NCBI RefSeq assembly: GCF_000013045.1
Contig: NC_007677.1
Coordinates: forward strand, 930,001-994,000
Direction: 5' to 3'
DNA: 64,000 bases
Source of the DNA: Salinibacter ruber DSM 13855
GTDB taxonomy: Bacteria > Bacteroidota > Rhodothermia > Rhodothermales > Salinibacteraceae
Both the position numbers and the translations under genes were made by a program. Below the pieces are notes generated by a model. It saw only the letters and a list, made by a program, of their open reading frames with translations, searched no databases and was not told the origin of the DNA. This document shows, in pieces, positions 1-64,000 of this stretch; the first letter of the stretch is position 1, and each line of letters begins with the position of its first letter.

Positions 1-305
1 ATGAAGCCCCTTCGAGACCTGCTGCGTTTCTGGACTTGCACCGCACGGACGCGCCGCGTGGGGAGAAATCGTTCCTCCTGGTCCATCCGGTGGTAGAACG
101 TCGTGGTGTCCGGGCCCACCGTCACATCCTCGACGTGTTCGATCAGGTCTCCGTTGGCCTGCCGGATGCGCGCCCAGCGCCCGTCCAGCTGCTCGTTGAC
201 CTGCTGCAGCGTTTGGGGAGGGTCCTCCGGCAGACGGCTTCCGGCACACCCGCCTCCCAGCATTGGGGCAATCAGGAGAAGTGCGATTGGAGCGAGTCGC
301 GTCAT
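1..305 (-). CDS. Lipoprotein, 3' end beyond the left edge
   Basis: Read leftwards from an ATG at 305, the frame stays open to base 1, so the gene continues outside the window. The first residues are a classic lipoprotein signal: a short basic start, a hydrophobic stretch, then LGGGC with the lipidated Cys at residue 20. The mature part is polar, contains LQQVNEQLDGRW and a likely beta-rich segment, and ends here in an Arg-rich stretch. An in-frame ATG at 326 would add seven residues, but 305 places the signal peptide better. I infer an outer-membrane-anchored protein; its function is unknown. Confidence 0.7.
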   Translation of the reverse strand, partial: MTRLAPIALLLIAPMLGGGCAGSRLPEDPPQTLQQVNEQLDGRWARIRQANGDLIEHVEDVTVGPDTTTFYHRMDQEERFLPTRRVRAVQVQKRSRSRRGF

Positions 306-385
306 CGCGCTGTTGTTAGACTGCATTATCACACATTGTAGCGCCCAAACTTGCACAAATCATGAATCTCTTGAAGCACCGAAAT

Positions 386-1141
386 TTATACACTATCAAG
401 CTCCATTAGTGAATACAACTGCCTGCCGAATTTTGATACAACGTACTTTTCGGGGTCGAGAGGAAAATCCATAAATGCCTCTAGATCCATCAGGAGTCTC
501 ATTTGCTGTAATTCCGAGAACTCATGCAAAAAATCGTCTGGGGGCAGCTCTAATCCTCGTATACTAACGAAATCGAAAGTGTGAGCTTCCCTGTTTCGTC
601 CGGTGAATTCCTGTAGGCGCGAGATGTAAGATAAGATCCGGATCTGCCTCCAACTCATGCGTTCAGCGGTGCTGATCAAGGCGTTGGACTGAGAGCTGTC
701 CAACGACTCGTCGAAGCAGATATTTGCAATCAGGGACCCAATGTACTCAATCTTACGCTCCTCATGCTCTCGTTGAGCTGCGATTAGAGCCCCCTCTATG
801 ATCTCATCAGCTGTACTTCGACTGTCTGTTTCCTCATCGAAGAAGCCATCATTGCGAATCTCTTTTCCCTCCTCCAGCTTTTCTCCAGTTCGCTCAATGG
901 CATGTTGGAGTGCTGAAGCAACCCGCTTATCCTCCCTTGGACTGATGTATCGATTATTGATCTCAGCTCCGATTTTCCTAAAAGCGTGTGACAAAGGGGG
1001 ACCCACCGCTGCTCCAAAGACTGCACCGCCTGGACCCCCCAACAACATTCCCAAAGTGGCTCCAGTAGTTGCACCTGCAGTATCGGCTCCAGTATTGGCA
1101 ATTTCCTGCGCGGCCGAGCCCTTGCCTTCAGGTTCGATCAT
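386..1141 (-). CDS. Hypothetical protein with glycine-zipper N-terminus
   Basis: 251 residues, family not recognised with confidence. Residues about 18-50 are Gly/Ala-rich with repeated GxxxG spacing (ATTGATLGMLLGGPGG, then VFGAAVG), which suggests a membrane-inserting helix or glycine zipper. The rest is a soluble, acidic, helical region. The stretch around EYIGSLIANICFDESLD and the C-terminal FGRQLYSLMEL loosely recall the DUF4393/Abi-alpha layout, where a helical domain follows a glycine-rich start, but this is only a resemblance. Codon use is clearly more A+T-rich than in nearby genes, which suggests recent acquisition. No partner gene is adjacent apart from the lipoprotein downstream. 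Confidence 0.6.
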   Translation of the reverse strand: MIEPEGKGSAAQEIANTGADTAGATTGATLGMLLGGPGGAVFGAAVGPPLSHAFRKIGAEINNRYISPREDKRVASALQHAIERTGEKLEEGKEIRNDGFFDEETDSRSTADEIIEGALIAAQREHEERKIEYIGSLIANICFDESLDSSQSNALISTAERMSWRQIRILSYISRLQEFTGRNREAHTFDFVSIRGLELPPDDFLHEFSELQQMRLLMDLEAFMDFPLDPEKYVVSKFGRQLYSLMELDSV

Positions 1142-1223
1142 ACATCACAGCTCACTTTTTAGCTGCAGGACGACCTGTTTAGCTATGCGAAAAGAATCAG
1201 GGTAAACACACACCCATCTGGAC

Positions 1224-1311
1224 AACCTTCTAAAGAAGTAAAGGTTTTGGGAACCAAAATAACGGGTACGTCAAGTTGATTGGGCGGGTGGAATATATCA
1301 ACCCGCTTGAC
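1224..1311. promoter_or_regulatory. Cluster of short inverted repeats upstream of the 386-1141 gene
   Basis: Several dyads are packed into a relatively A+T-rich spacer: AACCTT (1224-1229) with AAGGTT (1241-1246); TTTTGG (1245-1250) with CCAAAA (1254-1259) around a 3-nt loop; GTTGAT (1275-1280) with ATCAAC (1297-1302); and GTCAAG (1270-1275) plus GCGGGT (1284-1289) both complementary to the block at 1301-1311. They may be operators or RNA structure. No T-run follows, so they are not a clear terminator. Confidence 0.4.
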
Positions 1312-1406
1312 ATATTCAGGACTCAGCGGTGCATCCCTACAGAATTGAATCTGCATGGTTGAGGAAGGGGGGGAACAGAAGCAGCCAGGGAGGGCCCCAT
1401 CGCCCC

Positions 1407-1841
1407 TCAGCCCCCCAGGCCCCGCCCGAGCATCCAGCACACGAGCCCGGCCCGGAGCGCCCAGGCGGCCGTGCGGACCCAGTTGGTCGCGACGAGGCGG
1501 CGGTGGGCGGCGGCGTCGAAGCCCTGCGTGAGCCGCGCGTGGAGGGGCACCTGCACGAGGCCGGTGGTGGCCCAAATGGCGAGCACGAGCGCCAGGCCCG
1601 TCCAGCCCATCCACGCGGGCAGGCCGGGCGGCGGGGCCCAGGCGATCCACCCCGCCGTGGCGAGTTCCACCGCCATGGCGGGCCCCACGATCCAGGTAAT
1701 GCGCCGCATGTGGATCGCCTGAAACGCCTCGTAGTCGGCCGTTCGAACGTAGCGAAAAAGAGGATAGTGGACGCGCTGGACGATGAGGATCACCCCGAAC
1801 ATGACCAGGGTGGCCGCGGCGTGGAGGGGAAGGAGGATCAT
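1407..1841 (-). CDS. Small integral membrane protein
   Basis: 144 residues with four hydrophobic segments (about residues 3-22, 50-70, 76-98 and 118-140), so a four-helix inner-membrane protein. The ATG at 1841 lies 10 bases after the stop of the FAD oxidoreductase gene upstream on the same strand, and the hydrophobic helix begins at once; longer forms would overlap that gene. The close spacing suggests cotranscription and translational coupling with it. No catalytic motif is evident. It resembles uncharacterised small membrane proteins; function unknown. Confidence 0.75.
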   Translation of the reverse strand: MILLPLHAAATLVMFGVILIVQRVHYPLFRYVRTADYEAFQAIHMRRITWIVGPAMAVELATAGWIAWAPPPGLPAWMGWTGLALVLAIWATTGLVQVPLHARLTQGFDAAAHRRLVATNWVRTAAWALRAGLVCWMLGRGLGG

Positions 1842-1851
1842 GACAGGGAGC

Positions 1852-3105
1852 TCAGTCCGTGTGGTCCGCCCAGACGGCATCGGCGGCGGCCCGGCCCGCG
1901 GCGAGGGCGCCGTTGAGGGACGCGGTGCGGCGGTGGTCGCCGCACACGTACAGCCCGCGGCGCCGGCGCACCGGCCGCTCGTAAGGGGACAGGAATGGCG
2001 GGGCCTGTTCGGGCAGGGCGTAGGGGAGATGCTGTGTTTGAAGGTGGGTCCAGCCGCCCGCCTCCAGCCCGAACCAGTCGATCAGCTGGGCCCGCACCGA
2101 CCGCTGGAGTGCCGCCTCGTCCTCTGCGGGCCTGCCCACCACCACGACGGACACGAGGGCGCGGTCGTCCGGTGCGTAGCCGGGCGCCACGTCCGAGGGC
2201 ACGGCGAGGTTGTTGATGGGGCCGACGCCCTCGCCGTTGAGGACGAGAAACGGATCGTCGAGCGGGGACCGGGGGGCATCGTAGTAGAGGCAGACGGTCG
2301 AGCGGCCCTCGGTCGGGGACACATCGCCCACGAGCCGGTTCGCCGCCGGCGCCTCCGTCGCAACCACCACGTGGGGCGCCTCCAGGGCACCGCCGGTCGC
2401 GAGCGTCACGGTCTGCTCGTCGATTGCTTCGACGCGCGTGTTCAACCGAACGGCCTCGTCCGGCAGGTCGCGGCGCATCTGCGCCGGAATGCGGTCGATG
2501 CCGCCGGCGGGCAGCACCGTCCGGCCCTCCGCGAACATCTTGAAGACGAACTCGAACATGCGGCTCGACGCCTGCAGGGCCCGGTCGAAGAAGATGCCGC
2601 CGAGGAAGGGTCGGAAGAAGCGGTCGATCATGACGGAGGAGAAGCCCCAGCGTTCTCGGAGAACCTCGATCGTGGGGCGCTCCTCCTGCTCCATGATCTG
2701 CGGGATTGACCGGTCGGCGAGGGCCTGGCGCAGGCGCAGCACCCGCAGCTTGTCGGCCAGCGTGCCGATGCGCGCCAGGACGGTGCGCGGGGCGTCCCAC
2801 GGGTGCCGGCGGGGGTCCGCGACCCGCTGGAAGCGGCCGTTGTAGCGCACCAGGGCGCCGTCGTGGAAGGGGTGGAGGTCGAGCGCGTCGTAGTCCAGCT
2901 CGCGCTGCGTCTCGGGGTAGGCCGTGAGGAGCACCTGAAATCCGCGGTCGAGCCGAAAGCCGTCGACCGTGTCGGTTCGGACGCGCCCGCCCACCCGGTC
3001 GGTGGCCTCCACCACCTGCACGCTGAGGCCGCGCTCGTGGAGGTGGCGCGCACAGTTCAGGCCGGCCAGCCCGGCCCCGATCACGAGAACGTCGGGGGGT
3101 GCCAT
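1852..3105 (-). CDS. FAD-dependent amine oxidase-like oxidoreductase
   Basis: 417 residues. An N-terminal Rossmann FAD motif ([13 protein letters not shown], about residues 9-21) is followed by the [13 protein letters not shown] element of the flavin amine oxidase/protoporphyrinogen oxidase/carotenoid desaturase superfamily, and a C-terminal YVCGDH...NGALAAGR motif closes the FAD site. The ATG at 3105 places the dinucleotide motif directly after a short start; an upstream in-frame ATG at 3147 adds unlikely sequence. Substrate not predictable; small-molecule amine, porphyrin or terpenoid oxidation are all possible. Divergent from hutH across a 137-bp promoter spacer and followed by the small membrane protein. 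Confidence 0.88.
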
Positions 3106-3242
3106 GAGGAAGCAAAAGTGCGTGAGGTGAATACGGAAAACAAGCAACGTCTCGCCGGCCCTTCCGTTCGAACAGGATCCCAGAATAAATATGGCGATCC
3201 ACCTGGTCTTTCCACATCTCTCCGAACAAGCTCTCGTCTCTT

Positions 3243-4763
3243 ATGCCTGCCGCCTGTCCCGACGCCCCGGTGCAGATCGACTCCCTCCACGCCGACCTCG
3301 ACGCCCGCCTCTCGGCGCTCCGGGAGGACCCGACCCCCGTCGACCGGTCGCGAGACCGGGTGGAAGATGCGCTGGGCGACGGGGAGGCGCACTACGGCAT
3401 CAACACCGGCTTCGGGGCGCTCGCGCAGAAGCGCGTGCCGGAGGACGACCTGGAGACGCTCCAGCGCAACCTCGTCTTCAGCCACGCCGTGGGGGTGGGC
3501 GACCTCGTGCCGAAGGCCCTCAGCCGCCTCATCCTCCACCTCAAGATCCACGCGCTGGGCCTGGGCCACTCCGGCGTCTCCCGTGAGACGTTCGACCGGC
3601 TGCTCCTGTTTGCGGAGCGGGATCTCGTCCCGGCGATCCCGAGCCGGGGCAGCGTCGGGGCGTCGGGGGACCTCGCGCCGCTGGCCCACCTGGCGCTGCC
3701 GCTGCTGGGCGAGGGGCGCTTCTGGACGGAGGACGGGAGCGACGTGCGCCCGGCGGGGGCCGTCCTCGACGAGCACGACCTCGCGCCGATCACGCTGCGG
3801 CCGAAAGACGGGCTTGCCCTCATCAACGGCACCCAGCAAATGAGCGGGTACGGGGCCCACGTGCTCCACGAGGCCCATCGGCTCGTCAAAATCGCCGACC
3901 TGCTGTCGGCCATGAGCCTGGAGGCGCTGCAGGGCAGCATCAAGCCGTTCGACGAGCGGGTGCACGACGTCCGGCCGCACCCTGGGGCCCAGCAGGTGGC
4001 CGCCAACGTGCGCACCCTGCTCACGGACAGCGAAATCCTGGAGTCGCATCGCAACTGCGGCAAAGTGCAGGACCCGTACTGCCTCCGCTGCGTGCCGCAG
4101 GTACACGGCGCAAGCCGCGATGCGCTCCGTCACGCGACCGACATGGTGGAGCGCGAAGTCAATAGCGTGACGGACAACCCGCTCGTCTTTGAGGACGGCG
4201 ACGTGATCAGTGCCGGCAACTTCCACGGCCAGCCGCTCGCCCTGGCGCTCGATTATGCGGGGGTCGCCCTGGCCGAGCTCGCCAGCATCTCCGAGCGCCG
4301 CATCTACCTGCTGCTGGAGGGGCACGACGGCCTTCCGGAGCTCCTGATGGAGGACACGGGCCTCAACTCCGGCTACATGATGCCGCAGTATACCGCCGCC
4401 GCGCTCGTGTCGGAGAACAAGAGCCTCGCCCACCCGGCGTCCGTCGACTCCATCCCCACGAGCCTCGGGCAGGAGGACCACGTGAGCATGGGCAGCGTGG
4501 GGGCCGTGCAGCTGCTCGACATCTTAGAAAACGTGGAGCGCGTGCTCGCCATCGAGCTGCTCACCGCGGCACAGGCCCTCGACTACCGCCGGCCGCTGCG
4601 CCCGGGGCGGGGCGTCGAGCGGGCCCACGAGACGGTCCGCGAGACGATTGCACATCGGGAGGCGGACTACCTGCTGGAGGACGACATCGATCAGAGCCTC
4701 GCGTTCGTGCGGGGGGAGGAACTGCTCGGGCCCGTGGCGGACGAATTGGAGCCGCTGGGATAG
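3243..4763 (+). CDS. hutH: Histidine ammonia-lyase
   Basis: 506 residues, the usual length. It removes ammonia from L-histidine to give trans-urocanate, the first step of histidine degradation. The Ala-Ser-Gly triad that cyclises into the MIO prosthetic group is at residues 140-142 inside GSVGASGDLAPLAHL, and the family motifs HYGINTGFG near the start and NFHGQPLA and SLGQEDHVSMG later are present. The last rules in histidase rather than an aromatic aminomutase, though close relatives exist. No hutU, hutI or hutG is adjacent, so the pathway is dispersed or incomplete here. It ends beside a repeat hairpin shared with a convergent gene. Confidence 0.95.
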   Translation: MPAACPDAPVQIDSLHADLDARLSALREDPTPVDRSRDRVEDALGDGEAHYGINTGFGALAQKRVPEDDLETLQRNLVFSHAVGVGDLVPKALSRLILHLKIHALGLGHSGVSRETFDRLLLFAERDLVPAIPSRGSVGASGDLAPLAHLALPLLGEGRFWTEDGSDVRPAGAVLDEHDLAPITLRPKDGLALINGTQQMSGYGAHVLHEAHRLVKIADLLSAMSLEALQGSIKPFDERVHDVRPHPGAQQVAANVRTLLTDSEILESHRNCGKVQDPYCLRCVPQVHGASRDALRHATDMVEREVNSVTDNPLVFEDGDVISAGNFHGQPLALALDYAGVALAELASISERRIYLLLEGHDGLPELLMEDTGLNSGYMMPQYTAAALVSENKSLAHPASVDSIPTSLGQEDHVSMGSVGAVQLLDILENVERVLAIELLTAAQALDYRRPLRPGRGVERAHETVRETIAHREADYLLEDDIDQSLAFVRGEELLGPVADELEPLG

Positions 4764-4866
4764 TGCGCATTGCGTATCTCGTATTGCGTACGTGTCGGTG
4801 TGCAAACAGCTCTGTTCACGCAATACGCAACACGCAGGCAATGCGCAACACGCAATACGAGCGGGC
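4764..4866. repeat. Intergenic heptamer-type repeat cluster with perfect 12-bp inverted repeat
   Basis: Between the convergent ends of hutH and the epimerase gene, ATTGCGT-like words run on the left and ACGCAAT-like words on the right. CTCGTATTGCGT (4778-4789) is exactly complementary to 4850-4861, and TGCGCATTG (4764-4772) to 4839-4847. The two pairings are mutually exclusive as simple nested hairpins. A folded transcript from either strand would form a long stem, so it may end or stabilise both mRNAs. Confidence 0.75.
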
Positions 4867-4901
4867 GACAAACCGGCCCGATCGGGGCGTTCCTGCTCGG
4901 A

Positions 4902-6284
4902 CTAGTCTGCTGTTCTCCCCAACACGTGCCGCAGGCCGTCCTCCAGCGCCGAGGCCCCGAAGTCGTAGCCGGTATCCTGCAGGCGCTGCGGCACGGCGCG
5001 GGCGCTGGTGAGGAGCATCTCGTCCGCCATCTCGCCGCCGACGGTGCGCACGACGGAGGAGGGGACGTTCAGGAACGCCGGGCGATGCAGGACGTCGGCC
5101 AGGGTGTCCGTGTACGCCTGCATCGTCACCGGACGCGGCGCGGTGAGGTTGACGGGCCCCTCCAGGGCGTCGGTCCACAGGGCGTGGTAGATCCCGCCGA
5201 TCACGTCGTCGAGTGTGATCCAGGGGAAGTACTGGTGGCGCCCCCCCACGCGCCCCCCGAGGCCGAGCCAGAAGGCCGGGAGCATGAGGCGGAGTGCCCC
5301 GCCGGCGGGCGTCAGGACGATCCCGGTGCGCATCTGCACGGTGCGGATGCCGGCGGCCGCGGCGGGCTCGGCGGCCGCCTCCCAGGCCTCGCAGACCTCG
5401 CCCAGAAAGCCCGCGTCGCGCGGCGCGCTTTCTTCAGTGATGCGGTCGGCCCCGTGGTCGCCGTAGTAGCCGACGGCGGAGGAGGAGACGAGCACCTCGG
5501 GCGGGTCGTCGAGCCCGGCGAGCGCCTCGGCCAGCAGCCGGGTTCCGTCCGCCCGGCTGGAGTAGATGCGCTGCTTCTTCGCGGGCGTCCAGGGTCCGAA
5601 TACGTTTTCCCCCGCCAGGTGAATCACCGCGTCGATGCCCTCCAGCTTGTCGGCCTCGACCCGGTCGGTGCGCGGGTCCCACAGAATCTCGTCGGCACCG
5701 GTGGGGCCGGAGCGGGTGAGGCGCTTCACGGTGTGCCCGCCCGTGGTGAGGAAGGGCACGAGGCTCGACCCCACGAGGCCGGAGGCCCCGCTCACGGCGA
5801 TCGTCAGGGACCGGTCGTCGGGATTGTACTGCTGGTGCAGCGACAGGTCGCGGCGCGTGATGCGGTGGCGGTACGCAAACTGGCGGCGCAGCTCGGCCTC
5901 CAGCCACGGCGCCGCCTGTCGGCCCAGCGCCCCGCCCGGCGGCTCGTACTCGATCCGATCCGTCAGGGTGGCGCCCCCCGTGTCGTCGTCCGCGGGCGTG
6001 AACCGGTGCGTGTGCTCCCAGTGGGAGAAGGGGCCCTGCACCTGTCGGTCGCAGAACTGCCGGCCGGGCTCTACGCCGTAGTGCTCGGCCACCCATCGCA
6101 CCGCCAGCGGGCCCGGCCCGATGCGCAGCACGGCCCGGTCGCCTGCCTCGATCCCCTCGAACGATTGGAGCCGCACCGGGGCCCACGGGGGCGTCAGGCG
6201 CTCGAAGGCCCCGGGGCGGCTGTGCCAGGTGAACAGGGCGTCGGCGGACGCGCCGAGCGAACTGGAGGCGGTGAACGTGTGCAT
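4902..6284 (-). CDS. Polyketide cyclase-like/epimerase fusion (TIGR01777-type)
   Basis: 460 residues. Residues 1-150 are a START/SRPBCC ligand-binding domain of the polyketide cyclase type (QVQGPFSHWEHTH). From about residue 161 follows a short-chain NAD(P)-binding domain of the YfcH/SulA-like epimerase family: GASGLVGSSL at 166-175, then HLAGENV and SSSAVGYYG. This fusion is common in Bacteroidota and actinobacteria; the reaction is unknown. I start at ATG 6284 because the SRPBCC domain begins there and the upstream extension is low-complexity Pro/Arg. It is divergent from the RND efflux operon; the ~290-bp spacer should hold both promoters. Confidence 0.85.
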   Translation of the reverse strand: MHTFTASSSLGASADALFTWHSRPGAFERLTPPWAPVRLQSFEGIEAGDRAVLRIGPGPLAVRWVAEHYGVEPGRQFCDRQVQGPFSHWEHTHRFTPADDDTGGATLTDRIEYEPPGGALGRQAAPWLEAELRRQFAYRHRITRRDLSLHQQYNPDDRSLTIAVSGASGLVGSSLVPFLTTGGHTVKRLTRSGPTGADEILWDPRTDRVEADKLEGIDAVIHLAGENVFGPWTPAKKQRIYSSRADGTRLLAEALAGLDDPPEVLVSSSAVGYYGDHGADRITEESAPRDAGFLGEVCEAWEAAAEPAAAAGIRTVQMRTGIVLTPAGGALRLMLPAFWLGLGGRVGGRHQYFPWITLDDVIGGIYHALWTDALEGPVNLTAPRPVTMQAYTDTLADVLHRPAFLNVPSSVVRTVGGEMADEMLLTSARAVPQRLQDTGYDFGASALEDGLRHVLGRTAD

Positions 6285-6578
6285 CGCGGCGGAGCGGCGT
6301 CGACGAAGAAGAGAACAGAGTGCACGTAACGGACTCGTGGGTGGTGGGGGCGGTTTCGGGCCGCCGCGAGACGGTGCGGCTCTTTCTCGCTCCGCGCGCC
6401 GGCGGTTCCGGAATCCGAGCGATTCGCAACGCGAGGGCGTGATTCGTCCACAAAGCACACCGCCCGTCGAACCAAGAATCGCTCGCCGGGTAGGATTTTC
6501 TCTCCTATCCGACGCCCGTCCCATTGTGTGCCCGGCGCCCGTGGCGACGTGGGCCCCTCCAGATCCTTTCTGCCTGCT

Positions 6579-7691
6579 ATGAGCGACCTCCCCTCCTCCT
6601 TTGGTTCCTCGTCGGAGTCCGGGACCGAGTCCGGATGGACGCCCCGAACCAAGCGCGGCGTGGCGCTCGGGGTCGTCGTGCTCGTGGTCGTCGGGCTGGC
6701 GCTACCGAAGATGGGCGGGTCCGAGTCGTCCGACGGCGGCGGGGACGACGCGCCGATGCGCGTGGACGCGACTGCGCTCCAGCCCGGGACCGTGACCGAG
6801 CGGATCCGCACGAGCGGCACCCTGCGCGCGGACGAGTCGGTGGAGCTGACTGCAGAGACGGCGGGCAAGGTCACGGACATTCGCTTCGACGAGGGCGACC
6901 GGGTGGACGAAGGCGCACTCCTCGTGCGGATCAACGACGCGGAGCTGCAGGCCGAGAAGGACCGCCTGGAGCACCGCCTGTCGCTGGCCACCGACCGGGC
7001 GCAGCGCCAGAAGGAGCTGCTCGACGAGGGCGGCGTGAGCCAGGAGGAGTACGATGCCACAGTGAACGAGGTGGAGGTGCTCCGGGCGGAGCTGGACCTG
7101 GTGGAAGCCCGCATCGGGAAGACCCAAATCCGGGCCCCCTTCAGTGGCGTCGTGGGGCTGCGGGAGGTGAGCACGGGGGCCTACGTGTCGCCGCAGACGA
7201 CCATTGCGACCCTGCAACGGACCGACCCGATCAAGCTCGATTTCTCGGTCTCCGCGCAGTACGCCGCCCGCGTGCAGACGGGCCAGTCCGTCACGTTCCG
7301 TGTGCGCGGCCTGGAGCGGACGCTGGAGGGAACCGTCTACGCCAGCAACACGCAGGTCAGCACCGACACCCGTACGCTTCGGCTGCGGGCCCGCGCCCCC
7401 AACCCCGACGGGGCGCTCCGGCCCGGCATGTTCGCCGACGTGACCGTTCCGCTCGGGCAGATGACGGACGCGATCGTCGTGCCGTCCTTCGCGGTGGTGC
7501 CCACCCTCGACGGCCAGCGCGTCTTCGTGGCCGAGAACGGCGTCGCCCAGCCCCGGAACGTGACGCTCGGGGTCCGCACCGACTCGACCGTCCAGGTCAC
7601 CGACGGCCTTTCGCTCCGCGACACGGTCATCACGTCCGGCATTCAGGGCCTGCGCACCGGCCTCCCCATTCGGATCGAATCCCTCGAGTAA
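6579..7691 (+). CDS. RND efflux periplasmic adaptor (MFP) subunit
   Basis: 370 residues. A single N-terminal membrane anchor (about residues 20-40, Val/Leu-rich) is followed by the barrel-sandwich lipoyl domain (ETAGKVTDIRF...VDEGALLVRI), a short coiled-coil hairpin (LEHRLSLATDRAQRQKELL), and the beta-barrel and membrane-proximal domains. It links the inner-membrane pump encoded next to the outer-membrane channel. The ATG at 6579 precedes a Ser-rich cytosolic tail and then the anchor. First gene of a three-gene operon (adaptor, pump, TolC-like channel). Substrates cannot be read from sequence. Confidence 0.92.
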   Translation: MSDLPSSFGSSSESGTESGWTPRTKRGVALGVVVLVVVGLALPKMGGSESSDGGGDDAPMRVDATALQPGTVTERIRTSGTLRADESVELTAETAGKVTDIRFDEGDRVDEGALLVRINDAELQAEKDRLEHRLSLATDRAQRQKELLDEGGVSQEEYDATVNEVEVLRAELDLVEARIGKTQIRAPFSGVVGLREVSTGAYVSPQTTIATLQRTDPIKLDFSVSAQYAARVQTGQSVTFRVRGLERTLEGTVYASNTQVSTDTRTLRLRARAPNPDGALRPGMFADVTVPLGQMTDAIVVPSFAVVPTLDGQRVFVAENGVAQPRNVTLGVRTDSTVQVTDGLSLRDTVITSGIQGLRTGLPIRIESLE

Positions 7692-7703
7692 GAATCGCAT
7701 GCG

Positions 7704-7723
7704 CCGGGGCGCTGAGTCCCCGG
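7704..7723. other. GC hairpin between adaptor and pump genes
   Basis: CCGGGG at 7704-7709 and CCCCGG at 7718-7723 form a 6-bp stem with an 8-nt loop, 12 bases after the adaptor stop codon. No T-run follows, so it is more likely an mRNA processing or stability element than a terminator. Confidence 0.4.
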
Positions 7724-7744
7724 ACCCCCACACCGCCCGCGGTG

Positions 7745-7830
7745 CGTGAAACGTGAAGCGTGACGCCGTTCGATCGGACCCTTCACGGATCACGCCTCAA
7801 CGCCCCTACGCCCAAACGCCCAGACGCAAA
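7745..7830. repeat. Heptamer-type repeat cluster between adaptor and pump genes
   Basis: Three head-to-tail heptamers CGTGAAA, CGTGAAG and CGTGACG (7745-7765) are followed by a run of 7-8-bp words built on ACGCCC up to 7830, just before the pump start codon. Same style as the clusters near 4.8, 11.0, 33.7, 48.9 and 55.1 kb. Confidence 0.65.
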
Positions 7831-7837
7831 AGCGAAA

Positions 7838-10800
7838 ATGAGCCTCTACTCCCTCAGCATCCGGCGGCCCGTCCTCTCGACGGTGTTCGCGCTGCTCATC
7901 ATGATCTTCGGGGCGGTGGGATTCTACTTTCTGGGCGTCCGCGAGTACCCGGCGGTCGACCCGCCCATCATCAGCGTGAGCACCCAGTACCGGGGCGCCA
8001 ACGCCGACGTCATCGACTCGCAGATTACCGAGCCGCTGGAGGAGCAGATCAACGGCATCGACGGCATCCGCACCATCGAATCCGTCAGCCGCGAGGGGCA
8101 GTCCACCGTCACCGTCGAGTTCGACCTGGGGGCCGACCTCGAACGGGCCGCCAACGACGTCCGCGACCGCGTGAGCCGGGCTCAGCAACAGCTCCCGCCC
8201 GACGCCGAGCCCCCCAGCGTGTCGAAGTCCGACGCCAGTGCGCCGCCGATCGTGTTTCTGAACATCGAGTCGGAGACGCGGAGCCTGATGGAGCTGACCG
8301 AGATTGCGGACAAACGGTTCAAAGAACGCCTCCAGACGATCGAAGGGGTGAGCCGGGTCGACATCTGGGGCGAGAAGACCTATTCGATGCGTCTGGAGCT
8401 CGATCCGCAGAAGTTGGCGGCTTACGACCTGACGCCGCTCGACGTGCGCCAGGCGCTGGACCAGTCAAACGTCGAGTTGCCGTCGGGCCGCATTGAAGGG
8501 GAGACGATCGAGCTGACGGTGCGGACGAAGAGTCGCCTCGAGACCGTCGAGGACTTCAACTCGCTCCTCCTCAAGCAGAGCCCCGACGGGCAGACCGTTC
8601 GGCTGGAGGACGTGGGCAAGGCCGACATTGCGCCCCTCAACGAGCGGACGCTCCTGCAGCGCGACAACGTGCCGATGGTAGGGGTCGTGCTGCGGCCCCT
8701 CCCGGGGGCCAACTACATCGACATCGTGGACGAGTTTTACCGCCGGGTCGACGACATCAAGGCGGAGCTCCCGAGCGACCTGGAGCTCGGCATCGGCTTC
8801 GACAACACCGAGCCCATCCGCGACAGCATCAGCGAGGTGCAGCAGACGATCTTCATCGCGTTCCTCCTCGTGGTGCTGATCATCTTCCTCTTCCTCCGCG
8901 ACTGGCGCTCCACGATCATTCCCCTCATCGTGGTGCCGATCGCGCTGACCGGGTCGTTCTTCGTGATGTACGCGATGGGCTTCTCGATCAACGTGCTCAC
9001 GCTGCTCGCGCTCGTGCTGGCGATCGGGCTGGTGGTGGACGACGCGATCGTGGTGCTGGAGAACATCTACGCGAAAATCGAGGAGGGGAAGGACACGATG
9101 GTGGCGGGCCTGGAGGGCACGCGCGAGATCTTCTTCGCGGTCGTGGCCACCTCCGTGTCGCTGGTGATTATCTTCGCGCCCATCATCTTCATGGGCGGGC
9201 TCACCGGCCAGCTCTTTCAGGAGTTTGGGATGGTGATCGCCGGGGCGGTGGCCTTCTCCTCCTTCGTGGCGCTCACGCTCACGCCGATGCTGTCGACGCG
9301 CCTGCTCAAACAGCGGGACGAGAAGCCCTGGATCTACCGCAAGACGGAGCCGGTCTTCGAGTCCTTGACCGACGCCTACCGCCGCTCGCTGGAGGCGTTC
9401 ATGGAGTACCGCTGGGCGGCGTTCGTCATCATGGCCGGGTGTATCGTCGTCATTACCACCTTCCACTTTACGCTGCCGCAGGAGCTGGCCCCGTTGGAGG
9501 ACCGGAGCCTCGTGCGCATGAACGCGACGGCTCGGGAGGGGGCGACCTACGACTACATGAGCGGGTACGTCGACCGGATGTACGAGGCCCTGGACGAGAC
9601 CATCCCGGCCGAGCACCAGCGGTCCACCATCTCGGTCACCTCGCCGGGCTTCGGAGCGGCCAGCTCGGTCAACTCGGCGTTCATGTTTACGCGCCTCGTG
9701 CCGCCCGGGGAGCGGGACGTCTCGCAGATGCAGTACGCCGACAGCCTGCAGGCGGCGCTCGGGGAGCTGGAGGGGGCGCGCACCTTCGTCTCCCAGGAGC
9801 CGACGATCTCGGTGGGGGGCGGGGGCGGGGGGCTGCCCGTCCAGTACGTGCTGCAGACCTCCAGCGTCGAGAACCTCCGCGAGGCACTGCCCACCTTCCT
9901 GGAGCGGGCGCGCCAGCAGGAGGAGCTGGGCGTCGTGGACGTGAACCTAAAGTTCAACAAGCCGGAGCTGCAGGTGGAGATCGACCGCGACCGGGCCAAC
10001 AACATCGGCGTCTCCCCGCTCGACGTGGCGCAGACGCTGCAGCTGGCCCTCGCGGAGCAGCGGGTGGGCTACTTCGTGCGGGACGGGGAGCAGCGCCAGA
10101 TTCTCGCGACGGTCGACGAGGAGGACCGCGACGCGCCGGTCGACCTGACGAGCCTGTACGTCCGGTCCGCGAGCGGAGAGCCGGTGCCGCTCGACAACCT
10201 CGTGTCGGTGAGCGAGCAGGCCACGCCGCCCCAAATTTTCCGCTTCAACCGCTACATGTCCGCCACCGTGAGCGCGCGCCCGGCGCCCGGCAACACGATC
10301 GAGGACGGCATCGGGGCGATGGACCGCGTGGCGGACGACGTGCTCGGCCCGGCGTTCTCGACCACCCTCACCGGCCAGTCGCGCGACTTCCAGGAGACGT
10401 CGAACCAGCTGCTCTACGTCTTCGGGCTGGCGCTCGTCCTGATCTACCTGGTCCTCGCGGCCCAGTTCGAGAGCTTCCGCGACCCGCTCGTCATCCTCTT
10501 CACCGTGCCGCTGGCCCTGGCGGGGGCAATGCTGTTCCTCTGGTACTTCAACCAGACGATCAACATCTTCAGTCAGATCGGCATGGTGATGCTGATCGGG
10601 CTGGTGGCGAAGAATGGCATTCTCATCGTCGAGTTTGCGAACCAGCGCAAGGCCGCGGGCCTGTCAATCCGGGAGGCCATCGAGGAGGCGGCGGCGGTGC
10701 GCTTCCGGCCCATCCTCATGACCGCCCTCTCCACGATCCTCGGCGTGCTGCCCATTGCGCTGGCGCTGGGGGCAGGGGCGCAGAGCCGTGTCCCGATGGG

Positions 10801-10984
10801 GGTGGCCGTCATTGGCGGGCTCCTCGTGGGCACCGTTCTCTCGCTCTACGTGATTCCCGCCACGTACACCTACCTCACGAGTGAGGACGCCGGGCCCGCA
10901 CTGGTGGGCGACGGCGGGGCCGGTGGGGATGGGCTGCCGGAGGAGGGAATGGCCCCCCAACAACAGGGAGCGCCCTCCGGGTAG
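7838..10984 (+). CDS. RND multidrug efflux pump, inner-membrane subunit (AcrB family)
   Basis: 1048 residues, full length for the HAE1/AcrB family. It starts with a cytosolic MSLYSLSIRRPVLSTV followed by TM1, then a large periplasmic loop, TM helices 2-6 including the proton-relay Asp pair in TM4 (GLVVDDAIVVLEN), a second periplasmic loop, and TM8-12 with GLVAKNGILIVEFAN in TM10. Proton-driven export of hydrophobic or amphipathic compounds across both membranes is expected. ATG 7838 is chosen because the longer frame would translate the repeat cluster. Gly-rich tail after TM12. Cotranscribed with the adaptor upstream and channel downstream. Confidence 0.95.
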   Translation: MSLYSLSIRRPVLSTVFALLIMIFGAVGFYFLGVREYPAVDPPIISVSTQYRGANADVIDSQITEPLEEQINGIDGIRTIESVSREGQSTVTVEFDLGADLERAANDVRDRVSRAQQQLPPDAEPPSVSKSDASAPPIVFLNIESETRSLMELTEIADKRFKERLQTIEGVSRVDIWGEKTYSMRLELDPQKLAAYDLTPLDVRQALDQSNVELPSGRIEGETIELTVRTKSRLETVEDFNSLLLKQSPDGQTVRLEDVGKADIAPLNERTLLQRDNVPMVGVVLRPLPGANYIDIVDEFYRRVDDIKAELPSDLELGIGFDNTEPIRDSISEVQQTIFIAFLLVVLIIFLFLRDWRSTIIPLIVVPIALTGSFFVMYAMGFSINVLTLLALVLAIGLVVDDAIVVLENIYAKIEEGKDTMVAGLEGTREIFFAVVATSVSLVIIFAPIIFMGGLTGQLFQEFGMVIAGAVAFSSFVALTLTPMLSTRLLKQRDEKPWIYRKTEPVFESLTDAYRRSLEAFMEYRWAAFVIMAGCIVVITTFHFTLPQELAPLEDRSLVRMNATAREGATYDYMSGYVDRMYEALDETIPAEHQRSTISVTSPGFGAASSVNSAFMFTRLVPPGERDVSQMQYADSLQAALGELEGARTFVSQEPTISVGGGGGGLPVQYVLQTSSVENLREALPTFLERARQQEELGVVDVNLKFNKPELQVEIDRDRANNIGVSPLDVAQTLQLALAEQRVGYFVRDGEQRQILATVDEEDRDAPVDLTSLYVRSASGEPVPLDNLVSVSEQATPPQIFRFNRYMSATVSARPAPGNTIEDGIGAMDRVADDVLGPAFSTTLTGQSRDFQETSNQLLYVFGLALVLIYLVLAAQFESFRDPLVILFTVPLALAGAMLFLWYFNQTINIFSQIGMVMLIGLVAKNGILIVEFANQRKAAGLSIREAIEEAAAVRFRPILMTALSTILGVLPIALALGAGAQSRVPMGVAVIGGLLVGTVLSLYVIPATYTYLTSEDAGPALVGDGGAGGDGLPEEGMAPQQQGAPSG

Positions 10985-11000
10985 AAGCGCCGCTGCCGGT

Positions 11001-11056
11001 ATTGCGTATCGCGTGTTTCGTACTGCCCATCTGATACGCGAAACGTGATACGTGAG
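11001..11056. repeat. Eight consecutive degenerate heptamers between pump and channel genes
   Basis: From 11001 the bases fall into eight 7-bp units: ATTGCGT, ATCGCGT, GTTTCGT, ACTGCCC, ATCTGAT, ACGCGAA, ACGTGAT and ACGTGAG. The first half is roughly the reverse complement of the second, so the RNA can fold back. It lies between the pump stop codon and the ATG at 11112. Confidence 0.7.
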
Positions 11057-11111
11057 GCGGCTTCCGACTTGTGGATCGCGCATCACGAATCACCTCTCCC
11101 GCGTCCTGTAC

Positions 11112-12455
11112 ATGATTCCAATTCTTCGTCTCGTCCCGGTCCTTCTCGTCGGGGCCATGCTCGCGCCGTCGCTCGTCCAGGCCCAGCAGCCGGCTCCCCG
11201 AGACACCCTCCGCCTCGACGCCGCCGTCCAGCGGGCGCTCGACGACAATCGGCAGGCCCGCATCGCGCGCCGCGAGACGGACATCGCCGAGAACGACGTC
11301 TCGCTCGGGAACGCCGGCTTTCTCCCCACCCTCTCGGGACAGGCCAACTACTCGCAGACCCGCTCCAACTCGGAGCAGGTCTTCCTGTCCGGTGAGACGC
11401 AAAGCACGGACGGGGCGACGTCGACCCAGTCCGGGGCCGGGGCGGACCTCCGGTGGACCGTGTTCGACGGCCTGCGGCCCTTCGCGACCTACGACCGCCT
11501 CGGGGCGGAGCGCGACCGGCAGGCGGCCGCGACCGACGAGCAGGTCGAAACCCTGGTGGCCGACGTGATTGAGGGCTACTACGACGTGGCGCGGCAGCAG
11601 CAACAGCTCGAGGTGCTGCAGGAGGCGGTGGCCATCTCCCGCGAGCGGCTGCGCATCGCAGAGCTCCGGCGGGAGCTTGGGTCGGCCTCCGACCTGGAGG
11701 TGCGGCAGGTGCGCGTGGACCTGAACGCCGACTCGACGGAGGCCCTGCGGCAGGCGGCGGCCCTCACCAACGCGAAGAACCAGCTCAACCGGCTGCTGGC
11801 CCGCCCCGAAGACGCTTCCACCCGGTACGCGGTCGCCTCCGCGATTGAGGTGGACACGAGCCTGCAGTACGCGTCCACTCAGCAGACGGCCCTGCAGGAG
11901 AGCCCCGCCCTGACGCAGGCCCGCGAGGCCCTGCGGGTGGCCCAGGCCGAGCAGCGGGAGCTGCGGGCCGACTTCTTCCCCACGGTCGACTTGACGGCGG
12001 GCCTCAACTACTCGCAGCTCAACGCGGAAAGCGGCTTTGTGCAGGAAAACACGAGCACGGAGGTGACCTACGGGGTGTCGCTCACGCTCGACCTCTTCGA
12101 TGGACTCAACCGGTGGCGTCGCACCCAGAACGCGGACATCCGAACGACCAACGCGCGCCTCGCGGTGGAGGACGTCCGGGCCCGGCTCGTGACCGAGCTC
12201 ACGAACGCCTACGAGCGGTACCGAAACCGCCTCCGCCTCGTGGACCTCGGGCGGCAGACCCTAAAAGCCGTGCGGGCGAACGTGGACGTGGCCCTGGAGC
12301 AGTTTGAGCAGGGCACCATCACGAGCGTCGAGCTCCGTGAGGTGCAAGAGCAGTTCGTTCAGGCCGAGAGCCGCCTCCTCACGGTGCAGTTCGAGGCGAA
12401 GCAGGCGGAGGTCGAGCTGCTGCGCCTCAGCGGCCAGCTGCTCGACCGATACTAA
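11112..12455 (+). CDS. TolC-like outer-membrane efflux channel
   Basis: 447 residues. A signal peptide (MIPILRLVPVLLVGAML, cleaved near VQAQQ) precedes two outer-membrane-efflux-protein repeats with the long amphipathic helices expected of the periplasmic tunnel, including VQRALDDNRQARIARRE at the start and LTQAREALRVAQAEQ at the start of the second repeat. It provides the outer-membrane exit duct for the RND pump encoded directly upstream. ATG 11112 is chosen because it begins the signal peptide; the longer form reads through repeats. Its end faces the convergent hisG after 37 bases. Confidence 0.92.
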   Translation: MIPILRLVPVLLVGAMLAPSLVQAQQPAPRDTLRLDAAVQRALDDNRQARIARRETDIAENDVSLGNAGFLPTLSGQANYSQTRSNSEQVFLSGETQSTDGATSTQSGAGADLRWTVFDGLRPFATYDRLGAERDRQAAATDEQVETLVADVIEGYYDVARQQQQLEVLQEAVAISRERLRIAELRRELGSASDLEVRQVRVDLNADSTEALRQAAALTNAKNQLNRLLARPEDASTRYAVASAIEVDTSLQYASTQQTALQESPALTQAREALRVAQAEQRELRADFFPTVDLTAGLNYSQLNAESGFVQENTSTEVTYGVSLTLDLFDGLNRWRRTQNADIRTTNARLAVEDVRARLVTELTNAYERYRNRLRLVDLGRQTLKAVRANVDVALEQFEQGTITSVELREVQEQFVQAESRLLTVQFEAKQAEVELLRLSGQLLDRY

Positions 12456-12492
12456 AAGCGTACCGGAGTCCCAAACGGGGGAAGGCCCGAGG

Positions 12493-13344
12493 CTACATCC
12501 GGCAGGTGCGGATGTCGGTGACGATGATGCCGCGGGCGTCCAGCTCGGTGAGGTCGTCCATGACTGCGTTGACGGACTCCCGCTCAATCATAGCCTTCAC
12601 GGCCACCCATCCGTCCTTGTTGAGGGGCGACACGGTGGGGGACTCGATGCCGGGGGTGATCTTGCGGGCCTCGGGAAGGTGTTCCTCTGGCAGGTCGTAC
12701 TCCACGACCACGTACTCGCGGGCCACGATGATGCCCTTCACCCGCTCCGCGAAGTGCTGGGCGGCATCCTTCTCCATCGTGTGTCCGTTTTGGGCCACCA
12801 GCACCGCTTCGGTATTCAGGATGGGGGCGCCGATTGTCGCGAGCCCGGCCTCGTCGATGGTGCGGCCGGTCTGGACCACGTCGGCGATGACGTCGGCCAC
12901 GCCAAGCTGGATCGAGATCTCGACGGCCCCGTCCAGCGAAATCACACGCGCGTCTACGCCCCGCTGCTCCAGGTCGCGGCGCACGAGCGTATCGTAGGAC
13001 GTGGCGATGCGCGTATCGGCGGTAAAGGCGTCGGGCGTCAGGTCACTGGACTTGGGCGCGGCGTAGCAGAAGCGGGCCGCCCCGAAGCCGAGATCCAGCA
13101 CATGGGTCACGTCGGCCCCGCTGTCGTAGGTAAGGTCGAGGCCCGTCACGCCCAGGTCGATGATGCCCTTGCTCACGTACGTCGCGATGTCGCGGGGGCG
13201 CAGAAAGACGAACTCGACGCCGTAATCGGGGTCGCGCACGGACAGCTCACGGCCGCGGCGGCGGCAGTTGTAACCGGCCTCGTCGGCCAGGGTCACGGCG
13301 CCGTCTGCGAGGGCGCCTTTGTTGGGGAGAGCGATTTGTAGCAT
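12493..13344 (-). CDS. hisG: ATP phosphoribosyltransferase, long form
   Basis: 283 residues, the length of the hexameric HisG-L class that carries its own C-terminal regulatory domain and needs no HisZ. It condenses ATP and PRPP to phosphoribosyl-ATP, the committed and feedback-inhibited step of histidine synthesis. N-terminal LQIALPNKGALADGA and the GIIDLGVTGLD segment fit the family, as does the PRPP-binding loop region around VADVIADVVQTGRTIDEAGL. The C-terminal ACT-like part carries PTVSPLNKDGW. Transcribed after hisE on the same strand; other his genes are absent from the window. Confidence 0.93.
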   Translation of the reverse strand: MLQIALPNKGALADGAVTLADEAGYNCRRRGRELSVRDPDYGVEFVFLRPRDIATYVSKGIIDLGVTGLDLTYDSGADVTHVLDLGFGAARFCYAAPKSSDLTPDAFTADTRIATSYDTLVRRDLEQRGVDARVISLDGAVEISIQLGVADVIADVVQTGRTIDEAGLATIGAPILNTEAVLVAQNGHTMEKDAAQHFAERVKGIIVAREYVVVEYDLPEEHLPEARKITPGIESPTVSPLNKDGWVAVKAMIERESVNAVMDDLTELDARGIIVTDIRTCRM

Positions 13345-13468
13345 GAGGGGGGTCGCTTGGTGGATGAAGATGGTTTGTCGCCCGGGCCTGCGCGGTGGGG
13401 ACGTAGGGGGGAACCGGGTACCGGCGTTCAGGGGCCGGCATGTCCGTCGCCCCCACGCGCCCGCCGCC

Positions 13469-13732
13469 TCACAAGTGCTCGTAGACGTCTTCGAGGTCGA
13501 GGTCGCACGCGATCATGAGAACCTGCAGGTGGTAGAGAAGCTGAGAAATCTCTTCGGCGGTGCGGTCCGGGCCCTCGTGCTCGGCGGCCATCCACACCTC
13601 TCCGGCCTCCTCGATCACCTTCTTGCCAATGGCGTGGCGCCCCTCCTGTACGGCCTGGACGGTTCCGGAGTCCGGGTCCTGCCGGTCGACCTTGTCGGCA
13701 AGTTCGGCGAACAGTTCTTCGAAGCGTTTCAT
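13469..13732 (-). CDS. hisE: Phosphoribosyl-ATP pyrophosphatase
   Basis: 87 residues, a stand-alone HisE of normal size. It hydrolyses phosphoribosyl-ATP to phosphoribosyl-AMP, the step after HisG. The all-alpha MazG-like fold is shown by [15 protein letters not shown] (the EExxE metal site) and a second helix pair containing [14 protein letters not shown]. It is upstream of hisG with 124 bases between, probably one transcript, and is not fused to HisI as in many proteobacteria. Confidence 0.92.
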
Positions 13733-13951
13733 GGCACGGGAAGGTCGGGGAAGAGAGTCAACGATAGAATACGGGACGGGCCCGCTCTCGAAAACGACCC
13801 GACGGACGATTGGCGAAGAATTCAGGGCTGCCTGCCCCTCGGACCGTCGACGAAGTCTCCAGAATCCGAGTCGTGGAACGGCCGGCGGCGTGTGGGGACC
13901 GTAAAAATTCGGGAAGGGGCGTTCGGCGGACTTGCAGGTTGGCGGTCTGCT

Positions 13952-13989
13952 TTAGTATGTTCTGAATCCAGTGTACAGTCTCATACTAA
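13952..13989 (+). promoter_or_regulatory. Perfect 8-bp inverted repeat upstream of bioY (candidate operator)
   Basis: TTAGTATG (13952-13959) and CATACTAA (13982-13989) are perfect complements separated by 22 bases, ending 21 bases before the bioY ATG. Total length (38 bp) and geometry resemble biotin repressor operators, whose known halves differ (TTGTAAACC-type). The left half also overlaps a possible promoter (TTGCAG at 13932, TAGTAT at 13953). Confidence 0.5.
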
Positions 13990-14010
13990 CAGATCGACAC
14001 ACCCACGCCC

Positions 14011-14610
14011 ATGTCCAATTTGCTCTCGCTCCGGTCGTCGCACACGGCCCTCGTCGATGCGCTCCGTGAGGAACGGGCGTCCGCGCTGCTCCAGGCGGTT
14101 GGCGTGGTTGGCTTTGCCCTGCTGACGGCCATTGCGGCGCAGGTGAGTTTCCGGGTGTACCTGTGGGAGGTCCCCATTACCCTGCAGACGGCGGCCGTTT
14201 ACGCCAGTGGGTTGTACCTCGGCTGGCGCAATGGACTGCTCGCGCAGGCGCTGTACCTGGGGCTCGGCCTCTTCCTGCCGGTGTTTGTAGGAGACGGGTA
14301 CGGCACGAGCTACCTCTTCGGCGTGGTCTCGTCCGGCTACCTGCTTTCCTATCCGCTCGCGGCGGCGGTCATCGGGGCCCTCTCGAAGCGGTGGAACGCG
14401 TTTTCCGGGAGCACGCTCGCCTCGATGGTCGGGGCCGGGATTGTCTTCGTGTGCGGCGTCGTGTGGCTGCACTACGCGGCCGGGCACGGCACCTGGATGG
14501 AGTCGATCGACAAGGGCTTCCTCCGCTTCGCGGTGATCGACCTGGTGAAGGTGCTCGGCGTCGGTCTTCTCTACAGTGGGACGCGGTACCTGGCCCGCGA
14601 CGATGCGTAG
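14011..14610 (+). CDS. bioY: Biotin ECF transporter substrate-binding subunit
   Basis: 199 residues with five to six hydrophobic helices. The family signature is clear: WEVPITLQTAAVYASGLYLGWRNG early, LGLFLPVFVGDGYGTSYLFG in the middle, and GYLLSYPLAA. BioY is the S-component that binds biotin with very high affinity in the inner membrane, alone or with a shared energising module (EcfA/EcfT); no such module is next to it. The inverted repeat directly upstream suggests biotin-dependent control. bioB lies 24 kb away, so the cell may both import and make biotin. Confidence 0.93.
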   Translation: MSNLLSLRSSHTALVDALREERASALLQAVGVVGFALLTAIAAQVSFRVYLWEVPITLQTAAVYASGLYLGWRNGLLAQALYLGLGLFLPVFVGDGYGTSYLFGVVSSGYLLSYPLAAAVIGALSKRWNAFSGSTLASMVGAGIVFVCGVVWLHYAAGHGTWMESIDKGFLRFAVIDLVKVLGVGLLYSGTRYLARDDA

Positions 14611-14659
14611 CGGCCGGGGGCGTGGGGACGGCGGGTGTGGTGGGGGGCACCCGTCCTCC

Positions 14660-14854
14660 CTACAGATCGTTGAGGTCGACCTCCTCCTTGATGGCCTTGT
14701 AGGCCTCCCATGAGATGAGCACGGCGTGCGGTTCATTGTTCTTCTGAATAAGTACGCCGTTGTTCGTCGATTGGACCTGCTCGATGAGATCGGAGGTCTC
14801 CGACCGGAGTTCGGTGATGGTTGCGACGGCGTCTACGCCTTCGGTATTGTACAT
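14660..14854 (-). CDS. Phd/YefM-type antitoxin, apparently orphan
   Basis: 64 residues. ITELRSETSDLIEQVQ followed by GVLIQKNNEPHAVLISWEAYKAI is the Phd/YefM antitoxin fold: an N-terminal DNA-binding dimer domain and a short toxin-neutralising tail (EEVDLNDL). Such proteins normally sit directly upstream of a RelE or Doc toxin. Downstream here (below 14660) is only the tail of the convergent bioY gene, and upstream is the IS element, so no toxin is visible. It may be a solitary regulator or the remnant of a pair. Confidence 0.85.
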   Translation of the reverse strand: MYNTEGVDAVATITELRSETSDLIEQVQSTNNGVLIQKNNEPHAVLISWEAYKAIKEEVDLNDL

Positions 14855-15040
14855 TGGTGGGTGTAAGAGACTCGTGCAGAAGGTGACGATTCATTGGGCG
14901 GACGCATAATCACGAGCGACCGTGATTTCTGTCCTTGGAGTTCGTGAAGTCTATCCCGCTATTTCCAAAGAAACTACTTCATTCTTTTGGGAAAGATCCC
15001 GAGCCAAGGACGGCAAAAAATAAGGTGGGCGAGAGGAATA

Positions 15041-15048
15041 CAAAAAGT
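15041..15048. repeat. Target-site duplication, left copy
   Basis: CAAAAAGT immediately outside the left inverted repeat of the IS1-family element, identical to 15857-15864 on the other side. Eight bases is within the IS1-family range. Confidence 0.9.
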
Positions 15049-15063
15049 GGTAGCGGATAGATG

Positions 15064-15540
15064 TTAAGTGATGGCTTCGTTGTACCACTCCACGAACAGT
15101 TTCGTCGTCAGATGGAGCATCCGTTCTGACTCGGAGGCCGCTCGCGTCCGGCGGACATACCGGGCCAGCTTCTGGCGCAGTCGCCCGAAGAATCTTTCCA
15201 CGTGGGCCATCTCACCACTGGACTTTCCGACCTGCCGGTGGCTGGGGTCGCCCGCAAACACTGGGCGATAGGACTTCCAGAAGTCGCTGAAGCTTCTGCC
15301 CTGACGGTATTCCTCCGGAATCCGGCTCCAGAGCCGAGCACAGGTTCTGGCCGAACGGTCTCCGATCACAAATGCCACGACCTGCCGGGTTCTCCGGCAC
15401 AGAGCAACCCACAGCCACCGTTTATTCGCCCGCTCTCGGACATACGTCCAGCATTCATCGAGTTCAAGGACATCGCCTTCCTCAGCAGGCCGGAGCCCTT
15501 CGGCTACTGAATCGGATTCTCGTCCCTTTTTTTGAGCCAC
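15064..15540 (-). CDS. IS1-family transposase, catalytic frame (InsB-like)
   Basis: 158 codons from a GTG at 15540, but more likely expressed by -1 frameshifting from the upstream frame. It carries the DDE nuclease of the IS1 family: LELDECWTYVRERANKRW holds the first Asp, followed by VVAFVIGDRSART and SDFWKSYRPV, then HVERFFGRLRQKLARYVRRT near the end with the Glu region. In the overlap at 15530-15536 the minus strand has seven A residues (CTC AAA AAA AGG), a typical slippery site; slipping back one base after Lys-Lys joins the two frames without loss. Confidence 0.9.
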   Translation of the reverse strand: MAQKKGRESDSVAEGLRPAEEGDVLELDECWTYVRERANKRWLWVALCRRTRQVVAFVIGDRSARTCARLWSRIPEEYRQGRSFSDFWKSYRPVFAGDPSHRQVGKSSGEMAHVERFFGRLRQKLARYVRRTRAASESERMLHLTTKLFVEWYNEAIT

Positions 15541-15782
15541 CGGGTCAATGTATTGCGGCTGATGCCGAATATCCGGCTGATTGCCCGCTTTGACCCGCGC
15601 TCGCGGTAAGCACGGAGGATTTTCTCTTTCTCCTCCTCGGAGTAGCCTCGCGGCTCTGGATCGAGAACCTTGTGCGCTCCACAGTCCTTGCAGTGATACT
15701 GCTGAGAGCCGCTAGCGCTGTGTCCGTTTTTGACGATGTTCGAGGAGCCACACTCTCTACACTCGTAAGTCTCTTTGATCAT
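15504..15782 (-). CDS. IS1-family transposase, DNA-binding frame (InsA-like)
   Basis: 92 residues. The N-terminus has a zinc ribbon (YECRECGSS...YHCKDCGAHK: two CxxC pairs) that contacts the terminal repeats, followed by a helix-turn-helix (RAISRIFGISRNTLTRWLKK). Alone it would act as a repressor of the element; fused by frameshift to the catalytic frame it gives the transposase. The frame stops 37 bases inside the catalytic frame, just after the A7 run. Confidence 0.92.
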   Translation of the reverse strand: MIKETYECRECGSSNIVKNGHSASGSQQYHCKDCGAHKVLDPEPRGYSEEEKEKILRAYRERGSKRAISRIFGISRNTLTRWLKKRDENPIQ

Positions 15783-15856
15783 CGGATAGACCAGGCTGGT
15801 GGGCCAGACGCGACGCAGTTCAAACAGAAAGACTCACTACTTGTTGAGCCGCTACC

Positions 15857-15864
15857 CAAAAAGT
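15857..15864. repeat. Target-site duplication, right copy
   Basis: CAAAAAGT directly after the right inverted repeat, identical to 15041-15048. Confidence 0.9.
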
Positions 15865-16582
15865 ATACTGGGGACCACGAACGTGCTGGGTAGTTTGCGG
15901 CGGGATGTGTCGCACATGACCTCCGTCATCCACGTCTGCGTCGTCGGTCCCTCTTGCCACGTGTGGCGCCCTCATGCGGGCGGCGAGGAGCTGGAGTGCC
16001 TCGGCGTGGCAAATCGCGTTTCGGTTGTGGGCGCGTGTTGATTCATCCTCTGGGTAGACACGAAGAAATACGTTTGTTCGAGCGTCATTCTGAGCGACCG
16101 ACGATCGAAGGGAGGCGGGAGTCGAAGGGGCCCGCAGGGTCATCCTCTGGGAATCGCTCTGGCTCAGCGAGGATGCTGATTTCGGGACGCATCGGCAAGG
16201 GTCTCTTGCGTGTCTACTGAGGACATCGGTCGCTTCCCGAGAGACGGCGTCGTGCACGGAGCGCTTCTCCGTCTTCGAGACCCGCAGGCATGGACGGCGC
16301 TCGGCCGGTATGAAGGGTACGAGCTGAGCAATGAGAACCGGCTCCATTTCGTGCGACGGCGGGTGTCTCTCGCTGCGCCTGTCGACCGGACGGCGTGAGG
16401 GGACTGGTCCAATGACGCCCCGGCGGGTCGTCCCGGAGTGCCCTTTGGCGGCTGGTCGTGTATGCTCAGAGCGGCGACGGGACGTGAAGAGGTGTGGGAG
16501 GGTGTGGCACCCGGGTTGTGACTGTCGACCTGGGTCCCGACCTTGCGTCGTTCCGTATCCCACAAACAAAACCTTCCGTCCC
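15865..16582. other. Gene-free stretch of about 720 bases with remnant repeats
   Basis: No reading frame here has protein-like composition or recognisable motifs; a long minus-strand frame crosses the IS boundary and is spurious. Visible structure: TCATCCTCTGGG occurs twice (16045-16056 and 16140-16151); GTAGACACG (about 16053-16061) faces CGTGTCTAC (about 16208-16216) as an imperfect inverted repeat spanning some 165 bases; and GTCATTCTGAGCG (16084-16096) matches the core of an intergenic repeat that I recall from many bacterial genomes. It may hold a decayed mobile element. Confidence 0.5.
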
Positions 16583-16945
16583 ATGCACGTCCTTACCACG
16601 ATCGGACCGGATAACAGCACGAAGGCCGTCTTGCCGTTCATTGCGGGCAAGGGGGCCCTTAGCCGCGGAGGGAGCGTGGCGCTTTTTGCGATGCAGGAGG
16701 CCACCTACCTCGGCGCCCCCAGCCACGTCGACCTCACAGAGCTCAAGGCGCCGGGCCTGCCGACCGTACAGGCCGTTCTCGAAACGCTCCGTGCGGAGGA
16801 CGCCCTCGACGAATTTGTGGTCTGCAAGCCCTGTGCCGAGGCCCGGGGCATTCAGGCAGCGGACCTTGCGCCGTGGGCCACGTTCGGTGGGGCCGACGAC
16901 CTGGCGCGGCAGGCGGCCGGGCACGACACGACGATGACGTTCTGA
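16583..16945 (+). CDS. DsrE-like small protein
   Basis: 120 residues with the alpha/beta DsrE/DsrF-like (YchN) pattern: MHVLTTIGPDNSTKAVLPF, a long helix, VALFAMQEATYLG, then FVVCKPCAEARGI carrying the two Cys residues, and DDLARQAAGHDTTMTF at the end. Family members move sulfur between Cys residues or act in small-molecule binding; this stand-alone gene has no tus or dsr partners, so the role is unknown. ATG 16583 is chosen because the first beta strand begins there; upstream in-frame sequence is non-protein-like. Confidence 0.8.
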   Translation: MHVLTTIGPDNSTKAVLPFIAGKGALSRGGSVALFAMQEATYLGAPSHVDLTELKAPGLPTVQAVLETLRAEDALDEFVVCKPCAEARGIQAADLAPWATFGGADDLARQAAGHDTTMTF

Positions 16946-17066
16946 GTAGGGGCCGGGCGGCGCGGCCGACCGCTGGGGCGCTCGGCAAATACCCGGCCGC
17001 CCCGAAGCGGGCATGGTATTTGTCTGGTAATGTCGGAGAACCCTTCTCCGAAGAAACCGCCTCCTC

Positions 17067-17513
17067 ATGCCCCAGTCGATCCCGCCTGCTCCCAGTGCCC
17101 TGCGGAGCCTTCTCGTGCTCGTTGCATCCGTGGGGATGGTGGGATGTGCCACCCTCATTCACGGGTCCTCGCAGGAGATTGTGGTGGAGTCCACTCCCTC
17201 CGAGGCGCAGGTCGAGGTGAACGGCCGTCCCGTGGGGGAGACGCCCACGACGACGGTTCTGAAACGGAACCGCGAGTACTCCATCAGCATCTACCAGGAG
17301 GGGTATGAGCCCCACCACACCACCCTTCGTCCGGGGCGCAGCCTCTGGGCCACGGTCAATCTGCTGAACTTTTTCGTCCCGGGCCTGCTCGTGGACGCCT
17401 CCACCGGGGCGTTGTATTCCCTCGACCCCGGCACCGTGGCCCCCGAACTGCAACCCGTAGACTCAACCGCGGTCGACCCGCCCCCGTCCGACGAGGAGGG
17501 CGGGGCGCCGTAG
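17067..17513 (+). CDS. PEGA-domain lipoprotein
   Basis: 148 residues. A lipoprotein signal ends in VGMVGC (Cys at residue 27). A PEGA beta-sandwich follows: VESTPSEAQVEVNGRPVGETP, then ISIYQEGYEPHHTTL. After that is one hydrophobic segment (ATVNLLNFFVPGLLVDA) and an acidic Pro-rich tail. PEGA domains occur in surface-exposed envelope proteins and likely bind peptidoglycan or S-layer components; the hydrophobic hairpin suggests a second membrane contact. Convergent with xseB. Confidence 0.85.
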   Translation: MPQSIPPAPSALRSLLVLVASVGMVGCATLIHGSSQEIVVESTPSEAQVEVNGRPVGETPTTTVLKRNREYSISIYQEGYEPHHTTLRPGRSLWATVNLLNFFVPGLLVDASTGALYSLDPGTVAPELQPVDSTAVDPPPSDEEGGAP

Positions 17514-17617
17514 CGCCGGAACCGGGGCGCCCCTACGGTGAGAACACGGGCGGCGACGGTGTGCCCGGCCCGACGCTCGTGCCCGGGTGCCTCCGGAACG
17601 GAACGGCACCTGCAGGG

Positions 17618-17821
17618 CTAGTCGATCGATAGCTCACTCACGCGCTGCTCGGCCTCCTCCAGCCGGTCGAGGCATTCGTTGGCCAGGGCCACGCCTTCCT
17701 CGTAGGCGTCGAGGGCCTCATCCAGCGAAGGGGGATCGTCTTCGAGGGTGTCGACGATGTCTTCGAGGCGCTCCAGGGTGTCTTCAAACGTGCGGTCGGC
17801 GGCGTCGGATGCGTCGGGCAT
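17618..17821 (-). CDS. xseB: Exodeoxyribonuclease VII small subunit
   Basis: 67 residues, usual size. FEDTLERLEDIVDTLEDDPPSLDEALDAYEEG and the following helix with LDRLEEAEQRV are the two-helix coiled-coil XseB fold. It stabilises the XseA catalytic subunit in the single-strand exonuclease that degrades long ssDNA to oligonucleotides. I start at ATG 17821; an upstream in-frame start adds Arg/Phe-rich sequence. Unusually, xseA lies 2.3 kb away on the same strand with two unrelated genes between. Confidence 0.92.
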   Translation of the reverse strand: MPDASDAADRTFEDTLERLEDIVDTLEDDPPSLDEALDAYEEGVALANECLDRLEEAEQRVSELSID

Positions 17822-17998
17822 GGGGGGCTGAAAGGAGGCAGTCGGGCGAACGAGGAGACGAAAGGGTTCGAAAAAACCCTTGTTCAAATGCGTTGAAAGC
17901 CGGGTCGGTTCGGGAAGAAGGGATGGACGGGGACCGTGGCGGTGTCTATCCTGTGCGGTGGATACAGCTCGTTTCCCTCACCACGCTCCCTTCCCGCC

Positions 17999-18772
17999 AT
18001 GGACCTCGGACTTCAGGATCGGACCGCTATCGTCACCGGCGCGAGCCGCGGCATCGGCAAGTACATTGCACAGGCCCTCGCCCGCGAGGGGTGTGACGTG
18101 GCCATCTGTGCACGCACCGCCTCGGACCTCGACGAAGCCGCGGCGGAGGTGCGGGAGGAGGGGGCGGAGGTGCTCGCCCTCCCCATGGACGTGACGGAGG
18201 CGGGAGAGCCGGAGCGCCTCGTCGAGGAGACCTACGACCGATTTGGGCGCATCGACACCTATGTCGGCAATGTGGGCGGCAACCGACGGGGGAGCTTCGA
18301 AGAGCTGTCCGACGAAGACTGGGAGGACCTGATGGACCTGAACTTCATGTCGCACGTCCGCGTGAGCCGGGCGGCCGTCCCGCACATGCGGGAGGTGGAG
18401 GGCGCCTCCATCTGCTACATCTCGTCCATCTTTGGGCGGGAGCTCGGCGGCGCGGGGCTGTCTCTCTACAACACCACCAAATCGGCCCTCATCAGTGTAA
18501 GCAAGGTAATGGCCCAGGACCTTGCCCCCGAGATCCGCGTCAACAGCGTGGCGCCGGGCTCCATCCGATTTCCGGGCGGCAGCTGGGACCGGCGCGTGAA
18601 GGAGAACCCGGAAGAGATGGAGCAGTTCGTCGAGGAAAACATTGCGATCGAGCGCTTCGGGCGGGCCACAGAAGTGGCCGACGCCGTCACGTTTCTCTGC
18701 TCCGAGCGGGCCAGCCTCATCACCGGGGCCTGCATCAACGTGGACGGCGGCCAGAGCCAGTCGCTGATCTAG
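17999..18772 (+). CDS. Short-chain dehydrogenase/reductase
   Basis: 257 residues, classical SDR. TGASRGIG (residues about 13-20) binds NAD(P), and the catalytic Ser and Tyr-Lys are in YISSIFG and YNTTKSA; the C-terminal GACINVDGG is typical of FabG-like enzymes. It oxidises or reduces an alcohol/ketone pair; substrate unknown. ATG 17999 directly precedes LGLQDRTAIVTG, so the longer N-terminus is rejected. Next gene on the opposite strand is the YjbQ-like protein, only nine bases away. Confidence 0.9.
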   Translation: MDLGLQDRTAIVTGASRGIGKYIAQALAREGCDVAICARTASDLDEAAAEVREEGAEVLALPMDVTEAGEPERLVEETYDRFGRIDTYVGNVGGNRRGSFEELSDEDWEDLMDLNFMSHVRVSRAAVPHMREVEGASICYISSIFGRELGGAGLSLYNTTKSALISVSKVMAQDLAPEIRVNSVAPGSIRFPGGSWDRRVKENPEEMEQFVEENIAIERFGRATEVADAVTFLCSERASLITGACINVDGGQSQSLI

Positions 18773-18781
18773 GCGCGGCGG

Positions 18782-19858
18782 CTACTCGAAGCGGGTGAAG
18801 GTGGCCCGGACGCGGCGGGTCTGCGGCTCGGAGGGGCGCCACTGCACGAGAATGGGGCTCTGGTAGCGGCCCTGTTCAATCGTCCCTTCGCCGTTGGCCT
18901 CGTCCTCGGTCACGAGCAGGCTGACCGACCGCTTCATCCGCAGGAACCGCTCGGCCGGCACCGCGAGGCACTTGTCGATGATGCGCTCGATCAAGGACTC
19001 GCTTAGTCCCAGGGTATCGACGACCTTGTTGACGAGCCGGACGAGGTCGTACTTCGCGTAGTTCTTGGCCTTGTCGGGAATGGCACCGGGGTCGCGGAGC
19101 ATGTTGCGGCCCTTCCGCGCCATGAACTGCAGCGGGTCCTGAAGAACCTCCACCAGGTCGTGCTTCATCAGGAGGGTCTCGTACTCGTTGACCGTGAGGC
19201 CCACGTGCTTCTCCTCGGGGACGAGTTCGAGGTGCACACGGCCCGTGGTGATCCCGCGTGCGGCCAGCCGCTCGTGCAGCGTCTTGAAGATGCCGAGCCG
19301 CGGGTCCCGCAGGCTCACCGAGTCGATGGAGTGGTCGGAGACCGGCACCTCGAGTTCTGTCTGGTCGACGATCCGTTCGTTGTCGTACCCGATGACGGTC
19401 GTACGGCGCTCGCGGCGGTCCTGGTTGTCCTTGTTGATTCCGTCAAGGTCAATGAAAAAGACCGGCCGGGCCGGGGTGCTGGGGTACGTGACGCAGTTTT
19501 CGAGCCCCGAGCCGATGAATGTGAGGTGGGAGTCGGCGTTGCGGGGCTCAGTGCGGCGCTGCTTGGGACTCAGCTCTTTCCGAAGGTGGAGCTGGTCGTG
19601 CTGGTAGTCCGCCCCGTAGGGAAAGAGCTCCCGAAAGGGATCCAGAAACTCGTGGACCTGGTCCTGGCACTGGTCGAGCCGGTTGCAGATGGTTTCCTCC
19701 AGGTAGCCGGCCGTCGTGTGGTACGAACAGTAAAGGGCCTGTTCGTGGTTGCGCAAGAACCCTTCGGCTTCCTGCTCCACGTGTTGATTTACGTCGATGA
19801 CGTCCACGCGCTGCTCCGGCTGAAACTGAATCGTAAGTTGGGTCGGGTCCGAAGCCAT
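18782..19858 (-). CDS. YjbQ (UPF0047)-like domain fused to an unknown C-terminal domain
   Basis: 358 residues. Residues about 40-145 follow the UPF0047 pattern: YCSYHTTAGYLEE, then LFPYGADYQHDQLHLR, NADSHLTFIGSG and FFIDLDG, matching the HTS..E, P..YxHD, SH..GT motifs of E. coli YjbQ, a protein of unknown function around 138 residues. The remaining 200 residues are acidic, include DHSIDSVSLRDPRLGIF and a basic helical patch (FMARKGRNMLRD), and resemble nothing I know. ATG 19858 begins the domain; longer starts add Pro-rich leader. Confidence 0.65.
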   Translation of the reverse strand: MASDPTQLTIQFQPEQRVDVIDVNQHVEQEAEGFLRNHEQALYCSYHTTAGYLEETICNRLDQCQDQVHEFLDPFRELFPYGADYQHDQLHLRKELSPKQRRTEPRNADSHLTFIGSGLENCVTYPSTPARPVFFIDLDGINKDNQDRRERRTTVIGYDNERIVDQTELEVPVSDHSIDSVSLRDPRLGIFKTLHERLAARGITTGRVHLELVPEEKHVGLTVNEYETLLMKHDLVEVLQDPLQFMARKGRNMLRDPGAIPDKAKNYAKYDLVRLVNKVVDTLGLSESLIERIIDKCLAVPAERFLRMKRSVSLLVTEDEANGEGTIEQGRYQSPILVQWRPSEPQTRRVRATFTRFE

Positions 19859-20147
19859 AGATCGCGGGACGTTGACAGTCGGGCCGGCCGTGGGGCAGAG
19901 AGGCGAAAAGGCGGTGGGCATGCCGGGCCGTCATGGGAAAAGGGGATAACGGCACCTGGCAAAGAACGGTCGGATGTACAGCCTACAAACAGGGCGGTTC
20001 CTGGTCAAGGCCTTGCGCTCCCTGCCCGTGTGCACCTTGCGCAGGAGGGGGGCGAGGCGCCGACTTTACGATGCCGTGACATCTTCGGCAGGGGAAATGG
20101 GCATAGGGGACAACCGGCTGGGCGCTTGGAGAGGGGGACCGCCACGG

Positions 20148-21377
20148 TCATCCATCGTCCGGAAGCACCTCGGCGTCGCGGCGCCCGTCCTGGAAATGGA
20201 GCCGCACCCGGTCGCCGTCCTGAAGCGACTCGGCGGATTGGACGGACGTGCCGTCTTGAGTAAGGTGCACGTAGCCCCGGCGCAGGGGCTGCTCGGGGTC
20301 GAGGGCGTGCAGGCGGTCGCGGAGATGTGCAAGGCGCGTGCGGGCCCGGTCGACGGCCCGGGCGCCGCCCCGCCCCAGTCGGTCCACGAGGGCGTCGAGG
20401 TGCTGTCGGTGCTGCTCCAGGCGACGGGCCGGGGCGTGGAAGGCCCGCGACGCCACGAGCGCGTCGACGCGCTGGCGGGCATCCTGGAGGCGGCCCGTGA
20501 CCCGGGAGCGGAGGCGGTCGTGCAGGGCGCGCACGCGGTCGGCCACATCTCGTCGGTCCGGCACCACGCGTTCGGCCGCCGCGGACGGCGTGGCGGCCCG
20601 CTCGTCGGCCACGAGGTCGGCAATCGTCACGTCCGACTCGTGCCCGACGGCACTCACGACCGGCAGATTGGACGCGTCGAGCGCCCGCGCCACCACCTCC
20701 TCGTTAAACGCCCACAGGTCCTCGGTGGAGCCGCCGCCCCGGCCTACGATCAACAGGTCGGGCCGCTGGGCATCGTCGGCGGGCAGGTCGTTGAAGGCCG
20801 CCACCGCGTCGGCGACGGCCCGGGGGGCGTCGAGGCCCTGTACCTTCACCGGACACAGCACCACCTCGGCCGGCGGAAACCGGCGCGCCAGGCCCGACTG
20901 GATGTCGTGGATCGCCGCCCCCTGGCCCGACGTGACGACGCCAATGGTGTCGGGAAACGCGGGCAGCGCCTGCTTGCGCTCGGGGGCGAAGAGCCCTTCC
21001 GCCTGCAGCGTCTGCTTGAGCTCCTCGAACGCCTTCTGCTGGGCCCCCTTGCCCGCCTGCCGCATCGCCTGCGCCTGAATCTGCAGGTCGCCCCGCCGCT
21101 CGTAGACGGAGGCGTGGCCGTTCACGCGGACCTGCATGCCCTCCTCGGGCTCGAAGTAGACGTACTGCGTGAGGTGCTTCCACATCACACAGCGGATCTG
21201 CGCGTCCTCGTCCTTGAGGCTAAAGTAGCAGTGGCCGGACGCGGCCCGCGTAAAGTCGGACAGCTCCCCCTCCACCCACACGTCGTCGTAACGGTCCTCG
21301 ACCAGGTCGCTCAGCCCCCGGGTCAGTTCGGCGACGCTGAGCACGGGGTCGTCGGCAGTGTTGTTCGTGGGGGGCAT
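20148..21377 (-). CDS. xseA: Exodeoxyribonuclease VII large subunit
   Basis: 409 residues. An N-terminal OB fold (DVWVEGELSDFTRAASGHCYFSLKD) is followed by the catalytic domain with FPDTIGVVTSGQGAAIHDI, then LLIVGRGGGSTEDLWAFNEE and SAVGHESDVTIADLVAD, all hallmark XseA motifs, and a helical C-terminus ending in LRRGYVHLTQDG. Catalytic subunit of exonuclease VII in mismatch repair and recombination clean-up. Divergent from the phosphatase gene across a 240-bp spacer. Confidence 0.95.
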   Translation of the reverse strand: MPPTNNTADDPVLSVAELTRGLSDLVEDRYDDVWVEGELSDFTRAASGHCYFSLKDEDAQIRCVMWKHLTQYVYFEPEEGMQVRVNGHASVYERRGDLQIQAQAMRQAGKGAQQKAFEELKQTLQAEGLFAPERKQALPAFPDTIGVVTSGQGAAIHDIQSGLARRFPPAEVVLCPVKVQGLDAPRAVADAVAAFNDLPADDAQRPDLLIVGRGGGSTEDLWAFNEEVVARALDASNLPVVSAVGHESDVTIADLVADERAATPSAAAERVVPDRRDVADRVRALHDRLRSRVTGRLQDARQRVDALVASRAFHAPARRLEQHRQHLDALVDRLGRGGARAVDRARTRLAHLRDRLHALDPEQPLRRGYVHLTQDGTSVQSAESLQDGDRVRLHFQDGRRDAEVLPDDG

Positions 21378-21618
21378 CTGCTACAGGAGCGGCTGCGGGA
21401 AAGTGACGCATATCGTAGAGGCCGGAACGCGACGGCCCATGGACGAATGGGGGACGGGGCGGAGAGATTCCGTCCGGTCGCCCGGCTTCAGGAAATGTTA
21501 CGTGAGAGGTTTTTGAACGCCGGACCCTGCAGGGGCCCACCCCCGGCACACCGTGTGCGCCGCTCCGTACGGCATACTGATTTCGACCGCTCACTCTTCG
21601 ATACATTGTGCAGGCGTC

Positions 21619-22158
21619 ATGTCCGATCCCATCCGCATCCAGTTCGTGTGCCTCGGCAACATCTGCCGGAGCCCCCTCGCGAAAGCGGTCTTCCGCGACA
21701 AGGCAACGCAGGCCGGCCTGGCGGAGCACTTCGAGATCTCATCCTCGGGCACCGGCAGCTGGCACGTCGGCGATACGGCGGACGACCGGATGCGCCGGAC
21801 CGCCCAGCGCAATGACCTCTCGCTGGAGGAGCACCGTGCGTCGCAGTTCGAGGCCGAAGACCTGGAGCGGTTCGACCACATCTTCGTGATGGACAAGAGT
21901 AACCTGAACGACGTCCTCCACCTCGACGAGGACGACCAGTACGGCGGCAAGGTGCGGCTCTTCCGCGAGTTCGATCCGGAGCCGGACGACTACCAGGTCC
22001 CGGATCCCTACCAGGGCGGGCGCAAGGGGTTCGAACGGGTCTACGAGATCGTCGAGCGGACCGCGGACATGCTCCTCCATCGCCTCGCCGACGAGTACGA
22101 CCTGATCGACGTCGAGGACGAGCAGGAGGGAGCCGAAGAGCAGGAGCACGGCCACTGA
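21619..22158 (+). CDS. Low-molecular-weight protein tyrosine phosphatase
   Basis: 179 residues. The CX5R phosphate loop is VCLGNICRS with Cys11 and Arg17, and the general acid is the Asp at 129 in VPDPYQGG; both place it in the LMW-PTP family. The tail after residue 155 is an acidic extension (EDEQEGAEEQEHGH) beyond the usual ~155 residues, plausible in a salt-adapted proteome. Bacterial members act on tyrosine kinases of exopolysaccharide export or on protein arginine phosphate. The kinase gene follows 76 bases later. Confidence 0.92.
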   Translation: MSDPIRIQFVCLGNICRSPLAKAVFRDKATQAGLAEHFEISSSGTGSWHVGDTADDRMRRTAQRNDLSLEEHRASQFEAEDLERFDHIFVMDKSNLNDVLHLDEDDQYGGKVRLFREFDPEPDDYQVPDPYQGGRKGFERVYEIVERTADMLLHRLADEYDLIDVEDEQEGAEEQEHGH

Positions 22159-22234
22159 TCCGGCCCCATCCCGAGTGGGCGGCGACGCCCGTCGTGCTCT
22201 TTTCGTGCCCGCGCCCAGTCCCACACTCCATCGT

Positions 22235-23107
22235 ATGTTGCCGGATGCGCTCCGTGACACCCTGGAGGAGCGGCTCGACGCAACGATCGAGTCGGTGGCG
22301 TCCGTCCGGGGCGGATGCATTGCAAACGCGTGCCGCCTCGAAACCGACGCCGCGCCGTTTTTTCTGAAGCACGGCCCCGACGAGGTGGCGCGCACCTTTC
22401 CCGGCGAGGCGGCGGGCCTGGAGGCCCTCGGCGCAGCCGACAGCCCCCTCGTGGTGCCGTCGGTCCACGACACCGCGCCCGCCACCGATGACCGCCCGGG
22501 GTTTCTCGTCATGGAGTGGGTCAACCCGGGGCGCGAGGGCCGGCGCTTCTGGGACCGGTTCGGGGAAGGGCTTGCGGCCCTGCACCGCCACACCGCCGAC
22601 GCGTACGGGTTTGGCCAGGACAACTTCATCGGCCGACTGCCGCAGTCGAACGCGTGGACCGACGACTGGCCGACGTTCTTTCGGGAGCAGCGGCTGGCGC
22701 CGCAGGTGGACATGGCGCGGGAGCGCGGCCGGTGGCGCGACGGCTGGGGGACGGCGCTCACCACCCTCTACCGGCGCCTGCCGGACATCCTCCCCAGGTC
22801 GCCCGAGCCGTCCGTCCTGCACGGCGACCTCTGGAAGGGCAACTACCTGGTGACCGCCGTCGGCGACCCGGCGCTCGTCGACCCCGCTACGTACTACGGC
22901 CATCGCGAGGCAGACCTGGCCATGACTGAGCTCTTTGGCGGCTACGACGACCGCTTCTACGACGCCTACCGGTCGGCGTGGGGGCTGGCGCCGGAATACG
23001 GGACGCGCCGCGACGTCTACAACCTCTACCACCTCATCAACCACCTCAATCTCTTCGGGGGCGGCTACGCCGCGCAGGTGGAGGACACCCTTCGTCCCTT
23101 CAAGTAA
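22235..23107 (+). CDS. Fructosamine/ketosamine-3-kinase family protein
   Basis: 290 residues of the aminoglycoside phosphotransferase-like fold. FFLKHGP marks the ATP-binding Lys, GFLVMEWV the hinge, and VLHGDLWKGNYL the catalytic loop with Asp, followed by LVDPATYYGHREADLAM. These fit fructosamine-3-kinases, which phosphorylate sugars attached to protein amines so that the adduct falls off (deglycation). ATG 22235 is selected over an upstream start because it aligns with the family start. Follows the phosphatase and may be cotranscribed. Confidence 0.88.
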   Translation: MLPDALRDTLEERLDATIESVASVRGGCIANACRLETDAAPFFLKHGPDEVARTFPGEAAGLEALGAADSPLVVPSVHDTAPATDDRPGFLVMEWVNPGREGRRFWDRFGEGLAALHRHTADAYGFGQDNFIGRLPQSNAWTDDWPTFFREQRLAPQVDMARERGRWRDGWGTALTTLYRRLPDILPRSPEPSVLHGDLWKGNYLVTAVGDPALVDPATYYGHREADLAMTELFGGYDDRFYDAYRSAWGLAPEYGTRRDVYNLYHLINHLNLFGGGYAAQVEDTLRPFK

Positions 23108-23127
23108 TTGAGGCAATTGACGGGACG

Positions 23128-23439
23128 CTACAGGCGGACGGTCATGTCGTGATCGACCGTCACGAGGCAGGAGAGGCGCCCCACGCCCATGCCGCTGAGC
23201 GTGCTGTCGAGGGCCTGCGTGGGGGGAGGGGCGCCCTCCACGATCTCGACTACGCACAGGCCGCAGTGGCCCCGCCCCCCGCAGTTGGCGATGTCCGTAA
23301 CGGCATTGTGGGGCGAGTGCCCGTGGCGGCGCAGGGCCTGTCGCAGCGTGATGCCCGGCTCGACCTCGATCTTGTGTTGGTCGGCCTCGGTTTGGACCGT
23401 AATTGTGTGCGTGTCGGTCGTGGGAGCGGTCGTGCTCAT
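23128..23439 (-). CDS. 2Fe-2S ferredoxin
   Basis: 103 residues. The cluster ligands are in NCGGRGHCGLC (Cys-x5-Cys-x2-Cys) and a fourth Cys in RLSCLVTV, the pattern of adrenodoxin/plant-type ferredoxins with a beta-grasp fold. It carries single electrons, probably to an oxygenase or desaturase. Last gene of the minus-strand run crtI-blh-74-residue membrane protein-ferredoxin, so it may serve carotenoid or retinal enzymes; this is inference. The start at 23439 follows the upstream gene by 40 bases. Confidence 0.88.
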   Translation of the reverse strand: MSTTAPTTDTHTITVQTEADQHKIEVEPGITLRQALRRHGHSPHNAVTDIANCGGRGHCGLCVVEIVEGAPPPTQALDSTLSGMGVGRLSCLVTVDHDMTVRL

Positions 23440-23479
23440 GACAGTGGGGCGGGTAGACCGGAACAGTGAAGGGGGGGCG

Positions 23480-23704
23480 TTAGGCCGCCGTCTCGTTGGG
23501 CGGGTCCGCCAGCTGGTACTGGACGCGACGATACAGCAGGGTAGCGGCGGTTCCCCACAGGGCCACGCCGAGGGGCGCGGCGCCCCACCACGAAAGGCCG
23601 GTGAGAATGTGCACGGCGTCGGCGAGGCCCGCGGCCACAAACACGAGGGCCACGGCGAAAATGATGGAGTCGCGGACGATGACCTGGTCGGCATCCATGG
23701 ACAT
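23480..23704 (-). CDS. Small two-helix membrane protein in the retinal operon
   Basis: 74 residues, family not recognised. Two hydrophobic helices (about 11-34 and 38-58) separated by LTGLSWWGA form a hairpin; the N-terminus is acidic and the C-terminus ends in DPPNETAA. Starts at ATG 23704; a second in-frame ATG (23698) is two codons on. Sits 56 bases after blh and 40 before ferredoxin on the same strand, so it is likely cotranscribed. Could be an assembly or electron-transfer partner of Blh; no homology evidence. Confidence 0.7.
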   Translation of the reverse strand: MSMDADQVIVRDSIIFAVALVFVAAGLADAVHILTGLSWWGAAPLGVALWGTAATLLYRRVQYQLADPPNETAA

Positions 23705-23760
23705 AGGCGTACGGGAGGTTGAGTGGGCAGTCGATTCGGAAAGCACACAACGGGGTGGGG

Positions 23761-24810
23761 CTACGGCACGTACCAGATGCCCCGCGCCGGGTCCAGCCAC
23801 TCGCCCACGACGATGTGGGGCAGCGCCAGAAGACAGACGAAAATGGTGTAGAAGGCCACCGCCCCGCCGAGCAGTCCGGCGCCGCCCAGCGGATTCGGGA
23901 CGAGCACGTAGAAGCCGGCCATGAGCCCGAACGTGACGAGCGCCCCCAGGACCATCGCCGCCCAGGTGAGGGGAAGCGACAACCGGTCCGGCGCCGGGGC
24001 GTCGGACGCGACGGCCGTGGTGCGGGCGGTCTGGCGCAGGGTGTACCAGAGCGGGAAGTAGAGGCCCACCGCCAGCATCATGGGGACGAACGTGAAGTAG
24101 ACGACCAGGAGCGTGGTCTCGGCCGCATCCGTGAGCCACGCCCTCGACAGCCCCCCGGCGTACAGCCCCCCACCGAGGTGGGCCACGAGGGCGAGGCCGT
24201 AGACCGTACCCACCGCCACCTGAACGTCCGCGAGGCGCGTGGCCAGCGGCAGGGGGCCTGCCGCGCCGAAGATGTGCACCATGTAGGTGGAGAACGTCAC
24301 GTAGACGCCGGGCCAGGCCAGCAGTGGCACCAGCATGACGGCACCGCCCCGCACGAAGGCCGCCAGGCCGCGCTGCCACGACGACTGCAGGTGCTCGGTC
24401 CCGCACAGGGCGTCCATCACCTTCAGCCCGCCGTGCCCACCCTTGATGACCGCCGTGGAGAAGGCTAGGCCGAGCGCCACGACGGGCGCCACGAAGAAGA
24501 AGCCCACGAAGCCGACGAGGAAGGCGAGGTACAACACGATGTACCGCAGACTGAAGGAGACGCGGCGGTGGCGCAGGTTCGCAAAGTGTTCGTAGCCGCC
24601 GTGGGGCAGGTTGAGGGCCACCATTCCGATGAGGTACCCCACCATCTGCGCCTCCATCGAGAGCGACACGTCGAGCAGCGCGGCAAGGATCCCCCCGACC
24701 GCCAGGGCCCCGAGGGTGATGCGCGAGCCCCAGACGGCGAGGGCCGTGGGGGACTGCGCCGGGGCCTGGCGTAGGGGAGCAGAGACCGACGAAGTAGTGG
24801 ACATCGCCAT
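23761..24810 (-). CDS. blh: Brp/Blh-type beta-carotene 15,15'-dioxygenase
   Basis: 349 residues with about eight to ten hydrophobic helices. The iron-ligand motifs are recognisable: LNLPHGGYEHF (His70, His75), IKGGHGGLKVMDAL, and LALPHIVVGEWLD at the end. Blh enzymes cleave beta-carotene in the membrane to two retinals, the chromophore of proton- or chloride-pumping rhodopsins. The neighbour crtI upstream supplies the carotenoid route. An internal in-frame ATG at 24804 is also possible. No rhodopsin gene is in the window. Confidence 0.9.
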   Translation of the reverse strand: MAMSTTSSVSAPLRQAPAQSPTALAVWGSRITLGALAVGGILAALLDVSLSMEAQMVGYLIGMVALNLPHGGYEHFANLRHRRVSFSLRYIVLYLAFLVGFVGFFFVAPVVALGLAFSTAVIKGGHGGLKVMDALCGTEHLQSSWQRGLAAFVRGGAVMLVPLLAWPGVYVTFSTYMVHIFGAAGPLPLATRLADVQVAVGTVYGLALVAHLGGGLYAGGLSRAWLTDAAETTLLVVYFTFVPMMLAVGLYFPLWYTLRQTARTTAVASDAPAPDRLSLPLTWAAMVLGALVTFGLMAGFYVLVPNPLGGAGLLGGAVAFYTIFVCLLALPHIVVGEWLDPARGIWYVP

Positions 24811-24848
24811 GGGATCGAAAAAGTCACTTGACAGAATGGGTGAGACAT

Positions 24849-26324
24849 CTACGCGGGGGTGTCGGCGGCGATGGCCTGGGCGGTCTGCTTGCCGCTAATC
24901 AGGCACATCGGCAGTCCGACGCCTGGCTGCGTGTCCGCGCCGGTGTAGTAGAGCCCCGGGGCCGTGTCGGCCCGGTGGGCGGGGCGCAGCGGGCCGGTTT
25001 GCCACAGCGTGTGGGCGAGGCCGAGGGCGTTGCCCTTCGGCTGCCCGAAGTGGTTCGCGAAGTCCGAGACGCAGGCCTCGTGCTCCACCGTGATGCGGCC
25101 CCGAAGGTCGACTGCGTGCTCGGCCAGATCCTCCAGCACCCGCTCGCGCATCCAGGCGCGACGGGCCGGCCCGTCGTTGAGCCCCGGTGCAATGGGCACC
25201 AGAATAAACACCGAGTGGTGCCCATCGGGGGCGTAGGAGCGGTCGGTCTTGGAGGGAACGTGAATGTAGTAGGCCGGATCGGTGGGCCACCCGGGTTCGT
25301 CAAAAATCGTCTCGAAGTGTGCGTCCCAGTCCACGGGAAGCACGAGGGAGTGGTCGCGGAGCGGATCCACGTCGCCCTCCACGCCCAGGTAGAGCAGGTA
25401 GGCGGACGGGCCGTAGGTCTGCCCGTCCCAGTGCGCGTCGTCGTGGTCCCGCTGGTCGGGCGGAAGGAGCGTCCGCTCCACATGGGCCGGGCTGGCATTG
25501 GCCACGACACAATCGGACGCCTGCGTGTCGCCGTTCGTGCGCACCCGCATGCCGTCTCCGTTCGGCTGGATTCTGGAAACGGGGGTGTTGCGCTCAAGGG
25601 TGACCCCGAGGCGATCGGCCAGGTCCACGAGGGCGTCGACGAGCACCTGCATGCCGCCCACCGGGTGAAAGACGCCCTGGTTGAAGTCGACGTGGCTCAT
25701 CAGCGTGTACAGGGCGGGGGTGTTGTAGGGCGAGCCCCCGAGGAAGACCAGTTTGTACTCCAGAAGCTGGCGCAGCTTCGGGTGCTCCACGTATCCCCCC
25801 ACGTGGCGGTCCATCGACCGAAGCAAGGGCAGGGCCCATGCCGCGCGCAACAGGTCGCCGTCGAGCCAATCCCGGAGCCGAGCCCGCCGGGGATAGACAA
25901 ACCGATCCATTGCGAGCTCGTAGACGGCCTCGGCGTGGTCGAGGTACTCATGAAACGCGTCGGCCGCCCCATCCTCGTAGGCTTCAAGCTTCGGCGCGAG
26001 GGCGTCCGGGTCGGCCGGCACGTCGAGCCGGTCGCCATCCTTCCAGAAAACGCGGTAGCTCGGGTCGAGGCGCTCCAGCTCGTATGCCGCGTCGACAGAC
26101 GTCCCGAACGACTCGAAGAAGCGTTCGAACACCTCCGGCATCAGGTACCAGGAGGGCCCCGAGTCGAAGCGAAACCCATCGGACTTGAACGAGCCGGCCA
26201 CCCCCCCGAGGTCGTCGTGTTGTTCGAACAGGGTGACGTCGGCCCCGGCGTCGGCGAGGTGACACGCCGCCGAGAGTCCGCCGATGCCGCCGCCCACGAT
26301 GGATACAGAGTCCGGAACCGTCAT
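24849..26324 (-). CDS. crtI: Phytoene desaturase-family carotenoid oxidoreductase
   Basis: 491 residues. FAD dinucleotide motif GGGIGGLSAACHLADAG near residue 10, then DDLGGVAGSFKSDGFRFDSGPSWYL, a CrtI signature, and C-terminal YYTGADTQPGVGLPMCLISGK. It introduces double bases in phytoene-type carotenoids, giving lycopene-like precursors of pigments and beta-carotene. Could instead be a later desaturase or ketolase of the same family. Starts the four-gene operon with blh 38 bases on; divergent from the hemerythrin-like gene across a 230-bp A+T-richer spacer. Confidence 0.88.
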   Translation of the reverse strand: MTVPDSVSIVGGGIGGLSAACHLADAGADVTLFEQHDDLGGVAGSFKSDGFRFDSGPSWYLMPEVFERFFESFGTSVDAAYELERLDPSYRVFWKDGDRLDVPADPDALAPKLEAYEDGAADAFHEYLDHAEAVYELAMDRFVYPRRARLRDWLDGDLLRAAWALPLLRSMDRHVGGYVEHPKLRQLLEYKLVFLGGSPYNTPALYTLMSHVDFNQGVFHPVGGMQVLVDALVDLADRLGVTLERNTPVSRIQPNGDGMRVRTNGDTQASDCVVANASPAHVERTLLPPDQRDHDDAHWDGQTYGPSAYLLYLGVEGDVDPLRDHSLVLPVDWDAHFETIFDEPGWPTDPAYYIHVPSKTDRSYAPDGHHSVFILVPIAPGLNDGPARRAWMRERVLEDLAEHAVDLRGRITVEHEACVSDFANHFGQPKGNALGLAHTLWQTGPLRPAHRADTAPGLYYTGADTQPGVGLPMCLISGKQTAQAIAADTPA

Positions 26325-26552
26325 GAATGCCGTGGCACTGGGTGCGTCAACGTAGCACTACCTCTATTCGTGCGCGGAGAAAGAAGATTCCCTATTTCAG
26401 ATAAAAACATGTTCTTTTCTCTAAAGTAACGTTCTGCGCTGGGGAACGCCGGATCCCTTCCTTACCCTGGGGACTGTGGTGCCGGAGGCTGCTCCGGCCG
26501 ACATTGCTTCTGAGTCTCGCACGTGACCGTCCTCACCAGTCTCCGTTCGCCC

Positions 26553-27257
26553 ATGCCTGCTCTCTCCCCCGACACGCTTCTCGTCGACCTCATAGACGAA
26601 CGGCCCACCCGTGCCCGCATTCTCGACCGACTCGGCATCGACTGGGGGCGGAGGGGCGACCGCTCCCTCGCGGAGGCCTGCGAGGCGCAGGGGCTCGATC
26701 CCGAGACGGTCGCCCGGATGCTCGACGTGGCGGTCGAGACCGTGCCCACCGAGGGCAATCCCGAATGGCTGTCCGTATCCCTGCCGGACCTGATGGACCA
26801 CATCCAGTCCACGCACCACGACTACCTGCGACGGGCGCTGCCCCGCCTCTCGAAGCGCCTGAAGAGGGCAAGCCGGAACCCGGACGCGGAGACGTCCCGG
26901 TGGTTCGAGCGGGTCCGCGGGGCCTTTCAGGCCTTGAAGTCGGACCTGATGACGGACCTCCGGCGGGAGGAAGAGTACGTATTTCCCGCCCTCCGGACCG
27001 TCGCCGAGGGACGGGTGCTGCCCGACGGGTCGACGCCGAGCCGGGAGACGCTCCGGCACATGGCGGACCAGCACGACGATACGAAGACGAAGCTGGAGCG
27101 TCTCCGGTCGCTGACGGACGGGTACCAGGCGCCGGAGGGGGCGGATCGGGGGCTCCAGGACGTGATGAATCGACTGCACGAGCTGGAGGTGGACCTGCGC
27201 CGCCACCTCCACGAGGAGCTCCACATCCTCTTCCCCCGCGCGGAATCGCTCCTCTGA
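26553..27257 (+). CDS. RIC/YtfE-like di-iron repair protein with altered N-terminal motif
   Basis: 234 residues. Residues 1-55 align with the DUF542 N-terminus of ScdA/YtfE, and the rest is a hemerythrin-like four-helix bundle with metal ligands in DHIQSTHHDYLRR, REEEYVFPAL, HMADQHDDTK and HLHEELHILFP. These proteins repair iron-sulfur clusters after nitric oxide or oxidative damage. Oddly, the conserved Cys-Cys-Gly-Gly of DUF542 is replaced: GIDWGRRGDRSL where family members have GIDFCCGGKRSL. ATG 26553 begins the motif. First of four + strand genes leading to an Fe-S-type Rrf2 regulator. Confidence 0.85.
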   Translation: MPALSPDTLLVDLIDERPTRARILDRLGIDWGRRGDRSLAEACEAQGLDPETVARMLDVAVETVPTEGNPEWLSVSLPDLMDHIQSTHHDYLRRALPRLSKRLKRASRNPDAETSRWFERVRGAFQALKSDLMTDLRREEEYVFPALRTVAEGRVLPDGSTPSRETLRHMADQHDDTKTKLERLRSLTDGYQAPEGADRGLQDVMNRLHELEVDLRRHLHEELHILFPRAESLL

Positions 27258-27305
27258 TCGCCGCCGCCCGTGCGCCGTCTCCTCCTGTAGATTGTGTGCC
27301 CTGCC

Positions 27306-28688
27306 ATGAACGTTGACCTTGACCTCCTCCGCCAGTACAACCAGTCGCTTCCCCGCTATACGAGCTACCCGACCGCCCCACACTTCGGGGAGGCCGTGGG
27401 GCGGGAGACCTTTCGGGCAGAGGTGTGGCGCGCCAACACGGCCGCGCCCGAGGCGCCGCTCTCGCTGTACCTGCACCTGCCCTTCTGCCGGCAGCTCTGC
27501 TACTACTGCGGGTGCCACATGAAGGTAACGCACGACCCGGCGCGCATCGCGAAGTACCTCCGCTACCTGAAGCGCGAGATCGATTTGCTGGCCCCGATGC
27601 TGTCGTCGGACCGGCCCGTGACCCAGGTGCACTGGGGCGGCGGCACGCCCACCCTGCTGTCCCCGGAGCAGATTCGGGAGCTGGGTGAGCATCTTCGCGA
27701 CCGCTTCCGGATGGCGCCCGACGCCGAGATGAGCATCGAGGCCGACCCTCGGGGGCTGACGGAGGACCACATCGCCGCGGCCCGCGAGATCGGGATGAAT
27801 CGTCTGAGCCTCGGGGTGCAGTCGTTCGACCCCACGGTGCAGGAGGCCATCAACCGGGTACAGCCGGAGCGGCTCACGCGAACCGCCGTGCAGTGGGCAC
27901 GAGACTACGGCATTGAGAGCGTCAACCTCGACCTGGTGTACGGCCTTCCCCACCAGACGCCCGACACGATGGCCGACACGCTCGGCGGGGTCGTGGACCT
28001 TGCCCCGGACCGGATTGCGCTGTACAGCTACGCGCACGTCCCGTCCGTGCTGGAGCACCAGCGCCTCATCCCGGAGGAGGCGCTGCCGGCCCCGACCGAG
28101 CGGCTACGGCTCTTCAAGCAGGCGCTCGAGAGGCTGACGACCACGGCCGGCTACCGGTTCATTGGGCTAGACCACTTCGCGAAGCCGGACGACGAGCTCG
28201 CGCTTGCGCAGGACAACGGCACGCTCCGCCGGAATTTTCAGGGCTACTCGACCCGTGCGGGGGCCGATGTCTACGCCTTCGGCCTCTCCGGCATTCACCA
28301 GCTCTCGGGGCTCTACGCCCAGAATACGAAGAACCTGCGCACGTACTACGACCAGATCGATCAGGACGAGCTGACCGTCTATCGGGGATATCGACCGACT
28401 CAGGAGGATCGGCTGCGGCGTCACGTCATCATGCAGCTCATGTGCAACGCCGAGGTGCAGAAGGGGGCGGTCGAGGCGCGGTTCAACGTCGACTTCGACG
28501 CCCATTTCAGCGCGGCCCTCGACCGCCTGCGCCCACTGGAGCAGGACGGGCTCGTCGCGCTGCGCCCAGACGCGATCACCGTGCGTCCGCCGGGGCGCCT
28601 GCTGGTCCGCAACGTGGCCGCGGCCTTCGACGCGTACCTGCACGACGCCGCCCCGGATGCGCAGCCCGCCTACTCCGAAAGCGTTTGA
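27306..28688 (+). CDS. hemN: Oxygen-independent coproporphyrinogen III dehydrogenase
   Basis: 460 residues, full-length HemN rather than the shorter HemW. The radical-SAM ligands are Cys61, Cys65 and Cys68 in PFCRQLCYYCGC, preceded by YTSYPTAPHF and followed by WGGGTPTLL and NLDLVYGLPHQT. It decarboxylates two propionate side chains of coproporphyrinogen to make protoporphyrinogen when oxygen is scarce. Lies 48 bases after the hemerythrin-like gene and 48 before the flavoprotein gene, so an operon is likely. Confidence 0.95.
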   Translation: MNVDLDLLRQYNQSLPRYTSYPTAPHFGEAVGRETFRAEVWRANTAAPEAPLSLYLHLPFCRQLCYYCGCHMKVTHDPARIAKYLRYLKREIDLLAPMLSSDRPVTQVHWGGGTPTLLSPEQIRELGEHLRDRFRMAPDAEMSIEADPRGLTEDHIAAAREIGMNRLSLGVQSFDPTVQEAINRVQPERLTRTAVQWARDYGIESVNLDLVYGLPHQTPDTMADTLGGVVDLAPDRIALYSYAHVPSVLEHQRLIPEEALPAPTERLRLFKQALERLTTTAGYRFIGLDHFAKPDDELALAQDNGTLRRNFQGYSTRAGADVYAFGLSGIHQLSGLYAQNTKNLRTYYDQIDQDELTVYRGYRPTQEDRLRRHVIMQLMCNAEVQKGAVEARFNVDFDAHFSAALDRLRPLEQDGLVALRPDAITVRPPGRLLVRNVAAAFDAYLHDAAPDAQPAYSESV

Positions 28689-28736
28689 CGCCCACGGTTC
28701 ATTCATGCCTCTTCTTTCACACCGACCTGCTTTCCA

Positions 28737-30230
28737 ATGAGCTCTTCTACCGCACTTGCCCCGTCCACCGCCCCCAACATCATCCAGGGCGGCATGGGCA
28801 TCGGGGTCTCCAGTTGGCGCCTCGCCCGCCATGTGGCCCGACGGGGCGAAATCGGCATCGTATCCGGCACCGGCATCGACTCCGTGGTCGTGCGCGAGCT
28901 CCAGGAGGGCGACCCTCACGACCGACGCCAAATGCTGGCCGACTACCCCGACGAAGAGATTGCCGACCACCTGGTTGAGCGGTTCTATCGGCCGGACGGG
29001 CTGCCGGCGGACGAGCCCTATGACCTGCTGAACATGCATCCCTTCGAGCCGTCGGTTCGCTCGCAGCGCATTCTCGCGGCGGCCACCTACACGGAGGTCC
29101 GGCTCGCGGCGGCGGGGCACGAGGGGATGATCGGGATGAACCTCCTGGCGAAGCTGAAGCGCTACACGCTGCCCTGCATCTACGGCGCGCTGCTGTCGGA
29201 CATCGACATCGTCTCCATCGGCGCGGGCATTCCCCTGGAGGAGGCCCGCCAAATTCCGAAGCTGGCGGCGGGCGAGCCGGCCGCCCTGCGGCTGGACGTG
29301 GACACGAGCCAGGCGCCGGACGCCGACGACTCCTACGCGTACCGGTTCGACCCGGCCGACGTGCTCGACGCGCCTCCGACCCTCGACCGTCCACTGTTTC
29401 TGCCCATCATCTCGTCCGACGCGCTGGCCCGCATCATGGACGCCAAACTGCCAGACCGGCGCGTGGATGGATGGGTGGTGGAAGGGCCCGTTGCGGGGGG
29501 GCACAACGCCCCGCCCCGAAACAAGAACTACGCGGACGACGGCACGCCGCTGTACGACGAGCGCGACGAGGCGGACCTGGAGGCGATCCGATCTCTCGGG
29601 AAGCCGTTCTACCTGGCGGGCGGGCACGGCTCGCCCGAGGGCCTCCGGGCCGCCCACGAGGCGGGCGCCGCCGGCATTCAGGTGGGGTCGCTCTTCTCCC
29701 TCACCGACGAGTCGGGCTATCCCCCCAGCACCACGCGCCGCCTCATTCGGGGGCTGCACACCGGGGAGATTGAGGTCAGCACGGAGGGGCGGGTCTCGTC
29801 CACCGGCTTCCCGTTCAAGGTGCTCACCGCCGACGGCACGCTGGCCGACGCGGAGGTGTACGAGCGGCGGGCCCGCATCTGTGACCTCGGCTACCTGCGC
29901 GAGCCGTACCTCGACGAGGAGGGACGCCTGATGGGTCGGTGCCCGGCGGAGCCCGTCAAGACCTACGTGAGCCGCGGGGGCGCCCCCGAAGAGACGGAGG
30001 GCCGGGCCTGTCTGTGCAACGCGCTGATGGCCAACATCGGGCTCGGCCAGCAGCGAGGGGCCCGCGCCGAGCCGCCCCTGTTTACCGGGGGCGATGCGCT
30101 CGAAGACCTTCCGCTCGGGTCGGCCGAGGACCCGCAGTACGACGCGGACGACGTGCTCAACTACCTGTACCAGGACGTTCGGCCCCCGCGTGTGTCGAGC
30201 CCGTTACGACGGCCGCAGCCGGCCGATTGA
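28737..30230 (+). CDS. Nitronate monooxygenase-family flavoprotein
   Basis: 497 residues, longer than the usual ~350. The TIM-barrel start IIQGGMGIGVSSWRLA and the FMN phosphate-binding stretch around AGGHGSPEGLRAAHEAGAAGIQVGSLF match 2-nitropropane dioxygenase/nitronate monooxygenases; VVEGPVAGGHNAP is the family motif with its His. The extra length lies in an inserted helical part and a C-terminal Cys-containing region (GRACLCNALMAN). It may oxidise nitronates; related long forms such as PfaD-type enzymes also exist. Cotranscribed with hemN. Confidence 0.8.
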   Translation: MSSSTALAPSTAPNIIQGGMGIGVSSWRLARHVARRGEIGIVSGTGIDSVVVRELQEGDPHDRRQMLADYPDEEIADHLVERFYRPDGLPADEPYDLLNMHPFEPSVRSQRILAAATYTEVRLAAAGHEGMIGMNLLAKLKRYTLPCIYGALLSDIDIVSIGAGIPLEEARQIPKLAAGEPAALRLDVDTSQAPDADDSYAYRFDPADVLDAPPTLDRPLFLPIISSDALARIMDAKLPDRRVDGWVVEGPVAGGHNAPPRNKNYADDGTPLYDERDEADLEAIRSLGKPFYLAGGHGSPEGLRAAHEAGAAGIQVGSLFSLTDESGYPPSTTRRLIRGLHTGEIEVSTEGRVSSTGFPFKVLTADGTLADAEVYERRARICDLGYLREPYLDEEGRLMGRCPAEPVKTYVSRGGAPEETEGRACLCNALMANIGLGQQRGARAEPPLFTGGDALEDLPLGSAEDPQYDADDVLNYLYQDVRPPRVSSPLRRPQPAD

Positions 30231-30348
30231 CGAGGGGCGCGGGCGTCCCGGGTGGGGAACGCTGCCAGAACGGACCGGTGCACATTGTGGCACGCACACG
30301 CTCTGTGTCGACCCTGCGGCACCCTTCCCTCACGGCCCCAATGTCCAG

Positions 30349-30837
30349 ATGCTGCTCTCAAAAAGCTGCGAGTACGGACTGCGCGCGATGCTGTACCTGG
30401 GCACCCTCGAGGACGACGAGGCGGCGGAGGACGAGGACGCCGGCCCCACCCGCGAGTACGTCTCGATCCAGACCATCAGCGACGATCTGGAGATCGGCTT
30501 CTCGTTCCTGACGAAGGTGTTTCAGCAACTCAACGACGCGGGGCTTCTGACCTCGAAGCGGGGGCCGGGCGGCGGGGTGGCCCTGACCCGCGCGCCGGAC
30601 GCCATCAGCCTGTACGAAATCGTGGTGGCCATCGACGGGAACGACCTGTTTGAGGAGTGTGTGCTGGGCCTGCCGGGCTGTGGCGAGGCCGAGCCGTGTC
30701 CCCTCCACGAGCACTGGACCGAGGAGCGCGACCGCATGAAGGCGACCTTCCAGCGGACGGCCCTGAACGAGGTGCCGGACGTGCGCCTCACGCCGTTTGT
30801 CGACGACCTGGCGGAGGCCGACGGGGCCTCGGTGTAG
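30349..30837 (+). CDS. Rrf2-family regulator with three cysteines
   Basis: 162 residues. A winged helix-turn-helix (LLSKSCEYGLRAMLYL, then SFLTKVFQQLNDAGLLTSKRGPGGG) matches Rrf2 regulators, with an acidic insertion at 21-34. Cys104, Cys111 and Cys117 (C-x6-C-x5-C) fit the Fe-S-binding loop of IscR/NsrR types. NsrR-type members sense nitric oxide and IscR-type members sense Fe-S supply. The gene follows an RIC-like repair gene, hemN and a nitronate enzyme, so control of nitrosative or Fe-S stress is a fair inference. Start ATG 30349. Confidence 0.88.
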   Translation: MLLSKSCEYGLRAMLYLGTLEDDEAAEDEDAGPTREYVSIQTISDDLEIGFSFLTKVFQQLNDAGLLTSKRGPGGGVALTRAPDAISLYEIVVAIDGNDLFEECVLGLPGCGEAEPCPLHEHWTEERDRMKATFQRTALNEVPDVRLTPFVDDLAEADGASV

Positions 30838-30868
30838 GCCTGCCTCGCGCCTCGGCAGGGCCGGCGGC

Positions 30869-31615
30869 TCACACGAGCCGGTCGCGGATCTCGGGGGCGT
30901 AGGAGCGACTCACCCGGACGGTGGTGCCGTCGTCGAGCACGGCCTTGTAGCCGCCCGAGCCGTCGCTGTAGAGGTAGTCGATGGCCGGGAAGGCGAGAAT
31001 GTGGGAGCGATGGACCCGCATAAACCGCGTCGGGGCGAGGCGGTCCTCCAGCGCGCCGATGCCCATCGACGACAGGTAGGTCGTCTCGTCGGTATGGAGC
31101 TTCGAGTAGTCGCCCGCCGCCTCCACCCATCGAATGTCGTCGGGGTCGACGGGGATAATTTTGTCGCCGTGGCGCACGTAGAGCCGCTCCGGCGAGTCGT
31201 CGGTCTCGGCCTTGGCCTCCTGCAGCAGCGTCGCAAGCTGGTCGGCGTAGGCGTCGTCGTCCCGGTCGTGACGCTCCAGCGCCCGCTCCACGGCGGTCTG
31301 GAAGCGGGCCCTCGTGTACGGCTTCAGAAGATAGTCGACCGCCCCCGCCTCGAAGGCCTCAATCGCGTACTCGTCGTAGGCGGTGGAGAAGATGATGTCC
31401 GGCAGCGTGTCGATCCGCTCCAGCACGTCGAAGCCGTCGAGGCCGGGCATCTGCACGTCGAGGAAGACGAGGTCAGGGGCCGTCTCGTTGATGGCCTCAA
31501 TGGCCGCCCGTCCCGTGCCGCACTCGCCGGTCACCTCGATGCGGCCGATCTCCTCCAGGTACTCCTGGATCAGGCTGCGGGCGGGCGGTTCGTCGTCGAC
31601 AATGAGGGCACGCAC
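30869..31615 (-). CDS. LytTR-type response regulator
   Basis: 248 residues. N-terminal receiver with Asp8/Asp9 and phospho-acceptor Asp53 (LVFLDVQMPGLDG), Thr/Ala in FSTAYDEYA and the conserved Lys in LLKPYTRARF. The C-terminal LytTR DNA-binding domain follows (VRHGDKIIPV...IRWVEAAGDYSKLHT...FMRVHRSHI). Output of the two-component pair with the LytS-like kinase upstream (stop-to-start gap 42 bases). As the last gene of a six-gene minus-strand series, it probably controls the same cluster. Confidence 0.92.
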   Translation of the reverse strand: MRALIVDDEPPARSLIQEYLEEIGRIEVTGECGTGRAAIEAINETAPDLVFLDVQMPGLDGFDVLERIDTLPDIIFSTAYDEYAIEAFEAGAVDYLLKPYTRARFQTAVERALERHDRDDDAYADQLATLLQEAKAETDDSPERLYVRHGDKIIPVDPDDIRWVEAAGDYSKLHTDETTYLSSMGIGALEDRLAPTRFMRVHRSHILAFPAIDYLYSDGSGGYKAVLDDGTTVRVSRSYAPEIRDRLV

Positions 31616-31657
31616 AGGATTGGGGCGGGATTGGGAGGAGAGCAGCGGTGCGGGGCG

Positions 31658-32797
31658 TTAGGAATCGGCGGTGCCGTTCCGAGGGATGGAAAACCAGACC
31701 TTAAAGCCGGTCGGGTCGTTCCGGGCGGTGTGGAGGGCGGCGTCGGGGCCGTAGGTGCGTTCCAGTCGTGTGCTCGTGGTGGCGAGGCCGGTGCCGTCCG
31801 TCGAGCCCGAGAGCGGGTCGTCGGCGTCGGGGCCCACGCCGGTATCTTCCACGTGCACGTCGAGTGTGTCGTGCTCGGCGGTCACCGCCACGGTGACCGA
31901 GCCGCCGTCCTCGCTCGGGGCGATGCCGTGGCGGAGGGCGTTCTCCACGAGCGGCTGCAGCACCATTGGCGGCACCGGCGTGTCCAGCGCGTCGGTGTCG
32001 GCGTCGACGTCCATCCGGGCCCGCAGCCGATCCGAAAAGCGGTGCCGCTCCAGGTCGAGGTACCGACGAGTAAAGGCAATTTCTTCCCGCAGCGGAACGA
32101 ACTCCCGATCCGGGCCCTCCAGGGCGTATCGCATCATGTCGGACAGCTTCGCGATCATCTCCCGGGCCCGCTCCGGGTCCTGACGGAGCGTCGCGCTAAT
32201 CGAATTCAGGGTGTTGAACAGAAAGTGCGGATTGACCTGGGCCTTGAGGGCGGCGAGCTGTTGCTCCCGGGCCATGGCCAAGAACTCGGTGGCCTGCCGC
32301 TCCTTCTGCCGGAGGCGCTGGACGTTCCGGACCAGGTGGTAGAGGGCAAACTGGATGATGTAGACCGTGAGGTTGGCGAACAGGATCCACTGGTACTGCG
32401 CCCCGATCTCCGCGGCGATGCTGGGGGCAAACACGGCCCGAACGACGAACAGGTACGACTCGAGCCCGCCCCAGGCGTAGAGGGGGCCGAGACACAGGTG
32501 CGCGCCGAGGGTCCACCCCCAGTGCGAGCGATCCATCTCGCGCACCGCGACCCACCAGACCGGCACGCTGTAGAGGCCGAGCACGAGAACGAAGATAAGC
32601 TGCCCGGCGAGGAGGCCGACGAAGGGGGCGTTGGGCTCCTGCTGGGCGATAAAAAACGCGTAGAGAAACGCGTAGAGCGTCCAGCCCGCCACGGCCAGCC
32701 CAACGCCTTTGGCCGTGATCGTCGGTTTCGGTGGGGCCTGGGTCTGGATGTCGTCCAGGGACGCGTCGAGGTCGGTTGAGGAGGGCACCGACGACAT
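31658..32797 (-). CDS. LytS-like sensor histidine kinase
   Basis: 379 residues. Four hydrophobic helices between residues 30 and 156 form the membrane sensor, with no large extracellular domain. The His_kinase domain follows with the phospho-acceptor His191 in QVNPHFLFNTLNS and an ATPase part (LVENALRHGI, DTGVGPD, GTGLATTSTRLERTYG). Membership in the LytS/YehU group fits its LytTR partner directly downstream. The signal is probably sensed inside the membrane, as in kinases paired with ABC exporters. Confidence 0.92.
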   Translation of the reverse strand: MSSVPSSTDLDASLDDIQTQAPPKPTITAKGVGLAVAGWTLYAFLYAFFIAQQEPNAPFVGLLAGQLIFVLVLGLYSVPVWWVAVREMDRSHWGWTLGAHLCLGPLYAWGGLESYLFVVRAVFAPSIAAEIGAQYQWILFANLTVYIIQFALYHLVRNVQRLRQKERQATEFLAMAREQQLAALKAQVNPHFLFNTLNSISATLRQDPERAREMIAKLSDMMRYALEGPDREFVPLREEIAFTRRYLDLERHRFSDRLRARMDVDADTDALDTPVPPMVLQPLVENALRHGIAPSEDGGSVTVAVTAEHDTLDVHVEDTGVGPDADDPLSGSTDGTGLATTSTRLERTYGPDAALHTARNDPTGFKVWFSIPRNGTADS

Positions 32798-32840
32798 GTC
32801 TGCTCGGTTCGTTGCGCAGGAGTCGGTTTGCCGGGGCGGG

Positions 32841-33578
32841 TTACGACCACCGGAAGGCCCACGCCGCCACGACGGCGCTCACGACGCCCGTGGCTGCAAG
32901 GACGAGCGCCGCCGTTCCGTTCCACTGGCCGTGCAGCCAGGCGTCCTGCAGGAGGCGGGTGACGTGGGTAAGCGGCAGGGCGAGGCTCGCGGTCGTCAGC
33001 CAGTCGGGAAAGAGAAACTGCGGAATGGCGGCGCCCGAGAGGAACAGCATGGGAAAGAAGAGCGCCATCCCGACCGACTGGGCCGCGCGGGCCGTGGGCA
33101 TCAGGGCGCCGAGCAGGAAGCCGAGGCTCAGAAAGGCGATCCCGGCGAACAGCAGCGCGCCGAGGGCCAGCAGGGAAGACGGGGGCAGGGGCACGGCGTA
33201 CGCGATGGGGGCGGCGACGAGAAGCAGGGCCGTGCTCACGAGGAGCATCACGAGGTTTACGGCGGCCTGTGTGCCCAGCACGATTGTGGGGCGGAGCGGG
33301 GTCGCGCGAAACCGGCGCAGGATGCCCTGGTCGCGCTGCGTCGCCAGCGTGATGGGCAGGCTCAGGAGACCGAGGGAGCCGATCGTGAGGGCCACGTAGC
33401 CGGGCACAGCGCGCGTGGTGTAGCCGACGTCGCCGGGCGCAGAGGCCGGGCCGTTGCCGAAGATGGCACCGAAGGCGAAGAGGAGAAGGAGGGGAAAGCC
33501 CAGTGTGAAGAACGTGGCGGACGGCTCCCGCAGGAAGAGCTTCGACTCGGTCCAGGTGAGCGTGAGGAAGGCCTTCAT
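32841..33578 (-). CDS. ABC-2-type transporter permease
   Basis: 245 residues, six membrane helices with the ABC-2 layout: an N-terminal amphipathic lead (TLTWTESKLFLREPSATFF), TM1, then GSLGLLSLPITLATQRDQGILRRFRATPL, the typical cytosolic coupling segment, and four further helices. It forms the export path with the adjacent ATPase. ATG 33578 is chosen; the longer frame runs into the repeat cluster upstream. Sits 43 bases before the kinase gene. Confidence 0.9.
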   Translation of the reverse strand: MKAFLTLTWTESKLFLREPSATFFTLGFPLLLLFAFGAIFGNGPASAPGDVGYTTRAVPGYVALTIGSLGLLSLPITLATQRDQGILRRFRATPLRPTIVLGTQAAVNLVMLLVSTALLLVAAPIAYAVPLPPSSLLALGALLFAGIAFLSLGFLLGALMPTARAAQSVGMALFFPMLFLSGAAIPQFLFPDWLTTASLALPLTHVTRLLQDAWLHGQWNGTAALVLAATGVVSAVVAAWAFRWS

Positions 33579-33661
33579 CGGTCGGACGTGGCTTGGGCGG
33601 GGATGCTGAGCAAGGGAAAGGGGGCTGCGTCCAGCCTGACTGGGGGCATGAGTTGCTGCGT

Positions 33662-33703
33662 CACGAGTCATGAGTCACGAGTCATGGGGCACGAGTCATG
33701 AGG
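33662..33703. repeat. Six tandem heptamers overlapping the ATPase stop codon
   Basis: Exact 7-bp units: CACGAGT, CATGAGT, CACGAGT, CATGGGG, CACGAGT and CATGAGG. The ATPase stop codon (TGA at 33698-33696) is supplied by the fifth/sixth unit. It separates ATPase and permease genes inside the putative operon. Confidence 0.8.
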
Positions 33704-34664
33704 GCGCTTTGCTGGACTGTGGTTCTGCATTCGTGACGTGAGAAGACGAAGCGGGATCGTGGGACTCATCGGTAAGGGCGAGGAACACATCCTCCAGGGT
33801 AGCGCGCTCGGCGTGCAGGTCGTTTGGCGTGACGCCTGCGTTGGCGAGGCGGTGCACGACGGTCGTGAGGAGGTCCTCCCCGCCTCGCGTCTGCACGTGA
33901 CCGTCCACGATCGCGACATCCTGTATGCCGTCCGCCGTGCGCAGGGGACTAGGGTCAAAATCGGGCGGCGCGTCGAACCAGACCCGATACGAAGCGTCGA
34001 GCCGATCGATGAGGGCCTGAGGCGTATCGAGGGCCACACACTGCCCGTCGTCCATCATGGCGACCCGGTCGCAGAGCGCCTGGGCCTCGTCCATGAAGTG
34101 CGTGACGAGAAGGACGGTGGTGCCGGACGCCCGGACCTCGCGGAGCAGCTCCTGCGTGCCGCGACGGGCCTCCGGGTCGAGCCCCGTCGAGATCTCGTCG
34201 AGCACCACGAGGTCGGGATCGTGCACCAGCGCGAGGGCCACGAAGAGCCGTTGCTTCTGGCCGCCGGAGAGGGCGCCGAACGACGCATTCCGCTTGTCCG
34301 CCAGGCCCCACCGGTCGAGGAGCGCGTCGCGGTCGGTCGTCTCGGGATAAAAGGAGGCGAACAGGTCGAGGGCCTCGCGGACCGTGATGCGGTCGGGCAG
34401 GGCGGCCGCCTGCAACTGGGCGCCAACCCGACGGTAGAACGGGTCGCGTGCCGCCTGCTGCGGGTCCATGCCGAGCACGCGCACAGTGCCTTCGTCTGGC
34501 TTCCGGAGCCCAAGGGCACACTCGACGGCGGTCGTCTTGCCCGCGCCGTTGGGACCGATGAGCCCGAAGATCTCGCCCGTCTCTACCTCCAGAGACAGGT
34601 CGTCCACGGCGACCGTGGAGCCGTATGCTTTTCGAAGGCCATCGAGGGCGAGAGCAGTGTCCAT
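33696..34664 (-). CDS. ABC transporter ATP-binding protein (DrrA/CcmA-like)
   Basis: 322 residues. Walker A GPNGAGKTT (37-45), signature LSGGQKQR (132-139), Walker B LVVLDE (152-157) and the switch His in LLVTHFMDEAQ are all intact. The C-terminal ~90 residues are the extra domain common in DrrA-type exporters of drugs, lipids or peptides. Pairs with the ABC-2 permease downstream, and the stop codon lies within the heptamer repeat. TPR lipoprotein gene is 39 bases upstream. Confidence 0.93.
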   Translation of the reverse strand: MDTALALDGLRKAYGSTVAVDDLSLEVETGEIFGLIGPNGAGKTTAVECALGLRKPDEGTVRVLGMDPQQAARDPFYRRVGAQLQAAALPDRITVREALDLFASFYPETTDRDALLDRWGLADKRNASFGALSGGQKQRLFVALALVHDPDLVVLDEISTGLDPEARRGTQELLREVRASGTTVLLVTHFMDEAQALCDRVAMMDDGQCVALDTPQALIDRLDASYRVWFDAPPDFDPSPLRTADGIQDVAIVDGHVQTRGGEDLLTTVVHRLANAGVTPNDLHAERATLEDVFLALTDESHDPASSSHVTNAEPQSSKAPS

Positions 34665-34703
34665 GGTGGGGATAAGGCGAGACCGGAAGGGAGAGACGAG
34701 AGG

Positions 34704-35540
34704 CTACCCGGCTTGCTGTTCAAGCCGGGGTAGGAGGACGGATCGCACCCATCCGTAGTCGGGATTGAGGTCGAGGGCCGCCTCGAAGGCCGTGCGGGCC
34801 GGGTCGTACCGCTCGGCCTCCATGTGGGCGACGCCGACCCAGGCGTGCGCCTCGGCGTGGCCCCAACCGGGCATCAGCGGGTCGTCGGGCGAGCCCTGCT
34901 CCGCGAGCCGCGCGGCCTTCTCGAACTTCGTCAGGGCCTTCTCTTTGTCCCCGCCAAACATGCCGGGCGTGTAGAAGTCCGACGTGCCGTCGATGATCCA
35001 CACCCGCGGGTTGTTGGGCCCGTGCTCCTTCGCCCGTTTCATGGCCTCGTTGGCCTTTGGGCCCAGCGACATGCCCTGCATCGGGTTCATGCCCATCATT
35101 TGCCCGTAGTACCCCGACAACAGAGCCCAGGCGTCCGCCATCGTTCCGTTGATCTCCGTGGCGCGCTTGAGGTGGCCGATGGCGTCTTCGATCACGCGCC
35201 CGCGCCGGGCCTCGTCCTCTTCGGGGAGCCGGTTCGACATGCGGTAGTCGGCGAGGGCGGCGTAGTAGTGGGCCAGCGCCGCGCGGTCGCCCCCGGTGGC
35301 CTGCTTGGCCCAGGCGCGGGCCTGCTTCAAGGAGTCGAGGGATCCCTCGTCGGTGGCCTCCCGAATCTGGGTTTTGACCTGCCGGAGAAGCGAGTCGGCC
35401 GCTGCACTTTCGAGGGCGGACGACGCCGATGAGGCAGGGGCCATCGGCGTGCTCGACCCGCAGGCCACGAGTCCGACCAGAAGAACGCCGCCGAGGAGGA
35501 AAGCGAATGTCTTTCGAGGGAGCGTCGGGGTCGAGAGCAT
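34704..35540 (-). CDS. TPR-containing lipoprotein
   Basis: 278 residues. Signal peptide with lipobox LVGLVACG (Cys27), a Ser/Ala linker, then tetratricopeptide-like helices: AIGHLKRATEINGTMADAWALLSGYYGQ, and near the end AHAWVGVAHMEAERYDPARTAFEAALDLNPDY. Met/Gly-rich GQMMGMNPMQGMSLG lies between. It probably sits on the periplasmic face of a membrane as a scaffold. Between the TonB receptor (87 bases upstream) and the ABC ATPase (39 bases downstream), which suggests a role in the same uptake/export process. Confidence 0.85.
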   Translation of the reverse strand: MLSTPTLPRKTFAFLLGGVLLVGLVACGSSTPMAPASSASSALESAAADSLLRQVKTQIREATDEGSLDSLKQARAWAKQATGGDRAALAHYYAALADYRMSNRLPEEDEARRGRVIEDAIGHLKRATEINGTMADAWALLSGYYGQMMGMNPMQGMSLGPKANEAMKRAKEHGPNNPRVWIIDGTSDFYTPGMFGGDKEKALTKFEKAARLAEQGSPDDPLMPGWGHAEAHAWVGVAHMEAERYDPARTAFEAALDLNPDYGWVRSVLLPRLEQQAG

Positions 35541-35627
35541 GGGGCGTTGGAGGATGAGGGGAAAGAGCACGTTGATGCGTTGCGGTTGGCGACCGCGGGG
35601 GCATGCATGGGGGCAACAGGACCCGTC

Positions 35628-37838
35628 TCAGAGCGTGAGCGTAAGGCCGAAGTAGACCGACCGGCGGAAGTCCGTCCGCCGGTACCGGCGGGTCGAATAG
35701 TCGGGCGAGTAGGTCACGTCGACGGCGTTGGCCCGGTCGAGGACGTTGTTGAGCGCCGCGTAGACGACCACGTTCTGCTGGCGGTTGAAGGGCCAGAAGT
35801 AGCTCACCTGCAGGTCGAGGCGGTGGTAGGCCGGAAGCCGCTCGCCGCCCACGGGCCCGTCGACCGGCAGGAGGGCGCCGGACTCCAGCCGCTCGGTGCC
35901 CACGACGGGCGTGAAGGGCCGGCCGGTGACGTAGCTGTAGGTGCCGCCGACCCGGAACTGGTCGATCACGCGCACCTTCCCAACCGCCGTGATCTGATGC
36001 GTCAGGTCGTAGGGGGCCGGCCCGTCGTCCAACTTCACGTCCGTCCCCCGGTCGCGGGGCTGGGTGCGGTGGGAGCGGAGGAGGCTGTAGGAGGCCCATC
36101 CGTTGACGCGCGTGCCGAGGAACGATCCGTACTTGGCGAACAGGTCGATGCCCCGTGCGACGCCCGTGCCGTCGTTGGCGTAGCGCGAGGACCCGGTGCG
36201 GACGACCAGGTCGCGGTACGGCTTGTGATAGGCCTCCGCGCGGAGCAACAGGTGTTCCCGCTCGTGGCGCAGGCCGAGCACGACGTGCTGGGCGCGTTGG
36301 GCGCCGAGCGTGTTTTTGCCGACGTGCTCGCCGTAGGTGCTGAGCTCCGGAAACTGGTGGTAGAGGCCCCAGGCGGCCCGCAGCTGCGTGTTCGGCGCAA
36401 ACGACCAGGCGAGCCCCACCCGCGGATCGACGACCGGACGGCCCGCCCGGCTGTGGACATCGGTGCGCAGCCCGGCCCGCGCGACGACCGACGAGAGCAG
36501 GCTCGATTCGACCTCGACGTACCCCCCGGCGCGTGTGGCCCGCACGGATTCGTCGACCGATCGGGTGGGGGCATCGGGCGCCACCACGTCCGGCTGTGTG
36601 GGAACCGTGCCGTCGAATCGGTAGTGCCGACGCTCCACCGTGCCGCCGGTGCGAACGGTCCAGTCCCCGCCCCCGCGCGTAGCGTCGACGCGTAGCTTGG
36701 CGGCCCGGTCGGCGGGCGACAGGTCGAGGGCGCCCAGCGTCTTTTGCGACGTATACGCGTTCCAGGAGGCGCTCGACTCCACGGTCCACCCCTTCGCCTG
36801 GGCCGTCCACTGCAGGTTGTAGAGCTGATTCGTCGTCCGGTCCCGGTAGACGCCGGTGTAGGTGCCTTCGGTCGTCTCCACGCCGATGCGGTTGCGGCGG
36901 GCAAAGGCAAGGAGCTTCAACTGCCCGGTGGGGCCGTAGTCCCAGGTCAGGCCCAGGGTGCCGTCCATGCCCTGCGGCACGGTGGCGTAGTCCCCGCGCT
37001 GGCCGTTGACGCGGAAGAGCACCCCGGTGAATGACCGGTTGCCGGAGAGCCGGAGGCCGAACTCGTCCCCCACGAGCGGCTGGTCGAGGGAGACCGACGC
37101 GGCGGCGAGCCCGAGGTTTACGTACCGGCTGGATTCCTCCGGGCGATCCTTCGATTCCATCGCGAGGACGCCCGAGAGCGCGTTGCCGTACTGTGCCGAG
37201 AAACCGCCCGTAGCAAAGGTGGTGCCGCCGACGAGGAAGGGGCGCACAGCACCGAACGAGCCCCCCGCCGGGGACTCGTAGCGGTACGGATGGTAGACCG
37301 TCGCCTGGTCGAGCAGGGTCTTCGTCTCGGTCACGTCCCCGCCGCGCACGAACAGGCCGGCTCCGTCCCCCGGCGCGGCCACGCCTGGAAACGACTGCAG
37401 GGCGCGGAACAGATCGCCGGCGGCGCCCGGGGTCGTCACGGCTTCGGTCGAGCCCAACGTTGCCTCGGAGGGCGAGCCGGTCGAGAACGTCTCGCCGGTG
37501 ACGACCGCCTCGCCGAGCTCGATGCTCTCGGCCCGAAGCGTGAGCCGCACGGTGCTCGTGTCGCCAGCGCGGAGGCGGAGGGACTGTTCGACGGGGGGGT
37601 AGCCGACGGCCGAGGCCCGCAGGACGACCGACCCGGTGCGCGTCGTTTCGAAGCGGAACCGGCCGTCTTCTCCGGCCGCGGTGCCGACGGCCGCCCCGTC
37701 AATCTGCACGTTCGCGTAGGGGACCGGCGCGCCCTGCGCGTCGCGCACCTGGCCTTCCACGACGGCGGGCTGGGCCGGGGCCACGCCGGGAATGAGCGCG
37801 AGCACGAGGACAAGGCCTCCAACGAAGCGGCGACACAT
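35628..37838 (-). CDS. TonB-dependent outer-membrane receptor
   Basis: 736 residues. Signal peptide (cleaved near VAPAQ), a CarboxypepD_reg-like beta-sandwich (VEGQVRDAQGAPVPYANVQI), a plug domain (GDLFRALQSFPGV...LFVRGGDVTETKTLLDQATVY) and a C-terminal 22-strand barrel ending in an aromatic-rich strand (SVYFGLTLTL). No SusD-like gene follows, so it is not a glycan-uptake pair; length fits siderophore, metal or peptide receptors. First gene of the six-gene minus-strand series with TPR lipoprotein, ABC exporter and LytS/LytTR signalling. Confidence 0.92.
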   Translation of the reverse strand: MCRRFVGGLVLVLALIPGVAPAQPAVVEGQVRDAQGAPVPYANVQIDGAAVGTAAGEDGRFRFETTRTGSVVLRASAVGYPPVEQSLRLRAGDTSTVRLTLRAESIELGEAVVTGETFSTGSPSEATLGSTEAVTTPGAAGDLFRALQSFPGVAAPGDGAGLFVRGGDVTETKTLLDQATVYHPYRYESPAGGSFGAVRPFLVGGTTFATGGFSAQYGNALSGVLAMESKDRPEESSRYVNLGLAAASVSLDQPLVGDEFGLRLSGNRSFTGVLFRVNGQRGDYATVPQGMDGTLGLTWDYGPTGQLKLLAFARRNRIGVETTEGTYTGVYRDRTTNQLYNLQWTAQAKGWTVESSASWNAYTSQKTLGALDLSPADRAAKLRVDATRGGGDWTVRTGGTVERRHYRFDGTVPTQPDVVAPDAPTRSVDESVRATRAGGYVEVESSLLSSVVARAGLRTDVHSRAGRPVVDPRVGLAWSFAPNTQLRAAWGLYHQFPELSTYGEHVGKNTLGAQRAQHVVLGLRHEREHLLLRAEAYHKPYRDLVVRTGSSRYANDGTGVARGIDLFAKYGSFLGTRVNGWASYSLLRSHRTQPRDRGTDVKLDDGPAPYDLTHQITAVGKVRVIDQFRVGGTYSYVTGRPFTPVVGTERLESGALLPVDGPVGGERLPAYHRLDLQVSYFWPFNRQQNVVVYAALNNVLDRANAVDVTYSPDYSTRRYRRTDFRRSVYFGLTLTL

Positions 37839-37998
37839 GGCGAGGATGGGGGGCGAGAATCAGATCGTCCGCAATGGCATCCTCGCATATTCGCCGTCTG
37901 GGCCTCGCGTTTAGGGGATGTCGACGAGTCGCGTCTGCCCTCGCCGGACCGTGCGTCGCGCCGGTGAGTGAGCGGGGCTGGGTCCCGAGACGCGCCAT

Positions 37999-38036
37999 CA
38001 AAAAGAAAGGCCGACCCGCCAACTGGCGAGCCGACC
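37999..38036 (-). terminator. Factor-independent terminator after the 69-residue gene
   Basis: On the minus strand a 12-pair stem (38036-38024 with 38020-38009, including three G-T pairs) closes a 3-nt loop and is followed by TTTCTTTTT. It lies 25 bases past the stop of the small gene at 38062. Confidence 0.85.
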
Positions 38037-38061
38037 CGAAACAAGTTGAATGAGGGCCTCC

Positions 38062-38271
38062 TCAGGCGACGACCTCCGCCTGCTCCTCGGGGACCGGCAT
38101 GGCGTCGAACCGCACGCCCTGGTCCCCCGGATACGGTTCGTGGTGGTCGTGCTGGTTGCGCCAGATCTCCTCCGGGATGCCCTCCGGAAAGGCGTCGCAG
38201 ACCGCCTCGTCGTCGCGGTCCCGGTCGAGATGCGTACAAGACTTGCACATTGATTCGATGTCGTGGGCCAT
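38062..38271 (-). CDS. Small Cys-containing protein
   Basis: 69 residues, soluble and acidic. [11 protein letters not shown] begins with CxxC, a third Cys follows in [14 protein letters not shown], then [15 protein letters not shown]. This order (CxxC, C.AFP.GIP, H..P..GD.G) recurs in small hypothetical proteins of many bacteria as I recall, and suggests a zinc or metal-binding knuckle. It ends with a strong terminator and is divergent from the next Cys-containing gene, with a palindrome between them. Confidence 0.8.
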
Positions 38272-38360
38272 GGCTGCCGCTCCCTGGTTTTATGCGGATC
38301 TATCGAGAAACTTCACAAATCTGAACACCCTCGATTCCGGGAAGATCCACTGCGGGCAAA

Positions 38361-38379
38361 ATTTAGAGTCGATCTAAAT
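38361..38379. promoter_or_regulatory. 19-bp palindrome resembling a DtxR-family operator
   Basis: ATTTAGA (38361-38367), GTCGA spacer, TCTAAAT (38373-38379): perfect 7-bp arms in an A+T-rich patch. Metal-responsive DtxR/MntR regulators bind similar TTTAG-N-CTAAA dyads. It lies in the 255-bp spacer between the divergent small genes at 38271 and 38527, and a half-match (ATTTAGA, 38488) recurs just before the right gene. Confidence 0.5.
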
Positions 38380-38526
38380 CCAGTCCCGACCGGCCAGTAC
38401 GCCGTCTACGGCGGGGGGAAGGGCCGGTCTCGCCCGAAATTTCACGAAGGACGGTTGTACGTTTCGGCGCCGCCGATTTATTTAGACTCTGTACAAACAA
38501 GTAAACTTTTCAAGCCGACGTCGGCC

Positions 38527-38835
38527 ATGCAACTGGAAGACATTGAGCGCGAAGCCCCCGTCGACTTTTCGGTGTGTGACCGCCCCGGCCAGGCCTGCTA
38601 CAAGTACTGCCTGCGGGGGAAAGGGTGCACCCTGGGGGTGCTTTTCGAGACCTCAACCTGCGTCTGCTTCGAGTGGCTGACCGAGAACGGGCAGGCGGTC
38701 CCCTACCGGCCCGAGCTCCGCTACAAGGCATGGCCGAAGCGAACGGTTGCCCGCCTCGTAGAAGACGGGTGGTGGGAGCCAGAGCCGGAACCGCCCGATG
38801 CGGTGCCTGCGTCGTCGTCCGCGCAGGGCGGGTGA
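38527..38835 (+). CDS. Small Cys-containing hypothetical protein
   Basis: 102 residues, not recognised. Six Cys residues occur in the first 50: FSVCDRPGQACYKYCLRGKGCTLGVLF, then STCVCFEWL, a spacing that could hold a metal or Fe-S site. The C-terminal third is Trp/Pro/Glu-rich (VEDGWWEPEPEPP). ATG 38527 is the first plausible start after an A+T-rich promoter-like region (TTTATTTAGACTCTGTAC near 38480). Divergent from the 69-residue Cys protein. Confidence 0.65.
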   Translation: MQLEDIEREAPVDFSVCDRPGQACYKYCLRGKGCTLGVLFETSTCVCFEWLTENGQAVPYRPELRYKAWPKRTVARLVEDGWWEPEPEPPDAVPASSSAQGG

Positions 38836-38905
38836 GTCCGGTCGCCGGTGGTGGCGGGGACGACAAACGCGCCGGGCCCTTCGCTTTGGGCGGTCGCACG
38901 AGCAA

Positions 38906-39985
38906 TCAACCGGCAGGACCGGCCGAGGGCTGGCGCCTCCGGTCGGCAGCCTCGGGGTCCCCGGACGGCGTGTCGTCGGCCGTTGCGGGCGTCTGCCGTT
39001 CCGGGCCGTCCTCGACGATTACGGGCTCGAACCCGGCCTGCTGGATCATCCGGTAGTCTTTGGATTCGCCCTGTCCCCCGGTGGTCAAGTATCCGTCGGT
39101 GAAGAACGAATTGGCGGCGTACAGGGCCAAGGGCTGCATCTGGTCGAGCACGACCTCGCGTCCGCCGGCCATGCGGAGGTCCGCTTCCGGGTGGACGAGC
39201 CGGAACATGGCGAGGGCCTTCAGGCAGTCTTGGGGGCGCACCGTATCTACGTCCTCCAGCGGGGTGCCGGAGCGGGGATTGAGGAAGTTCACCGGGACCG
39301 ACTCGACCCCGATCTCGCGGAGTGCCAGGGCCAGGTCGACCCAGTCCGCGCGGGCTTCGCCGAGCCCGATGATCCCTCCGCAGCACGCCTCCATGCCGGC
39401 GGCCTTGGCCTGCTTTACAGTCTCGACCCGATCGCTCCACTCGTGGGTCGTCACCACGTTTCCGAAGTGGTCGCAGGACGTCTCGAGGTTGTGGTTGTAC
39501 CGGTCCACGCCCGCATCGGCAAGCTTTCTGGCCTGTTTCGCGTCCAGCAGCCCAAGGGAGGCGCACACGTCCATCGGATACGTCTCTTTGATGCGGCGTG
39601 TGGCCTCACAGACAACGTCGACCTCGCTGGAGTGCGGGCCCCGGGTGGCCGTCACGATGCAGTAGGTCACTGCCCCCTTGTCCCAGGCGGCCTTGGCGCC
39701 CTCGACGATCTGATCCACCTGCTGCATCCCGTACTGCTCGGGGTCGCTGTCGAACTTGAGGGACTGGCTGCAGAACGCGCAGTCCTCCGGACACACCCCG
39801 CTCTTGGCGTTTTGAAGGACGTGGATGCGCACGCGCCGCCCGTGATGATGCCGTCGGACGCGAAAGGCGGCGTCGAGGAGGGCGAGCACCTCATCGTCGT
39901 CGGCGTGCACGACGTCGAGCGCCTGCGATGAAGAAAGGGGCGTGCCGTTCAATACTTGGGTCGCCAGGGTTCGCCAGGCTGTCAT
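38906..39985 (-). CDS. bioB: Biotin synthase
   Basis: 359 residues. Radical-SAM ligands Cys65, Cys69 and Cys72 in GVCPEDCAFCSQS, the second-cluster residues in CIVTATRG, VCASLGLL and ETSCDHF, and the substrate region RMAGGREVVLDQMQPLALYAANSFFTDGYLTTGGQ. It inserts sulfur into dethiobiotin, the last step of biotin synthesis. I use ATG 39985; a GTG two codons earlier (39991) is possible. The C-terminal ~35 residues after VIVEDGPE form a Pro/Gly/Arg tail. No other bio gene is adjacent; bioY lies 24 kb away. Confidence 0.95.
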   Translation of the reverse strand: MTAWRTLATQVLNGTPLSSSQALDVVHADDDEVLALLDAAFRVRRHHHGRRVRIHVLQNAKSGVCPEDCAFCSQSLKFDSDPEQYGMQQVDQIVEGAKAAWDKGAVTYCIVTATRGPHSSEVDVVCEATRRIKETYPMDVCASLGLLDAKQARKLADAGVDRYNHNLETSCDHFGNVVTTHEWSDRVETVKQAKAAGMEACCGGIIGLGEARADWVDLALALREIGVESVPVNFLNPRSGTPLEDVDTVRPQDCLKALAMFRLVHPEADLRMAGGREVVLDQMQPLALYAANSFFTDGYLTTGGQGESKDYRMIQQAGFEPVIVEDGPERQTPATADDTPSGDPEAADRRRQPSAGPAG

Positions 39986-40334
39986 GGGCACCGGGACGGT
40001 GGTTGGGGTAGCGTGCGGAGGTTCAGCGGAAGGCAGCCCTCCCTCTCGTGCTCCGCCGGATCGGCATTGGGGCTACGGCCGAGGTCTTCCTGCACGACAG
40101 GTTGCGTTTCAGGAAAACCTGCGCCCTCTATCTTTGGGGCTGTTTCCGAAAAATACAACAGAGCGCACGGGCGAGACGACAATTTCCCGTTGAAGTCTCG
40201 GTCCCCACTGGGCCGGCCGGGGGCCCGGACGTCGTGCTGCGCAGACCGTCCGAATCCGGATGGGGGCGGAGCGATTTCCCCCGACGCACCGGGAGAGCGA
40301 CGAGGTCTACGGGGGAGCCGGAGTGCCTCGGAAG
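39986..40334. other. Upstream region of bioB, ~350 bases without a gene
   Basis: No convincing reading frame. On the minus strand TTGTCG (about 40185) and TTGTATTTTTC (about 40160) form the only A+T-rich patch and probably the bioB promoter. The bioY-type inverted repeat is not repeated here, and I see no riboswitch-like conserved boxes. Confidence 0.4.
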
Positions 40335-41153
40335 TTACCCGAGGGCAATCACAAACCCGACGGCTGCCGCGACGGCGGAGAGAGCCGCGAGAAGCAGGAG
40401 CTGGAGGAACGAAGGCGAACTGTCGCCCGCCGTGGCGTCCGGCAGGTCGTCGTCCGAAACGGGCGGGGGCGGGTCGGGCCCGGCGTCGTCCACGACGAGG
40501 CAGCCGACCTGCCGAGGGTGGTCCTGCACCCACGCGTCGGCGGGGACCCCCACGAGAATCCAGAGAATGAGGAGGTCCCCGGCCGCGGCCACCAGCATCA
40601 GAAACCCGTAGAACGTCGGGGGCCAGCTGCCCGTCACCAGTCCGACGCCCAGTGGGCCCGCGCCCAGTACCAGGCCGGGCAGGGCGAGGGTGCGCCGGTA
40701 CGAGCGGGCTTGGGTGGGGACGGTGCACTCCGCGAAGGGGGTAAGGGCCGCCCAGTGCACCCCGAACCGGACGTCCGGCCACGACGCCCCGCCCCACACA
40801 TGCCCGAGGCCATGCAGGGCCTCGTGGAGCACCACGCCGACCGTGAAGGCCGAGAGGAACAGCAGAATGCCGCCCGGGTCGGTGGGAAACGGCGGATCGG
40901 GCAGGCCCCAAAGCGCAAGGTACGGCCCGAGGGCGAGGAGGGCGATGGGGGCGAGGAGGGCTGCGCCCCGAGCTTGCGCCTCGGCTGGGGGCAATACGGC
41001 ACGGCGCGGCCGACGCGGAACGTCGGGGGCGGAGGGCGGACCGGAGTCGCTGATGTGGACGGGCGGGTTGCGTGAGCGGTAACGGGCGAATCGTGGTGCC
41101 CCGCAGCCGGACATCCAAAAAGCAATCGCGCAAAAAATACGCCGGATCGGCAT
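40335..41153 (-). CDS. Membrane metalloprotease-like protein (DUF3267-type)
   Basis: 272 residues. HEALHGLGHVWGG contains the zinc protease motif HExxH within a membrane helix, the arrangement of DUF3267/site-2-protease relatives; further helices lie at about 70-90, 105-125, 175-210 and at the C-terminal end. An acidic loop with GPDPPPPVSDDD precedes the last helix. N-terminal FWMSGC is weakly lipobox-like. Regulated intramembrane proteolysis is the family-based guess. Start at 41153 is uncertain. A small dyad (CCTCGG/CCGAGG, 40326-40344) spans its stop codon. Confidence 0.7.
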   Translation of the reverse strand: MPIRRIFCAIAFWMSGCGAPRFARYRSRNPPVHISDSGPPSAPDVPRRPRRAVLPPAEAQARGAALLAPIALLALGPYLALWGLPDPPFPTDPGGILLFLSAFTVGVVLHEALHGLGHVWGGASWPDVRFGVHWAALTPFAECTVPTQARSYRRTLALPGLVLGAGPLGVGLVTGSWPPTFYGFLMLVAAAGDLLILWILVGVPADAWVQDHPRQVGCLVVDDAGPDPPPPVSDDDLPDATAGDSSPSFLQLLLLAALSAVAAAVGFVIALG

Positions 41154-41294
41154 CCTGTTCTCCTTCGGTTCCAGGGTTGGAACGACCGTGTCGCCGGGAA
41201 TTTCGATGAGGAGTGTGGTCCGCATTTGCCCGGCGATCGCCGGGCCCGGACGCGCTCGTTTCTCCTTTCTTCCTCCCACACGCTTGCCTGTCTG

Positions 41295-41693
41295 ATGCGC
41301 GTGACCCTGACGCAAGTTGACGTCCAGGTCGTTCCCTTCGGCTCCGGCGAACAGGACGACCGGTGGGACCTGTTCTCGGGCCCGGATCTCTACTACGAGG
41401 TGTACGATCCGGACGGGGCGTGCCTTTACACCAGCGCGGTGGTTGACGACGTAGGCCCCCGTGATCTCCCCGTAACGCTGGACGCCGAGGTCGTCCTGCA
41501 AGAAGCTGGGTGGCACGTCCTGCGGCTATTGGACGCGGATCTGATTGAAGACGAAGTCGTGGGGTGCGTGGACTTCGCGCCGGATCGAATTCGCGACGGA
41601 CGCCCGGCCTCTACGCCGGCCCGCGCCGTTCGGCTGAGCGATGGGGACCTGACCCTACAGCTACAACTGGAGTGGACGGAAGACCGGTCGTGA
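41295..41693 (+). CDS. C2-like-domain protein
   Basis: 132 residues, mostly beta. MRVTLTQVDVQVVPFGS, WDLFSGPDLYYEVYDPDG, a Asp/Val-rich strand, then GWHVLRLLDADLIEDEVVGCVDF follows the C2 beta-sandwich pattern with the Asp pairs that bind calcium (DADLIEDE). Such domains attach proteins to membranes or to partners. It stands alone, 230 bases before the sensor kinase and in the same direction. The C2 assignment is inference. Confidence 0.6.
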   Translation: MRVTLTQVDVQVVPFGSGEQDDRWDLFSGPDLYYEVYDPDGACLYTSAVVDDVGPRDLPVTLDAEVVLQEAGWHVLRLLDADLIEDEVVGCVDFAPDRIRDGRPASTPARAVRLSDGDLTLQLQLEWTEDRS

Positions 41694-41922
41694 CATTAGG
41701 GGGGCGACGGCCGGTGGAGGCGATGGGGCCAGGGGATGGAACGGGACTTGCTCCCGCTATCCGTCCACCCGCAGGGGGTTTTCCGTCGGTCGTTCCCCCC
41801 GAGGACGATCTGCCGGCGTATTCTCGTTTGGGGATCGGTTCTCTCGTGCCGCAAATCGGGACGTGTAGATTCCCCACGCAAGGAGAAATTTGTTCCGCTC
41901 CACGCTGTCGTAAATCCCGGCT

Positions 41923-44196
41923 ATGTCTTTGTCCGTTCCGTCAGGGGGGCCTGTGTTCTGGGGATATCTGTTGGCGTTCGTCGCCGCAAGCCTCGCGTGT
42001 CTGGGGGCCGCCTGGCGGGCCTGGTCCATCCCGTATGCCGGCACGCGGCACAGCCTTCTCGCGTTTTTCCTGACCAGCGCCGCGTGGGCGGGGGCGTACA
42101 TCGGATTTCTTCTGCCGGTGTCCCCCCTTGCCAAACACGTTTTCTATCAGATCAGTCTGGTCGTGGGGTTTGGCACCGTGTGGGCGTGGCTGTGGTTCTG
42201 CTCCGCGTACACCGGACGGGCAATCCATCGCAACGCCTCGGCCCAGTGGTTTGCGATCGTGGTGTACGGGGGGGTGACCCTGCTGAAGGTGACGAATCCC
42301 TTCCATCACCTCTACTACACCCTGGAGCCGGGACAGGGAGGGGTCTTCGACCTCGTCATTCGCCATGGGCTCTTCTACTGGGTCGTGATGGGCGTGGCCT
42401 ACGCGTTGGCGACGGCCGGCTACCTGATGCTGTTCGAGATGTTCTGGAAGACGGAGACCCGGACGGGGCCGCTGGCGGCGCTCACGGCGCTCACGGCGTT
42501 TCCGGCGGTGCTCAACATTACGGGGCACGTCAATCCGACCCTACAGGACATTACCCACGAGCCGCTGGGCGTGGCGGTGTTCGCCATCGGCGTCCTGTTC
42601 GTATACAGCTACCAGTTTCAGGCCGTCCGCCTGGCCGGGAGCCTGTCGGCCCCCACCATCATGCTCAGTGCCGACGGGCGCATTAAGGACTACGGGCGGC
42701 GGATCATCGACCTGTTTCCGAAGCTGGAGGACCGATCCGCAATCGGCAAGCCCCTGGGGGCGGCCCTGCCGGAACTGGCACAGAAGCTCGAAGAGGACCG
42801 GTCCCTACTGGAAACCACCGACGGGTCCGCCCCGCGATACTACCGAATCGTCGAGACGAGCCTGGGGGCGACCGGCGGGAGCGACGTGGTGGTGCTTTCC
42901 GATGTCACCGAGCGGGAACGGCGCGAGCGGGCCCTGCGCGACCGGCAGGAAAAGGTGGAGGCCCTCTACGCGGCCATTAGCCGGCTGCTGCGGGCGGAGA
43001 ACAGAACGGAGGTGGGGGACGTCATGCTTCGGCTCGTAAACGAGGTGTTCGGGTACCCGCTGGTGAGCATCCGGTTCGTCGAGGACGGCCGGCTCGTGCC
43101 GGTACAGGGGTCCCCACAGATCGCGGAGCACATGCCGCCCCAGCGTCCCCCCGTCGACATCGAGGGAGAAAGCCTTCTGGCAGACGTGTACCGGAACGAA
43201 GAGCCTTTCGTGATCGACGACCTACACGCCGTTGATACGCAACTCGACTACGGGGCGGCCCGCGCGGCGGCCTGTTTCCCGATGGGGACACACGGCACCA
43301 TCGCGGTCGGGGACGTGGAACGGGGGGCGATCGATTCGTTCGACGGCGGTCTCATCGAGGTGCTTGCGGCCCACGCCGCCGTGGTGCTCGACCGGCTGGA
43401 TCAGGAAGAGGCGCTCCGAACGGCAAAGCAGGAGGCCGAGGAAGCGAGCCAGATGAAGTCGGCCCTCCTGGCCAACACGAGCCACGAATTCCGCACGCCC
43501 CTGACGTCCATCATCGGGTTTGCGGAGGAAATCGCGACCATGGCCGAGGACGACGACGCCCCGATTGGCCGGTTCGCCGACCACATCGAGAACAGCGGGC
43601 GTCGTCTGCTCGGCACCCTCGACGCAATTTTGAACCTGTCGCGCCTGCAGGGGGGGACCCTGAGACGCCCGTCGGAGCCCACCGACATGACCACCGTCGC
43701 CGAAGAGGCCGCCGACCAATTCTATCCCGAGGCCGTGGAGGCGGACATTGCGCTGCGCACGGAGGCGAACGGGACGCCGGTCTGGACGCGGGCCGACCCC
43801 GAGGGGCTCCGGATTGCCCTGCAGAACCTGATCTCCAACGCGGTCAAATACACGGAGCCCGGCGGCGACGTGTGGATCCGCGTCCGAACGGGCGACGAGG
43901 CTGCGGTTCTGGAAGTTGAAGACACAGGGGTGGGCATGGACCCGGCGCAGACCGAAACGTTGTTTGAGCCCTTCCGACAAGAATCAGAGGGCATGGGCCG
44001 TGAATATGAGGGCACCGGGCTCGGGCTCGCGGTGACGAAGGAGGCCGTCGAGCAGATGGGCGGCGCCATCGAGGTAGAAACGGAGAAGGGAGCAGGCTCC
44101 CGCTTTACCGTGCGGCTTCCGGAGGCGGAGGCGCCCGAGAAGGTTGGCGACCCGAGCGCGTCCGCTTCGCTTGGGAACGCAGACACACCCTCCTGA
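41923..44196 (+). CDS. Sensor histidine kinase with 7TM-PAS-GAF architecture
   Basis: 757 residues. Seven hydrophobic helices (about 1-235) match the histidine-kinase N-terminal 7TM region known mainly in haloarchaea (GAYIGFLLPVS, FHHLYYTLEPG). A PAS segment (about 240-330, VVVLSDVTERERR) is followed by a GAF domain (about 345-500), then HisKA with His521 in NTSHEFRTPLTSIIGF, and HATPase with NLISNAVKYTEP, DTGVGMD and GTGLGLAVTKEAV. It likely autophosphorylates in response to a membrane or small-molecule signal. No response regulator is adjacent, so it is an orphan. Confidence 0.9.
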   Translation: MSLSVPSGGPVFWGYLLAFVAASLACLGAAWRAWSIPYAGTRHSLLAFFLTSAAWAGAYIGFLLPVSPLAKHVFYQISLVVGFGTVWAWLWFCSAYTGRAIHRNASAQWFAIVVYGGVTLLKVTNPFHHLYYTLEPGQGGVFDLVIRHGLFYWVVMGVAYALATAGYLMLFEMFWKTETRTGPLAALTALTAFPAVLNITGHVNPTLQDITHEPLGVAVFAIGVLFVYSYQFQAVRLAGSLSAPTIMLSADGRIKDYGRRIIDLFPKLEDRSAIGKPLGAALPELAQKLEEDRSLLETTDGSAPRYYRIVETSLGATGGSDVVVLSDVTERERRERALRDRQEKVEALYAAISRLLRAENRTEVGDVMLRLVNEVFGYPLVSIRFVEDGRLVPVQGSPQIAEHMPPQRPPVDIEGESLLADVYRNEEPFVIDDLHAVDTQLDYGAARAAACFPMGTHGTIAVGDVERGAIDSFDGGLIEVLAAHAAVVLDRLDQEEALRTAKQEAEEASQMKSALLANTSHEFRTPLTSIIGFAEEIATMAEDDDAPIGRFADHIENSGRRLLGTLDAILNLSRLQGGTLRRPSEPTDMTTVAEEAADQFYPEAVEADIALRTEANGTPVWTRADPEGLRIALQNLISNAVKYTEPGGDVWIRVRTGDEAAVLEVEDTGVGMDPAQTETLFEPFRQESEGMGREYEGTGLGLAVTKEAVEQMGGAIEVETEKGAGSRFTVRLPEAEAPEKVGDPSASASLGNADTPS

Positions 44197-44387
44197 ACGT
44201 TCCGCCTCCCTCACACACGTGGAGGAACCCGTCCGGCACCACGTCGATGACAACGTCCGCCCCAGTCGATCAGGGCCCTCCGTCCCGGAGCACAGAGAAC
44301 GGGCCGCCTTGTCATAGAATTCGCACGCGGGACGTGTCGAGTGTGCGCCCGCGTGGTTACATTTCGCCCTGTTCACAAGCCGCACAG

Positions 44388-44393
44388 AAGGAG
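44388..44393 (+). promoter_or_regulatory. Ribosome-binding site before a GTG start
   Basis: AAGGAG lies 11 bases before the GTG at 44405 and decides the start of the PfkB kinase gene; no ATG lies close enough. Confidence 0.6.
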
Positions 44394-44404
44394 CTTAACC
44401 GCCC

Positions 44405-45343
44405 GTGAGCATCCTTGCCGTAGGGACTGTTGCCTTTGATTCCATCGATACTCCGTTCGGATCCGCTGACCGAGTGCTGGGGGGCAGTGCGTCCTACCTG
44501 ACGCTCGCCGCCCGCCACTTTTGCGAAGACGTCCGCCTCGTGGGCGTCGTCGGGGGCGACTTTCCCGATGAGTACCGCCGGACGCTGGCCGATGGGGGGG
44601 TCGACCTTGAGGGCCTTGAGGTCGAGGAGGACGGCGAGACGTTCTTCTGGCACGGCGAGTACCACTACGACATGAACGAGCGGGACACGCTCGACACGCA
44701 GCTCAACGTCCTCGCTTCGTTCGAGCCGGACCTCCCGGGGAGCTACCTCGACAGCGACATCGTGTGCCTCGGCAACCTGGAGCCGGGCATCCAGCGCGAT
44801 GTGCTGGACCAGGTGGACGATCCCGAATTCGTGATGGCCGACACGATGAACTACTGGATCGAGAACACCCCAGACAGCCTCCGGACGACCCTCTCGCAGG
44901 TCGACTGCTTCGTCATCAACGACGCCGAGGCCCGCGAGCTGGCGGATGAGCCCAACCTGGTCCGCGCGGCGTCCCTGATCCGCGACATGGGCCCCGAGAC
45001 GCTCATCATCAAGAAGGGCGAGCACGGCGCGCTTCTGTTCACCGACCACTCCGTCTTCAGCGCGCCCGCCTACCCGCTGGACGACATTCAGGACCCTACG
45101 GGGGCCGGCGACGCGTTTGCGGGCGGACTTGCCGGGCACCTGTACCAGTCGGGCGGCCTCGACCCGGAGGCCCTCCGCCGCGGGGTGATCTACGGAAGCG
45201 TGATGGCATCCTTCGTCGTGCAGCGCTACGGCCCCGACAAGCTGCTCGACCTTACCCGGACCGACATCACCGAGCGGGCCCGCTCGTTCCGCGAGCTTGC
45301 CGCCATCCCCACGCTGGTGCCGCTCGACAAGCAACTGGCGTAG
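44405..45343 (+). CDS. PfkB-family carbohydrate/nucleoside kinase
   Basis: 312 residues. RVLGGSASYLTLAARHF near the start and DPTGAGDAFAGGLAGHL near residue 235 are the two PfkB signatures; the latter holds the catalytic Asp and anion hole. VCLGNLEPG and NDAEAREL are also typical. Substrate could be a sugar such as ribose or 2-keto-3-deoxygluconate, or a nucleoside; the neighbours give no hint. GTG start supported by an AAGGAG element. Followed by folB after 59 bases. Confidence 0.9.
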   Translation: MSILAVGTVAFDSIDTPFGSADRVLGGSASYLTLAARHFCEDVRLVGVVGGDFPDEYRRTLADGGVDLEGLEVEEDGETFFWHGEYHYDMNERDTLDTQLNVLASFEPDLPGSYLDSDIVCLGNLEPGIQRDVLDQVDDPEFVMADTMNYWIENTPDSLRTTLSQVDCFVINDAEARELADEPNLVRAASLIRDMGPETLIIKKGEHGALLFTDHSVFSAPAYPLDDIQDPTGAGDAFAGGLAGHLYQSGGLDPEALRRGVIYGSVMASFVVQRYGPDKLLDLTRTDITERARSFRELAAIPTLVPLDKQLA

Positions 45344-45402
45344 CACGGGGCCGGACGAGACGGCCCGTCCTCTTCTCGTCACTCCGTCGCATTCTGCCTT
45401 CC

Positions 45403-45831
45403 ATGTCTGAGTCTGTCCCCGACACCAAGCCCGAGGCGTCCTCCTCGACCGACTACACCACCACCGGGACGGTCCGTCTCGTCAACGCCGTCTTCTACGG
45501 CCACCACGGCGTCATGGAGGAGGAGCATCGCATCGGCGGCCGGTACGAGGTCGACGTGAGCGTGGGGCTTGATTTCGAGGACGCAGCCCTGCACGACGAC
45601 CTAGACCGCACGGTCAACTACGAGCAGGTCTACGAGTTCGTCCGGCAGCTGGTGACGGAGAACAACTTCTACCTCATTGAAAAGCTGGCGTACCGCATCG
45701 CGCACAAGGTGCTGGATACCTATCCGGACCTGGAGGGGGTAGAGGTGACGGTCCGGAAGCCGGATCCCCCGGTCGGGGGGACGTGCGACCGGGCCGAGGC
45801 GACCTATACCATCGACGATCCCGGCACGTGA
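45403..45831 (+). CDS. folB: Dihydroneopterin aldolase
   Basis: 142 residues, including a 20-residue acidic Ser/Thr lead before the usual start (GTVRLVNAVFYGHHGVMEEE). The T-fold is complete: RYEVDVSVGLDF, the catalytic region with DRTVNYEQVYEFV, LIEKLAYRI and VTVRKPDPP. It converts dihydroneopterin to 6-hydroxymethyldihydropterin in folate synthesis, with glycolaldehyde released. Converges on the GATase gene, only seven bases away. Confidence 0.93.
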   Translation: MSESVPDTKPEASSSTDYTTTGTVRLVNAVFYGHHGVMEEEHRIGGRYEVDVSVGLDFEDAALHDDLDRTVNYEQVYEFVRQLVTENNFYLIEKLAYRIAHKVLDTYPDLEGVEVTVRKPDPPVGGTCDRAEATYTIDDPGT

Positions 45832-45838
45832 CGCGGGG

Positions 45839-46693
45839 TCATGCCGGACGCGGGGACGACCGGCGCCGGTCGTCGGGGGAGGCAAGGCCGAGCGCCCCCG
45901 TCCTGTCCGCCGGATGAAGGGTGGCGGGGACGACCGACGGATGAGGACGGGCCACGAAGGTCACGAGAAAGTCGTAGAGCAGGTTGTCCACCTCCGTGGT
46001 GTCCGCCAGGGTGTCGAGCACGCGCTGCACGGTTTCCGCGTCGGGGAGTGCCGAGCGGTAGTACTCGCGGTACACGAGGATGCGCTCCCGCTCCCGCTTC
46101 GCGTCGAGCTCGCTGTGAAACTGCGTGCCGTAGACCGGCGCGCCGTTCAGGCGGAAGGCCTGGTGGGGCTGGTCGTTGCGGGCGAGCTCTGTGCTGTCGG
46201 GGGGAAGCTCGACCACCCGGTCGTGGTGGCCCATGTTCGCCTGAAAGCGGGACGAGAACTGGCAGAAGAGGGGGTCGGCGGCCCCCGCATCGGTCCGTTC
46301 CACCCACCCACAGCCCAGTTCGGAATGGTCGGGGTCGTGCACCACCTGCCCCCCGAGCGCGCGGGCCAGCACCTGGTGCCCCCAGCACGAGCCGAGCGTG
46401 GGCAGCGCCCGGTCGACGGCGCGACGAATGAGGTCGTGCAGCCCGTCGGTCCAGGGGTAGGTCTGGGTGGCGGAGTACTTGCCGGCGCCGCCGATGAGCA
46501 GAGCGTCGACCTCGTCGAGCGAGACGGAGGTGGGGTCGTCGCCGCGGGCGACGTTGACGGTCTGGAACTGATCGGGACGGAGGCGCGTCCGCTCCAGGAA
46601 GCAGGTCTGCTCCTGCGCTTCCATCCGGGGGGCGCTTCGGCACTGGACGAGCAGGGCGCGAAGGGACGACGACGTGAGGGGCGAGTCCACCAT
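45839..46693 (-). CDS. Class I glutamine amidotransferase-like protein
   Basis: 284 residues. Cys103 in GSCWGHQ is the nucleophile and His193/Glu195 in QFHSE complete the triad of class I GATases. The longer-than-usual C-terminus (after about 230) is Arg/Pro-rich. Family members include GMP synthase-like, gamma-glutamyl hydrolase-like and YfeJ-type enzymes acting on gamma-glutamyl amides; no synthase partner is adjacent, so hydrolase-type action is likely but unproven. Confidence 0.85.
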   Translation of the reverse strand: MVDSPLTSSSLRALLVQCRSAPRMEAQEQTCFLERTRLRPDQFQTVNVARGDDPTSVSLDEVDALLIGGAGKYSATQTYPWTDGLHDLIRRAVDRALPTLGSCWGHQVLARALGGQVVHDPDHSELGCGWVERTDAGAADPLFCQFSSRFQANMGHHDRVVELPPDSTELARNDQPHQAFRLNGAPVYGTQFHSELDAKRERERILVYREYYRSALPDAETVQRVLDTLADTTEVDNLLYDFLVTFVARPHPSVVPATLHPADRTGALGLASPDDRRRSSPRPA

Positions 46694-46804
46694 AAATCAG
46701 GGAGGCCCCGTGCGGTGGGAGGGCCCTGGATGAGCAAGAATGTGAGACGCCGTGGCGTCCGTCCATACGCTGGTCCCCGGAAAAGGTTGACGACACGGGA
46801 ACCG

Positions 46805-47419
46805 CTAGGCGGACGACGCCTCCAGGAGGTCGGCAAAAGACGCGCGCAGCGTGCGGTAGAGCCGGCGGAGGGGGAGGCCCACGACGTTGTAGTAATCGCC
46901 CTCGATCCGCTCGACGAAGAACGGGGCGGTATGGTCCTGAATCCCGTAGCCCCCGGCCTTGTCCAGCGGCGACCCGGAGGCGACGTAGGCCCGAATCTCC
47001 GCGTCCGAGAGGGGCCCGAGCACCACGGCGGTCGTCTCCACGGCGGTGGCCGTCCGATCCGACCCGGCATGCACGAGGGACACGCCGGTGTAGACGGCGT
47101 GGGATGTGTCCTGGAGACGGCGAAGCATGGCCCGAGCATGGGAGGAATCTTCGGGCTTATTGAGAATTTCCCCATCGTGGGCGACCACCGTGTCGGCGGC
47201 CAGGACGAGGGCCGAGGGCCGGTCGGCCGCCACCGGACGGGCCTTTCGGCGCGCAAGGGTGCGGACCGCCTCAGCGGGCGCCACCGAGGGCGCCAGCGTC
47301 TCGTCCGCGGGGCTCACCCGCGCCTCGAAGGGAACGTCGATGCGGTCGAGCAGGGCACGCCGCCGCGGCGACTGGGAGGCCAGAAGAAGTGGGCAGGAAA
47401 GTTGCAGAAGTGGGTTCAT
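46805..47419 (-). CDS. maf: Maf-like nucleotide pyrophosphatase
   Basis: 204 residues. LLLASQSPRRRALL is the Maf start motif; LVLAADTVVAHDGEILNKPED and KAGGYGIQD hold the catalytic Asp and the conserved Lys/Gly loop, with GDYYNVVGLPL at the end. Maf proteins hydrolyse modified or canonical NTPs, mostly dTTP, UTP or pseudo-UTP, and limit misincorporation. Start at ATG 47419; the upstream in-frame sequence reads through a 21-bp tandem repeat. GATase gene lies downstream. Confidence 0.92.
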   Translation of the reverse strand: MNPLLQLSCPLLLASQSPRRRALLDRIDVPFEARVSPADETLAPSVAPAEAVRTLARRKARPVAADRPSALVLAADTVVAHDGEILNKPEDSSHARAMLRRLQDTSHAVYTGVSLVHAGSDRTATAVETTAVVLGPLSDAEIRAYVASGSPLDKAGGYGIQDHTAPFFVERIEGDYYNVVGLPLRRLYRTLRASFADLLEASSA

Positions 47420-47448
47420 CGGATGTGTCGAGCCCGTGCCGGACATGT

Positions 47449-47485
47449 GCGCCGAGAGAAACGGCATATGCGCCGAGAGAAACGG
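47449..47485. repeat. Two-copy 21-bp tandem repeat upstream of maf
   Basis: GCGCCGAGAGAAACGG at 47449-47464 recurs exactly at 47470-47485, period 21 bp. It sits between the divergent starts of maf and parA and may be an operator pair or a low-complexity duplication. Confidence 0.75.
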
Positions 47486-47606
47486 GAGGGGGGCGCAAAA
47501 GTTACGCGTTGCTCTCACCACGTTGGGCGGGGCCCCGCGTCGGGGTTGACACCGGTCCGGAAAGCGCCTACCTTTTTCTCCTCTACCTCCACCGGCTGTC
47601 TACGCT

Positions 47607-48464
47607 ATGACCGTCCTGTCTGTCTGCAACCACAAGGGGGGCACCGGAAAAACCACCACGACCATCCATGTCGCGGCGGCGCTGGGATTGTCGGGCTGGC
47701 GGACGCTCGTCATCGACCTCGACCCGCAGGGCTTCCTCACGCACACGATGGGCATTGAGGAGCCCCCCTCCGACCAGTCGGTGGCGGCCTTCTTCGACGC
47801 CGACGCGGACCCGGGGCGCATTCCAATCCAGGAGGCCGCGGGGTTCGATCTGATCCCCTCCTCCAGTACCCTGACCCGCCGGATGCGGGATCTCAACAAA
47901 CCGACCGATGTGCTCTGGGTGCGGGAGGCACTCCAGCGGCTCGACCTGGAATACGACCTTTTGCTCTTCGACACGGCCGCCGCCGTGACGGTCTACAGCC
48001 TCAACGCGCTCGTTGCGAGCCAGCACGTGCTGATCCCTGTCCTGCCGGAGTACCAGTCCGTGGTGGGGGGGGAGCAGACCTACCAGACCACGCAGCTCGT
48101 TGAGAACAAGCTCAATCCGCGCCTCAACACCCGGCAGTTCTTGTTTACGCAGGTCGACGCGCGCAAGCGCATACACAAAACCTACCGCGAGTACATTCGG
48201 GAAAAGTACGGGGAGAAGGTGCTGGACACCATCGTCCGCACTAGCACGTCGCTGGCAAAGACGCGGGACGGAGCGACCACGGTTTTCGACCACGACTCCA
48301 GTTCTCGCGGGGCGCTCGACTACGCCAACGCCACCGATGAACTGGTGGCGCGTCTGCAGTCGGCGTCCGAAGATGCGAGTTCGGAGGAGGCTCCGGCCGC
48401 TGCCGCCCCGAACGACCTCTCGGCGGAGGCCGCCCCGGAGGTCAGTGAGATGCTGAACTCGTGA
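47607..48464 (+). CDS. Orphan ParA/Soj-family ATPase
   Basis: 285 residues. Deviant Walker A CNHKGGTGKTTT (Lys10, Lys15), Walker A' LVIDLDPQGFLT and Walker B LLLFDTAAAV are intact; KRIHKTYREYIREKYGEKVLDT is typical of ParA/Soj. The C-terminal tail after 255 is acidic and Ala-rich. ParA-type ATPases drive segregation or positioning of chromosomes, plasmids or protein arrays. No parB or cargo gene is next to it, which points to an orphan positioning ATPase rather than the chromosomal parAB locus. Confidence 0.85.
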   Translation: MTVLSVCNHKGGTGKTTTTIHVAAALGLSGWRTLVIDLDPQGFLTHTMGIEEPPSDQSVAAFFDADADPGRIPIQEAAGFDLIPSSSTLTRRMRDLNKPTDVLWVREALQRLDLEYDLLLFDTAAAVTVYSLNALVASQHVLIPVLPEYQSVVGGEQTYQTTQLVENKLNPRLNTRQFLFTQVDARKRIHKTYREYIREKYGEKVLDTIVRTSTSLAKTRDGATTVFDHDSSSRGALDYANATDELVARLQSASEDASSEEAPAAAAPNDLSAEAAPEVSEMLNS

Positions 48465-48543
48465 TTCCGCGACGCCCGCCTCCCCCGGGGCAGAATTCCC
48501 GCGGGGGACATGCTCCGATCCAGGGGGCCGTTTCACGACTCCC

Positions 48544-48870
48544 CTAAAGCGGATCGAGGCGGCCGACCTCGGCCCTCGACCATCCGTAGAAGTGGCGATC
48601 CGTGGACTGGAGGGTGTCCACGCAGTCGTTGTAGGCCGCCCGGGCCGCCTCCACGTCCGGATGGGTCGGGTCCGGGTGGGTCTCGATCCAGTGTCTGAGG
48701 TCGTCCAGCGCGCGAGGCGAATAGGTGTCGAGGTCGCTTTCGGTCTTGAGCAGGGCCATCTTCCGCTCCTCCTGGCGGAGCGTGTAGACGAGCGTCCAGA
48801 TCGAGACGCCGAAGAAGGCCAGGATGCAGAAGGCCATCGTGGCCCATACGTCCACGGGCAGTCCAAGCAT
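48544..48870 (-). CDS. Small membrane protein next to sodium symporter
   Basis: 108 residues. One hydrophobic helix (residues 7-30, DVWATMAFCILAFFGVSIW) is followed by a charged, acidic cytosolic tail (TLRQEERKMALLKTESDLD). Its gene starts 52 bases after the stop of the NSS transporter on the same strand, with a heptamer repeat in the gap. NSS transporters in some bacteria have a tiny partner subunit (MetP/MetS); this one is longer, so a partner role is only a suggestion. Confidence 0.65.
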   Translation of the reverse strand: MLGLPVDVWATMAFCILAFFGVSIWTLVYTLRQEERKMALLKTESDLDTYSPRALDDLRHWIETHPDPTHPDVEAARAAYNDCVDTLQSTDRHFYGWSRAEVGRLDPL

Positions 48871-48877
48871 GATAAGG

Positions 48878-48914
48878 CGTTGGGACGTTTGAACGTTACA
48901 CGTTGAACGTTGGA
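48878..48914. repeat. Five CGTT-type tandem repeats after the symporter gene
   Basis: Units CGTTGGGA, CGTTTGAA, CGTTACA, CGTTGAA and CGTTGGA (8, 8, 7, 7, 7 bases) run head to tail between the symporter stop and the small membrane protein start. Confidence 0.75.
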
Positions 48915-48922
48915 GAACCGGC

Positions 48923-50380
48923 TTATCGGGTCTCGTCTCTCGCGATGGGGTCGCGGCGGCCCTCCAGGGACGCCATGAGCGCGTAGCCGAGGACGGGAAT
49001 TCCGAAGAAGACGGCGATGCCCCCAATCATCTCCGGCGTGCCGAAATTCGCCCAGGCGTAGTTCGCGACGATCAGAAGCATCACGAGCGGAATCACATAC
49101 TGCACCACCGGCCCCCAGATTGAGCCTACGTACAGCCCGGCGTTGCGGTTGATCTCGAGCACCCGGAGCTTCTCGGGGCCGAGGTGCCCCATGGACCAGC
49201 CGATGGCGCCGATGATGGCGAGTGTGGAGAGGGGCAGGCCGAAGTTGCCAAACACGAAGTCGAGGAAATTCAGCACGCCCGGCGAGTACGCGCTCCCGAG
49301 CCCCAGAAGCCAGATGACCCCGCACACGCCGATCACCGTCTGCTCCCGGGTCAAGCGCGTTTCTTCGCTGAGGGTCGTCACGCTCACCTCCGTGATGAGG
49401 ATGGCCGAGGTGAAGGCGGCCAGAAAGAAGCCGAGGAAGAACAGGATGGCCCACAGCGCGCCCCCCGCCATCTGCGGGAAGACCTGCGGCAGGGACACGA
49501 ACGTGAGGCTCGCCCCCGACCCCGGGTCCAAGTCGAACGCGAAGACGATCGGGAAAATGGCGAAGGCCGCCAGGATGCCGATGCTCGAGTTCCCGATGAC
49601 GGTGAATACGCCCCCGCCGATTGGGATGTCGTCGTAGTCCGGCAGGTAGCTGCCGACGGTGAGGGCAATGCCCCACCCGAGGCCGGTCGAGAAGAGAACC
49701 TGTCCGAGGGCGGTGATCCAGGTCTGGCCGAGCCCGAGCTTGCCCCACTCGATGCCGAACGTGAAGGCGAGGCCCTCAGCGGCCCCGGGCAGCGTGAGGG
49801 CGCGGATCATGATCGCGACGAGAGCGAGCACGAGCCCCGGCACTGCGTAGATCACGAGCCGCTCCACGCCCCGCCGGATGCCGAGGTACAGAATGGCCGC
49901 GACCAGGGCCATCACGGCCGTGTGGCTGCCGATGGACCAAACGCCGCTCGCGCGAAAGCCCTCCCAAAACGCCTCCGGCGCGAAGCCCGCCGACGTGAAG
50001 GTGAAGAGCAGCGAGTGCACGGCGTAGTAGAGCGTCCATCCCACGACGGGGGCGTAATACGACATCAGGGCGACGTTCACGACCAGCACCACCACGCCCA
50101 GTCCCACCATCCCCCGCGAGGAGGCCACCTCGCGGAAGGCCCCAATCACGCCCTTGCCGGCGTAGCGCCCGAACGCGACCTCGGCGATGAGGCCGGGAAT
50201 GGCGAGCACGAGCAGGAGCACGAAGTACGCGAGGAGAAAGGCCCCGCCCCCGTTCTCGCCGGTCACGTAGGGGAAGCGCCAGATGTTGCCGGCCCCCACC
50301 ATGGCCCCGAGCATCGCCATCAAAAACCCGAAGCGCGAGCCCCACTGGGCGCGCGAGAGTTCAACGTCTTGGTCGGGCAT
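48923..50380 (-). CDS. Sodium-dependent NSS-family transporter
   Basis: 485 residues with about 12 helices. The unwound TM1 motif GAGNIWRFPYVTGENGGGAF is the hallmark of the neurotransmitter:sodium symporter (LeuT/SNF) family, which imports amino acids or related compounds with Na+. A sodium-coupled carrier suits a halophile. ATG at 50380 is preferred over an upstream TTG. Divergent from the amidohydrolase gene; the small membrane protein is downstream. Confidence 0.93.
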   Translation of the reverse strand: MPDQDVELSRAQWGSRFGFLMAMLGAMVGAGNIWRFPYVTGENGGGAFLLAYFVLLLVLAIPGLIAEVAFGRYAGKGVIGAFREVASSRGMVGLGVVVLVVNVALMSYYAPVVGWTLYYAVHSLLFTFTSAGFAPEAFWEGFRASGVWSIGSHTAVMALVAAILYLGIRRGVERLVIYAVPGLVLALVAIMIRALTLPGAAEGLAFTFGIEWGKLGLGQTWITALGQVLFSTGLGWGIALTVGSYLPDYDDIPIGGGVFTVIGNSSIGILAAFAIFPIVFAFDLDPGSGASLTFVSLPQVFPQMAGGALWAILFFLGFFLAAFTSAILITEVSVTTLSEETRLTREQTVIGVCGVIWLLGLGSAYSPGVLNFLDFVFGNFGLPLSTLAIIGAIGWSMGHLGPEKLRVLEINRNAGLYVGSIWGPVVQYVIPLVMLLIVANYAWANFGTPEMIGGIAVFFGIPVLGYALMASLEGRRDPIARDETR

Positions 50381-50577
50381 CAACGCGGTGTCGCTGTGTA
50401 AGGAGCGCGAGCAGCCCTAAGGTAGGAACAACGAATCGAAATTTCGAACGCCCGTCGGGAGCAGGAAAGAGGCGGTCGTCCGGCTGTTGAAGACGAATCT
50501 TCCGAGAGAAACGTTGGTTGTCGGACACGTCGCAGATCAGAAGCGAATTTCTCCGCCCCCTCCCCTCTACCCATCCG

Positions 50578-51768
50578 ATGCTCGATGCCGTTAAGTCTGA
50601 CGCCGACGACCTGTACTCGGAGATCGTCGCATTTCGCCGCACGTTGCACCGGCGGCCCGAGCTGTCGGGCGAGGAGCACGAGACCGCGCGGCGCGTGGCG
50701 GAGCGGCTGACGGCCCTCGGCCTCGATGTCCGCACAGGGGTGCACGACACGGGCGTGGTGGGCACCCTGCACGGGGGGCGGCCGGGGCCGACCCTGCTGC
50801 TGCGGGCGGACATGGACGCCCTCCCCATTCAGGAAGAGACGGGCCTCGACTGTGCCTCGGAGCACGAGGGGGTGATGCACGCGTGCGGGCACGACCTCCA
50901 CACGTCCTCGCTGTTGGGCACGGCCATGATTCTGGCACGCCACCGCGACGAGGTGCACGGGCAGGTGCGATTCTGCTTCCAGCCCCACGAGGAGCGGATT
51001 CCCGGTGGGGCCAAGTTCATGATCGACGAGGGCGTGCTCGACGAAACGGGCGACACGCCGGCCCCCGAGGCCGCCTTTGGGCAGCACGTGAAGCCGAGCC
51101 TCCCCCCCGGGACCCTGGGCATCCGCGCCGGCGGCTTCATGGCCTCGGCCGACGAGGTGTTCGTGACGGTTGAGGGCGAGGGCGGACACGCGGCGAACCC
51201 GCACGAGGCGGTGGACCCGACCTACGTCGCCAGCGAAATCGTCGGCGGGCTTCAGTCGCTCATCAGCCGCCGGTGCCCGCCGGGCGTGCCGTCGGTGCTC
51301 ACCATTGGGCGCCTGGTGGCGGACGGGGCTACGAACGTGATTCCCGAGACGGCCCGCCTGGAGGGCACCTTCCGGGCGATGGACGAGGAGTGGCGCTTCC
51401 GGGCGCACGCCCTCTTCCGTCAACTTGTGCACCGGACCGCCGAGGCGCACGGGGCGACGGCCGAGGTGGAGGTGCGCGAAGGATACCCGGCGCTCCACAA
51501 CCACGAGACGCCGACGACGCTCGTGCAGGAGGCCGCCCGCGAATACGTGGGGCCGGAGCGGACCGTGGAGGCGGATCGGTGGTTCGCGGGCGAAGACTTT
51601 GCCTATTTCCTGCGCGAGTGTCCGGGCACCTTCTACCAACTCGGGGTGGGCAGCGAGCACGGCCTCCACACGTCCCGGTTCAACCCGGACGAGGAGGCAC
51701 TCCGCACCGGCACGGGGTTTATGGCGTACCTGGCGTGGCGCTACGGCCGCGAGCACGCACGGGACTAG
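50578..51768 (+). CDS. M20-family amidohydrolase/peptidase
   Basis: 396 residues. Metal ligands Cys103 and His105 (VMHACGHDLHT), His-Glu-Glu in QPHEERIPGG, and a late His in SEHGLHTSRFN are the M20D pattern shared by indole-acetyl-amino-acid hydrolases, hippurate hydrolases and N-acetyl-diaminopimelate deacetylases. A lid domain lies between about 185 and 300 (GEGGHAANPHEAVDP). It removes an acyl group from an amino acid; exact substrate unknown. Start ATG 50578. Confidence 0.9.
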   Translation: MLDAVKSDADDLYSEIVAFRRTLHRRPELSGEEHETARRVAERLTALGLDVRTGVHDTGVVGTLHGGRPGPTLLLRADMDALPIQEETGLDCASEHEGVMHACGHDLHTSSLLGTAMILARHRDEVHGQVRFCFQPHEERIPGGAKFMIDEGVLDETGDTPAPEAAFGQHVKPSLPPGTLGIRAGGFMASADEVFVTVEGEGGHAANPHEAVDPTYVASEIVGGLQSLISRRCPPGVPSVLTIGRLVADGATNVIPETARLEGTFRAMDEEWRFRAHALFRQLVHRTAEAHGATAEVEVREGYPALHNHETPTTLVQEAAREYVGPERTVEADRWFAGEDFAYFLRECPGTFYQLGVGSEHGLHTSRFNPDEEALRTGTGFMAYLAWRYGREHARD

Positions 51769-51796
51769 GGACACGCCCCCGGAGGTGCACAGGGCG

Positions 51797-52453
51797 TCAG
51801 GCCGGCGCAACTAGCGCCCGCAACGGGGCCGGGTCGATTCGGTGCCCGCCCTCGAAGGTACGCGTCGTCACGGGAATGTCGTGGGCCTGGAGGCGGCGCC
51901 GGATGGCGGCCCATCGGTCGTCGGTCACGTATGGGTCCTCCGTCCCGGCCACGAGGGTCAGGTCCAGGGCACGTAGGGAGGCGGCGTGCTCGGCGAGGTC
52001 GAGGTCGTGGGCCGGGGCCCCGCCCCACAACACCAGCCGGTCGACGGCCGTGTCGCCCCACAGTGCCCACCGGCTGGCGGTGACGGCCCCCTGCGAGAAG
52101 CCCAGCACGTGCAGGGAGGGGGGCGTGTCGTCGGCAAGGTGACGGACCGTCGCGTCGAGGGCGTCGACGTAGTCGGACACCTCGGCCTCGCGTGCCTCAC
52201 GGGTCATCCAGGAGGCGCCCACCTGCTCATGCTGGGCCATCCCGTCCACGTAAAACCGGGACAATCCCTCCGGCGCAACGACGCAGCGGTCGGGGGCCAC
52301 GAGGGGGTGGAACGCCGACACGAAGTCGGCGGCGAGCTGGCCGTAGCCGTGCAGCACCACCCACCAGGACCCGGCCGTGGCGGGCGTCCCGAGGGTGGCC
52401 ACGCGGGCCGTGCGGGCGACCCGGAGCGTGTGGAGGCGGGGTTCGGCGGACAT
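51797..52453 (-). CDS. Phospholipase/carboxylesterase-like alpha/beta hydrolase
   Basis: 218 residues. Ser120 in LGFSQGAV is the nucleophile, followed by the Asp near GTEDPYV and the His in FEGGHRID, with an LHGYGQ oxyanion loop near residue 35. This is the order of the YpfH/LYPLA-type esterase family. Substrate unknown. Between the amidohydrolase (convergent) and a LOG-family gene. Confidence 0.87.
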   Translation of the reverse strand: MSAEPRLHTLRVARTARVATLGTPATAGSWWVVLHGYGQLAADFVSAFHPLVAPDRCVVAPEGLSRFYVDGMAQHEQVGASWMTREAREAEVSDYVDALDATVRHLADDTPPSLHVLGFSQGAVTASRWALWGDTAVDRLVLWGGAPAHDLDLAEHAASLRALDLTLVAGTEDPYVTDDRWAAIRRRLQAHDIPVTTRTFEGGHRIDPAPLRALVAPA

Positions 52454-52499
52454 GGACGGCTTGGCTTCGATAAACGATGCGTTGAGGGCCGAAGTGGGT

Positions 52500-53063
52500 T
52501 CAGGCCATCCGGCCGTCGGCGGCCGTCATCCTTTCGATTCGGTCCAGCACCGCCTCGGCGGACGACACGACCTCGACCAGGTCGGTCACGGCGGCCCGCG
52601 CAAACCGGCCGTCCCGCAGCTCGTCGAAGAACGAGAGGAGCGTGTCGTAGAAGCCGTCCGCATTCAGAATGGCGATGGGACGGTCGTGGTAGCCGAGCTG
52701 CCTCAGGGTGAGCACCTCCATGAACTCCTCCAGGGTGCCGTAGCCGCCGGGCAACGCGGCGAACGCATCCGCGTTCTCGTACATGATCCGCTTGCGCTCG
52801 CGCATCGTCTCGGTTACGATCAGCTCGTCGGCGTCGTAGGCGATGCCCTCCCGGTCCTGCAGTTTCGAGGGGATGACGCCCGTTACCGTCCCCCCGGCCT
52901 CGTGGGTTGCCTCGGCCAGCACGCCCATTAGGCCCACCGCGCCGCCGCCGTAGATCAGCTCGTGGCCCCGGCGTCCCATCTCCCGCCCGAGCGCCTCGGC
53001 CACCGGCGGGTAGGTCTCGGCGATGGCGTTGCTCGAGGAGCAATAGACGCAGATGGCGGACAT
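52500..53063 (-). CDS. LOG-family protein
   Basis: 187 residues. GGGAVGLMGVLAEA and PGGYGTLEEFMEVLT (residues 105-119) are the two signature motifs of the LOG/'lysine decarboxylase-like' family, which cleave ribose-5'-phosphate from cytokinin nucleotides or act on other nucleotide monophosphates. It has no decarboxylase activity despite old names. Starts at ATG 53063 with SAICVYCSSSN, the usual beginning. The DinB-like gene lies upstream by 109 bases. Confidence 0.92.
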   Translation of the reverse strand: MSAICVYCSSSNAIAETYPPVAEALGREMGRRGHELIYGGGAVGLMGVLAEATHEAGGTVTGVIPSKLQDREGIAYDADELIVTETMRERKRIMYENADAFAALPGGYGTLEEFMEVLTLRQLGYHDRPIAILNADGFYDTLLSFFDELRDGRFARAAVTDLVEVVSSAEAVLDRIERMTAADGRMA

Positions 53064-53172
53064 AATCGGCAGGAGGGGAGGATGAGGGAAGAAAGACGTG
53101 TGCTCGGGCCGGGGCGGCGCGGCAGGCCCGTGGTGGGCCTGGAGCAAGAACCAGGCGGGCCCAACCGCCACG

Positions 53173-53733
53173 TTAAGACGAATGGAGGGCGCGCAGGGTT
53201 CGTCGGGCCTGGTCCAGGTGCCGCCGCTCGTGGGCCAGGGTGGCCTCAAACCAGGCTCCCAGGCTGATGCGCAGGAGGGGAATGGCAGGGGACCCGAATC
53301 GTATCCGGCGCAGGTCCAGGCCCTCCGCGTCCCCCACGCAGTCCGCGAACCGATCCTGCAGGCCCAAAAACTCGTCCACCGCCTCGTTGGGGTAGAGCGT
53401 ATTCGGGGCGTCCGGCTCGAATAGAGAGGGCGCGTCGAAGGTCCAGCCCGAAGACGGCTCCAGAACGTGCGCAAACCAGCGACTGACGACGCCGTACTCG
53501 AAGGGCGGTGTGCCGTACGGCCCCTCGGCGCGTCCCCGCCGGATCTCGTCCTCCATCGCCCGCAACAGCAGCCACCCGGCCGTGTTTAGGTGATCGATGC
53601 ACTGGACGACGGACCACGCGTCCGGGTCCGGTCGGCGTCGCATCGTGGCGGCGTCCGCGTCGGTCACGAGTGCGGTCGCCTCGTCCTTGAGGTCGACGAA
53701 TCCGGTGCGGTACTCGTCGAGCTGTGGGTGCAT
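53173..53733 (-). CDS. DinB-like metal-dependent helical protein
   Basis: 186 residues. WSVVQCIDHLNTAGWLLLRAME carries the first His of the DinB/YfiT metal site and LAHERRHLDQARRTL the other two (HxxxH-like), in a four-helix bundle. Family members include bacillithiol/mycothiol transferases and damage-induced proteins; no thiol cofactor genes are visible to narrow it down. Starts at ATG 53733. Confidence 0.85.
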   Translation of the reverse strand: MHPQLDEYRTGFVDLKDEATALVTDADAATMRRRPDPDAWSVVQCIDHLNTAGWLLLRAMEDEIRRGRAEGPYGTPPFEYGVVSRWFAHVLEPSSGWTFDAPSLFEPDAPNTLYPNEAVDEFLGLQDRFADCVGDAEGLDLRRIRFGSPAIPLLRISLGAWFEATLAHERRHLDQARRTLRALHSS

Positions 53734-53771
53734 CGGCGGGGGCAAAGACGAGAGGATCGATCGGCGGGCGC

Positions 53772-54956
53772 CTACGCCGCGTCCCACTCCAGAAGGCCAT
53801 CGTTGATCAGGGCCACGAGCAGGTCCACGAACGCGTCGTCCTCGAGGTGAGGGGTGAGGGCGTCGCTCGGGATCTGCTGGCGCCCCGTCACGAGGCGGGC
53901 CGCGTAGGCCCGGTCGGGGGACAGGTCGATGGGCGATCCGTTCGCGAAGAGGGTGACCGACCCGTCGTCGTGTTCGATGAAGGCGAGCCGGGATACCGGT
54001 CCTGGCCGCAGCCCGTGGCCGGCCCGGAGCATGTCGGTAAGTTCGTCGTCCGTCACCGGCGTCTCCGGGGGCACCGCCTCGCGGTCCCGACCGGGACGCG
54101 TCAGGTACTGTCCGAACCACTGATCGATGGCGTCGTCGTCGCGCACGAGGTCGCGGAGGAGGCGGCGTACCGTCTGGCGGGCGTCGTCGTGGATTTCACC
54201 GGGGTGGTCGACCGGTGACAGATCCGGGTCGCTGTAGCGCGCGTCCGGGCCGACCGTGTCCATGGCCTGCTGCAGAAAGTTCCCCACGAGGTCCTGGTGC
54301 CGCGGGGCCCGGAAGCCGACCGAGTAGGTCATGCACTGGTCGTCGGTGGCGACCCCGTAGTGGGCCACCCGCGGCGGCAGGTACAGCAGGTCGCCGGGGC
54401 CGAGCACGAACTCCTCCTCCGCCTCGAAATCGGCGAGAATGCGCACGTCGAGGTCCGGCACGATCTCCTCGTCGTCTACCGGCTCGGTCCCAATTTGCCA
54501 GCGTCGGTGCCCCGCTCCCTGCAGCAGAAAGACGTCGTAGTTGTCGATGTGGGGGCCGACGGTGCCGTGCGTGGGGGCGTAGCTCACCATCACGTCGTCG
54601 AGCCGCCAGTCGGGCAGGAAGCGGAAGCGGTCCAGCAGGGCGCCGACCTCGGGAATCAGGCGGTCCACCTCCTGCACGAGAAGCGTCCAGTGCGTCTCGG
54701 GCAGGTGGAGAAACTCCTCTGAGGCAAACGGGCCGTGCCGAAGCTCCCACGGGTGCTCGCCCCCCTCTTCGAGGATCAGTCGGCTTTCGACGCCGTCCTC
54801 GCAGGCCAGGCCGGCCAGCTCCTCCGGGGACAGGGGCGACCGGAAGTCCGGCAGCGCGTCGCGGACCACGAGGGGCCGTTCCTGCCAGTAGGTGTCGAGA
54901 AAGTCGGCGGGCGAGCGGTCGCCCAGGACGGACGACGTGGGCGTGGCGGGCTGCAT
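53772..54956 (-). CDS. JmjC/cupin-4 oxygenase, RoxA (YcfD)-like
   Basis: 394 residues. The iron site is His136-x-Asp138 (PHIDNYDVF) with the distal His at 199 (PPRVAHYGV), in the double-stranded beta-helix of cupin-4 proteins, followed by the C-terminal winged domain. Members hydroxylate ribosomal protein L16 Arg (YcfD) or related targets using 2-oxoglutarate and O2. The DQCMTYSVGFRAPRH segment fits YcfD-type enzymes. The zinc-ribbon gene is upstream with the repeat cluster between. Confidence 0.88.
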   Translation of the reverse strand: MQPATPTSSVLGDRSPADFLDTYWQERPLVVRDALPDFRSPLSPEELAGLACEDGVESRLILEEGGEHPWELRHGPFASEEFLHLPETHWTLLVQEVDRLIPEVGALLDRFRFLPDWRLDDVMVSYAPTHGTVGPHIDNYDVFLLQGAGHRRWQIGTEPVDDEEIVPDLDVRILADFEAEEEFVLGPGDLLYLPPRVAHYGVATDDQCMTYSVGFRAPRHQDLVGNFLQQAMDTVGPDARYSDPDLSPVDHPGEIHDDARQTVRRLLRDLVRDDDAIDQWFGQYLTRPGRDREAVPPETPVTDDELTDMLRAGHGLRPGPVSRLAFIEHDDGSVTLFANGSPIDLSPDRAYAARLVTGRQQIPSDALTPHLEDDAFVDLLVALINDGLLEWDAA

Positions 54957-55093
54957 GGGGAGAGAGGGTGCAAACGAAGAAAGGACAGGTCAGGGCAACG
55001 AGCCTCGGTCTGGGGAATCGGTGATGCGTACAGGGTGAAACGGGACCTGCGCATTCAACTTGGGCCCTCACGCTTCCTGTTGTCACGCATCAC

Positions 55094-55125
55094 ATCTCAC
55101 GCGTCACGACATCTCACGCGTCACG
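55094..55125. repeat. Direct repeat of 15 bp, period 17, supplying a stop codon
   Basis: ATCTCACGCGTCACG occurs exactly twice (55094-55108 and 55111-55125) within a longer TCACGC-rich run from about 55068. The stop codon of the zinc-ribbon gene (55121-55123) lies in the second copy. Confidence 0.8.
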
Positions 55126-55309
55126 CCCCCAGCAGGTACATCAGCCCCTCAATGGCGGGCCAGAGGAGGAGCAGGGCGAGAATCCACGCGACCCATCGCA
55201 CGCTGGCACTGCGCTGCGGAAACTCGTAGCCGCAGTAGGGGCACTCTTCCACGTCCCCGGTGTCTTCGAATTCGAGGGCGCAGGCGGGACACTCCCGGCG
55301 GGACGGCAT
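55121..55309 (-). CDS. Zinc-ribbon membrane miniprotein
   Basis: 62 residues. CPACALEFEDTGDVEECPYCGYEF is a zinc ribbon (two CPxC pairs) and the C-terminal part is one membrane helix (VAWILALLLLWPAIEGLMYL). Function unknown. Its stop codon lies inside the TCACGC repeat. Followed by the RoxA-like oxygenase gene after about 165 bases. Confidence 0.8.
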   Translation of the reverse strand: MPSRRECPACALEFEDTGDVEECPYCGYEFPQRSASVRWVAWILALLLLWPAIEGLMYLLGA

Positions 55310-55350
55310 GGTGGGGGGCGTTCGGGTTCGGGACGTCGATCGGCGGTGGG

Positions 55351-55539
55351 CTAGAGCTGCGAGGCCAGCTCATTCAGCATCATTTCCACATCCTCCTCGG
55401 CGATGTCGTCGGGGTTGGGGCCGGGAAACCCGGGGTCCGGCGCCGCCGGGGCGGCGTCGAGGTCAAGCTGGTTGAGGACCAGGGCGGCTGCTCCGGCGGC
55501 CGCGGCGGAGAAGAGGAGGGCCTTCGTGAACTTGGTCAT
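55351..55539 (-). CDS. Small secreted or membrane-anchored acidic protein
   Basis: 62 residues. A Lys-containing start and a hydrophobic Ala/Leu helix (KALLFSAAAAGAAALVL) form a signal anchor, followed by Pro-rich PAAPDPGFPGPNPDD and an acidic tail (EEDVEMMLNELASQL). No family recognised. Cotranscribed with the zinc-ribbon gene 41 bases downstream by position. Confidence 0.65.
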   Translation of the reverse strand: MTKFTKALLFSAAAAGAAALVLNQLDLDAAPAAPDPGFPGPNPDDIAEEDVEMMLNELASQL

Positions 55540-55673
55540 GGCGGTCGGCAGACAGGGCGAGAAACAATCGAGTCACATCAACGGGAAGAGGGAGGGGGAG
55601 TTCTCCAGTCCGTCCGAACCTAATTGGGGCATGCAGGTTCATAGCAGTGCACAGCCTAATCTCCCATCCCCCC

Positions 55674-56375
55674 ATGGCGCCCGTGCTGCGTTCCCTTCTG
55701 GTTCGCCTCCCGATTGTGGTTGGGCTCGGTCTCGTGGGGCTCGTTGCGAGTGCGGCCGAGGCGCGGGCGCAGGACGACGCCTCCACCCCCGTGGCCCGCG
55801 TGAAGTATGATGGGGGAGGCGACTGGTACAGCGACGAGGAGTCGTTGCGGGAGCTCTTCGCGTTTGCGCGCCAGCATACGCTCCTTGACGTAACGCCGCA
55901 GGAGGAGGCCGTCGAGCTCACCACGGACAAGCTCTTCACGTTTCCGTACCTGTACCTCACCGGCCACGGAAACGTCACCTTCTCCGAAACGGAGGCCGAC
56001 CGCCTGCGCCGGTACCTGCGCCAGGGCGGCTTCCTCCACATTGACGACAACTATGGCCTCGACGAGCACATCCGTCCTGAATTGGAGAAGGTCTTTCCGG
56101 ACAAGAAGCTCGTGGAAGTGCCCTTCGATCATTCCATCTACACGACGCCCTACGACTTTTCGGACGGGCTCCCTAAAATCCACGAGCACGACGGCGAGGC
56201 GCCGAAGGGGTACGGCTACTTCGACGACCACGGCCGGCTCATGGTGTTCTACACCGTCGAGACGGACCTGGGGGACGGATGGGAGCCGGCCCCGGTGCAC
56301 AGCAACCCCCCGGAGAAGCGACGGGCGGCCCTCCGGATGGGCACGAACATTCTCGTGTACGCCATGACGCACTGA
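55674..56375 (+). CDS. DUF4159-domain exported protein
   Basis: 233 residues. Signal peptide (LPIVVGLGLVGLVASAAEA), then the DUF4159 core: VARVKYDGGGDWYSDEESLRELFAF, FPYLYLTGHGNVTFSETEADRLRRYLRQGGFLHIDDNYG, HSIYTTPYDF and GLGHTN-like ending NILVYAMTH. These domains, found across Bacteroidota, have a Rossmann-like fold and no known function, often beside MoxR/DUF58 loci. ATG 55674 begins the signal; an in-frame GTG 27 bases earlier is less likely. Confidence 0.85.
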   Translation: MAPVLRSLLVRLPIVVGLGLVGLVASAAEARAQDDASTPVARVKYDGGGDWYSDEESLRELFAFARQHTLLDVTPQEEAVELTTDKLFTFPYLYLTGHGNVTFSETEADRLRRYLRQGGFLHIDDNYGLDEHIRPELEKVFPDKKLVEVPFDHSIYTTPYDFSDGLPKIHEHDGEAPKGYGYFDDHGRLMVFYTVETDLGDGWEPAPVHSNPPEKRRAALRMGTNILVYAMTH

Positions 56376-56421
56376 ACACAGAGGCAGTGCCACGCCTCTC
56401 CACTCGTCCCTCCCGGTTGCG

Positions 56422-56748
56422 ATGAAACCCCTTTTCGTGGCCCTCGTGCTGGTAGCGGGCGGGTTGGTTGCCACAACCCCAGGCATGGAGGCCGTTCAGG
56501 CGTTCGTTCGGACCCAGGCGGCGGATCGCATCGAGCGGGAGGTGGAGGCAGGGGCACTGGGGGCCCTCCTGGGCGAGGCGGGCGGGAAGCTCCTCGCGGA
56601 CAACGCATCGGCGTTCACGGAGCGGCGGTCGTACCTGGCCGCCAGCGTCTACACGGTGGAGCCGGAAGGGGACGGAGACGCCGACGGCCGGGTCCTCGGG
56701 GTGGCCCGTCAGTTCATCGTGATCGACGAATTGGAGGGGGACGACTGA
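56422..56748 (+). CDS. Small secreted protein, DUF4359-like
   Basis: 108 residues. N-terminal hydrophobic helix (VALVLVAGGLVATTPG) acts as signal or anchor; the C-terminal part (FTERRSYLAASVYTVEPEG...RVLGVARQFIVID) resembles the YxxSxYT...LGxxxxF pattern of DUF4359. Function unknown. Starts 46 bases after the DUF4159 gene in the same direction, so the two are probably one transcript. Confidence 0.65.
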   Translation: MKPLFVALVLVAGGLVATTPGMEAVQAFVRTQAADRIEREVEAGALGALLGEAGGKLLADNASAFTERRSYLAASVYTVEPEGDGDADGRVLGVARQFIVIDELEGDD

Positions 56749-56910
56749 ATGGGGGGCCGCGTCTGAGAACAGGGGGGTCGGGGGCGAACCCCATCTTCCG
56801 CATTCACGTTCTGTCTGCACGTCCATTTGTGCTTCCACACGTTGGGGGGCCTCGGCGACCGACCGTCGGGGCCGCCCTGCACCGTTGCTTTCACAGTGTT
56901 TTCTGTTCCG

Positions 56911-58209
56911 ATGAGTGCGCTCCGCAACCAAGATCCCGAAATCCACGACGTCATCCAGAAGGAGGTCCAGCGCCAGAACGACGGGCTGGAGCTCATTGCG
57001 TCCGAAAACTTCGCCTCCCGGGCCGTCATGGAGGCGATGGGCACGGCCCTTACGAACAAGTACGCGGAGGGCCTGCCGGGCAAGCGCTACTACGGCGGAT
57101 GCGAGGTGGTCGACCGGGCCGAGGAACTGGCCCGCGAGCGGGCGAAAGAGCTCTACGACTGCGACTGGGTGAACGTGCAGCCGCACGCGGGGGCCCAGGC
57201 CAACTCCGCGGTGTATCTGACCCTCCTGGACCCCGGCGACACCTTCCTCGGGCTCGACCTGTCGCACGGCGGCCACCTCACGCACGGATCGCCCGTCAAC
57301 TTCTCCGGCATTCTTTACGAGGCCGAGTACTACGGGGTGGAGGAGGAGACCGGCCGCATCGACATGAACAGGGTGCGCGACCGGGCGAAGGAGGTGCAGC
57401 CGAAGATGATCTCGATCGGGGCCAGTGCCTACCCGCGCGACTTCGACTACGAGGCCTTCCGCGAGATCGCCGACGAGGTCGGCGCGTTCCTGTGGATGGA
57501 CATGGCGCACACGGCGGGGCTCATTGCGGGCGGGGTCCTGAACGACCCGATGCCGCACACCCACGTGGTGACCACCACCACCCACAAGACGCTCCGGGGC
57601 CCCCGTGGCGGCATGATTCTTCTGGGCGACGACTACGAGAACCCGATGGGCAAGACGGCCCGCAAGAGCGGGCGCACGAAGATGATGAGCGAGCTGCTCG
57701 ACTCGGCCGTCTTTCCCGGCACGCAGGGCGGCCCGTTGATGCACGTGATCGCCGCGAAGGCCGTCGGCTTCAAGGAGGCCCTCAAGCCCTCGTTCGCCGA
57801 GTACACCCAGCAGGTCGTCGATAACGCGCAGGCAATGGGCGCCGAGCTCCGCGAGCGGGGCTACGACCTCGTCTCCGACGGGACGGACAACCACCTCGTC
57901 CTCATCGACCTGCGCAACAAGGGGCTCACCGGCAAGGAGGCCGAGCAGGCCCTCGAAGCGGCCGGCATTACGGCCAACAAGAACATGGTGCCGTTCGACG
58001 ACAAGAGCCCGTTCGTCACGAGCGGGCTGCGCCTGGGAACGCCCGCAATGACCACCCGCGGGTTCGGGCCGGATGAGTTTGCCCACGTGGCGGAGATGAT
58101 CGACCGGGTCCTTCAGGATCCCGAGGATGAGGACACGCAGGCAGCGGTGGAACGGGAGGTGAAGGCCCTCTGCGACCAGCACCCGCTGTACGATGTCGCT
58201 ATGGCGTAG
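56911..58209 (+). CDS. glyA: Serine hydroxymethyltransferase
   Basis: 432 residues, normal length. PLP is bound by Lys226 in [25 protein letters not shown] and [15 protein letters not shown] near the start and [19 protein letters not shown] near the end are family signatures. It converts serine and tetrahydrofolate to glycine and methylene-THF. The ATG at 56911 precedes [10 protein letters not shown]; earlier in-frame starts are not supported. No glycine riboswitch is visible upstream. Confidence 0.95.
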
Positions 58210-58307
58210 GCGGGAACGACCCTGCGCGTCGGACGGTTCGAGATCCAGTACGAAATCTCTGCTCGCGTTCGCCCACCCTGTTCACTGGACGACCTGCGTG
58301 TGTCCCC

Positions 58308-58916
58308 ATGCCGTCGATGGATCGCGGTACATTTAGCTCTTCCTCCCGGGCCGAACTCATTGAGATCGGCCGCAAGCTCTACGAAGAAGCCCTGGTGCGC
58401 CGGGAGGACGAGTTGATCACCGATCCGCGGGGCCAGCCGATCGGGTGGCTCCTGGACACACGCGTGCCCACACTCGACGGGGAACTGTTCACGGAAGTCG
58501 GGTCGGTGATTGCCGAGCGGCTCCGAGAGCGGGGCGCCCGCCAGGTGGTAGGGTACGGGTTCGGGGCCCATCCCCTCGTCTGCAGCGTGTTGGCCGTGAG
58601 TGAGGGCGACGAGTTTAAGGGGGGGCTCATCCGAGAAGAGCGGAAGGAGCACGGGCGGCGCCGGCTCGTGGAGGGGCCCATCGACGCCGACCAGCCCGTC
58701 GTGATGGTGGACGACATCATCAACAGCGGCCGCAGTGCCTCCGAGGCCCTTCGCCTCGTGCGCAGTGCCGGGTTTGCGGTTGACGGGCTCCTGACGCTCT
58801 TCAACTTCACCTGGAGCAACGGCCAGGACCGCATCGAGGCGGAGGGCCTGTGGGTGGACTCCCTCCTCGACCTCAACCTGCAGGAGGGGACGGGCAGCGG
58901 GTCCGACAGCGCGTAG
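58308..58916 (+). CDS. Phosphoribosyltransferase, orotate PRTase-like
   Basis: 202 residues. The PRPP loop is VVMVDDIINSGRSA (residues 131-144), and LIREERKEHGRRRLVEG is the flexible loop of PyrE-type enzymes. The N-terminal 20 residues are a Ser-rich lead. It may be PyrE for pyrimidine synthesis or a related regulatory PRTase; it is shorter in its base-binding part than E. coli PyrE, so I do not assign the symbol. It lies between glyA and tatC on the + strand. Confidence 0.8.
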   Translation: MPSMDRGTFSSSSRAELIEIGRKLYEEALVRREDELITDPRGQPIGWLLDTRVPTLDGELFTEVGSVIAERLRERGARQVVGYGFGAHPLVCSVLAVSEGDEFKGGLIREERKEHGRRRLVEGPIDADQPVVMVDDIINSGRSASEALRLVRSAGFAVDGLLTLFNFTWSNGQDRIEAEGLWVDSLLDLNLQEGTGSGSDSA

Positions 58917-58973
58917 GGACGAAATCGAAACCGCTCAGGACGAACGCTTTCGCCGGATCGCAGTCACGGTCGT

Positions 58974-59834
58974 ATGCCCGAGGTCCCATCTTCACAGACG
59001 GACACGCCCGCCGGGGTGCAGGGAGACGGCGCCCCGGGCAACGAGGCGCCCCCGGACGAGAAGGGGGTCATGTCGTTTCTAGACCACCTTGAGGAGCTGC
59101 GTTGGACCCTCATCAAAGCTGGGGCCGGCGTGCTCGTCGCCATCGCGGTGTGCTCCTTCTTCAGCGAATGGATTGTCGACCAGGTCCTGATCGGGCCCAC
59201 GCGGCCGGATTTTTTCATGTACGACGTGCTGGCCCTGGAGCCGGAGAGCCTGGAGCTGCTCAACCGGACGATCACCGGCCAGTTCTTCGCGGACATCGGG
59301 ACCATCATCGTCGTGGGACTCATCGCCGGGTCGCCGGTCGTGGTCTTCTACCTCTGGCGGTTTATCGAGCCGGCCCTCTATCCCAGCGAGAAGAAGGGCA
59401 TGCGCTTCTCGGCGGTCTCGGCCACCTTCTTCTTCCTGCTCGGCGCGGCCTTCGGGTACCTCATCCTGACCCCACTGGCCCTTCAGTTTTTCGCCCAGTA
59501 CACCCTCTCCGAGCAGATCGTCAACCAGTTCGACATCATGACCTACTTCAGCATGGTGACGTTCTGGACGATGGGCACGGGGCTGCTCTTCGAGCTGCCG
59601 GTGGTCGTGTACTTCCTGGCGAAGGTGGGCATCCTGACCCCGGAGGCGATGCGGGCGTACCGGAAGTATGCGCTCATCGCGGTGCTCGGCGTGGCGGCGT
59701 TCCTGACCCCGCCGGATCCGATCTCGCAGATCATCGTCGCCGTGCCCCTGCTGGGCCTGTACGAGCTGTCGATCTACGTGGCCAAATGGGTTGCGCGGCG
59801 CCGGGCCCAGGCGCTCGGCATGACGGACGAGTAG
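58974..59834 (+). CDS. tatC: Sec-independent translocase TatC
   Basis: 286 residues, six helices. A long acidic N-terminal lead (residues 1-30) precedes the conserved MSFLDHLEELRWTLIKA, which binds twin-arginine signal peptides; Glu-rich loops and LLFELPVVVYFLAKVGILTPE match TatC. It is the receptor core of the Tat folded-protein export system; tatA is not adjacent. The S41 protease gene follows 39 bases later. Confidence 0.95.
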   Translation: MPEVPSSQTDTPAGVQGDGAPGNEAPPDEKGVMSFLDHLEELRWTLIKAGAGVLVAIAVCSFFSEWIVDQVLIGPTRPDFFMYDVLALEPESLELLNRTITGQFFADIGTIIVVGLIAGSPVVVFYLWRFIEPALYPSEKKGMRFSAVSATFFFLLGAAFGYLILTPLALQFFAQYTLSEQIVNQFDIMTYFSMVTFWTMGTGLLFELPVVVYFLAKVGILTPEAMRAYRKYALIAVLGVAAFLTPPDPISQIIVAVPLLGLYELSIYVAKWVARRRAQALGMTDE

Positions 59835-59873
59835 GCGCTGTCGCGTTCCCCCGCATCAGTCCCCACCGGGCCC

Positions 59874-61529
59874 ATGCGTCGATCCCGTGCAAACGTGTCG
59901 CTACTGGGAATGGCCCTCGCCGTGTCGATGGGCATGGGGGTGCTCGTCGGATTCTGGGCGCCGGATGACGACCTGTTCGAGCTCCGCAAGGGCCTTCGGA
60001 TCTTCGGGGCCGTCTACGAGGAGGTGGTGACCGGGTACGTGGAGCCGGTGGACCCGGGGCACCTCGTGCGCGTGGGGGTCGATGCCATGCTGGAGGAGCT
60101 GGACCCCTACACCACGTACGTCGACGAGTCGGAGAATGCGCGGATCGCCATCATCACGGAAGGGCAGTACGGGGGCGTGGGGCTCGACATCGGGCGCCGA
60201 AACGGCGCCCTGACGGTGGTGGCGCCCGTTGCCGGGGGCGACGCGTACCAGCAAGGGGTGCGCACGGGGGACGTGATCACCGAGGTGGCGGACCAGCCTG
60301 CGGCCTCGCTGTCGGTGGAGGACGTGGAGGCCCTGCTCCGCGGGCAGCCCGGCACTACCGTCCCCGTGACGGTGGAGCGGGCGGGACGGCCCTCGCCCTT
60401 GACGTTGACCCTGACCCGCGAGCGCGTGGAGCTCCCGGACGTGACGTATCAGGGGCGCGTGGGCGCGGAGCGGGAGCTCGGGTACGTGAAGCTGGAGCGC
60501 TTTACTCGCGACGCACCGGGGGCGGTGGAGGCGGCGCTCGACGACCTTCGGGACACGGGGCCCCTTCAGGGAGTTGTGCTCGACCTGCGGGACAACCCGG
60601 GGGGGCTCTTGCGGGCGGCCGTCCGGATCACGGCGCTCTTCGTGCCGCAGGGCACCGAAGTGGTCTCTACGCGGGGGCGCGACGACGATGAGACCGAGTC
60701 GTACACGACCGACCGTGTGCCCCTGCTGCCCGAGACGCCGGTCGTGGTCCTCGTGAACGGCCAGAGCGCCTCGGCGAGTGAGATTGTGGCGGGCGCCCTG
60801 CAGGACCACGACCGGGGCGTGGTGATGGGCACGACCACCTACGGAAAGGGCCTCGTGCAGAACGTCCGGTCCCTGCCCCACAACACCGCCCTCAAGCTCA
60901 CGACGGCCCAGTACTACACCCCGAGTGGCCGCACCATTCAGCGCCTCGATGCGAACCCGACGGACACCACGGCCCCCCCATCCCGGGTGCACGAGACGAC
61001 GGGAGGCCGAACCGTGCGCGACGGACACGGCATCCGCCCGGACGTGCGGGTGGCGTCCCCGTCCCCGAGTCCACTGGAGCAGGCCCTGACGCGGCGGGGC
61101 GCGTTCTTCCGCTACGCCAACCACTACGCCGCCACCCACGACACACTCGCCGCTGACTTTTCGGTCGACGAGTCCGACCTGGGGGCCTTCCGGACGTGGC
61201 TTGACCGCGAGGACGTGGCGTATTCCCTCCGGGCGGAACGGACCCTCGACTCCCTCCGTGCACAGGCGGAGGCACACAACTACGAGGGCCTCCGGGACGA
61301 GACGGCGGCGCTGGACGCGGCGTTGGACGAGGCGAAGGCAGCGGCGTTCGACCGACACGCCCCGGCCCTGATGCGCCACCTCAGGCGCGAAATCCTGGCC
61401 CGGTACGTCAGCGCGAGTCGCCGCATCGAGGCCCTGCTTCCGGCGGACGGGCAGGTGACGGCGGCGACGGATCTCCTCCAGACTCCGGACCGCTACGAGC
61501 GGCTCTTGACCCCGGAGGGGAGGCGCTGA
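59874..61529 (+). CDS. S41-family C-terminal processing protease
   Basis: 551 residues. N-terminal signal anchor (about 8-28), a PDZ domain (about 98-180, GQYGGVGLDIG), and the S41 catalytic core with GVVLDLRDNPGG, NGQSASASEIVAGAL (Ser around 298-300) and TYGKGLVQ (Lys325). It cleaves proteins from the C-terminus in the periplasm. The ~130 residues after about 420 form an extra helical region with Ala/Glu-rich coils, longer than E. coli Prc-type tails in other members. Directly after tatC, likely one operon. Confidence 0.9.
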   Translation: MRRSRANVSLLGMALAVSMGMGVLVGFWAPDDDLFELRKGLRIFGAVYEEVVTGYVEPVDPGHLVRVGVDAMLEELDPYTTYVDESENARIAIITEGQYGGVGLDIGRRNGALTVVAPVAGGDAYQQGVRTGDVITEVADQPAASLSVEDVEALLRGQPGTTVPVTVERAGRPSPLTLTLTRERVELPDVTYQGRVGAERELGYVKLERFTRDAPGAVEAALDDLRDTGPLQGVVLDLRDNPGGLLRAAVRITALFVPQGTEVVSTRGRDDDETESYTTDRVPLLPETPVVVLVNGQSASASEIVAGALQDHDRGVVMGTTTYGKGLVQNVRSLPHNTALKLTTAQYYTPSGRTIQRLDANPTDTTAPPSRVHETTGGRTVRDGHGIRPDVRVASPSPSPLEQALTRRGAFFRYANHYAATHDTLAADFSVDESDLGAFRTWLDREDVAYSLRAERTLDSLRAQAEAHNYEGLRDETAALDAALDEAKAAAFDRHAPALMRHLRREILARYVSASRRIEALLPADGQVTAATDLLQTPDRYERLLTPEGRR

Positions 61530-61909
61530 CGGACGAACATGAAGGTGAACGGAAAGGAGGACGACCGGCACGCACGGGCAACCATCGGTGACCATCTTTC
61601 AGGCCGTACTGCTGGGGGGCGTGGTGCTCGTCCCGGCCTGCCATTGCCGGGTGGGGCCTTCGGTGCACCGGTCGGTGGGCACGTCCAGCGCGACCCTCGT
61701 CCTGATCTCGGGACGCGGTGCGATGGCGCACGTCGTCCTCGGGAGGGAAGAGGTCAGGCGGTTGGTGGGGTGCGTCTAGAGATCGAAGCGCGCCTGGAGG
61801 GGGCAACCACGACGGCCTCCTGACCGTCCCGTTTGGAAAATTCCTCCGTGCCACGGATGGGACGGCCGGATCCTGAATTTGTCAATGCCTCCTTTCTCAT
61901 CGACCGTAC
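61530..61909. other. About 380 bases without a convincing gene
   Basis: Candidate frames on both strands (for example a + frame from 61539 and a - frame ending at 61408) have Arg/Gly/Pro-rich, non-protein-like translations and no motif. No strong hairpin, repeat or T-run stands out. The promoter of the methyltransferase gene probably lies near 61840-61900, where the sequence is more A+T-rich. Confidence 0.4.
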
Positions 61910-62521
61910 ATGTCCCTCTACCAACGCTTCTTTGCGTACACCCTGGCGTGGGGCGACGACGCCCAGGACCGCCTCTACGGCGACCACAAGCGCCGGCTCT
62001 TCGCGGGCCTGGAGGGCACCGTGGTCGAGATCGGGCCGGGGACGGGCGTCAACCTGCCGCACCTGCCCGACGGCCTCCGGTGGATCGGGCTGGAGCCCAA
62101 TCCGCACATGCACGGGTACATCCGGGAGCGGCTGGACGGACGCGCCCTCGACGCCGAGATCCGCACCGCCCCGGCACAGGACACCGGCCTACCGGACGAG
62201 AGCGTAGACGCCGTCGTCAGCACGCTCGTCCTCTGCTCCGTCTCCGACGTGAGGGACACGCTGGCCGAACTGCGGCGCGTCCTGCGGCCCGGTGGGCGTC
62301 TCCTGTTTATCGAGCACGTCGCGGCGGAGCGGCACACGCCCCTCTGTTGGTTTCAACACGGGATTCGGCCCGTGTGGCGGGCCGTGGCCGACGGGTGCCG
62401 TCCGGATCGCGACACCGGCGCTCAGCTCCGGCGGGCGGGGTTCTCGACGGTCGAGATGGAGCGGTTCGACATTGGGGTCCCGCCGGTGTCCCCCCACATC
62501 GTGGGGACGGCGACGAAATGA
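61910..62521 (+). CDS. SAM-dependent methyltransferase
   Basis: 203 residues. VVEIGPGTGVNLPHL is motif I, GLEPNPHMHGY motif II, and LPDESVDAVVSTLVLCSV with LRRVLRPGGRLLFIEHV are the following motifs of class I small-molecule methyltransferases (UbiE/Coq5-like and thiol/phospholipid N-methyltransferase relatives). ATG 61910 begins SLYQRFFAY. Substrate unknown. The Nudix gene follows 87 bases later. Confidence 0.88.
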   Translation: MSLYQRFFAYTLAWGDDAQDRLYGDHKRRLFAGLEGTVVEIGPGTGVNLPHLPDGLRWIGLEPNPHMHGYIRERLDGRALDAEIRTAPAQDTGLPDESVDAVVSTLVLCSVSDVRDTLAELRRVLRPGGRLLFIEHVAAERHTPLCWFQHGIRPVWRAVADGCRPDRDTGAQLRRAGFSTVEMERFDIGVPPVSPHIVGTATK

Positions 62522-62608
62522 GTCCAAAAGGGGCCCGTGGCGGGAGGAAAACCGGCGTGTGAGTGCGGGGGATGCTCAGTGTTTGTCCATAGACTCCGTG
62601 TTGTGTCG

Positions 62609-63046
62609 ATGCCTACGGTCCATCTTCTTGCGCGCGCCGTCGTGCGGGAGGCCAATCATGTGCTCGTCGTTCGGGCCGAGGGGCAGCCCCACACGTTTCT
62701 GCCGGGCGGCCATCGGGAGCCCGGGGAGGGCCTGGAAGGATGCCTGCGTCGCGAGCTCGACGAGGAGCTGGGCGTCCGTGCCGAGGTGGGCCGCTACCTG
62801 GGGGCCGTGGAGCACCAGTGGAGGCGGGAGGGGGAGCGTCAGTACGAGATCAACCACTGCTACGCGACCACGAGTCCCGCGCTTACGGCCGACACGCCCC
62901 CGCAGGCCCAAGAGGACTACCTATCGTTTGCCTGGGCGCCCGTCGACCAGCTCGATCGGGTGTCCCTGCAGCCGCCGCCCCTACGTGCCCTGCTGGCGGG
63001 GACGGACGCGGCGGACGCTGCGTGGTGGGGGTCTACGGTTCGTTGA
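62609..63046 (+). CDS. Nudix hydrolase
   Basis: 145 residues. The Nudix box GGHREPGEGLEGCLRRELDEELGV fits G(x5)E(x7)REUxEExGU exactly, in an alpha/beta/alpha sandwich. It hydrolyses nucleoside diphosphates linked to another group, binding Mg2+ at the Glu cluster; substrate not predictable. ATG 62609 is chosen because earlier in-frame sequence is Cys-rich and unlike the family. Confidence 0.9.
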   Translation: MPTVHLLARAVVREANHVLVVRAEGQPHTFLPGGHREPGEGLEGCLRRELDEELGVRAEVGRYLGAVEHQWRREGERQYEINHCYATTSPALTADTPPQAQEDYLSFAWAPVDQLDRVSLQPPPLRALLAGTDAADAAWWGSTVR

Positions 63047-63142
63047 CCGCCGCGGACCGCCAGCCCACTCCGGCCCCGTAGGACCCAGGGGGCTTCTGGG
63101 GCGTCGTCGCGCATTCCTCATTTCTTTAGAGGGGGACCGGCT

Positions 63143-63157
63143 GGGATCCAGGATCCC
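63143..63157. repeat. 15-bp palindrome upstream of the tRNA gene
   Basis: GGGATCC (63143-63149), one centre base, GGATCCC (63151-63157). It lies about 40 bases before tRNA-Arg; it may be incidental or a fold at the tRNA leader. TATAGA at 63174-63179 could be the tRNA -10 box. Confidence 0.5.
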
Positions 63158-63195
63158 GCCCCGACGACGCGTGTATAGACCGTGCTTTAGAAGAA

Positions 63196-63270
63196 GGGCC
63201 TGTAGCTCAGCCTGGATAGAGCATCGGCCTTCGGAGCCGAGTGTCGGGGGTTCGAATCCTCCCGGGCCCG
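63196..63270 (+). tRNA. tRNA-Arg (anticodon TCG)
   Basis: 75 nt, complete cloverleaf. Acceptor GGGCCTG (63196-63202) pairs with CGGGCCC (63263-63269), with one T-G pair; D arm GCTC/GAGC; anticodon stem TCGGC/GCCGA around loop CTTCGGA, giving anticodon TCG that reads CGA; T stem GGGGG/CCTCC around TTCGAAT. Discriminator base G; CCA is not encoded. A strong terminator follows. Confidence 0.93.
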
Positions 63271-63286
63271 CCCTTGGTGCCCTGAG

Positions 63287-63318
63287 CCCGCCTCCCGTGT
63301 CGCTGGAGGCGGGTTTTT
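63287..63318 (+). terminator. Factor-independent terminator after tRNA-Arg
   Basis: CCCGCCTCC (63287-63295) and GGAGGCGGG (63305-63313) form a perfect 9-bp stem with a 9-nt loop, followed by five T residues (63314-63318), 17 bases after the tRNA. Confidence 0.92.
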
Positions 63319-63414
63319 GTGTGGGCGTCCACGGTGCATCGCTCCCTGGTCCGTGAGGCGCGCGGTCCGGTTGCAGGGCGCACGCATCCATCCGGGGAAG
63401 GGGGAACCCTGGTT

Positions 63415-64000
63415 TTAATCCGATGTCGGGAAGTCGCGGGCCGCGAGCACGGGCCCGCTCGCCTCCCGAAGCACCTCCTCGGTGACACTGCCCAGCATCG
63501 CGCGCCGGACGCCCCGAAGGCCACGGGTGGCCATGACGATCAGATCGGTCTCGTGTGGGGCACTGCGAAGAATGCTCGGCGCCGGCTCGCCCCGGTGCAC
63601 AACGTAGGACACCGTCAGGTCTCCGCCTGCCAGATCGCTGCCCCAGTCTTCGAGGGCCGTTTCGGCCTTCTCCTTCGTCTTGTGGCTCGTGACCGTCGGG
63701 GACTCCGGGCCGTAGACCGAAGGGGTATCGGGCGTTTCGACGACGTGCACCAGCTTCAGGGGGGCCTCGTAGATCGTTGCGAGACGACCGGCCTGCTGCA
63801 GAGCGCCCCGGGACGGATTCGAGAAGTCAACCGGCGCCACGATCCGCTCGATGGAGGCGGCCGCCTCTTCGTCGTCGGGGGACTGGACGGTAAAGACCGG
63901 AGTGGGGGCCGTCCGTAGGGTCTCCTCCGCCACGCTGCCGTAGAAGGCCCGCTCGACGCCCCGACGCCCATGGGTCCCCATCGCGATCATGCCGACGTCC
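63415..64000 (-). CDS. Universal stress protein, tandem UspA domains, 5' end beyond the right edge
   Basis: At least 195 residues from the window edge, with no start codon reached: the frame is open through 64000. The visible part begins inside a first UspA domain (GMIAMGTHGRRGVERAFYGSVAEETLR, an ATP-binding G-x9-G(S/T) pattern) and then has a full second domain (IERIVAPVDFSNPSRGAL ... DLIVMATRGLRGVRRAMLGSVTEEVLR). Tandem Usp proteins bind ATP and act in stress survival. The internal ATG at 63990 should not be taken as the start. Confidence 0.9.
   Translation of the reverse strand, partial: DVGMIAMGTHGRRGVERAFYGSVAEETLRTAPTPVFTVQSPDDEEAAASIERIVAPVDFSNPSRGALQQAGRLATIYEAPLKLVHVVETPDTPSVYGPESPTVTSHKTKEKAETALEDWGSDLAGGDLTVSYVVHRGEPAPSILRSAPHETDLIVMATRGLRGVRRAMLGSVTEEVLREASGPVLAARDFPTSD

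What the first reader, a model, noticed from the sequence alone, without database searches (positions are those of the whole stretch)
30869..37838. Six-gene series linking a TonB receptor, TPR lipoprotein, ABC exporter and LytS/LytTR pair
All six genes are on the minus strand with gaps of 42, 43, 117, 39 and 87 bases. The receptor lacks a SusD partner, so this is not a glycan locus. A membrane-embedded LytS-like kinase without a periplasmic sensor domain next to an ABC-2 exporter recalls antimicrobial-peptide sensing/export modules, but here with an outer-membrane receptor and a periplasmic TPR lipoprotein, which could form a trans-envelope path for a peptide or signal. I know of no characterised system with this exact order.
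Basis: partly seen in the sequence, partly recalled or inferred. Interest (0 to 1): 0.65.

Follow-up and report, generated by a model that had tools for sequence, protein, structure and literature searches.

The report
HusA-like receptor operon with own switch
Six neighbouring genes in a salt-loving bacterium form an operon that pairs an outer-membrane receptor with a relative of the haem-carrying protein HusA and carries its own two-component switch; receptor, carrier and switch recur in related bacteria and beyond, whereas the exporter inside the operon comes and goes.

Summary
The six genes, their strand and all five gaps are as stated. The exact order recurs in 4 further genomes. The conserved core, however, is receptor, TPR protein, LytS kinase and LytTR regulator; the ABC pair is a cassette gained or lost at least three times on the kinase tree. 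The TPR protein is a relative of HusA, the porphyrin/haem carrier of Porphyromonas gingivalis: profile E 1.1e-16, sole match of a HusA fragment in this genome, best PDB fold (Z 20.3). The receptor belongs to a distinct TonB-receptor subfamily found beside HusA-like proteins. A tandem direct repeat of LytTR type lies in front of the receptor; its strict pattern occurs 15 times in 27 genomes of the family, 13 times in this locus. So the regulator very probably controls its own operon. Two of the four HusA groove residues needed for haem binding are lost here; porphyrin is a lead for the ligand, not a result. Best reading: a self-regulated HusAB-like uptake operon with a swappable accessory slot, here an exporter. 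New variant of a known kind.

The parts
35628..37838 (-). TonB-dependent receptor (736 aa; signal peptide, carboxypeptidase-regulatory-like domain, plug, barrel), HusB-like by its place beside the HusA-like gene
   Evidence: Pfam CarboxypepD_reg and Plug; best of 29 matches of the family profile in its genome (some are pieces of one receptor), 1014 against 254 bits for the next; AlphaFold2 model of middling quality, mean pLDDT 70.3, plug poor; nearest PDB entries BtuB and other TonB receptors
34704..35540 (-). HusA-like TPR lipoprotein (278 aa)
   Evidence: Profile match to HusA 6bqs/6crl, E 1.1e-16 and 6.3e-16; a HusA fragment finds only this protein in the genome, E 1.6e-11; AF2 model pLDDT 85.8, HusA first by Foldseek and by VIA-align, Z 20.3
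33696..34664 (-). ABC exporter ATPase, DrrA-like (322 aa); cassette gene
   Evidence: ABC_tran; DrrA model 205.7 bits, below its 312.45 cut-off; Walker A/B and LSGGQ
32841..33578 (-). ABC-2 permease (245 aa, six hydrophobic segments); cassette gene
   Evidence: ABC2_membrane; hydropathy
31658..32797 (-). LytS-type histidine kinase, four hydrophobic segments (379 aa)
   Evidence: His_kinase PF06580 and HATPase_c; His191 in NPHFLFNTLN
30869..31615 (-). LytTR response regulator (248 aa)
   Evidence: Response_reg and LytTR; Asp53
37908..37946 (-). tandem LytTR-type box in front of the receptor gene: CGGCGA-14-CGTCGA-9-AACG
   Evidence: Pattern in 12 of 17 loci of the family scanned; 15 sites in 27 family genomes, 13 of them in this locus; the only exact site in the own genome
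38008..38037 (-). terminator-like hairpin after the small ORF that precedes the operon, followed by TTCTTTTT
   Evidence: 13 pairs, 9 G-C; the whole scan equals the shuffle expectation

Best explanation
This is a self-regulated HusAB-like uptake operon. Shown by comparison: the receptor and the HusA-like protein are a dedicated pair; the LytS-LytTR pair belongs to them, with a tandem LytTR-type box in front of the receptor gene; the exporter pair is one of several interchangeable accessory modules. Inferred: the receptor takes up a hydrophobic, porphyrin-like ligand with TonB energy and passes it to, or receives it from, the HusA-like protein; the membrane-embedded kinase senses the ligand, its passage or the membrane stress it causes, and phosphorylates the regulator; the regulator binds the box and raises the whole operon; in Salinibacter the ABC-2 exporter expels surplus or harmful ligand (or a modified form), so that uptake and efflux rise together. 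My estimates: operon under its own regulator 0.85; HusAB-like uptake pair 0.75; porphyrin-like ligand 0.3; exporter as safety valve 0.35.
For: HusA relation: profile E 1.1e-16 over HusA chain residues 31-184, single hit in the own genome in the other direction, fold rank 1 by two methods, 195 of 201 residues, rmsd 3.5. Pairing: a receptor of the family lies within 3 kb on the same strand in 87 of 120 stretches that hold the TPR protein; in 7 of 7 genomes searched the receptor beside the TPR protein is the top scorer by a wide margin, including two (G444 674 against 305 bits, G312 735 against 145) whose receptors were not in the profile and whose TPR proteins are 41% and 39% identical to the HusA fragment. 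Switch: of the 87 pairs 42 have the kinase downstream on the same strand (41 with the regulator), 29 a winged-helix gene with a small membrane protein instead, none both, 16 neither. Promoter: direct repeats of period 20 or 21 are enriched before the pair where the kinase is present, 13 of 36 non-redundant loci with z of 2 or more (1.8 on average at other adjacent spacings) against 0 of 19 with the other regulators; 20 and 21 rank first and second of 29 spacings. These are spacings printed for LytTR sites (9-bp repeats separated by 11-13 bp, just upstream of -35; PMC6193735 passages; 10-13 bp, PMC11347149 passages), and two relatives carry CCATTCATCG twice, close to the AlgR box CCGTTCATC (PMC4064291 passages). 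Family scan: 13 of 15 sites lie in this locus, reversed control 0. Exporter: an ATPase gene of this type lies downstream in 17 of 87 pairs; by ORF count 16 of 334 downstream slots against 0 of 669 elsewhere in the same stretches (7 of those 16 loci had served to train the ATPase profile).
Against: Two of the four groove residues that together carry haem binding in HusA are Gly here (L123, W130; the alignment near 130 is uncertain), V124 is Met, Tyr164 is kept. The genome has hemN next door and probably makes its own haem. HusB itself could not be compared with the receptor; in the PDB the receptor finds only generic TonB receptors, BtuB first by fold. 33 of 120 TPR stretches show no such receptor within 3 kb, some at contig ends, some beside quite different genes. 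Period 20/21 repeats also appear in 4 of 14 loci with neither regulator, and period 21 ranks third of 29 in the loci with the other regulators, though none reaches z 2. Kinase loci of the family without a site: G014 and G021, the second locus of G013 (L061/L058), and G008, which has kinase and regulator but no TPR protein or receptor beside them. No expression or binding data.
Confidence: 0.6

Rival explanations
1. Sensing and defence module: the receptor lets an antimicrobial peptide or macrocycle in, the kinase senses it in the membrane, and the accessory gene (ABC-2 exporter, CAAX-type membrane protease, beta-lactamase-like or amidohydrolase enzyme, MFS pump) removes it.
For: Accessory genes of resistance or immunity type occur in the loci: ABC-2 pair, Rce1/CPBP-like protease between TPR protein and kinase (L096, L097, L099), class A beta-lactamase-like gene between ATPase and permease (L048), amidohydrolase between receptor and TPR protein (L045), MFS pump between TPR protein and kinase (L072). 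LytTR systems with ABC transporters and direct-repeat autoregulation are described in streptococci (PMC6193735 passages).
Against: A dedicated receptor would import the poison. In 26 of 51 loci with the kinase downstream no gene lies between TPR protein and kinase. PADLOC finds only generic domain matches. Several accessory genes are not of resistance type (ICMT-type methyltransferase, RibD-like, TMEM175-like).
Confidence: 0.2
2. Shuttle: the exporter sends out a small carrier (metallophore-like) and the receptor and TPR protein bring the loaded carrier back; the kinase monitors its return.
For: Exporter and receptor in one operon; ABC-2 genes of different Pfam types follow the pair with the LytS-LytTR switch in the own family and with the winged-helix regulator in family f26.
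Against: No biosynthesis gene for such a carrier among the six genes or four neighbours scanned; 70 of 87 pairs have no such ATPase downstream.
Confidence: 0.12
3. One reading: a fixed six-part trans-envelope path for a peptide or signal.
For: Exact six-gene order in 5 loci including the own one; TPR proteins often bind peptides (recalled).
Against: Exporter gained or lost at least 3 times on the kinase tree; core without exporter in several families and in KSB1.
Confidence: 0.08

Closest known systems
Hus system of Porphyromonas gingivalis (HusA haemophore-like protein, HusB TonB receptor)
   Same: HusA-related helical protein encoded beside a TonB receptor; same fold (Z 20.3); shared NPR, TP and FGG motifs
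   Different: LytS-LytTR switch and exporter not mentioned for hus in the passages and sections read; haem-groove residues partly lost; lipobox in Salinibacter; HusB, HusC and HusD not compared
Autoregulated LytTR systems (streptococcal LRS; AlgR-type response regulators)
   Same: LytTR domain; tandem direct repeats of period 20-21 in front of the own operon; ABC transporter genes sometimes attached
   Different: Here a kinase-response regulator pair tied to an outer-membrane receptor; LRS use a membrane inhibitor protein instead of a kinase
DrrAB / ABC-2 exporters
   Same: ATPase and ABC-2 permease in tandem
   Different: Below the curated DrrA and DrrB cut-offs; embedded in a receptor operon
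SusCD / RagAB uptake systems
   Same: Receptor with N-terminal carboxypeptidase-regulatory-like domain and a helical lipoprotein partner
   Different: No SusD; receptor far below the SusC/RagA cut-off (42 of 368 bits)

Membership tests
Hus haem/porphyrin uptake system | HusA-type TPR-like carrier protein | tested here: met
   (both directions)
Hus haem/porphyrin uptake system | TonB-dependent receptor encoded next to the carrier | tested here: met
   pairing in 87 of 120 stretches; top receptor in 7 of 7 genomes
Hus haem/porphyrin uptake system | Haem-groove residues L123, V124, W130, Y164 of HusA | tested here: not met
   Gly, Met, Gly, Tyr in the window protein; hence filed as HusAB-like, not as a Hus porphyrin system
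Hus haem/porphyrin uptake system | Receptor orthologous to HusB | not tested
   No HusB sequence at hand; receptors beside proteins about 40% identical to HusA are of the same subfamily
Hus haem/porphyrin uptake system | Binding of porphyrin or haem | not testable with these tools
   Needs purified protein
LytS-LytTR two-component system that controls its own operon | His_kinase and LytTR domains with conserved His and Asp | tested here: met
LytS-LytTR two-component system that controls its own operon | Tandem direct repeats, period 20-22, in front of the own operon | tested here: met
LytS-LytTR two-component system that controls its own operon | Phosphotransfer and DNA binding | not testable with these tools
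   Needs purified proteins
SusCD / RagAB | SusD/RagB partner and SusC/RagA-family receptor | tested here: not met
DrrAB equivalog | Curated DrrA/DrrB score cut-offs | tested here: not met
   205.7 of 312.45 and 52.2 of 223.05 bits
Known anti-phage defence systems | Specific PADLOC model match | tested here: inconclusive
   Matches only for the ATPase (best mad3, 100.9 bits) and the receiver domain, none for the other four proteins

The most novel reading that the evidence does not exclude
HusA is a late, porphyrin-adapted member of an old receptor-bound carrier family spread over Bacteroidota, Gemmatimonadota and KSB1. In most bacteria this receptor-carrier pair brings in a ligand nobody has identified and reports it through a dedicated membrane kinase to a promoter in front of the receptor; in Salinibacter the same signal also raises an exporter, giving a closed import-sense-export loop across both membranes.
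Probability: 0.25. Interest if true: 0.75.

Novelty: new variant of a known kind. Interest (0 to 1): 0.52.

Why it matters
[quoted passage not shown] its authors noted homologues only within Bacteroidetes, free-living species included (PMC6173696, discussion and introduction read). Here it falls into a family with matches in 123 of 392 Bacteroidota genomes (E 1e-12 or better; the weakest may be generic TPR proteins) and in KSB1 and Gemmatimonadota, paired with one receptor subfamily and in 42 of 87 pairs with a dedicated kinase. That turns the question of what these carriers transport into one that can be tested in harmless hosts, with the LytTR box as a ready reporter of the ligand.

Tried and rejected
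Glycan (SusCD) locus: rejected. Anti-phage system: only generic matches. tRNA-Arg called by ARAGORN inside the receptor gene: not supported by Rfam. Sigma-70-type promoter scan: none found, uninformative for this phylum. Receptor substrate from structure: the AF2 model is middling (pLDDT 70.3, plug under 50) and its best PDB hits are generic TonB receptors. 9gbc, the best PDB sequence hit of the receptor, matches only the N-terminal domain and the start of the plug. The automatic best repeat in L039 and L040 fell in the terminator-like hairpin, not in the box; the box there is known from alignment and pattern search. A window-only search of the box with 3 mismatches finds 3 sites where 2.67 are expected, so only the strict pattern is informative. 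In the own genome with up to 2 mismatches 43 sites appear (reversed control 7), one with 0 and one with 1 mismatch.

Corrected on recheck: my ORF picker chose wrong frames in several stretches, so the first neighbour counts (82 pairs of 115; kinase 42, winged helix 18) were low; the report uses the frame-by-frame recount (87 of 120; 42 and 29). Of 124 stretches 4 show no TPR protein (L057, L058, L067, L068); they were fetched for their kinase. The stretches were chosen for TPR or kinase hits, hold contig ends and some near-duplicates, and are no random sample. In the first kinase tree L058 was labelled as lacking the exporter although its contig ends inside a permease gene; that tree needed 5 changes (at least 4). 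Rebuilt without L058 and L057 it needs 4 (at least 3), and 13 of 500 shuffles are as low.

Searches for print (open-access PMC only): HusA with LytTR, 0 papers; TonB-dependent with LytTR, histidine kinase and Salinibacter, 0 papers; HusA with tetratricopeptide, homologs and TonB-dependent, 1 paper (PMC5329018, listing only); TonB-dependent receptor, LytTR, tetratricopeptide, ABC transporter and Bacteroidetes, 1 paper (PMC10710014, listing only).
Full report
What is there. Six genes on the minus strand of window 30869-37838 encode, in order of transcription, a TonB-dependent receptor, a TPR lipoprotein, an ABC ATPase, an ABC-2 permease, a LytS-type kinase and a LytTR regulator. Kinase, regulator and ATPase carry their catalytic residues. 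The operon follows a terminator-like hairpin and ends 31 bases before a convergent Rrf2-type gene.

The TPR protein is a HusA relative. A profile of 16 family members matches the P. gingivalis protein PG_2227 (6bqs, 6crl) at E 1.1e-16, a narrower profile at 6.3e-16. PG2227 is husA (PMC10913741 table passage). In the other direction a 155-residue HusA stretch finds one protein in the S. ruber genome, this one, E 1.6e-11. The AlphaFold2 model (pLDDT 85.8) has HusA as its first PDB match by Foldseek (E 2.4e-6, TM 0.77 on HusA) and by VIA-align (Z 20.3, 195 of 201 residues, rmsd 3.5; next 18.5, a Thermus TPR protein; then PTPIP51 at 18.2, a bacterial sterol transporter at 18.1 and a TPAT protein at 17.7). 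TPR folds resemble one another, so the sequence match weighs more than Z. HusA binds haem and other porphyrins in a groove without iron ligation, in the low micromolar range, and a mutant of L123, V124, W130 and Y164 together binds haemin minimally (PMC6173696). In the ten proteins of the own genus group L123 is always Gly, V124 Met or Leu, W130 Gly, Ala or Ser, Y164 Tyr (6) or Phe (4); in 37 short, HusA-length relatives position 130 is Tyr, Trp or Phe in 22. So the family is shared; the pocket is not fully shared.

The pair with the receptor. Of 124 fetched stretches 120 show the TPR protein, and 87 of these have a receptor of one family within 3 kb on the same strand. The stretches were chosen for TPR or kinase hits and hold contig ends and near-duplicates. 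The receptor family is specific: with its profile the receptor next to the TPR protein is the best match in 7 of 7 genomes, in S. ruber 1014 against 254 bits for the next. The TPR family has matches in 123 of 392 Bacteroidota genomes at 1e-12 (a second, generic TPR protein passes in a few, the own genome among them), in 49 of 244 of the class at 1e-15, and in KSB1 and Gemmatimonadota (neighbourhoods).

The switch. Of the 87 pairs 42 have a LytS-type kinase downstream on the same strand (41 with the regulator), 29 a winged-helix gene (HTH_34 in the one scanned) with a small membrane protein, none both, 16 neither (three of the 16, L163, L164 and L167, have kinase and regulator on the other strand nearby). 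The exclusion suggests alternative regulators of the same pair. To test whether the regulator acts on the pair I looked for direct repeats in the 250 bases before it. Periods 20 and 21 rank first and second of 29 spacings in 36 non-redundant kinase loci; 13 of 36 reach z 2 at either, against 0 of 19 loci with the other regulators (where period 21 still ranks third by mean) and 4 of 14 with neither. Examples: CCATTCATCG twice (L099, L100), ACCGTTCAGG/ACCGTTCGGG (L129), CGACTCGTCG/CGGCTCGTCG (L056). Printed LytTR sites are 9-bp repeats separated by 11 to 13 bp just upstream of -35, and such operons can activate themselves; AlgR boxes read CCGTTCGTC or CCGTTCATC.

In the own family the box is CRNCGA-14-CRTCGA-9-AACG. 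It lies in 12 of 17 loci scanned. Over 27 whole genomes of the family the exact pattern occurs 15 times, the reversed control 0 times. Thirteen sites lie in this locus: in front of the receptor gene, or directly in front of the TPR gene (L044, where no receptor gene is found, L055 and L060); the second site of G018 lies at the start of a receptor reading frame on another contig. The other two (G006 contig 10, G022 contig 248) have none of these genes in the stretch fetched. Kinase loci without a site are those of G014 and G021, the second locus of G013, and G008, whose kinase and regulator stand without TPR protein or receptor; G001, with the TPR protein but no kinase in view, has no site. In S. 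ruber the box at 37908-37946 is the only exact match. The regulon is therefore probably this operon alone.

The cassette. Exact six-gene order: the own genome, L042, L043, L047 and L056, the last from another genus. L040 has the order with inserted transposase-like ORFs, one insertion splitting the permease; L048 has a class A beta-lactamase-like gene between ATPase and permease; L045 and L046 lack the exporter. On a kinase tree of 21 rows the exporter label needs 4 changes, at least 3 forced by well-supported branches; 13 of 500 shuffles are as low, so it is partly clustered (which corrects). Elsewhere the space between TPR protein and kinase holds Rce1-like proteases (all 3 scanned of the 5 such genes seen in family f16), an ICMT-type methyltransferase, a RibD-like gene, an MFS pump, a TMEM175-like protein, unnamed proteins, or nothing (26 of 51 loci with the kinase downstream); an amidohydrolase lies between receptor and TPR protein in L045. 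In family f26 an ABC ATPase and, in the one scanned, a permease of another Pfam type (ABC2_membrane_2) follow the winged-helix regulator, so exporters were probably recruited more than once.

Mechanism. The comparison shows which genes work together and where the regulator probably acts. It does not show the ligand. The simplest reading is uptake of a hydrophobic ligand by receptor and carrier, reported by the kinase, with operon-wide feedback through the box; in Salinibacter an exporter joins the response. The accessory genes make a protective role plausible, and a defence reading is kept as the main rival. Porphyrin as ligand rests on HusA alone and is weakened by the groove.

Verdict. The reading as a fixed six-part path is only partly right. 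It is a new variant of a known kind: a HusAB-like receptor-carrier pair with its own LytS-LytTR switch and a swappable slot. I found no description of it in the searches, which cover open-access papers only.

Noticed in passing
window 33662-33703 (minus strand): Array of six heptamers ACTCRTG (3 mismatches) in the ATPase-permease gap; the triple heptamer occurs at only two places in the genome, and a shorter array lies just before the amidohydrolase gene of L045 at 4774-4794, possibly a mark of cassette exchange.
   Followed up: partly
window 37001-37079 (minus strand): ARAGORN calls a tRNA-Arg(ccg) inside the receptor gene; Rfam does not support it.
   Followed up: yes
L040 5780-6678 and 7415-8313: In genome G010 two copies of a two-ORF transposase-like insertion lie in the operon; one splits the permease gene.
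   Followed up: partly
L133, L146, L150, L151, L152, L157, L180: Second regulator type for the same pair: a small membrane protein without Pfam match (in the one scanned) plus an HTH_34 winged-helix protein, followed by an ABC ATPase gene.
   Followed up: partly
L054, L059, L062: HusA-like genes without receptor or kinase, next to SLOG/lysine-decarboxylase-like genes in families f14 and f15.
   Followed up: no
window 38062-38271 (minus strand): Small ORF of about 69 residues with cysteines and histidines just before the operon; the terminator-like hairpin follows it (read by eye).
   Followed up: no
L041 (G001): Locus with the TPR gene but no kinase or receptor in view, beside a serine beta-lactamase-like gene and an amidohydrolase-like piece.
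   Followed up: partly
L061 and L058 (G013): A second locus in G013, apparently split over two contigs: receptor and TPR protein on one, permease end, kinase and regulator on the other, so perhaps another six-gene locus.
   Followed up: partly
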